A stretch of 25,932 nucleotides of DNA from a virus. The translations under genes and the position numbers were made by a program. Positions 1 to 25,932 of the stretch are shown here, piece after piece; position 1 is the first letter of the stretch, and every line of letters starts with the position of its first letter. The stretch covers positions 1 to 25,932 of IMG/VR virus record IMGVR_UViG_3300037537_000135. One strand, given 5' to 3'. The notes below the pieces were generated by a model. That model had not been told where the DNA came from. It ran no database searches and saw only the letters and a program-made list of their open reading frames with translations.

Positions 1-795
1 CTGTAAAGAATTATCCCATACAGCAGGTATACTCTGACCATCAGCATTGGTCATATACATACGGTCATAAATAGGTTTCATAAAATCATCTATATATTCC
101 TGTGGTAAACCTTTTAGAAGATTAGGAAATGTTTTAATAAAATGATAATTACCAATATATGAATCTAATAGTTTTATTTCAGAAGGAATATTATGTTTAT
201 CTTTAACACTTTTATTAACTACAGAATTATTTTGTAGAGCCTGTAAACCATGCTTCATACCATAAGCATCGTTAATATTAAATTCCTCTCTCGTAAATTT
301 CAGAGCACCACCATCTGTTCTATATTTACTCATTGACTCATTAAAACCATTTACTGCTATCATATTAGCATTTGTATGTGTATTAATAAGATCTGCAACA
401 GGATTTCGATTGCTTGCTGAATAGGCGTCTATCTGTTTTTGATCATAACCTTGTTGAATTAGCCATTGTTTAGTTTCTTCTTTATTGACATCGAATCTCT
501 TCGAGTTAGCCATAAATCCAGGGTCATTCGTAATACCGGCAATAATAGCCGATCTGGTAGTTTGATTATCATCAATAGAATTAATAATAGCCAATGTATT
601 AGAAAAATCATTCTGTAGGTCGTCTCTTTCCATCTTAAGAACTTTGAATTTTGTATCGACCCAATGTTGTCTTTTGTCCTCAGAGAGTTTCTTCTTCTGA
701 AATTCTACAGTTATGGCTCTATCTAAAGATTTCCCTATTTGTTCAGCAAAATTCCAAGGGTTACTCCCTTGGTGCATACTTACATTAACAGCCAT
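1..795 (-). CDS. Virion-associated protein with N-terminal NPWxF motif (3' end cut by window edge)
   Basis: An open frame of 265 codons runs from ATG at 795 to the window edge with no stop, so the C terminus is missing. A very strong Shine-Dalgarno (GAGGAGGT) lies just upstream, which fixes the start. Residues 10-20 read GSNPWNFAEQI, nearly the same peptide that occurs three times in the 760-residue protein at 5622-7904. The visible part is hydrophilic and mostly helical in character, with no signal peptide and no recognised enzymatic motif. It lies downstream of the nozzle-like and S74-module genes. In podoviruses that place is usually taken by large internal (ejection) proteins, so an internal virion protein is the best inference. 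A lytic transglycosylase or other domain could follow outside the window. The product is not recognised by family. Confidence 0.8.
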   Translation of the reverse strand, partial: MAVNVSMHQGSNPWNFAEQIGKSLDRAITVEFQKKKLSEDKRQHWVDTKFKVLKMERDDLQNDFSNTLAIINSIDDNQTTRSAIIAGITNDPGFMANSKRFDVNKEETKQWLIQQGYDQKQIDAYSASNRNPVADLINTHTNANMIAVNGFNESMSKYRTDGGALKFTREEFNINDAYGMKHGLQALQNNSVVNKSVKDKHNIPSEIKLLDSYIGNYHFIKTFPNLLKGLPQEYIDDFMKPIYDRMYMTNADGQSIPAVWDNSLQ

Positions 796-806
796 AATTT
801 ACCTCC

Positions 807-1667
807 TCAGGCAATAGTAAAATTGACATCAAGTTGACTATAATCAACACCAAGAATACCGTTGTGAAGTGTTAAAACCGCTTCAGGTTTCTTTTCTAAA
901 ATTTCCTGGGCTATAACACCTCTATATTTAGTATCATCTCCTATATACTTAAATTCATAAATATTATAACCATCATCTGATACATCAACCTTAACAATAT
1001 CTTCTTTAACATTTTCATCACTCATCATAAATGCGCCTGCGGCAGAACCAATTAAATTACTCGCAAATCCTGCTCTATTTTGACGATTACCTAACTGTTG
1101 ATTATAAGAAGATGTCATTTCATATTGATTCGCTGCGTCTGATCGTGCAGAAGCATCTAACCCAACATCAGCAGATATCTTTGTTAATCCCATTCCCATA
1201 TCACCAACTTGACCGTAAGCCTGTCCTTGCTGACCAAATGCCTGCATTGCTGTACCCATCATTGCCTGTCCCATTTGAGCACCCTGACCTAATAAACTTA
1301 CATTCCCTTGTGCTAATGTTTCACCAGCACCTCTACTTGTAGCCTGTTTAAGTAAACTGGACATACCTCCACCGCCTGCACCTCTTTGAGCCATCATCGC
1401 ACTAATATTCTGCATTTGAGCCTGCGTTTGGTCACCAACATCACCCTGCATCTTCTGTCTCGCTGCTTTTAAATATGGACTATCACCAGAAAATAATGCC
1501 TGAGATTGACTCATTAAATCAGTACCATACTGTCCTACTTGACCAGCATATCTATTTAAATTACTTGCTGACTGGTCAACATATGAACTTTGGTCGTATT
1601 GTGTTGTTGCGGGAGTATAACCAAAATCTTCTTCAAGATTATTTAAACCCAATAATGAATGTAACAT
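807..1667 (-). CDS. Ejection-protein-like virion protein with C-terminal S74-like chaperone module
   Basis: The product has 286 residues and a clear Shine-Dalgarno (AAAGGAGTTAATT-ATG). Residues 1-200 are rich in Gln, Gly, Met, Ala and Ser, with repeated GQ/MG stretches (about 115-160), and look like a helical, non-enzymatic virion protein. A hydrophobic patch (AGFASNLIGSAAGAFMM) precedes residue 216. There a Peptidase_S74 (intramolecular chaperone) signature begins: SDENVKEDI, then YNIYEFKYIGD, GVIAQEI, PEAV and VDYSQLD. In S74 modules the first Ser of this motif and the Lys five residues later form the self-cleavage dyad; here they are S216 and K221. The module is short (71 residues) and ends soon after VDYSQLD. 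Its location after the nozzle-like gene suggests an internal/ejection protein (position of T7 gp14 or P22 gp7), but a fibre-associated role is also possible. Confidence 0.82.
   Translation of the reverse strand: MLHSLLGLNNLEEDFGYTPATTQYDQSSYVDQSASNLNRYAGQVGQYGTDLMSQSQALFSGDSPYLKAARQKMQGDVGDQTQAQMQNISAMMAQRGAGGGGMSSLLKQATSRGAGETLAQGNVSLLGQGAQMGQAMMGTAMQAFGQQGQAYGQVGDMGMGLTKISADVGLDASARSDAANQYEMTSSYNQQLGNRQNRAGFASNLIGSAAGAFMMSDENVKEDIVKVDVSDDGYNIYEFKYIGDDTKYRGVIAQEILEKKPEAVLTLHNGILGVDYSQLDVNFTIA
810..1022 (-). other. S74-like C-terminal module within the 286-residue protein
   Basis: This is the coding segment for residues 216-286 of the protein above. The conserved pattern SDxxxK, then YxFKY, GVIAQE, PEAV and VDYSxL, is seen directly. 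Known S74 modules fold as a trimeric chaperone and cut themselves off before the Ser. Whether this short copy still cleaves is inference. Confidence 0.72.
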
Positions 1668-1669
1668 AA

Positions 1670-1942
1670 TTAACTCCTTTCTTTAAATTTAAAACCTGAT
1701 GCTGTTGTATTGGTACTTTGCACCCATCCCTCATCGGACTTTGCTTCAAGAAAATATTCACCATCTGCATCCTTAATAAACCTTATATCTCCAGTTTTAC
1801 CCTGAGAATCAGGTTTCTCTTCAGTTGTATCACCTTGATTTACAGCATCAATAATTTCATTTATATCAGCATATACCTGTTGAACAATCCTAAGGGTTAT
1901 CGGGTCAGAAACTAAAGGTGCTCTTTTTTTACTTAAAGCCAT
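1670..1942 (-). CDS. Small conserved-looking phage protein of unknown function
   Basis: The product has 90 residues. Its ATG (1942) overlaps the TAA stop of the upstream 1130-residue gene in a TAATG junction, so translation is probably coupled. A helical stretch (about residues 16-36, ITLRIVQQVYADINEIIDAV) is followed by a polar linker. A short beta-like block (about 50-74) contains GDIRFIKDADGEYFLEAK and GWVQS. No Cys, no membrane segment and no catalytic motif are visible. It sits between the nozzle-like gene and the ejection-protein-like gene, so a small tail or neck component is plausible, but no family is recognised. Confidence 0.75.
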   Translation of the reverse strand: MALSKKRAPLVSDPITLRIVQQVYADINEIIDAVNQGDTTEEKPDSQGKTGDIRFIKDADGEYFLEAKSDEGWVQSTNTTASGFKFKERS

Positions 1943-4900
1943 TATCTTATAGCCCTCCTACGATATATAGTTCCTATGGAATCAATACTTTCAGATTCAT
2001 CAGTAATAGTATATTGAATCCATTTTGCTTTACTATTTGTACCACTTAATTTATATTTTGAATTATCTGTATCAGATGAATAAGCATTTGTTACAGAACC
2101 TTTTGATGAAACAATAGTGTCAATAGAATTACTCGTAACACCTCCAATACGGGCAGTCTTAAAGAATTTATCCTGTGTATCCTGTCCCATATTAAGTTTT
2201 TTACTCTTCCAACTATATTTTCTATATTCATCACCATGAGGGTATCGCCAAAGATTGCCATCACTTCCTAAAACCTCCCCAAATTTACCAGCACACATAC
2301 TTGTCCTAGAATTTAATGCTATGCCAGACTCCCAAAGATCCCAACGATTTCTAGGTATACAATATGCCCAACATCGAGGGTCTTCATCAGCATTTCTAAA
2401 AAATATCAAGAATGAATTTCTTTTTGCATCAAACTGAATTATAGGAGTAAAATTCTTTAATGATTTACTTTCCCAATCATCTGGAGCATTTCCTCGAATT
2501 ATTCTATCTCCTATTGGAGTAGGCGATCTTCCATCGTGCATATAAATATTATTTTTATCAGCAAAACACATACCATATTCAGTAACAATTACAGCATCTT
2601 TTCCAATACATCCTACACCTTCAAATGTATCTTCAATATAAAAAGTATTTGGTTCAATTCTATATGTATTATTATCATCAAATGCATATAGACGACCTTG
2701 GTATGATGCCAAACAATTTGGTGCAGTAGGTAATCTTAAAAAATCCATAGTAACATCAAACTGGTCAAAATTATATGGTTTAGACTTGAAAATAAGATTA
2801 GGTGAGTTGTCAGTACCAAATGAAGGATGATAAGCATCACTTACAAAATGATAATTATTCAACTGGGTAGATAAACTATAATTTATCATTGTATCACCAA
2901 GTACCTCTGATATTCCTGTATTCGCTTCATAAGAAGCACCACGCCAATCACCATCATCAATCCATTTTTTCTGTCTATATGTACCAGAAAAAATTGTATC
3001 CGCTGATGTATCAGTAACAGCGGCCCAACTTGAATCTAATGCGAATGTTTTCAAATATCTATAAAACCCCAAAGGTTCAGTTGAGTTTGTACCACCTACA
3101 CCAACATATAGATTTATACCACTTATACGAGGATTTAAAGCAGATATACCTTTAAAATCTAGTATCAACTTTATTTTATTATCATCACCAGCATTAGTAG
3201 GTTTAACTCTCAATAATTCCAATGGTGTTAATGGAGATTCCTGATAACCGTCATATATAAAAGATGCTTTATAATAATAGTATTTAGCAGCATCTAATGA
3301 ACCTCCAGAATTATAATGTACACCAGCAGTTACAGTAAGAAAAGACTCAAGAACACCTACTAATGATGTTAAAGGACCTTTAGCCCATCTACCAACAGTA
3401 CCACCATAAAAAACATGAGCAACAGTACTTGTTCCAAATACACCTCTAGGAGATTCAATTTCACTCGAAGATTGTCTGTTTTCAGAAGTCCATACTGTAC
3501 CATCATCAGTCTCAGAAGTAAGAGGAGTTACTTTATAATAGTCTCCTTGCGTTGCAGTAGATGAGTTTTGAATCCCAAAAAACCCTTTATCGCTATATGA
3601 AGCATTCATATCTACAATAATTTTATCCATATAATCCGTATGATCTTGATTAAATACTACGCAATCTGTAGAATTTGAACCATCTGTTCTGAAATCATGA
3701 CCTCCAACAAAAGAAGCATTAGGAAAATCACTACGAATCATATAACTAAATGGAATACCATAAGTATCACTAGACTTATAAATTCTATGCCTATGTACAC
3801 AATCTCCGGCAACAGCATGTGTACACCCAGTTGTATGAACATAATAATGGTCTATATTTTCTAAATCATCATTACTTGCCTTATGCCCTCTCCCATACAT
3901 ACCAACCCAAGATTTTGTTGAATTAACAGCCATATCTGTTGGTTTATATAAAAATGCACCATCACAGAAACGATGCGGCCAAGACACCCCTGAACCATGA
4001 GAAACATCATTCCAAGCCGAAGGTTGTCCTGACCATTTTATAATAGAACCTACTGCTGTATGAGCAGAACCAGGATCTCCACCACCACCTTCCCACATAG
4101 GAGTATGATTAGTACGAACTATTGCTGTACCGAAAACAGGTCTACTAAACATATAAACATAAGAATTAAGATCTGCCTGTCGACCAGCAATCCAAAATTT
4201 ATCTTCCTGAGTTTTTACATTAATCATATCTACCTCATTCAAATCAGTAAAATTAGAATCAAAAGCGTAATCCTCACTTATCTCAAGAGTATCAGTATCA
4301 ACTTTATATAACTTATGAGCACTTGTACTAGCATCCTTATCTAGCAGATAAAGAAATTTACTATTACTAGTATCATCCATACATATTGTTCGTATATCAT
4401 CCCAATGTTGCCCTGATTTAATGGACAATTTTTGTTTTCCTATATCAAATTTATATAAATAAGTGTCTCCTTTCCGAAAAGCATATATATAATCTCCATC
4501 AGTTTTCACTTGAGAAAAATGTGGAAATGGTGAAGGTGTATTAAGTTCAGCCTGTGCTACCTGTAATCCATCAAAAGTCGTCAAGAATTGTTTAGTATTT
4601 ATATGACCAACCCATTGCGGAGCATCTAGGACAGCACTTCCTAAACCAATATGAACTTCCTCATTATTCTTTTCCATACAATATTTATCATCAGTATTAT
4701 TTAAGGCAGAACTTGTTAATGTTTCATCATGTGTAGGAGCAGACGCATATAAATTCTTAACAACTTTAAATTCATCATCATCTCTATCGAAATAAACTAA
4801 ATCGTGTTTTCCATCCTTATTCATCAGTACCATTTCATCAGCCTTTACAGAGTCTACATTTGCAGATACAGTATTAAATTCCCATTTTTCATTTATTAAA

Positions 4901-5334
4901 TGATCCGATAATGCACCAAATTTAACCTGCACTTCACCAACAGTCTGCCAATTAGTTATACCTGCTTGAGGACCACCAAATGTAGTTGTAGTTACACCGC
5001 CATCAGTACTATAAGTAAATGTATCCCCTCCTTGGTGTTGTGCAGTACAATTTATAGTATATGTTCTATCTCTATTATTCCATCCTTTGTATGTTTGGGC
5101 AGAAAGGTCATTATGTTGCTGACCCCCAGGAGATGTGTATGTAATACTGGATATTGTAACCCCGCCATCAACATCAAGAAATAAATCATTTGGTATTGGT
5201 CTCAGTTTTCCTTCTTCAGCAACTGGGTCAACATTTTTACTATAAACAGCAGCATCATCAGGTACATCTGACTCACTTGGAGTCGATATCACACCTGCAT
5301 GGAATTGCTTTATTTCGTGTACTTCTTTAGGCAT
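1942..5334 (-). CDS. Large nozzle-like (beta-propeller type) tail protein
   Basis: The product has 1130 residues and is the largest protein in the window. The N terminus (IKQFHAGVISTPSESDVPDD, then SKNVDPVAEEGKLRPIP) follows the opening seen in podovirus nozzle and tail-tube proteins of the T7 gp12 type: a GG/GV-I-P turn, an N-x-D segment and a G-x-L-R-P segment. The body is a long run of short beta strands with many Tyr, Trp, Asp and Gly turns. Near residues 870-930 there is a propeller-like blade (CLASYQGRLYAFDDNNTYRI). It is much longer than T7 gp12 (about 790 residues) or P22 gp10 (about 470), so it may include extra insertions or a spike function. It starts in a TAATG overlap with the 94-residue gene upstream. 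The family assignment is by pattern, not by search. Confidence 0.7.
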   Translation of the reverse strand: MPKEVHEIKQFHAGVISTPSESDVPDDAAVYSKNVDPVAEEGKLRPIPNDLFLDVDGGVTISSITYTSPGGQQHNDLSAQTYKGWNNRDRTYTINCTAQHQGGDTFTYSTDGGVTTTTFGGPQAGITNWQTVGEVQVKFGALSDHLINEKWEFNTVSANVDSVKADEMVLMNKDGKHDLVYFDRDDDEFKVVKNLYASAPTHDETLTSSALNNTDDKYCMEKNNEEVHIGLGSAVLDAPQWVGHINTKQFLTTFDGLQVAQAELNTPSPFPHFSQVKTDGDYIYAFRKGDTYLYKFDIGKQKLSIKSGQHWDDIRTICMDDTSNSKFLYLLDKDASTSAHKLYKVDTDTLEISEDYAFDSNFTDLNEVDMINVKTQEDKFWIAGRQADLNSYVYMFSRPVFGTAIVRTNHTPMWEGGGGDPGSAHTAVGSIIKWSGQPSAWNDVSHGSGVSWPHRFCDGAFLYKPTDMAVNSTKSWVGMYGRGHKASNDDLENIDHYYVHTTGCTHAVAGDCVHRHRIYKSSDTYGIPFSYMIRSDFPNASFVGGHDFRTDGSNSTDCVVFNQDHTDYMDKIIVDMNASYSDKGFFGIQNSSTATQGDYYKVTPLTSETDDGTVWTSENRQSSSEIESPRGVFGTSTVAHVFYGGTVGRWAKGPLTSLVGVLESFLTVTAGVHYNSGGSLDAAKYYYYKASFIYDGYQESPLTPLELLRVKPTNAGDDNKIKLILDFKGISALNPRISGINLYVGVGGTNSTEPLGFYRYLKTFALDSSWAAVTDTSADTIFSGTYRQKKWIDDGDWRGASYEANTGISEVLGDTMINYSLSTQLNNYHFVSDAYHPSFGTDNSPNLIFKSKPYNFDQFDVTMDFLRLPTAPNCLASYQGRLYAFDDNNTYRIEPNTFYIEDTFEGVGCIGKDAVIVTEYGMCFADKNNIYMHDGRSPTPIGDRIIRGNAPDDWESKSLKNFTPIIQFDAKRNSFLIFFRNADEDPRCWAYCIPRNRWDLWESGIALNSRTSMCAGKFGEVLGSDGNLWRYPHGDEYRKYSWKSKKLNMGQDTQDKFFKTARIGGVTSNSIDTIVSSKGSVTNAYSSDTDNSKYKLSGTNSKAKWIQYTITDESESIDSIGTIYRRRAIR

Positions 5335-5618
5335 TATATTTTTTTCTTATATGCATAATTTTTTATTGTATTATATTTATAATCACTATGTTTACCGCCA
5401 AATCTTTTAATAGACCTGTCTATTGCCCTATCACCGGGAGTCATTAAACCACGAGTAGTACCTTTAATAGTAACAGTACCATCTTCATTAAGGTCACCTC
5501 GTTTTGTTAAAATACGCTTTGCTAAATGTTCAGCATCTTCATAGGTATAGTTTTTACCCTTCCTATCTAGTAACTGACTGGTTAGTCTATTTAATATAGG
5601 TATATTATCTTTACTCAT
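5334..5618 (-). CDS. Small basic phage protein of unknown function
   Basis: The product has 94 residues and is strongly basic, with a Lys/Tyr-rich tail (SDYKYNTIKNYAYKKKI). A central segment, KGTTRGLMTPGDRAIDRSIK, looks like a conserved core. The SD-like AGGTAAGG stands directly before ATG 5618. The stop overlaps the start of the nozzle-like gene (TAATG), so the two are likely co-translated. The basic charge would suit nucleic-acid or head-tail contact, but that is inference; I do not recognise a named family. Confidence 0.75.
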   Translation of the reverse strand: MSKDNIPILNRLTSQLLDRKGKNYTYEDAEHLAKRILTKRGDLNEDGTVTIKGTTRGLMTPGDRAIDRSIKRFGGKHSDYKYNTIKNYAYKKKI

Positions 5619-5621
5619 ACC

Positions 5622-7904
5622 TTACCTACTTAATATAGTATCTATAAACATAGGACTTTGCTGATTGATTTCAGCAACATATTGTCTTATATTATTCATT
5701 CTACTTTTATTTGACATATTACTTAAAACATTTGCATTTATCATTCCAGTATTATTTCCAGTATTGCTTGGAAAAGTAAATTGTTGTGCATCGCCACCTT
5801 GTTGAATTTGTCCACCTTCCTGATATTTACCAAATTTATGTCTTAATCTTTTTAATATTCCAGGCTTTTTAGGATAGTGTTGTCTATTATCTTCCATCAT
5901 ATTAACATCATATTTGTCACGCAATGATACATTCCTTTTTTCTTCACTCATCTGGATCATCTCATCTAATGATGGTCTTTCTTCGTTAATTCTATTTTGT
6001 TCCAATGCTTCATTGATTTGGGCTTCATATGGATTTTGTTGCCCTACCGCTTTATTTTTTTGTCTAACTGGGTCTATATAATAATCTTCACCAGTTACAG
6101 GCATGGGAACGACTTCTTCAGCCTGGAGTTGTCTATAACCTGATTCGGTAGGTATATTTGATTGAAATTTGTCTTTTCCTGCCTGCCATGCTTCTCTATC
6201 ATCAAACCAACTTAAACCTTGTTTTTTTGCTTCAACATCCCAAGCAGATTGACCAGTCTTACTATCGTATTTTCTTCGTTCTGCAAATTTTCCTCTAACA
6301 TTTTCCCTGAGTTTAAAGTCTGCATCATATTTTTTCAACCCTTCCTCTTGCTTCTTTTTAAAAGCATCTACTTTTTCGCCCATGTCTCCTGTATCTAAAA
6401 GACTCATTAAACTTGCTCTTGAATATTTTTCTCCAGACCCTGTCTTACCTTCCACATTTTTCAAAGAAGTTTCCAAATTTCTTGTTGTTCCCTGTTTTTC
6501 AGCCATTAATTTTGCCAATGTAGCCTTATTCGCCTCATCTGCAATTTCAGACTTCTTATCAAACCCAGCCCCCATATCCTTTCGGTCTTGAAGATAGCCC
6601 TTAATCCAATCTTTACTTTTACTAATCTGTTCATGAACACCAGACTCAGCAGCCTCCTTCCTATGCCTGTCTCTCTCCACTTTATCGAGGCGTGCCTCTC
6701 CCTCTTTTTGAAGCATCCCTTGTGCTTGTGCATCAAGTTCTTTTCTGGTACCATAAACAGGTGTAACTGAATCAGTTTCTTCATCATATGCTGTATCTAG
6801 TTGGTATTTTCTGTTTACTGTTTTTCCAGGTGTATCAGAGAAACCCCTTTCCCTATCTATTTTCTCTTGTGTAATCATAGATTGTTGGTCTTGAAGACCT
6901 GCTTGGAATGATTCTTCCCTAAATTCTTTTTCTAATCTTTTGGTGTTTGCTCTTTTTGATTTATAATCACCTAAAGCACCTTTTATTTTAGAAAACCAAC
7001 CTTTTTCTTCTTCTTCTTTAGGACCTTTAAGCCAATCTGGACCGTCATCATCCCGTAATTCTTTCATCATTAACGCATTTTGTATAGAAGAACCAAAACT
7101 CCAAGGATTAGATGACGATTGCTGTGCTACCACGGAATCACCAGTGCCATATTTAGGTATTTCACCTCCATAATTGAATTCTCCAGATAGTTCATTTCTT
7201 TGCTTTGATAAAGAACCAAGTTCATCAGACCAATATCCTTCTTCCTGTCCTTCCATTAAAGAATTGATTTGATTCTGTACAGACTGTAAATCTTGTGGAC
7301 TATCGTCAGCAGGTTGATTAACAATATTTGGATTTAATTCTTGAACTGGTGTTTCAATTGGTTGATTAAGATCAGGTGCATCCTCGCCTCCACCAGCAAT
7401 ATCAGAAGGTTCTTCTGTAGCAACAGATGGTTCATTTTTCTTTTTTGCTTTTGCTGCTGCTGATTGAATTTGTTGACCAAATCCCCAAGGATTAGACCCC
7501 TGTGCCTGAACAGGACCACCAACTTGCATTAATGGTTCTTCTAAGAAATTCTTTTCACCTCTTGTACTTGCATCAGTCTCTGGATATAACTCATTACCAA
7601 CATAATTTGCCCACTCAATAAGAGGTCCTGCAAACTTCATTGCCCCCTTACTTGCAATAAATTCCCCACCTTCGGCTTCCAATTGGTTTAGCATACCATT
7701 CTTAACTTTGATATTTACACCACCATTATCATGACTAGGTCCATAAATTCGACCTCCCTTTTTAGCACCCATAGCGGCCATTTTAACCACATCCATCACC
7801 TTATCTTTTCCTTTCTCCGCCGCTGCTGCTACTTGCTCTCCAAAACCCCAAGGATTTTGTGCTTGATCCTGAACCGGACCACCAGTATTATATTTCCAAG
7901 CCAT
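5622..7904 (-). CDS. Large motif-repeat virion protein with three NPWxFG boxes and a GPSH/EAEGGEF module
   Basis: The product has 760 residues, preceded by the SD GGGAG seven bases before ATG 7904. Three boxes occur: NPWGFG at residues 17-22 and 138-143, and NPWSFG at 266-271. Each lies a short way after a GG-(P/E)-x turn (TGGPVQ, VGGPVQ, YGGEIP). A fourth GG turn (EGGQIQ) lies near the C terminus without the box. Residues 50-82 carry GGRIYGPSHDNGGV and EAEGGEFIASK, a motif seen in many phage structural proteins whose function is unknown. Residues 290-640 are highly charged and helical, with many Lys/Glu/Gln, as in a rod-like or internal protein. No enzyme motif was found. It sits between the lysis genes and the nozzle-like gene. 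An internal virion or scaffold-like packaging function is inferred. The left-edge gene shares the NPWxF box. Confidence 0.78.
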   Translation of the reverse strand: MAWKYNTGGPVQDQAQNPWGFGEQVAAAAEKGKDKVMDVVKMAAMGAKKGGRIYGPSHDNGGVNIKVKNGMLNQLEAEGGEFIASKGAMKFAGPLIEWANYVGNELYPETDASTRGEKNFLEEPLMQVGGPVQAQGSNPWGFGQQIQSAAAKAKKKNEPSVATEEPSDIAGGGEDAPDLNQPIETPVQELNPNIVNQPADDSPQDLQSVQNQINSLMEGQEEGYWSDELGSLSKQRNELSGEFNYGGEIPKYGTGDSVVAQQSSSNPWSFGSSIQNALMMKELRDDDGPDWLKGPKEEEEKGWFSKIKGALGDYKSKRANTKRLEKEFREESFQAGLQDQQSMITQEKIDRERGFSDTPGKTVNRKYQLDTAYDEETDSVTPVYGTRKELDAQAQGMLQKEGEARLDKVERDRHRKEAAESGVHEQISKSKDWIKGYLQDRKDMGAGFDKKSEIADEANKATLAKLMAEKQGTTRNLETSLKNVEGKTGSGEKYSRASLMSLLDTGDMGEKVDAFKKKQEEGLKKYDADFKLRENVRGKFAERRKYDSKTGQSAWDVEAKKQGLSWFDDREAWQAGKDKFQSNIPTESGYRQLQAEEVVPMPVTGEDYYIDPVRQKNKAVGQQNPYEAQINEALEQNRINEERPSLDEMIQMSEEKRNVSLRDKYDVNMMEDNRQHYPKKPGILKRLRHKFGKYQEGGQIQQGGDAQQFTFPSNTGNNTGMINANVLSNMSNKSRMNNIRQYVAEINQQSPMFIDTILSR

Positions 7905-7907
7905 GAT

Positions 7908-8297
7908 TTACTCCCTTATCTCCACATGAACTAAGTCATCGAAGTTATTATCTTTAATTTCGCCATCAGAATCCCAATCCCCACCCCAACGAATTGAAAC
8001 ATTTAATTGTTGTCCAATACCTCTAACCATGCCACCCATGTAATGAAACCTTTCACGATCATTCCAATCAATAGGATAAGGAGCAAGGTCGACTGCTCTA
8101 CCTTCCATATGCTTTGAATATTTAACTTTCGTTGCACCTTTTTCAAGAAGTTCTGCTTGTCGCTCTTTACTACGAAGACCTTCAATAATGGTAACATCCA
8201 TTATCTTAATGAGTTCATTAAGGACATTTACAAGTTTTGTATTAACCCCCTTAAGTCTCTCTCTTGACCTTCTTCCAAATCGATAATGTTTAGGCAT
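7908..8297 (-). CDS. Endolysin: M15-family L-alanyl-D-glutamate-type endopeptidase
   Basis: The product has 129 residues, the usual size for single-domain M15 phage endolysins such as T5 lys. Zinc-site motifs are complete. SKHMEGRAVDLAP at residues 61-73 gives H63 and D70 (the SxHxxGxAxD pattern), and LVHVEI at 122-127 gives H124, with E126 as likely catalytic base. An earlier EGLRSKERQ segment (39-47) matches the conserved G-x-R-s-x-x-x-Q region. It has no signal peptide or membrane anchor, so it would need a holin; several small membrane-protein genes lie directly upstream. Its ATG overlaps the stop of the 51-residue gene (TGATG). The substrate (peptide stem of Gram-negative-type peptidoglycan) follows from the family, not from this sequence. 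Confidence 0.93.
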   Translation of the reverse strand: MPKHYRFGRRSRERLKGVNTKLVNVLNELIKIMDVTIIEGLRSKERQAELLEKGATKVKYSKHMEGRAVDLAPYPIDWNDRERFHYMGGMVRGIGQQLNVSIRWGGDWDSDGEIKDNNFDDLVHVEIRE

Positions 8298-8452
8298 CAG
8301 AATTTTTTTAATACTTTTTTTATTTCAGCGACCATTTCATCATCTTTCTTTGTAGGTGTTGCTTTTGCTATTAAACCAGCAATCCAAAGAAAAAATCCCT
8401 TTGCACCACGCTTCTTTATTTGCCTTTCAACATATTTAGAAAACATACTCAT
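8297..8452 (-). CDS. Small basic amphipathic protein in lysis cassette
   Basis: The product has 51 residues: MSMFSKYVERQIKKRG, a hydrophobic patch (FFLWIAGLIA, about 20-29), then TPTKKDDEMV and a Lys-rich end. A strong SD (AAAGGAGAATCAAA-ATG) lies inside the end of the upstream gene, and the two share an ATGA junction. The stop overlaps the endolysin start (TGATG). The short hydrophobic patch with Lys on both sides suggests membrane association, and its place next to the endolysin suggests a lysis accessory role. The ATPTKKDDE segment resembles SPSDKDDI in its neighbour, so the two tiny genes may be related. No named family is recognised. Confidence 0.72.
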   Translation of the reverse strand: MSMFSKYVERQIKKRGAKGFFLWIAGLIAKATPTKKDDEMVAEIKKVLKKF

Positions 8453-8601
8453 TTTGATTCTCCTTTAACCATTTTACTTAATCCTTGCCAAATAACATCA
8501 AGCAGGATATCATCCTTATCTGATGGAGACATTTTAACAAGTTTTTCCAAAACCATGAATCCAAGTAGAACCCATTCCCAATTTGCAGATAGCCATTCCA
8601 T
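8449..8601 (-). CDS. Small single-TM protein in lysis cassette
   Basis: The product has 50 residues and starts MEWLSANWEWVLLGFMVLEK. Residues 5-23 form one plausible membrane segment rich in Trp/Leu/Val, with a Lys-flanked inner side. The tail (KMSPSDKDDILLDVIWQG) is amphipathic. AAAGGAGTCATAA precedes the first in-frame ATG (8601). The stop forms an ATGA overlap with the next gene. Size, single membrane segment and location in front of an M15 endolysin make it a holin or holin-accessory candidate, but several neighbours fit equally well. Confidence 0.72.
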   Translation of the reverse strand: MEWLSANWEWVLLGFMVLEKLVKMSPSDKDDILLDVIWQGLSKMVKGESK

Positions 8602-8748
8602 TTATGACTCCTTTATCTTTTTTGTTTTTAAATACAAGTAATAAATCTGTGCCACAAACATTACGCACATCAATAGACCAGAAATTATGTCAGTATAATA
8701 CACTAGTCCTAAGCCTGTACTTAAAGTTGTTACTCTTAAACTATCCAT
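8602..8748 (-). CDS. Small membrane protein, holin candidate
   Basis: The product has 48 residues. The sequence DSLRVTTLSTGLGLVYYTD is followed by one strong membrane segment (about residues 20-40, DIISGLLMCVMFVAQIYYLY) and a basic tail (LKTKKIKES). A short hydrophobic N-terminal half, one clear membrane helix and a Lys-rich cytoplasmic tail are holin-like features. ATG 8748 overlaps the stop of the upstream coiled-coil gene (TAATG), and the TAA at 8602 abuts the next ATG. No sequence family is named; function is inferred from size, topology and place. Confidence 0.72.
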   Translation of the reverse strand: MDSLRVTTLSTGLGLVYYTDIISGLLMCVMFVAQIYYLYLKTKKIKES

Positions 8749-9068
8749 TATCGTGTACCGTTTATCCTTGATACCTGACCCTTGACTTCCATCATAACAT
8801 CAGATAAATCATTTAATTCTTTTATCATATCTTCGTGTCTTCTGTCTCTTGTTTCATCAGAACGATTCCATCTGTCTAAAAATTTTATAACCATTGTATA
8901 AATAGCATCAATTTGTTTCGATTGTCCTTCATTATGTACTCTTAATGCATCAATGTCTACTGCCTGCGATTCTGCTCTCTTGGCATTTTGATAGACCATA
9001 AAAACAAACATCACACCAACTACACCAATCATTCCATATTCTGCATATAATGCTAAAAATTCCTCCAT
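8748..9068 (-). CDS. Membrane-anchored coiled-coil protein, BhlA/UviB-like holin candidate
   Basis: The product has 106 residues. MEEFLALYAEYGMIGVVGVM leads into one membrane segment (about residues 8-26), then a charged coiled coil to the C terminus (AKRAESQAVDIDALRVH, RWNRSDETRDRRHEDMI). A short N-terminal TM followed by a soluble coil is the layout of BhlA/UviB-type holin-like proteins. It is the first gene of the lysis block. GGAGAAGTATTA stands before ATG 9068, so it has its own ribosome site rather than a coupled start. A structural or antiholin role is an alternative. Confidence 0.75.
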   Translation of the reverse strand: MEEFLALYAEYGMIGVVGVMFVFMVYQNAKRAESQAVDIDALRVHNEGQSKQIDAIYTMVIKFLDRWNRSDETRDRRHEDMIKELNDLSDVMMEVKGQVSRINGTR

Positions 9069-9080
9069 TAATACTTCTCC

Positions 9081-9350
9081 TCATTTTCTAATGTCTCTTA
9101 ATAATTTTGTTCCAATAAATGAAGAATGAGCCTTAAGAGTATTAACATCTGCGGCGGACTCAATCCAAACCCAAACATTACCCTCCATTGCATCTTCATC
9201 AAATCTTTCAAGTGAATAAGAATATTCTAAATCACCATCAAAGCCCACTTCGGGATTAGTTTCATCAAAATCTTCATCATATATTTGTTTAAATGTAAAC
9301 TTTGCAAGTACACCTTGTTTCTCTCCTTTATATGGGTCTATATATGGCAT
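9081..9350 (-). CDS. Small acidic phage protein of unknown function
   Basis: The product has 89 residues from ATG 9350, which overlaps the stop of the LamG-like gene (TAATG). A TTG five codons further upstream is in frame but has no better ribosome site, so the coupled ATG is preferred. The protein opens MPYIDPYKGEKQGVLAKFTF and is acidic (many Asp/Glu at 26-57). A Trp-containing strand, NVWVWIESAADV, sits near residue 60. It probably folds as a small beta or alpha/beta domain. Its place between the fibre-like gene and the lysis genes would suit a fibre partner or chaperone, but nothing in the sequence proves it. Confidence 0.72.
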   Translation of the reverse strand: MPYIDPYKGEKQGVLAKFTFKQIYDEDFDETNPEVGFDGDLEYSYSLERFDEDAMEGNVWVWIESAADVNTLKAHSSFIGTKLLRDIRK

Positions 9351-10219
9351 TATGCAGTCTTCCAAATTTTTATCCAGTCGACATCACTATATGCTCCACC
9401 AGTCATATACCTTGCTGATAGGAATCTAATTCCTGCTCCACTTGGGAAAAAATCTTGGTAGGTCGTAGATGTAGTTGATACCGCTGAAGTTCCATTGCAA
9501 AATATAGTCAGCGTTCCATCATCTTCTATGGTAATTTTTGCAGTAGTCCAAGCACCCTTAGTAAATTTTCCACTACCGCTCGTAGCAAGAGTCGAGATGC
9601 TACTATAAGAATCTCTTCGTCTAATACGAACCGCTTGAGTGTTGTCATAGAATTGGAAATGATAACCATTATCTAAGCCACCGGATACAGCCCAACCATT
9701 ACCTTGCGATATTGCCTCTACATACAGAATTAAATCTTTATTGTTGCTACTAGACATAAAGAAAGAGAATTCAATATTAATCGTTCCAGAGCCAGTTTTT
9801 AAATCTTCAGGGGGTACATTAGTATTCCTCCATTGAGCATGATAAGTAGAATCATTAGTATTGCTCATTCTAATTCTATCATTGGATTCGTGTGATGTAC
9901 CAGTTGAAGATGCGAATGTCCATACAGGTCGTGTTGTAACTACATTACTATCACTATCTGTCGGAAATTCTTGACTATCTTGCAATTCTGTAGTCGCATA
10001 GGTTATTCGTCCATCCGTTGGGTCGTCACCGCCTGTAGTATGGAAATCGTCTACGAACATACCACCAAGAGCGGCGGTTACCTCATAAGAAGTAAACCAT
10101 TTAGTCCCATCGTACACAGACACTTTTACATCTTGCCAAGCAGAACCATCGTATCTCTTAATTGATTGAGGTTCGACCCAAGCAATTCCATTATATACTT
10201 TTAGTGGATTAACAGCCAT
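9350..10219 (-). CDS. LamG/concanavalin-like fibre or receptor-binding protein
   Basis: The product has 289 residues. The N terminus holds three short repeats of the form Y-(N/D)-G-x-x-W: VYNGIAW, RYDGSAW and VYDGTKW (about residues 8-14, 22-28, 35-41). Residues 50-289 are beta-rich and look like a concanavalin A/LamG sandwich: FVDDFHT opening, INIEFSFFM, GYHFQFYDN, WTTAKITIEDDGTLTIF and a closing SDVDWIKIW. LamG-like domains of this kind bind sugars or form the tip of phage fibres. It starts in a TAATG overlap with the 118-residue fibre-like gene. The fold is read from pattern; the ligand is unknown. Confidence 0.72.
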   Translation of the reverse strand: MAVNPLKVYNGIAWVEPQSIKRYDGSAWQDVKVSVYDGTKWFTSYEVTAALGGMFVDDFHTTGGDDPTDGRITYATTELQDSQEFPTDSDSNVVTTRPVWTFASSTGTSHESNDRIRMSNTNDSTYHAQWRNTNVPPEDLKTGSGTINIEFSFFMSSSNNKDLILYVEAISQGNGWAVSGGLDNGYHFQFYDNTQAVRIRRRDSYSSISTLATSGSGKFTKGAWTTAKITIEDDGTLTIFCNGTSAVSTTSTTYQDFFPSGAGIRFLSARYMTGGAYSDVDWIKIWKTA

Positions 10220-10575
10220 TAGTATTCAATCCAAATATCGCCTGTAGATGGAGAACCACCAGCGGCGGCATCATCAACAGTAACATTATCTAAATCTTCA
10301 ATAGATATTGTTATAGCAGAACTACCATTAAATGAATTTCCTGCTATATTTCTAGAAGTCGCTAAAATTGTAGCAGTTCCTGCATTACCCGAAACAGTTG
10401 TTTGTGTTATGTTCGGACTATCACAGGTCGCAGTAATACTACTTTCTGCATTTACTGCACTAACAGCATTTGCATTAGTATAGTTATTTGCATCTGTATA
10501 TGTTGTAGATATACTGCCACTAGATATATCACTAGCCGCTACTGCTCCTTCCTGAAGCACTTTTTTCCAAGCCAT
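10219..10575 (-). CDS. Short tail-fibre-like protein related to the 539-residue fibre
   Basis: The product has 118 residues and begins MAWKKV, as does the 539-residue fibre at 11201-12820. Residues 63-91 (GNAGTATILATSRNIAGNSF, then NGSSAITIS) are one copy of the T4-gp37-like fibre repeat also found in tandem in the larger fibre. The end, PSTGDIWIEY, resembles the G-D-x-Y/W cap at the ends of the neighbouring fibre proteins. An SD (CGGAGTG) lies upstream of ATG 10575. It looks like a mini-fibre made of an N-terminal cap, one repeat and a C-terminal cap. It could be a real short appendage or the remnant of a recombined fibre. Confidence 0.75.
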   Translation of the reverse strand: MAWKKVLQEGAVAASDISSGSISTTYTDANNYTNANAVSAVNAESSITATCDSPNITQTTVSGNAGTATILATSRNIAGNSFNGSSAITISIEDLDNVTVDDAAAGGSPSTGDIWIEY

Positions 10576-10589
10576 TACACTCCTCCGTA

Positions 10590-10793
10590 TTACATTTTGT
10601 TAGTAAAACTATATGTTATTTCTGACACTTCCTTGACGACAGAATGATGTTCCCAAAACAAATCACATTCATCACCATTTCTTGGTGAATCAATAAAATA
10701 CGATTGATGTAATTCATCATAAGGTGCAGTCCACCGATAGCACCTATCTTTTTTGCCACATTTACTGTCATTGCATTTAGTTATATCAGTCAT
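10590..10793 (-). CDS. Small Cys-rich phage protein of unknown function
   Basis: The product has 67 residues. The pattern C7-x4-C12-x5-C18-Y-R-W, then QSYFIDSP, and C43-DLFW is the layout of a widespread but uncharacterised small phage protein. Four Cys suggest a metal-bound mini-domain. No good SD is found at normal distance before ATG 10793: the GGAG is about 18 bases away, because a 22-base tandem duplication covers the start region. The gene lies inside the fibre cluster, but the protein does not look structural. Confidence 0.75.
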   Translation of the reverse strand: MTDITKCNDSKCGKKDRCYRWTAPYDELHQSYFIDSPRNGDECDLFWEHHSVVKEVSEITYSFTNKM

Positions 10794-10810
10794 TGTATTT
10801 AGTTATATCA
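10775..10810. repeat. 14-base direct repeat (22-base period) at a start codon
   Basis: ATTTAGTTATATCA occurs at 10775-10788 and again at 10797-10810 on the plus strand. The copies flank the ATG of the 67-residue gene and include the stop codon of the gene before it. It looks like a recent 22-base tandem duplication. Confidence 0.85.
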
Positions 10811-10981
10811 TTCTCCGTTTTTTACTTTTTTATCGTTGTCTATTTTAACTTGTTTCTCAAAGTTACCAGCAAGTCGTGTAATCATCCTACCTACTACTGG
10901 TGCATCCTTACCTTTGATTGTCATATCTTCTAAAGCAACAACTAACATTCTCATGTCGTCTGCCTGTAGTTCAATCTTCAA
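10808..10981 (-). CDS. Small phage protein of unknown function, likely TTG start
   Basis: The product has 57 residues from TTG 10981. A perfect AGGAGG lies four bases upstream, which decides the start. The in-frame TTG at 11005 would have no ribosome site and would cost a longer overlap. The sequence (MKIELQADDMRMLVVALEDM and onwards) is helical and ends in a very basic tail (KQVKIDNDKKVKNGE). The first 11 bases overlap the upstream 69-residue gene. It pairs with that gene in size and style; the function is unknown. A DNA- or protein-binding accessory is possible. Confidence 0.65.
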   Translation of the reverse strand: MKIELQADDMRMLVVALEDMTIKGKDAPVVGRMITRLAGNFEKQVKIDNDKKVKNGE

Positions 10982-11180
10982 TATTCCTCCTGTGTATTTC
11001 TGCAAGTTTCTTAGTTACTAAATATCCCTGTTCTAACTCAGTACCTTGAAAAGAAGAACTCATTATCAGTTTTAAAAGGAAATCAGTATCCTTTACCGAT
11101 AAATGAACTTCTTCTATTTTTACTGGTAATGAGCGTTGCTCCTGCTTTAAAACAGAAGCAACTTTGCCCAAAATAGCCAT
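10971..11180 (-). CDS. Small helical phage protein of unknown function
   Basis: The product has 69 residues (MAILGKVASVLKQEQRSLPV and onwards), with SD AGGAG before ATG 11180. The composition is mixed charged and helical. KIEEVHLSVKDTDFLLKLIM and the second-half KLAEIHRRN look like an alpha-rich mini-domain. It sits directly downstream of the large fibre gene, where phages often keep fibre-assembly chaperones. That role is a positional guess only. No Cys, no membrane segment and no known motif are seen. Confidence 0.68.
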   Translation of the reverse strand: MAILGKVASVLKQEQRSLPVKIEEVHLSVKDTDFLLKLIMSSSFQGTELEQGYLVTKKLAEIHRRNIED

Positions 11181-11200
11181 AATTAATCTCCTAATTAAGA

Positions 11201-12820
11201 TTAACTAGGGTTGCCAATATAGAGATTGGAACCATTCCAATAAAGCATTCCTTCAACCTCTGTTGTAGGCTCACTCTGAGTATTTAATACTAATCCATTC
11301 ATTCTACAATCAGCATATGTACCACCATCTGACACATTGTTATTACCAGTAGGCGTATTAGTAGCATTACCAGTCATAAACTTGAATCCTCCGGCGGCGG
11401 TACCAACATTAATGATTCTTCCAGTAGATGTTGCACCAGTTGAATCACCAAATACTATCGCACTAGCAGAATCACCAAAAGCAGATTCGCCATCAGCAAC
11501 ATTCAACTGAATTGATGTATCAGTAAATGATGTATTCGCACTATTGATTGTAGTTGTCGTACCTTTGACATCTAAATCACCAGTAAGAGTAACTTTATTA
11601 GCAAATGTCCAAGTCTCATCATCTAAGAGGTTTTTTAGGTTTGTAATAGATGTAGTACCAGTACCACCATAAGCAGCATCTACTGTGTCACCTCTCCAAG
11701 CACCTGCCGTTATTGTTCCAACTGTTGCCAAGGCCGCCGCAGAAGTAATTGCTCCTTGAGTTGCCTGTGTTGTGGCTGTGTTTGGAGCAAGACCAGCAAT
11801 CGTTGCTACGGTACCTGCTTCACCAGTTGTATCGGCTGCATTGTCAGGAATAGAACTGCTAACTAAAGAAATATTTGCGGAACCATTAAATGATACTCCA
11901 CCAATAGTTCTTGCAGTTGCTAAGATTGTTGCAGTTCCTGCTAAGCCGACTGCAATATTTGCTGTACCATCAAATGATGTTCCACCAATTGTTCTAGCAG
12001 ATGCTAAAGCCGTTGCTGTTGCAGCGAGTCCTGAACAAGATGCTGAACTTCCACTTGCATTTCCTGTAAGAGCACCAACAAATCCAGTAGCGGTTATCTT
12101 ACCAGTACTTGGATTGTATGTACAAGTTCCGTCTGATTCTAAGGCTATGTTACCTCCATCTATATCTCCACCTGATGTAAAAATAAGAGCGTTAGACTCA
12201 TTCGTGCTTTCATTATCTGCAATACTTACTTTTGCTGCCACTGTAGCCGTTGCTGAATTACCTGTTGAATCAGCGTTGGCCGCCGAAACACCTAAAACAG
12301 TTCTTGCAGCACTAGCATTTGCAGCGGTAACTAATCCAATCATTGGAGCAGTTGAAGAACCTGTACCACCATCTAATACTGCAACATCTGTACTACCCTG
12401 TACATAAACAGCCTTACCCTCAACGCTTAGTACTCCACTAGAACCTGTAAGTGTTGTATCACCTGCACTACCTACATTAAGACCAGCGAACTGAGGACTA
12501 TCATCAGTATCTATACTAAGACTAGCCCTTGTTGCAGCAGATCCAGCCGCTTGAAATGTAGGGGCAGCACCAGCACCGTTACTTGTTAAAACATGGTCAT
12601 TGGTTCCTACCGCTACCCTAGCGGGATCACCAGAAGCATCCCATGTAATTAATTCTCCATCTGTTCCTGTTGTAATGTGAACTAAATCAATACTGCCATC
12701 CACATAGTCGGCAGAATCAATAGAATTCGTTAGATTTAACTTAGAGTAAGCAATCGCTGCTGAGCCATTAATATCAGCATTAACGATGTCACCACTAAGT
12801 GTTACTTTTTTCCATGCCAT
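11201..12820 (-). CDS. Tail fibre protein with T4-gp37-like repeats
   Basis: The product has 539 residues of low-complexity Ala/Thr/Gly/Ser fibre sequence. The MAWKKV start is shared with the 118-residue gene. The order is: N-terminal strands with DGELITWDASGDPARVAVGT (about 54-73); SPQFAGLNVG (108-117); LDGGTGSS (149-156); a perfect tandem of 28-residue fibre repeats at 264-291 and 292-319 (GLAxTATxLAxARTIGGxSF form); YGGTGTTSITNLKNLL (about 385-400); LTGDLDVKGTTTTINSANT; and an end cap, EGMLYWNGSNLYIGNP. These are typical trimeric fibre elements. The protein probably forms the shaft of a receptor-binding fibre. No chaperone module is present at its C terminus. The antisense strand is open for 211 codons, an effect of the Ala/Thr composition. 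Confidence 0.85.
   Translation of the reverse strand: MAWKKVTLSGDIVNADINGSAAIAYSKLNLTNSIDSADYVDGSIDLVHITTGTDGELITWDASGDPARVAVGTNDHVLTSNGAGAAPTFQAAGSAATRASLSIDTDDSPQFAGLNVGSAGDTTLTGSSGVLSVEGKAVYVQGSTDVAVLDGGTGSSTAPMIGLVTAANASAARTVLGVSAANADSTGNSATATVAAKVSIADNESTNESNALIFTSGGDIDGGNIALESDGTCTYNPSTGKITATGFVGALTGNASGSSASCSGLAATATALASARTIGGTSFDGTANIAVGLAGTATILATARTIGGVSFNGSANISLVSSSIPDNAADTTGEAGTVATIAGLAPNTATTQATQGAITSAAALATVGTITAGAWRGDTVDAAYGGTGTTSITNLKNLLDDETWTFANKVTLTGDLDVKGTTTTINSANTSFTDTSIQLNVADGESAFGDSASAIVFGDSTGATSTGRIINVGTAAGGFKFMTGNATNTPTGNNNVSDGGTYADCRMNGLVLNTQSEPTTEVEGMLYWNGSNLYIGNPS
11864..12031 (-). repeat. Tandem 28-residue fibre repeats
   Basis: Two adjacent copies encode residues 264-291 and 292-319 of the large fibre. 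They share the pattern G-L-A-x-T-A-T-x-L-A-x-A-R-T-I-G-G. A third copy is found in the separate 118-residue gene (its residues 63-91). The pattern is that of gp37-type fibre repeats in T4-like phages. Confidence 0.85.
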
Positions 12821-12837
12821 GATTAACTCCTATTATT

Positions 12838-13554
12838 TTATGTTTGGAAAATGTTTAGGTTGCCATCGTCATCCACATACATATCGCCATCAGATGATGT
12901 ATTTACATCTGGTGCGGTACCTTGTGGTGAAAGAGCGAAAGAACCATCGTCTTTTACTTCTAGAAGCGTATCACTTCCCTTTTGAAGAGTGACTGAAGTG
13001 TCACCAAGTTTAATTTTTCCTTTGTCTGAGCCTTTTTCAAAAATACCTGTTCCTGGCTTTAATTCCATTGATTCGCCATTAGCATCTTGAAGAATAACAC
13101 TCTTTTTAGTAATAATATTTTCTTTAATGGAAATGTCACCGGAACTTGTCAAGCCAATAGCAGCGATACTTACACCACTTTGATAACTCGAATTGAACAA
13201 CCTTATATCGTCTGTTTCAAGACCGCCTGTAGTTCCACTAATTTTTATTAAAACATCATTACATAATAAATTACCTGCCGATGCATCCCATTTCATCCAT
13301 GGAACAGCATTCGGCAACGATCTGATATCACCATAAAATGTAAAATCATAATTTCCAGTACTAGAAGCAGTACCCATTTCAATCGGACCCTGAAATTCAA
13401 GAGAATTACTGCCCAACCAAAATGGACTTCCTATGCCCTCGCCATCGAATACCCTTTTAACAGAAGATTCTAATCCTTCTCCTATTGAAGTACCCGATAC
13501 TGTGAGTAAATCTTTATATGTTTTTCGTATTTCTTGTCCTGTTAAAGTCGCCAT
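12838..13554 (-). CDS. Fibre-associated or tail-appendage protein
   Basis: The product has 238 residues. The N terminus, TGQEIRKTYKDLLTVSGTSI, is the short helical head seen at the start of several phage fibre proteins. A beta-rich body follows with FDGEGIGSPFWLGSNSLEF, NYDFTFYGDI and LQDANGESMELKPGTGIF. The end, DGDMYVDDDGNLNIFQT, is a fibre-type C-terminal cap (G-D-x-Y-x-x-x-x-G-x-L-x-I). A G-rich SD (GGGGGGAC) precedes ATG 13554. It lies upstream of the large fibre and is probably the proximal part or a partner of that fibre. Confidence 0.75.
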   Translation of the reverse strand: MATLTGQEIRKTYKDLLTVSGTSIGEGLESSVKRVFDGEGIGSPFWLGSNSLEFQGPIEMGTASSTGNYDFTFYGDIRSLPNAVPWMKWDASAGNLLCNDVLIKISGTTGGLETDDIRLFNSSYQSGVSIAAIGLTSSGDISIKENIITKKSVILQDANGESMELKPGTGIFEKGSDKGKIKLGDTSVTLQKGSDTLLEVKDDGSFALSPQGTAPDVNTSSDGDMYVDDDGNLNIFQT

Positions 13555-13557
13555 TTT

Positions 13558-13752
13558 TTAGTCCCCCCATTTCGCAGTAATATTATTCCAGTTAAAACTA
13601 CCAACAGCCCAATATTTTGGATTACTTAATGGATATATACCAAATGGAGCCTTCCATATAATTGATGGTTTAGTAATTTTTGTAAAAGTAGTTGCAATAA
13701 CCGCTACAGGTATAAATGTACTATCATTTTTTGCAATTTTAGTCCAAGACAT
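13558..13752 (-). CDS. Small Trp-rich tail-type protein
   Basis: The product has 64 residues. MSWTKIAKNDSTFIPVAVIA runs into TTFTKITKPSIIWKAP and then FNWNNITAKWGD. The repeated x-T-(F/W)-x-(P/K)-(V/I) units look like a few beta strands of the kind that form small fibre attachment domains. The M-(S/A)-W-x-K start is like that of the neighbouring fibre genes. SD GAGGT stands upstream of ATG 13752. Function is inferred from style and location only. Confidence 0.7.
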   Translation of the reverse strand: MSWTKIAKNDSTFIPVAVIATTFTKITKPSIIWKAPFGIYPLSNPKYWAVGSFNWNNITAKWGD

Positions 13753-13754
13753 AA

Positions 13755-14528
13755 TTATAACCTCGGAACACTCAACGATCTAGGACCGCCTGTTTTATCT
13801 TTCTTTCTCATAATCCATTTGTCTATCTGTTCACGCCATTTCATCTCATGTTGCTGTGACATCATTATAGATATCTGAGATGCATTAGGGTCTGGTGTAG
13901 CACCAGCCTTGTCCATAAAAAGACACCTTTTAACATAATCTACAATAGGTAAATGCATAGAATTATCTATATCAGGATATGTTTCTGAAAATGTATCACT
14001 AATCCCTACAACATCTGGTTCAGCGTAAAAATGCAATAAAATACCATTTGTCACAGATTCATCTAGAGATTTCCAATCACCTTCCCTTTGGTTAGTTTTG
14101 GAAAGATCACTACCTCTATGTGTAACAATAGCCAACTGGTCATTTTCTATCCACCACCTTATATAATCAGAAGGTTGAGCATAACCAGAAGTAGCAGTAT
14201 ATACAGGAGTTGCAACAGATTCATCAGTATCAGTCAATGGTATAAGATGATAACTAAGCAATCTTGGTATTTTCATATAATCGCCTGAGTCATCCATATA
14301 ACTAACATCCAATACTTTATTTATCTCAATACCAGATGTATCACTAAGATTATACCATCTCTGCCCTTTTATAGAATTTGTCTTAACATATTCTATCTTA
14401 ACTCCATATTTGCCTATTTCCAATATTGCATCATTAATCAAATTAACGATATAAGCATCTGGACTACTTGGAAAAACCTGTTTGGTTCTACTAATAAGTT
14501 CCTGTACTGTAATTCTTCTAACAGCCAT
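13755..14528 (-). CDS. Neck/head-tail adaptor candidate
   Basis: The product has 257 residues. The N terminus (MAVRRITVQELISRTKQVFP, then YIVNLINDAILEIGKYGVKI) is a helix pair like those opening head-tail adaptor proteins. A beta region (RWYNLSDTSGIEINKVLDVS) and a late helix (LPIVDYVKRCLFMDKAGATP) follow. This order of helix, strand and helix resembles podovirus adaptors of the T7 gp11 or gp6-like type, but the match is general. Its SD (GGAGGAGGTGG) is encoded inside the Gly-rich last codons of the upstream gene, and the start overlaps that gene's stop (TAATG). The basic tail (KKDKTGGPRSLSVPRL) may contact DNA or the portal. Confidence 0.6.
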   Translation of the reverse strand: MAVRRITVQELISRTKQVFPSSPDAYIVNLINDAILEIGKYGVKIEYVKTNSIKGQRWYNLSDTSGIEINKVLDVSYMDDSGDYMKIPRLLSYHLIPLTDTDESVATPVYTATSGYAQPSDYIRWWIENDQLAIVTHRGSDLSKTNQREGDWKSLDESVTNGILLHFYAEPDVVGISDTFSETYPDIDNSMHLPIVDYVKRCLFMDKAGATPDPNASQISIMMSQQHEMKWREQIDKWIMRKKDKTGGPRSLSVPRL

Positions 14529-15037
14529 TATTGACCACCTCCTCCACCTGTAAATATAGCAGCAACTACTTCACAAACTACAATGCTATTACCAGAAGTT
14601 TCAGCATGGAGGTTATTTACAATACAACCATTTGGCTTAATAATCAAACATTCATCTTTTCCAATAACTATTGCATCTGTTGATGAACTCGGGTCACCAG
14701 CATCAAGTGAAACATAAACATTTACAGATGTAGAACCCCCCACTTCATTTAAACCAGTATGTTTAATACATAAATATCTTACTGTATCAGAAGTACCATC
14801 GATTGGTCCAGAAGTATCAGTAAAATTACCAGACATTAGTACTGTATCAGTATTAATCTGTTTTGACAAATCGACCCACCACCTATAATCTGATAGAAAT
14901 GAAATATCGTATGGTCCTCCAATAGTCTTATTGATATCATGGTGGATAACATCAATAGAATCTGCGTCTGGATCCGCATTTGATGGAATTGTAACAACGG
15001 GTGTCATACTTGACCTTCCTCTTAGTGTGTCAGCCAT
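14528..15037 (-). CDS. Beta-rich virion protein of unknown role
   Basis: The product has 169 residues. Its composition is mostly beta: PYDISFLSDYRWWVDLSK, TVRYLCIKHTGLNEVG, STSVNVYVSLDAGDP, AIVIGKDECLIIK and NSIVVCEVVAAIFTGGGGGQ. It looks like a single jelly-roll or Ig-like domain with a Gly tail. The Gly codons at the end serve also as the ribosome site for the next gene. Upstream it starts after AAAGGAGT within the last codons of the adaptor/coiled-coil gene. Such small beta proteins in a neck block may be head decorations or neck plugs. I cannot choose between these. Confidence 0.72.
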   Translation of the reverse strand: MADTLRGRSSMTPVVTIPSNADPDADSIDVIHHDINKTIGGPYDISFLSDYRWWVDLSKQINTDTVLMSGNFTDTSGPIDGTSDTVRYLCIKHTGLNEVGGSTSVNVYVSLDAGDPSSSTDAIVIGKDECLIIKPNGCIVNNLHAETSGNSIVVCEVVAAIFTGGGGGQ

Positions 15038-16440
15038 TAGTTACTCCTTTGCATCATTAACTGTATACCTTCAGTATATTCAGCCTTTAATAAACCATAT
15101 TGACCATGTAACCATTGATAATCAGTAGACGCTTTTTGTAATGTAGTATTAAATTCTTGAACTCTTGCACCAATAACTCCAGAATAATCTTGTATCTCAG
15201 CACCATATTTTTGCATAATACTACTATTATCAGCCATTATCCTTTCCATCTGTTTCGCTCTATTAGCCATCTTAACTTGTGTTTTCTGTTGTTTATTAAA
15301 TTGATCTAAAGCCTGTGTCTGTTGTTTATTAAATTGGTCAAGAGATTGATCTGCTGCTTTATTAGCCTGTGATAACGATTGAGCCTGTTGGCTATTGAAT
15401 TGAGCGATAGCGGCTTCACTTTGAAATTCTGCCATCAAAGCCTGTAAATCGCCATTGACTTTAGTAACCTCTTCCTGAAACTCCGTCTGATATCTGGTAT
15501 TCTCTTGTTGGAACTCAGCACTTCTAACTTGTAATGCTTGTGCATATGTCTGTACATAAGTAGTAATCTTTTGCATCTGTGCCTGGGCAAGTTCAATATC
15601 TTCTTCTGTTTCAAGCATATCACCAAGAACATCAAACCACTTACTGAAATCTCTCATATCAGCGGCAGTACCTATAGACCCGGATGTCATTGTACTAGTT
15701 AGTTCTTCAGTAGCACCCGCTACTGTTGGTGCAATAAAATCAGGAGCATGTGAACTAACATCTATTTTAGCAGGTTTAGTAATAACAGCACTGGTAACAG
15801 CATCTATTCTAACAGAATCAACATTACTAGCATCTCCACCACTCGCATCATACTCAGAAGCATCTGTATATGCTACAGTTGTAATATTTGGTGTAGAGGG
15901 AGCACCGCTTATACTAATATCACTAGGAAGAGAAGCAGTCTTTGCATTTAATTTTTGTTGTAAAGCCTTTAGTCCTGCATATAAAACTATTAAATATTCA
16001 TATTCATCTGGGAAATAAGAGATATCACCAAAATCATCATCCGATGCATCTATAGTAGGATATCCTACATACATCATAATACCTTCATCTGTACCTGGAG
16101 TAGGTTTAACAAAGCATTTTTCATCGTGAAAATAATACACAGGGTCACTTCCTAAAGCATAATTCATATCTTTCGAATCTGTTACTCTACCACTCATCAT
16201 TGCAGGAATTTTTCTACAAGGTTGATATATAGTACCATCGTTTCTTAAAATATCAATAACCTTTCTACCTGAGATACTTTGACTTACTGTAAATGCTGAT
16301 TCCTGTTGAATTTTTTCTAATATTTGTTGTGGCATAGAATTTATAACTGTTTTTGCACCTTCCATACACCAATCGTCTAAATGTGCAGCGGTAGAAACAG
16401 AACCTACTAATCTTTCAATCATATTTTGATAACTAGCCAT
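15037..16440 (-). CDS. Neck/adaptor-type structural protein with long Gln-rich coiled-coil tail
   Basis: The product has 467 residues. Residues 1-165 look like an adaptor-type head-tail domain: MIERLVGSVSTAAHLDDWCM, then DPVYYFHDEKCFVKPTPG, then YFPDEYEYLIVLYAGLKALQ. A Ser/Asp/Val-rich linker spans about 166-260. Residues 270-460 are a long Gln/Glu/Ala coiled coil with near-identical tandem units (LDQFNKQQTQA and LDQFNKQQKTQ, about 367-388, and a looser QFNSQQAQ at 347-354). It overlaps the zinc-ribbon gene by 8 bases. The head half fits a neck protein; the coil could form a filament, collar or whisker. Function of the coil is unknown. Confidence 0.72.
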   Translation of the reverse strand: MASYQNMIERLVGSVSTAAHLDDWCMEGAKTVINSMPQQILEKIQQESAFTVSQSISGRKVIDILRNDGTIYQPCRKIPAMMSGRVTDSKDMNYALGSDPVYYFHDEKCFVKPTPGTDEGIMMYVGYPTIDASDDDFGDISYFPDEYEYLIVLYAGLKALQQKLNAKTASLPSDISISGAPSTPNITTVAYTDASEYDASGGDASNVDSVRIDAVTSAVITKPAKIDVSSHAPDFIAPTVAGATEELTSTMTSGSIGTAADMRDFSKWFDVLGDMLETEEDIELAQAQMQKITTYVQTYAQALQVRSAEFQQENTRYQTEFQEEVTKVNGDLQALMAEFQSEAAIAQFNSQQAQSLSQANKAADQSLDQFNKQQTQALDQFNKQQKTQVKMANRAKQMERIMADNSSIMQKYGAEIQDYSGVIGARVQEFNTTLQKASTDYQWLHGQYGLLKAEYTEGIQLMMQRSN

Positions 16441-16654
16441 ATTTCGCTACCCTATCCTTCTTCACTTGATTTATATAATCATCCTGTGAAATTTGTTTAA
16501 CATCTATTTGGTCTTTCCTAAATGCTGAAGACCAAGGACCGTTATCTCTAATCACTACTGAAGGTGTCCACTTAGGTGGAGTAGCACGATTACCGCATTC
16601 ACGACAAGTGAACCAATTCTCTGGGTTTGGTTCTTTACAATGATGACAGAACAT
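16433..16654 (-). CDS. Small zinc-ribbon protein
   Basis: The product has 73 residues. The N terminus MFCHHCKEPNPENWFTCREC holds two CxxC knuckles, C3-x2-C6 and C17-x2-C20, a compact treble-clef or zinc-ribbon head. A polar tail with PPKWTPSVVIRDNGPWSSAF and a basic end follows. It starts inside the previous gene (20-base overlap) and overlaps the next by 8 bases, so it is tightly embedded in the head-neck operon. It could bind DNA, RNA or a virion partner. No named family is recognised beyond the zinc-ribbon pattern. Confidence 0.8.
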   Translation of the reverse strand: MFCHHCKEPNPENWFTCRECGNRATPPKWTPSVVIRDNGPWSSAFRKDQIDVKQISQDDYINQVKKDRVAKYG

Positions 16655-16925
16655 TCAATGCCTCTTCTGATGTATATGTATGAAGAGCAACACCAGCCTT
16701 CAAATTCAATAACTCTACAAGAGTATATTTATCAAAATCTTTTTCCATAATAATAGACCAAGCCTCTTGAGCAGTATAACTATCAAATCCTATACCACTA
16801 TACCCACTAATATTATTTTTTATATAATAATTAGAAGACTCAGTAAAAGTATACTTATCTAAAGGCAAACTCTGTAAAGCATTCATTTTTTCTGAAAGAG
16901 TCTTTTTTACAAAATGTACAGCCAT
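16635..16925 (-). CDS. Small repeat protein with four D-x-Y-T-x-x-E units
   Basis: The product has 96 residues. Four units share the core D/H-x-Y-T-x-x-E: LDKYTFTES (Tyr at 25), FDSYTAQEAW (50), FDKYTLVELL (67) and LHTYTSEEAL (84). The last three are spaced exactly 17 residues apart. Each unit looks like a short turn plus one helix, as in a small helical solenoid. ATG 16925 overlaps the stop of the 35-residue ORF (TGATG). I do not recognise the family. It may be an assembly factor in the neck block, but that is only position. Confidence 0.75.
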   Translation of the reverse strand: MAVHFVKKTLSEKMNALQSLPLDKYTFTESSNYYIKNNISGYSGIGFDSYTAQEAWSIIMEKDFDKYTLVELLNLKAGVALHTYTSEEALNVLSSL

Positions 16926-17032
16926 CAGTCTTCCTTTTTCTTAGGTTTTTCTACAGGTTCTACAGGTTTAGTCTCCTTCATTACTGAAGGGTCTGTAGAT
17001 GTAAAAGGTTTAGTTGGGTCCTTTTTCTTCAT
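16925..17032 (-). CDS. Tiny charged ORF just after the capsid hairpin
   Basis: The product has 35 residues, very rich in Lys, Pro and Glu: MKKKDPTKPFTSTDPSVMKE and onwards, ending KPKKKED. Its stop overlaps the next gene start (TGATG), and it fills the gap exactly. That supports it being real. Against it, no Shine-Dalgarno is present: the bases before its ATG (17032) are the 3' arm of the strong hairpin and TTTAATT. The composition (K/P/E) is like that of disordered peptides. If translated, it may depend on the hairpin being cut or melted. Confidence 0.5.
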   Translation of the reverse strand: MKKKDPTKPFTSTDPSVMKETKPVEPVEKPKKKED

Positions 17033-17039
17033 AATTAAA

Positions 17040-17059
17040 GGGGGGTGTTGCCACCCCCC
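17040..17059 (-). terminator. Strong GC hairpin with GCAA loop after the capsid gene
   Basis: On the minus strand the sequence is an 8-base-pair perfect stem (GGGGGGTG and CACCCCCC) with a GCAA tetraloop of the GNRA type, ending in TTTAATT. It starts 10 bases after the major capsid stop codon. A hairpin followed by T's is the form of an intrinsic terminator. The T tract is short, so termination is likely partial. In T7 a terminator stands in the same place behind gene 10. An mRNA-stabilising or processing hairpin is the alternative. Confidence 0.78.
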
Positions 17060-17068
17060 AATTAACTA

Positions 17069-18475
17069 TCAACTAAAGCAGTACAATGCGTGTGTTTCAG
17101 GCAATGTAACTTCTAAACCTGCTTCCGTAATGATTTGATCTTTACGAGAGTCTTCGTCAGGGCTCTGAACATTAGTCATGATATGAGTATCACGATTCAT
17201 GCCATTACCTACGAGAGGTCTATATGCTACATGGTCTATGTCTACACAAGGCATATAACCTGCGGACTGAGAACGGAGCAGAGGATCTTTTACAAGATTC
17301 AACTGTCCATGAACTGTGTCTACCTGCGTAATCTTATGCCCGAAAGCACCAGAACGAGGTTCCACATCGATGCTCAATGATGTATAACCACCAAAGTTAG
17401 ATGATGAACCTGCTTCACCAGGTACAGAGTTCTGTAAGAATCCTGCTGAACCTAGTTTATTAAACCAAGTGATAGTCGGTAGCCCTGCTAAACAGAGTTT
17501 ACCATATCCACCACCACGAGCAGGATCAAACATAACTTCTAAGTCACCAAGAAACCTATCATAAGTCATGTCAGCATAAGCGACCTGTCTTACATAAGGT
17601 TTATTGGCTTCATATGACCAATCAGTTATATCATCATCTGACTGCAAGGATGAACCTTCGGTACCTGCATTACGCAGAATAAAACCGATGATACCATCAG
17701 AAACCTGATAAGCCTTAGAGTCAGAACCTGTTACTCGTGCTTTCTGCCCGAATAACATCGCCCGTTCAATGTCAACCTTATGTTCCCGAAGTTTGAGATT
17801 CCAAACTCGGTCCCATTCAGAAGCATAGCCTTTGTATTTGGTTGCCATTGCAGTACCAGTCATGTAACATGCAGTTTTGAAGATTTGAGTATATCCAAAT
17901 CTATCATCAATGCCGCCTGACCAGAATCCAGGAGCGGTTCCGCCTTCTTCGAAGGACGAACCAACTATTTGGAATTTAGCATTTGCAGCAATATCTGTTG
18001 CAGCGTCACCAGAGTTTTCTAGCACTTCAACTTTCAGATAACCTGTACCTGAAGCGCCATTACCTACAACTCTCATCATAACTGGGATTGGTCTTAAAGT
18101 AGTGGCTTCTAACCTATCTACCATTAAGACTGAACCAGCCATAATATCATTACCGCCGTAACCTGAAGATGATGCAACTACAATATCGTCAATTTCAACA
18201 TCTTTTGTCAATGCCGTAGTAACGGTACCTAATGTGCCATTCCTGTTGGTCCAATCGATCTTTGACCGATTTTCAAGAACTTTAAATACACTATCGTCTG
18301 TGGGTGACTTTGCTACTTTACTCAAGTAAACAAAGAATGGAGACTCCTCAGGAGCCAACTCAGCAACCCTTTCGCCGAAGTTATATAATCGTCTTTGTGG
18401 AACGCCAGGAAAACTTGTAGGTACAGTACCGGCTTTAAAACCGACATTAGCGTCGGTTGATTTTAAATAAGCCAT
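17069..18475 (-). CDS. Major capsid protein
   Basis: The product has 468 residues, the usual size for HK97-fold capsid proteins. It follows the scaffold gene and precedes the strong hairpin. The N terminus includes RLYNFGERVAELAPEESPFF (29-48), typical of the segment before the first capsid helix. Residues 226-243 (NLKLREHKVDIERAMLFG) are the long amphipathic helix commonly seen in DUF5309-like capsids. Beta-rich stretches (DDIVVASSSGYGGNDIMAGS, RPIPVMMRVVG) and C-terminal strands (VDIDHVAYRPLVGNGMNRDT) follow. There is no obvious protease-cleaved pro-domain, so a separate scaffold gene fits. SD AAAGGAAAA precedes the ATG at 18475. The fold is family knowledge; the call rests on size, position and pattern. 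Confidence 0.9.
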   Translation of the reverse strand: MAYLKSTDANVGFKAGTVPTSFPGVPQRRLYNFGERVAELAPEESPFFVYLSKVAKSPTDDSVFKVLENRSKIDWTNRNGTLGTVTTALTKDVEIDDIVVASSSGYGGNDIMAGSVLMVDRLEATTLRPIPVMMRVVGNGASGTGYLKVEVLENSGDAATDIAANAKFQIVGSSFEEGGTAPGFWSGGIDDRFGYTQIFKTACYMTGTAMATKYKGYASEWDRVWNLKLREHKVDIERAMLFGQKARVTGSDSKAYQVSDGIIGFILRNAGTEGSSLQSDDDITDWSYEANKPYVRQVAYADMTYDRFLGDLEVMFDPARGGGYGKLCLAGLPTITWFNKLGSAGFLQNSVPGEAGSSSNFGGYTSLSIDVEPRSGAFGHKITQVDTVHGQLNLVKDPLLRSQSAGYMPCVDIDHVAYRPLVGNGMNRDTHIMTNVQSPDEDSRKDQIITEAGLEVTLPETHALYCFS

Positions 18476-18498
18476 TATTTATTTTCCTTTATTTAGAA

Positions 18499-19278
18499 TT
18501 ATGGGATTTTCGAACCAAACCTATTACCAGCACCCATGATTTTATCCCAGGTCTTTGCACCATCATCCTGTATAGGTTGATGTGCTTGTCCTTGGAGCAC
18601 GCCTGCTGATTTAGGTATTTTTTGATTCGACTTAATTTTATTAATACCACTATTACCACCTGCTGGTTTTTGTTCTTCCGACCAAACTTTAACAAGTGTA
18701 TCTAAAGGTAAATTACCCCGAGGAGTAGTAGCAAAATCCATAAAATTACGGATCTCGCCCTCATCCATTTGATAATTAGTCTTTAACTCTTTCACGGTAT
18801 TATTCATGACCATCTGATTATTCATTTGGTTCATGTGGTGCTGAATCGCTGTGTCCATTCGTTCAGTATCTTGATACTCTCTGAATTTCCACGATGGCGA
18901 ACCAGGCTTGTAATAGGCATCCCAAGGACTAAATTCTTCCTCAGAAGGTATATCCAAATCTGGAGCATCATTCCCCTGTCCTGCCTGTTGAGTCTGTTGC
19001 GTCTCCAACTGCTTCATAAGAACTTCCTGCATTTTAGAATTTTCAGCCTGTGATTTATCATACATTGACTGAAATTTCTTTGCTTCATCTTCCCATGCTT
19101 CATGTGAAGTCTCAGATTCAACATCTTGCACAGGAATTTCTTCAAAACCTTCCGGTGCGACATATTCTTGCTGAACTGGTTCCTGATACTCTCCTACTGG
19201 AGTACCACCTTCCTCAATTACATCTTGGATAGGGTTTTCTAATTGCACTTCTTGTGCATCTTGGAGTTGTTCTTCCAT
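18499..19278 (-). CDS. Scaffold (capsid assembly) protein
   Basis: The product has 259 residues and is very acidic in its first 60 residues (EEQLQDAQEVQLENPIQDVI and onwards). A Gln/Glu/Lys coiled coil follows (about 60-98: DEAKKFQSMYDKSQAENSKM). Then come a Trp/Pro segment (FSPWDAYYKPGSPSWKF, about 116-132), a helical middle and a small basic C terminus (KIMGAGNRFGSKIP). Acidic plus coiled coil plus basic C terminus, located between portal and capsid genes, is the standard scaffold profile. SD AAGGAGAAAATA precedes the ATG at 19278. No protease domain is seen, so the scaffold is probably reused rather than cut. Confidence 0.87.
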   Translation of the reverse strand: MEEQLQDAQEVQLENPIQDVIEEGGTPVGEYQEPVQQEYVAPEGFEEIPVQDVESETSHEAWEDEAKKFQSMYDKSQAENSKMQEVLMKQLETQQTQQAGQGNDAPDLDIPSEEEFSPWDAYYKPGSPSWKFREYQDTERMDTAIQHHMNQMNNQMVMNNTVKELKTNYQMDEGEIRNFMDFATTPRGNLPLDTLVKVWSEEQKPAGGNSGINKIKSNQKIPKSAGVLQGQAHQPIQDDGAKTWDKIMGAGNRFGSKIP

Positions 19279-19321
19279 TATTTTCTCCTTATGAAATGTG
19301 TACTAGATATACTGAACATAA

Positions 19322-21373
19322 CTAAGAGCCATTCTTTGCCCTTGCCGATTCCACAGTTCTATCCGCTTTATCTTGTGCTATTGCACCAATGGCATATGCT
19401 TTTAATTTTTCAATCTGTACCTTCACTTCTGCTTTTATTTCTGAATCTCGTGCTTTATCTTTTGCACGAGCCTGTTGTTCTACGCCATCAAGAATAGTTT
19501 TGGTCTTTTGAACCTCTAACGCCTTTTTAGCGTGAACTGATTCTCTAGTCGCAGTTTGCAAGTCACCCTGCAAATCTTTAATAGACTTTGATGCCTGTTC
19601 AAGTTGCTGTTTCAACTGTTGTATTTCACCAACTCTCTGCAAGACACCTTGTTTGTCAAATATTTCTGGATTGTGTTTTAACACTTCTGTTCTATCTACT
19701 AATCCTGCCTGATATGCTTCCAAATAAACAGCATACTCAGTCCACTTGCTTTGTGGCATTGTAGAGCCAGGCTCCATCCCTATATCATGCTGACCGATAT
19801 TATGTCTGTCTTTTGTTATATCAACGGCAGTAGTAGTAATATCATCATAAAAATTTACTGTTACCTCATCCATATCATTATTGGGCTGTGCCAACCTAAA
19901 AATCTTTTTAAAGTCATAATGACCTTTACATAACTGATAAAGAACCAATCCTAATTTTTCAATACTAAATTCTATATCACGCAATTTACTCTTTGGTCGT
20001 TCCTGTCCTAGAGCAATCATCCTTTCAGTACCTCTAACACTATCAGGTGCTTTATCCGCCTGACCATGCATCATCTCTGGAATACCGAATATGAAATCAA
20101 TATAAAACTCAGCCGATTGAATTAACTTATAAAATTCACCTGCTAACGGAGTTGGGGATGGATAATGCGGTTCTCCCTGTGATGTGTCAATTTCTATCAC
20201 AGCATTTGGATTTGCCCAATTTCTCTCCAATTCACCTATATCATCAACACTACCTATGGGAACCAATAATTTTAACCCCGCAGATGCTTGGGCATGAGAA
20301 AGTGCTAAAGACCATAACTTATTGAGCAGTCTCTGCATTTCCTTTCCACGACTGACATCAGAACGAGGGTATGGAGTGCCCGTAAAGGCATTTGGTAAAG
20401 GAACAATAGGGTAGATATCACAGTTTAAAACTGTTTCATATAATACAACCTCACTTACTGAGGCTGAAACGGCTACCCTTGTTTGAAGGACTTCCTCAAA
20501 CTCCATCAATCCACGCTCAAACACAGCAGGGTTATCATCTAAAAATTTCTGAAATTCCTCTTCATCCATAATCATTTCAGCGTTGCCTTTCAAATCAACA
20601 ACACGATAAAATGGAACTTTAATCTTATAAAATCTTTCGAGAACCTGAAATTTACCAGTATCCCAAAAATCTTTATCCTTTACAATATCTGGAGTAAATA
20701 TCTTTGTAGTCTGTGCTTGAGAGGATGAAGGGTAATCAGTATCCATAACTCCGGACAAATCCTCAACTAAACCAGGCGTCTCTTCACCTGTTTCTGGGTC
20801 TACCTGAGGTCCAAGTTCAGGATATAAATTCACTAGCTGCTGACCAGTTAGTATGGTAGATATAACTACATTATCTGCATCATTAAACCACCTATCACGA
20901 GAAGATGGTGACACATAGACCCTAAAAGGATCCACCGATGTCATTTTTATATCACCTTTACCAAAATCAGATTCCGTATCAAGATAAGCATACATATAAC
21001 CAAGACCCGTGGTAGTGTAGTCATGAATAGCCTGTTTCAAATGCATATTGCAATCTGATATTTCCCAACAATATCCAAGAATAGTACGCCAAACCTTAGT
21101 CAGTTTAACATCAGAATCTTCCCGTGGAACGCATGTAAAAGAAGGAGACCTTGCAGTAATCATCGCTTTCATCTTATCTATTGCAGGTCCAATACGATCC
21201 ATAGGAACATCAGACTGATTAACAGATGACAAATACTCTGATTCCTCACTGGTAAAGTGATTACCAAAGTAAAAATCCAGGTCAGTCCTGGCTTCTCTAT
21301 CCCAATCCTGCCTGGCATCTTTATACTGCCTAAATATTTCTTGGTTTAATTCTGCTCTTGGGTCTAAGTCCAT
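19322..21373 (-). CDS. Portal protein
   Basis: The product has 683 residues, close to P22 gp1 (725) and larger than most HK97-type portals. The N-terminal helix (EIFRQYKDARQDWDREARTD) is followed by a stem/wing region (DRIGPAIDKMKAMITARSPS, about 60-80), a WRTILGYCWEIS helix, and SVDPFRVYVSPSSRDRWFND. A crown-type C-terminal coil lies at about 575-660 (QRVGEIQQLKQQLEQASKSI and following). RGTERMIALGQERPKSKLRD (about 455-475) resembles the late clip/stem helix of P22-like portals. It lies between large terminase and scaffold, as expected. AAGGAG stands 11 bases before ATG 21373. The P22-like assignment is by layout and pattern. Confidence 0.92.
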   Translation of the reverse strand: MDLDPRAELNQEIFRQYKDARQDWDREARTDLDFYFGNHFTSEESEYLSSVNQSDVPMDRIGPAIDKMKAMITARSPSFTCVPREDSDVKLTKVWRTILGYCWEISDCNMHLKQAIHDYTTTGLGYMYAYLDTESDFGKGDIKMTSVDPFRVYVSPSSRDRWFNDADNVVISTILTGQQLVNLYPELGPQVDPETGEETPGLVEDLSGVMDTDYPSSSQAQTTKIFTPDIVKDKDFWDTGKFQVLERFYKIKVPFYRVVDLKGNAEMIMDEEEFQKFLDDNPAVFERGLMEFEEVLQTRVAVSASVSEVVLYETVLNCDIYPIVPLPNAFTGTPYPRSDVSRGKEMQRLLNKLWSLALSHAQASAGLKLLVPIGSVDDIGELERNWANPNAVIEIDTSQGEPHYPSPTPLAGEFYKLIQSAEFYIDFIFGIPEMMHGQADKAPDSVRGTERMIALGQERPKSKLRDIEFSIEKLGLVLYQLCKGHYDFKKIFRLAQPNNDMDEVTVNFYDDITTTAVDITKDRHNIGQHDIGMEPGSTMPQSKWTEYAVYLEAYQAGLVDRTEVLKHNPEIFDKQGVLQRVGEIQQLKQQLEQASKSIKDLQGDLQTATRESVHAKKALEVQKTKTILDGVEQQARAKDKARDSEIKAEVKVQIEKLKAYAIGAIAQDKADRTVESARAKNGS

Positions 21374-21449
21374 ACCAATAATTTCTCCTTCATAGAAGTT
21401 AAATAGTTATTACTATACAAAGCAAACAATAAAACATAGTTTATGAGTA

Positions 21450-23030
21450 TTAGAATCTACCACCAGTTAACCAATTATAACCGATAAAAGGTTTACTTTG
21501 CTTGGTAACCTCTTTATCCCATTGTTCCTTTGTCATTCTACCGGATTTTGGAGGTTTAGCAAAATAATCAGCATAATATAATGCATCCATAAGGTCATCG
21601 TGCCTTGCCATGGGATGTTCAAAGAACTCATCCACCATATCAGTCATATCCCTCCGAATATACAATTTCCTTGAATTAACGATAGGTCCAAGTGCAGTTT
21701 CCAATCTATCTTCTTTTTTTATCCTTGTTAATGGTTTAACTCCCTTAAACAGCCCTGGCATCAATCTCCTATCTGCTTTTTCCATTCTTGTCAGCATATC
21801 ACGAACCATCTCCTGCGCCGCAACAGTTTCTATAGTAGCCCTGCGTACTGGTGCATATTTCCTGCATAATTTGATTATTACATCTGGAACATCAAATGTT
21901 GGAATCCTTTCTTTAAAATATTCAAGTACATACCTATTTTTATCATTATCAACGGCAAGTACGACTACTGCTTGGAAATCTGATGTATTGGTTGCTGTAG
22001 CGGCAAGGTCAACGCCGATATAGACATTAACTGGAACAACATCACCATCAAAGTTAAGAAATGTCAGTTTACCCTTCGATTCGAATACTCCATCATGGAA
22101 TTTAATTCTATCCGTCTTAAATGCAGCGGTCGAGATATCCCGTGCATCATTCATGTACTCCTGTGCAAATTTATTAACCAGACCTGCTTCTATAAACTCT
22201 TGACGCTTATTTTCAAGTTTTTCAAGAGAAAACTGATCTCCCCATAAAGGAGTACCATCATCATTGATTGCCTTATAAAATGTCAAATCCCAAGGATATT
22301 TCCTGTCATTCCTATTAGCATCCGACCAACCATCCAATACCATCTGTAAAAAACTATCATAATGAACAATAGTACCTAAAAGCCATATCCAACCTTCCCT
22401 GCCTTTAGATTCTTCGAGTGCAGGATATACAGTAGAAACAATCCATTGCTTGATTTCCTGTCTTCTTTCAGGTGTTTTAGTATTTAACTCAGATTCAAAG
22501 TCATCAAGAACAATACCAGTATACCGCACATCAACTTCACTACGACCACGGAGACGCTGTGATGTTCCTTTTGACATAACCCTATCACCCGCCGATGTAA
22601 CAATATCCTTTTCCGTCCATCTGTTACCAACAGCATCACCACATAGGTTACCAAAATAGTATTTAATCATATTATTGTATTCTAAATGCGTCTTGATATA
22701 CTTTAAATGGTCAATAGCCTGACCCTGTTCTTCAGCAACCCAACAGATAAACTGCTGTTCTTCCCTCGGCGAGAACAATATCTTATGAAGAATCGCCGCT
22801 TTACTCAGAATAGACTTACCAAATCCACGAGGTATAATATTACATACACGACTGCCAGGGGCAGAATCTATCAATTTCTTAGATATTTCAAAATGAAACG
22901 GCGGAGATTCACTTTTATTCATAAAATCATTCGGAAGAAACGCCCTTCCAAAATATATTAAATCATGATGAGACCTTCTTAGAACCTCGTCCTTTTTAGC
23001 CATCTCATTAGCATTTGGTATTAATTTCAT
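21450..23030 (-). CDS. terL: Terminase large subunit (packaging ATPase and nuclease)
   Basis: The product has 526 residues. ATPase: Walker A PRGFGKS at residues 67-73; Walker B GIVLDDFE at 172-179 (D176, D177 and E179); coupling-type LLGTIVHYDS at 217-226. Nuclease: RNase H-like VYIGVDLAAT at 336-344 (D341), ETVAAQE at 401-407, and HDDLMDAL at 477-484 (D478, D479 and D482). All key acidic residues are present, so the enzyme is probably active. It packages DNA into the prohead through the portal and cuts it. Its ATG overlaps the stop of the upstream small membrane protein (ATGA). The C-terminal tail (SKPFIGYNWLTGGRF) may dock on the portal. Confidence 0.97.
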   Translation of the reverse strand: MKLIPNANEMAKKDEVLRRSHHDLIYFGRAFLPNDFMNKSESPPFHFEISKKLIDSAPGSRVCNIIPRGFGKSILSKAAILHKILFSPREEQQFICWVAEEQGQAIDHLKYIKTHLEYNNMIKYYFGNLCGDAVGNRWTEKDIVTSAGDRVMSKGTSQRLRGRSEVDVRYTGIVLDDFESELNTKTPERRQEIKQWIVSTVYPALEESKGREGWIWLLGTIVHYDSFLQMVLDGWSDANRNDRKYPWDLTFYKAINDDGTPLWGDQFSLEKLENKRQEFIEAGLVNKFAQEYMNDARDISTAAFKTDRIKFHDGVFESKGKLTFLNFDGDVVPVNVYIGVDLAATATNTSDFQAVVVLAVDNDKNRYVLEYFKERIPTFDVPDVIIKLCRKYAPVRRATIETVAAQEMVRDMLTRMEKADRRLMPGLFKGVKPLTRIKKEDRLETALGPIVNSRKLYIRRDMTDMVDEFFEHPMARHDDLMDALYYADYFAKPPKSGRMTKEQWDKEVTKQSKPFIGYNWLTGGRF

Positions 23031-23209
23031 TTACTATCCCTAAAATATTTAGCATATATATAAATACAGAAAGCAGCAAAAATTAAGCCTAATACAAGTA
23101 CATCTAAAACAGGGCTGTCATCGCCTGTCTCTATTGAACCTATGGGAGTTTCTAAACGAATACTTTGAGTGGTTGGATATTCAGCAACTTGTAATAATGT
23201 ATCTTTCAT
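23027..23209 (-). CDS. Small single-TM protein between the terminase genes
   Basis: The product has 60 residues: a polar N-terminal half (MKDTLLQVAEYPTTQSIRLE, then TPIGSIETGDDSP) and then one membrane segment (about 34-53, VLDVLVLGLIFAAFCIYIYA), ending KYFRDSK. AAAAAGGAAAAAGAAGAATAA gives a purine-rich ribosome site before ATG 23209. The stop overlaps the large terminase start (ATGA). Membrane proteins between terminase genes are unusual for packaging itself. It might be a late host-takeover or lysis-accessory protein. I do not recognise a named family. Confidence 0.78.
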   Translation of the reverse strand: MKDTLLQVAEYPTTQSIRLETPIGSIETGDDSPVLDVLVLGLIFAAFCIYIYAKYFRDSK

Positions 23210-23352
23210 TTATTCTTCTTTTTCCTTTTTATATAACTTTTTATCTTCTTTATCTTCTTTTCTTCTTTCTTATACTTTTTATCTAAATCTTCTTCATAAG
23301 AGTCTATATCAAGATATTTACCAAACCATTCTATAGTATTATCATGCTTCAC
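23206..23352 (-). CDS. Lys-rich 48-residue ORF, GTG start
   Basis: It fills the gap between the CxxC gene and the membrane-protein gene exactly. GTG 23352 lies inside the end of the upstream gene (11-base overlap), and the TGA overlaps the next ATG (ATGA). The product is KHDNTIEWFGKYLDIDSYEE and then an almost pure Lys/Glu tail ending KRKKKNK. No strong Shine-Dalgarno precedes the GTG. The exact overlap on both sides favours a real coupled gene; the low-complexity end and missing ribosome site argue against it. If real, the basic tail would bind nucleic acid. Confidence 0.5.
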   Translation of the reverse strand: MKHDNTIEWFGKYLDIDSYEEDLDKKYKKEEKKIKKIKSYIKRKKKNK

Positions 23353-23602
23353 CAATAATCTCACTTGTGTCTGGTCCAGTACCTATTTGATGCATTTCAT
23401 CACTCATATCGTAAATACTATTGCAATATCCACAAGCCCAACCAAAAATATTATCCTCATCATCCCAAACTATGTATTTATGGTCAGGATCTAAGAATGA
23501 TTCGCAGACATCACATATCTCTCTCTCTGATTTAAGCAACTCTTGCTTAATTTGATTAGGAATATCACGAAGATTCTTCAATTTCTTGTTCTGCGTGTGC
23601 AA
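23342..23602 (-). CDS. Small two-knuckle CxxC (zinc-binding) protein
   Basis: The product has up to 86 residues. CDVC (residues 30-33) and CGYC (57-60) are spaced like a treble-clef or zinc-ribbon pair, with PDHKYIVWDDEDNIFGWA between them. The start is uncertain: the first in-frame TTG is at 23602 (38-base overlap with the small terminase) and a second at 23581 would give 79 residues. Neither has a good ribosome site. The HNH His is missing, so it is not a nuclease of that type. Being next to the small terminase, it could be a packaging accessory; that is position only. Confidence 0.72.
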   Translation of the reverse strand: MHTQNKKLKNLRDIPNQIKQELLKSEREICDVCESFLDPDHKYIVWDDEDNIFGWACGYCNSIYDMSDEMHQIGTGPDTSEIIGEA

Positions 23603-24329
23603 GAGTCTTTAAATCTTTGTTATCCAATGCAGACAATTCTTTCTGCGTAAACCCCTGGAATACAGTAAGTGACTCTGTTTTGGTAGAATCTGGAAACATC
23701 CCTGCGATTTTCATTAATGTTTCAATAGCACGGAGTTTATCTCCATCCCTACTATCTTCTTTTTCAACTATCTTTTTAGTCTCCTTAAGCAGATATTCCT
23801 CATTAATATCAACCTTTGCGAGATTTGCTTTCATTTCTTTAGAAATCAATGTAGACACCCTTTTTGTTTTCATTAACGCTTTTGATGTATGATCTGCATA
23901 TTTACGGTTCTTTGTTGGAAAAACACGCATATATGCATCTGTCGGGCTTAATCCGTTTGCTATGTACTTGGCAAAAAGAAATTCCCTACCTGTTGGTTTT
24001 TTATCTATAATCATCCGTTGCTCATAGTGATTTCTACGAGCAAATGAATATATATTGCTTGGTGGTAAACCTTCCATGTTGCTACTGCTATTAACAATAT
24101 ATGTTCCAAGCATTGTACGAATATATGGTTTTGTCTGTTTTCTACTGGTAGTTTTCATATTACCACGCTTTAACACCTTACATACCTGATTATCATCAGT
24201 AACAACCCAATCTCCTTCATAACCTTTTCGCCAATCAGTAACGAGTTGGTCAACATCGTAAGTATCCTTCCATTCTTCTATGGTATTGTAAAGTGTTTCA
24301 ATCTTACCATTTATCGTTTTATTAAACAT
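23565..24329 (-). CDS. terS: Terminase small subunit
   Basis: The product has 254 residues and lies upstream of the large terminase with a few tiny genes between. Residues about 113-137 (GREFLFAKYIANGLSPTDAY) are the helix-turn-helix core of terminase_2-type small subunits (F-x-x-x-Y-x-x-G-x-x-x-x-x-A-Y). A following helix region (HTSKALMKTKRVSTLISKEM) matches the usual pattern. Then comes a central coil (EYLLKETKKIVEKEDSRDGD) and an acidic C-terminal tail (LAHAEQEIEESS) that may contact the large subunit. The extra N-terminal 100 residues are unusual and unassigned. SD GGGAG is upstream of ATG 24329. Confidence 0.85.
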   Translation of the reverse strand: MFNKTINGKIETLYNTIEEWKDTYDVDQLVTDWRKGYEGDWVVTDDNQVCKVLKRGNMKTTSRKQTKPYIRTMLGTYIVNSSSNMEGLPPSNIYSFARRNHYEQRMIIDKKPTGREFLFAKYIANGLSPTDAYMRVFPTKNRKYADHTSKALMKTKRVSTLISKEMKANLAKVDINEEYLLKETKKIVEKEDSRDGDKLRAIETLMKIAGMFPDSTKTESLTVFQGFTQKELSALDNKDLKTLAHAEQEIEESS

Positions 24330-24345
24330 ACCACTCCCAACCTAA

Positions 24346-24402
24346 TTATTTATGGTAGCCCGAGCCACCCCTCCGGATATGCTGTACAATCGGTAATCTC
24401 AT
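24346..24402 (-). CDS. 18-codon micro-ORF with perfect ribosome site before terS
   Basis: AGGAG is placed five bases before ATG 24402, an ideal ribosome site, overlapping the stop codon of the phosphoesterase gene. The peptide is MRLPIVQHIRRGGSGYHK, ending in TAA at 24346. A hairpin with loop TCGG (GGTGGC and GCTACC, one G-T pair) covers codons 12-17 at 24354-24369. It then leads into terS 16 bases later. It could be a leader peptide that controls terS translation, or a short basic phage peptide. Confidence that it is translated is moderate because of the ribosome site alone. Confidence 0.45.
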   Translation of the reverse strand: MRLPIVQHIRRGGSGYHK

Positions 24403-24410
24403 AGTAACTC

Positions 24411-25184
24411 CTATTGATTTCCGTTTATTTCTTTACCCCACACAAATGTCTTCCCTTTTGTAATATCCACCAAATCAAAGCGGAATGTACCATTTGGGAA
24501 CCAATCTATGATAGCAAAGGCATGGCACCAGTTATGCGACCTACCTTTTAGCCAAAGATTGGATTCTCGGCTCATATCTTTCAAACATCCAATAGTAAAA
24601 GCATGATGAGCACCATCCAAATGAGTAACACCAAATCTCTGTACATCATGCGTATGTCCATATACGACATTCTTTCCTAATTTCTCAGCATGTTGCCTGG
24701 TGTGATACATTGTAGTATAATGACCTCCATGATAGAAGTATAACTTACCAATTTTTAGATATTTTCCATATGGGTAATACTTATAACCTCTCTCCTCCAA
24801 TCTAACAGCATTTTTAAACTTGAATTCTGACAGATAAGGGAACTCATCTACGAAGTAATTTAACCAGTTGTCGTGATTGCCCTCTATCATGTACTTGTCA
24901 GTACAATTAACATACCTTAAGACATTATCGAACTGGTCCATACCAGCATTTACATCAAGTACATCCTTTTCAACATCTTTTATAACATATTCAAGAGGAG
25001 GACGCGCACGCCTTTTGTATTTCCACGGAGAACAACCCTTCCACTCACCAATATCGCCAATACATATGAATATATTTGGTTTTACCATCTTTATAGCCTT
25101 TAATACACAGTTTACAGCAGATTGATCCTGTAAGGGAAAATGTACATCTGGTATAACTATTGCTCTTCTATGCTTTTTTTTCAT
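24411..25184 (-). CDS. Calcineurin-like metallophosphoesterase
   Basis: The product has 257 residues. All metal-site motifs of the family are present in order: DVHFP (D13, H15), GDIGEW (D44), GNHDNW (N103, H104), YHGGHY (H152) and GHTH (H177, H179). The family cuts phosphodiester or phosphomonoester bonds using two metals. In phages the members are DNA/RNA-end or protein phosphatases, or nucleases of Mre11/SbcD type; this one lacks any partner domain, so the substrate cannot be told. It starts inside the end of the Cys-rich gene (17-base overlap). It is the second gene of the late block and stands before the terminase genes. Confidence 0.93.
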   Translation of the reverse strand: MKKKHRRAIVIPDVHFPLQDQSAVNCVLKAIKMVKPNIFICIGDIGEWKGCSPWKYKRRARPPLEYVIKDVEKDVLDVNAGMDQFDNVLRYVNCTDKYMIEGNHDNWLNYFVDEFPYLSEFKFKNAVRLEERGYKYYPYGKYLKIGKLYFYHGGHYTTMYHTRQHAEKLGKNVVYGHTHDVQRFGVTHLDGAHHAFTIGCLKDMSRESNLWLKGRSHNWCHAFAIIDWFPNGTFRFDLVDITKGKTFVWGKEINGNQ

Positions 25185-25380
25185 TTATTAACCCTGGGAT
25201 AACTACATTATTAAAATAGTGGCATTCTTCCTTGTCTACAACGCACTCTTTACCTGCAAATTTACTATCAATGTGGAAATTTAACCCTTTTTTACCTAAT
25301 TTGGACATACATCCTATACATTTGCCGTTAAACCAATTAGAGCAATGTAGTTTAGCAATGTGTTTGTTACTGTTTTTCAC
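25168..25380 (-). CDS. Small Cys-rich protein, first gene of the minus-strand block
   Basis: The product has 70 residues from GTG 25380. LHCSNWFNGKCIGC gives C13, C21 and C24, and C46 and C53 follow (KECVVDKEEC), so a metal-bound fold is likely. The GTG start has no good ribosome site; the only nearby ATG gives a seven-codon frame. Its end overlaps the phosphoesterase start by 17 bases. It is the first gene after the divergent spacer on the minus strand, so any late promoter should lie just upstream. Function is unknown. Confidence 0.68.
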   Translation of the reverse strand: MKNSNKHIAKLHCSNWFNGKCIGCMSKLGKKGLNFHIDSKFAGKECVVDKEECHYFNNVVIPGLINEKKA

Positions 25381-25464
25381 AAATAATAATCAAAATTCAT
25401 AAGAACTCGAATTTGTAACCTATATATAGTATATATAATATAATATATAATATATATACCTAAC

Positions 25465-25493
25465 CTATACTATATTTACCTTTTCTATACTAT
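25465..25493. repeat. CTATACTAT direct repeat, 20-base period
   Basis: Two exact copies at 25465-25473 and 25485-25493 are 20 bases apart, about two helix turns, next to the A/T tract. The spacing on one face of the DNA suggests a protein-binding site pair. Confidence 0.7.
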
Positions 25494-25515
25494 GGATATT
25501 TCAAGAAAAATACCA

Positions 25516-25545
25516 GAAAAAATATGGAAATTGAAAAAATATGGA
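25516..25545. repeat. GAAAAAATATGGA direct repeat
   Basis: Two exact 13-base copies at 25516-25528 and 25533-25545, with a 17-base period. A further TATGGA occurs at 25491. It may be an iteron or operator pair. Confidence 0.75.
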
Positions 25546-25565
25546 TACATTGTGTGCGTACCTTT

Positions 25566-25594
25566 TTGACGGCCGCCGCCCCGGTCGGAATAAA
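25566..25594 (+). promoter_or_regulatory. Possible sigma70-type promoter with GC-rich spacer
   Basis: TTGACG (25566-25571), a 17-base spacer, then AATAAA (25589-25594; TAAAAT is at 25591-25596). The -35 is good and the -10 weak (4 of 6). It points toward the plus-strand gene, with a leader of about 140 bases. The spacer is strikingly GC-rich, which is not usual for a strong promoter. Confidence 0.35.
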
Positions 25595-25743
25595 ATGAAA
25601 ATGAGAGGTTTTAAGTTGAAATTTGGAAGATTCGAATTTATTAGTTTATTTCGTTGAAAAGTGTTATATTTCGGAAACGAGGCCGTTGGCCCGTGTATGG
25701 CTTTTTGACAATTTGAGAGGGTTTAAAAAGAGAGGTTAAAACT

Positions 25744-25932
25744 ATGAGTTTAACTAAAACTAAGATTAATACCTTTTCGGCTTTATGCTGGAATACTTTA
25801 ACAATGCAAGTCGATGCTTTAGGTATCGAAATTGTTAATTCAATCATGACTAAAACTATTCAAAATTACTTTGATGATGGCAAATTAGATATCAGTGAAG
25901 TTACTTTGTCGGATGTTTTAGGTTCAATCAGT
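25744..25932 (+). CDS. Plus-strand gene of unknown function (3' end cut by window edge)
   Basis: An open frame of 63 codons runs from ATG 25744 to the window end. AGAGG lies eight bases before the ATG. The sequence starts MSLTKTKINTFSALCWNTLT and continues with an amphipathic region ending LDISEVTLSDVLGSIS. The peptide is mildly acidic and helical in the visible part, with no recognised motif. It is the only plus-strand gene, so it probably begins the opposite (early or replication) transcription unit. The minus-strand open frame facing it (25641-25847) has a less likely composition and is taken as a shadow. Confidence 0.7.
   Translation, partial: MSLTKTKINTFSALCWNTLTMQVDALGIEIVNSIMTKTIQNYFDDGKLDISEVTLSDVLGSIS

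What the first reader, a model, noticed from the sequence alone, without database searches (positions are those of the whole stretch)
748..7856. NPWxF peptide repeated in two different virion genes
The peptide NPW(G/S/N)F with flanking Ser/Gly and a following (G/A)xx(I/V) occurs three times in the 760-residue protein (residues 17, 138, 266) and once at the N terminus (residue 12) of the left-edge gene, which is otherwise unrelated. In the larger protein each copy follows a GG turn (GGPVQ, GGPVQ, GGEIP). This looks like a docking peptide that several virion proteins share for one common partner, such as the portal, the adaptor or an inner-capsid core. An ejection-protein packaging tag is the most attractive reading. 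To my knowledge it is not a described motif. The copies and their positions are seen; the docking role is inference.
Basis: partly seen in the sequence, partly recalled or inferred. Interest (0 to 1): 0.72.

Follow-up and report, generated by a model that had tools for sequence, protein, structure and literature searches.

The report
Shared tag on phage injection proteins
Two otherwise unrelated genes of an uncultivated phage, one of them very probably for a protein injected into the host, carry the same short tryptophan peptide, and a distant relative keeps it in both genes, so it is probably an address tag that brings proteins into the assembling head, although no binding partner has been shown.

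Summary
In detail: NPWxF[G/A]xx[I/V] lies at residues 17, 138 and 266 of the 760-aa protein and at residue 12 of the left-edge protein. It is not chance: 228 of 20,000 shuffles of the window's proteins gave even one NPWxF, none gave more.

The window is a fragment of a SU10-like short-tailed phage. By gene order the left-edge gene matches SU10 gp23, a demonstrated ejection protein. The role of the 760-aa protein is unknown. Only one relative (G015, major capsid protein 67% identical) has both genes. It keeps the motif in both (SPWDF, NPWNF), although the rest of each protein has diverged almost beyond recognition. That supports a functional peptide.

No motif-bearing sequence of this family turned up elsewhere. 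However, short aromatic repeats (NPFDQF x2, NPFAQF x2, LFxxxNLI x3, PYxxYLxR x3) recur at the very N-terminus of the last ejection protein in several other phage lineages. In two of these the neighbouring ejection protein has a look-alike copy. The scaffolding proteins of this phage group carry an invariant F[N/D/S]PW[D/E]A.

Best reading: a recruitment peptide for internal proteins, more likely read by the scaffold than by the portal (P22 precedent). Partner and role in packaging remain inference.

The parts
1..795 (-). Left-edge gene (265 aa seen, cut by contig end); probable ejection protein, syntenic with SU10 gp23; G015 homologue 660 aa
748..762 (-). NPWNF copy, residues 12-16 of left-edge protein, start of a predicted helix
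   Evidence: helix start only in a low-confidence AF2 model
5622..7904 (-). 760-aa protein with three motif copies; first ~290 residues without predicted structure, then charged helices
   Evidence: pLDDT 35, low confidence
7842..7856 (-). NPWGF copy 1 (residues 17-21)
7479..7493 (-). NPWGF copy 2 (residues 138-142)
7095..7109 (-). NPWSF copy 3 (residues 266-270), aligned with NPWNF of the G015 homologue
7590..7757 (-). GPSH...EAEGGEF domain (residues ~50-105) lying between copies 1 and 2; in G015 it is in a separate upstream gene
5625..5687 (-). Conserved C-terminal peptide (ends QSPMFIDTILSR) of the 760-aa protein, the main link to the G015 homologue
807..1667 (-). 286-aa protein with C-terminal S74 chaperone domain; matches PHROG DNA-ejection/structural families, match confined to the C-terminal part
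1942..5334 (-). Nozzle-type protein (1130 aa); anchor for synteny
   Evidence: only PDB profile match is a phage nozzle, E=0.44
18499..19278 (-). Scaffolding protein candidate between portal and major capsid genes
   Evidence: position, relatives
18913..18933 (-). FSPWDAY motif of the scaffold; F, P, W and A invariant in 17 aligned relatives

Best explanation
NPWxF[G/A]xx[I/V] is a short recruitment (docking) peptide on internal, ejected proteins. In the left-edge ejection protein a single copy sits at the N-terminus, where a helix probably begins. In the 760-aa protein three copies lie in a flexible N-terminal arm, which would give multivalent binding. The copies are bound during head assembly by one partner, most probably the scaffolding core or the surface that the scaffold's own F[N/D/S]PW[D/E]A segment contacts, so that both proteins are carried into the procapsid near the portal axis. 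Shown: the copies, their non-randomness, and retention in both genes of one diverged relative. Inferred by synteny: the left gene is an ejection protein. Inferred only: that the 760-aa protein is internal, that the motif binds anything, and what it binds.
For: The motif is non-random. A profile of the four window copies finds, in the whole G015 gene set, only the two syntenic genes (E=0.0014 and 0.0025; next G015 hit 2.3). Window versus G015 left gene: the first 35 residues score 63 against 17.5 +/- 3.8 shuffled (0 of 300), whereas residues beyond 35 are near chance (17 of 300). SU10 gene order is lysis - gp16 - nozzle gp17 - ... - gp22 - gp23 - gp24, and gp20-24 are in the virion but gone from the release intermediate (PMC9509320). 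Independent analogues: tblastn with made-up aromatic NPxxxF peptides against 50,697 phage records returned few hits, and three of them fell on the first residues of ejection-type genes: NPFAQF x2 on a DSL-LC05 'DNA transfer protein', NPFDQF x2 on Shewanella ZP9, NFFDQF/NYFDQF on a 'DNA injection protein'. A motif-free scan of 586 proteins for N-terminal self-repeats put those and three kinds of giant ejection-type protein (G002/G005, L244, L259) on top, apart from a portal artefact. In ZP9 and DSL-LC05 the best second copy lies at residue 10 or 18 of the neighbouring gp20-like ejection protein (NPMDAF, DPLAQY); ZP9's is a PHROG 2534 member, 'released from the phage upon host infection'. P22 needs scaffold, not portal, to take ejection proteins in.
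Against: Only two genomes hold the two-gene sharing. No partner was tested and no complex predicted. The G015 last ejection-type protein has no N-terminal motif copy. P22 and T7 ejection proteins have no such motif. N-terminal [NDST][PV]W is not enriched in related phages (9 seen, 14.6 expected). The second copies in ZP9 and DSL-LC05 rank first by score but do not exceed the shuffled maxima. Scaffolds of ZP9, DSL-LC05 and Aeromonas 4_4512 lack the ejection motif. The analogue queries were written from memory of such repeats, so that part is not blind.
Confidence: 0.42

Rival explanations
1. The motif is a helix N-cap plus amphipathic helix that belongs to the protein's own fold or to its membrane/channel-forming part after ejection; it recurs because it is a good helix start, not because it docks to a common partner.
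For: NP before a helix is a classical cap (general knowledge). The left-gene helices are strongly amphipathic (0.0015 of shuffles as high in both genomes). The low-confidence model starts a helix at residue 11 of the G015 protein.
Against: The 760-aa copies are not significantly amphipathic (0.11 to 0.83 of shuffles), yet keep NPWxF. Trp and Phe identity is kept, which capping alone does not need.
Confidence: 0.23
2. The motif works after ejection: ejection proteins bind each other through it when they build the channel beyond the nozzle, as T7 gp16-N acts as a tape on gp15.
For: Precedent in T7 (PMC8954989); two proteins carry it; P22 ejection proteins affect each other's incorporation.
Against: Nothing here separates pre- from post-ejection binding; gene position gives no reason to think the 760-aa protein is ejected.
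Confidence: 0.15
3. The 760-aa gene is an external tail part, because SU10's short tail fibre gp16 lies at the same place between lysis and nozzle genes, and the motif attaches it and an ejection protein to nozzle or adaptor.
For: Position match with SU10 gp16; its MAWK start resembles the fibre genes of the same phage.
Against: No fibre or receptor-binding family match, charged helical rather than beta-rich composition, three motif copies in an arm.
Confidence: 0.1
4. One mini-module was copied by recombination between the two genes and internally; the sharing reflects history with no common partner.
For: Copies 1 and 2 share GGPVQxQ..NPWGFG and look like an internal duplication; a GPSH domain sits between them.
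Against: Copies differ at DNA level (33-40 of 78 bases identical between the left-gene copy and the three 760-aa copies) and the motif survived in both genes of a relative in which the rest diverged.
Confidence: 0.1

Closest known systems
T4 capsid targeting sequence (CTS) of internal proteins IPI-III and Alt
   Same: A short N-terminal peptide shared by several otherwise different internal proteins, for entry into the head core (PMC5694885).
   Different: Different sequence; the CTS is a propeptide cut off by the prohead protease, whereas two of the copies here are internal and no protease gene lies between portal and major capsid genes.
SU10 (Kuravirus) ejection proteins gp20-24
   Same: Same morphogenetic gene order and protein classes; the left gene is syntenic with gp23.
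   Different: SU10 proteins lack NPWxF; gp24 has only a KPWEEA near its N-terminus.
P22 gp7/gp20/gp16 ejection proteins
   Same: P22-type portal with a charged, probably helical C-terminal tail in the window; ejection proteins cluster near the portal barrel and are brought in with scaffold.
   Different: No shared N-terminal peptide in P22.
Tandem NPFxQF N-termini of gp16-like DNA-transfer proteins (DSL-LC05, Shewanella ZP9, Aeromonas 4_4512)
   Same: N-terminal, repeated, aromatic NPxxxF peptides on an ejection protein, with a look-alike on the neighbouring gp20-like protein in two of the three.
   Different: Different spacing (one residue more between the two aromatic residues), no homology of the carrying proteins shown; no literature found for these peptides.

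Membership tests
T4-type capsid targeting sequence | Short peptide shared by non-homologous internal proteins | tested here: inconclusive
   Sharing by two otherwise unrelated proteins shown; internal location inferred for one by synteny, unknown for the other
T4-type capsid targeting sequence | N-terminal propeptide removed by a prohead protease | tested here: not met
   Copies at 138 and 266 are internal; no protease gene between portal, scaffold and capsid genes; cleavage itself not testable
T4-type capsid targeting sequence | Directs proteins into the head | not testable with these tools
   needs packaging assay
SU10-like (Kuravirus-type) short-tailed phage | SU10-type major capsid, SU10-type adaptor, P22-type portal, nozzle, in SU10 order | tested here: met
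   Pfam SU10_MCP 8.7e-25, P22_portal 4.9e-37, SU10_adaptor 6e-5 but below its curated cut-off; order as in KM044272
Ejection protein (left-edge gene) | Gene in the block nozzle - gp14-like - middle - giant protein | tested here: met
Ejection protein (left-edge gene) | Sequence match to a known ejection family | tested here: not met
   no PHROG, Pfam or meaningful PDB hit
Ejection protein (left-edge gene) | Present in virion, released on infection | not testable with these tools
   uncultivated phage
Ejection protein (760-aa gene) | Position in the ejection block | tested here: not met
   lies before the nozzle, at the place of SU10 short tail fibre gp16

The most novel reading that the evidence does not exclude
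Short-tailed phages use a lineage-specific 'address code': a short aromatic N-terminal peptide, often in tandem, carried by different ejected proteins of one phage. In this lineage it imitates the invariant F[N/D/S]PW[D/E]A segment of the scaffolding protein, so that cargo and scaffold use one pocket during head assembly.
Probability: 0.2. Interest if true: 0.8.

Novelty: new variant of a known kind. Interest (0 to 1): 0.52.

Why it matters
How short-tailed phages put their few ejection proteins into the head is an open question: they resist sequence comparison and are mostly unresolved in cryo-EM. A short peptide shared by different internal proteins would be a simple handle on which proteins are packaged and by what. 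It would let ejection proteins be recognised in uncultivated phages where homology fails, and could serve as a loading tag. The repeated N-terminal peptides on last ejection proteins of several lineages make the question testable in cultured phages such as Shewanella ZP9 or Aeromonas 4_4512.

Tried and rejected
Relatives of the 760-aa and left genes in annotated phages: none. Viral-contig scans with both proteins, the nozzle, the 760-aa C-terminus and the left N-terminus found only G015 as a carrier; genome contigs gave nothing. Anchoring on the lysis gene brought 80 loci with other tail modules and no NPWxF. General enrichment of PW at N-termini: rejected. Loose NP[WFY]x[FILM] motif in related phages: 5 in 1448 proteins, too few to test. 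AlphaFold models: pLDDT 44 and 35, too poor for fold search, which was not run. PDB sequence search for peptide or proteins: nothing useful. Ejection-motif copies in the scaffolds of ZP9, DSL-LC05 and Aeromonas 4_4512: absent. Sharing of the tandem repeats with a second gene in L259, G002, G005, ctvy9321 and Aeromonas: not found. Literature for NPWGF/NPWNF/NPWSF/NPWxF and NPFDQF-type strings: none.

Full report
Observation. The window is a 25.9-kb virus record. The left-edge ORF (1..795, minus strand, cut by the contig end) reads MAVNVSMHQGSNPWNFAEQIGKSLDRAI; the 760-aa ORF (5622..7904, minus) has NPWGFGEQV at 17, NPWGFGQQI at 138 and NPWSFGSSI at 266. Coordinates match the finding exactly. 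In 20,000 within-protein shuffles of the 32 window ORF products, 228 gave one NPW.F and none gave two or more, against four observed. A profile of the three 760-aa copies finds the left gene at E=2.7e-5, and the window's second-gene match scores 39 against a shuffled maximum averaging 20.5 with a highest value of 30. Outside the motif the two proteins show no similarity.

What the phage is. The major capsid matches Pfam SU10_MCP, the portal P22_portal, the 467-aa protein weakly SU10_adaptor, and the lysis gene M15-type endolysin families. The order terminase, portal, scaffold, capsid, adaptor, fibres, lysis, 760-aa gene, nozzle, small protein, 286-aa protein, left gene matches SU10 (KM044272: gp5 to gp24). 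SU10 gp22, gp23 and gp24 lie where the 286-aa gene, the left gene and (in the relative G015) a 1892-aa gene lie. SU10 gp20-24 are in the virion and missing from the genome-release intermediate, hence ejection proteins (PMC9509320). So the left gene is very probably an ejection protein. The 760-aa gene sits where SU10 has its short tail fibre gp16 but looks nothing like a fibre; its role is open.

The relative. One 53-kb contig (G015, IMGVR_UViG_3300030419_001062; major capsid 67%, lysis protein 80%) has the same gene order. Its 569-aa gene before the nozzle is the counterpart of the 760-aa gene, with the same MAWK start, an almost identical C-terminus (QSPMFIDTILxR) and SSNPWNFANI at 75; a degenerate copy NTSVWGGISNAGDAI lies at 24. 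Its 660-aa gene at the left-gene position starts MAVQQQAGRSPWDFADSIESAVNNAID. For the left gene the first 35 residues are conserved (score 63 against 17.5 +/- 3.8 shuffled, 0 of 300), while the remainder is near chance (17 of 300). For the 760-aa gene the 440-residue middle is weak (7 of 300) and the C-terminal 25 residues are 15/25 identical. The peptide is therefore among the best-kept parts of both genes. This is the strongest evidence that it does something. It rests on two genomes only.

How far it extends. NPWxF occurs in 1 of 77 related viral records scanned. Scans anchored on the nozzle, on the 760-aa C-terminus and on the left N-terminus brought back only G015 as a carrier, so orthologues are too few for a real conservation test. 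In G007 the middle ejection-type protein starts ...GYRDPWAEAVKSV, and its gp14-like protein starts MANGGYNPFTFATGL. These are suggestive, but PW at N-termini is not enriched overall (9 seen, 14.6 expected).

Analogues in other phages. tblastn with invented aromatic peptides against the phage collection gave few hits, and three fell on the first residues of ejection-type genes: MAENPFAQFAAQPAQSDNPFAQF (DSL-LC05, 'putative DNA transfer protein', after a gp7-like and a gp20-like gene), MANPFDQFDAQQENPFDQF (Shewanella ZP9), MANFFDQFDEQDKQQRAAERNYFDQF (ctvy9321, 'DNA injection protein'). Aeromonas 4_4512 has NPFDQF at 3 and 128, separated by inserted sequence, as the GPSH domain separates copies 1 and 2 here. 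A separate scan that knew no motif, 586 proteins tested for self-repeats in the first 80 residues, ranked on top, besides a portal artefact, only last ejection-type proteins: DSL-LC05, ZP9, G002/G005 (NLFEGVxLIDE x3), L244 (DFFxxINLVDEE x3) and L259 (PYxxYLxR x3). DSL-LC05 and ZP9 were already in hand because of the motif search; the other four loci were not. In DSL-LC05 and ZP9 the best second copy in the phage lies at residue 18 or 10 of the neighbouring gp20-like protein (DPLAQY, NPMDAF), positions with a chance of about 0.5% each, though the scores themselves do not exceed shuffled maxima. ZP9's neighbour matches PHROG 2534, 'released from the phage upon host infection'. P22 and T7 have no such peptides. 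No paper in the library mentions the NPW or NPF strings.

A possible partner clue. The scaffold of the window carries FSPWDAYYKP. In an alignment of 17 scaffolds of this group, F116, P118, W119 and A121 are invariant (F[N/D/S]PW[D/E]A), the densest conserved patch of the protein. In the window and G015 the short list of [NDSGT]PW proteins is: left gene, 760-aa/569-aa gene, scaffold, and three others in all. By a rough estimate from residue frequencies, about two such tripeptides would be expected by chance in the window, so the overlap is a lead, not a result. In P22 scaffold is needed for ejection proteins to enter the procapsid and portal is not, and the scaffold column is proposed as their docking site (PMC4992974, PMC12005531). 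This shifts the most likely partner from portal or adaptor to the scaffolding core.

Mechanism, with status. Shown: peptide, numbers, positions, retention in two genes of a relative. Inferred from gene order: left gene is ejected. Inferred from analogy: recruitment during head assembly, multivalent in the 760-aa protein. Unknown: partner, and whether the 760-aa protein is inside the head. The main rivals are a helix-capping or amphipathic element of the proteins' own function (the left copies are strongly amphipathic, the 760-aa ones are not), binding between ejection proteins after release, an external tail role of the 760-aa protein, and simple copying of a mini-module.

Limits. Structure models were too poor to use (pLDDT 44 and 35). 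Complexes could not be predicted with the tools. The analogue queries were chosen from memory of such repeats, so only the repeat scan is blind.

Noticed in passing
window 18913-18933 (-), scaffold; relatives L002, L009, L018, L082, L084, L103 and others: Scaffolding proteins of this group share an invariant F[N/D/S]PW[D/E]A(Y) patch followed by P.S.S, the most conserved part of the protein; role unknown.
   Followed up: partly
L272:2914-7422(-), L273:11293-15804(+), L244:11390-14023(+), L259:9816-12881(+), L279:6001-7956, L280:6004-8175: The last, largest ejection-type proteins of several unrelated phages begin with two or three copies of a short aromatic peptide whose sequence differs between lineages.
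   Followed up: partly
window 10219-10575, 11201-12820, 5622-7904 (-); L166:2551, 4642, 11094: Three genes of the window and three of G015 start with MAWK; two of the window ones are tail-fibre-like. A second shared N-terminal peptide, possibly a fibre attachment signal.
   Followed up: partly
window 807-1667 (-) versus L166:16139-17302: The same virion protein ends in an S74 self-cleaving chaperone domain here and in a weakly matching Hint-like domain in G015: two different self-processing C-termini on one gene.
   Followed up: no
window 7590-7757 (-); L166:9338-11092; L170:2430-2831; L174:5860-6285: A GPSH..GG..EAEGGEF domain sits inside the 760-aa protein here, in a separate 584-aa gene in G015, and in small proteins after the capsid gene in other relatives.
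   Followed up: partly
window 5625-5687 (-): The C-terminal peptide QSPMFIDTILxR of the 760-aa protein is nearly identical in G015 although the middle has diverged; a second candidate binding peptide.
   Followed up: partly
window 5334-5618 (-); L044:7094-7321; L050:871-1098: The 94-aa gene next to the nozzle has relatives (about 50% identical) that lie next to the terminase gene in other contigs; weak DUF5442 match.
   Followed up: no
L181:1037-11398: A nozzle-type ORF of 3453 aa, about three times the window's, with the conserved C-terminal part.
   Followed up: no
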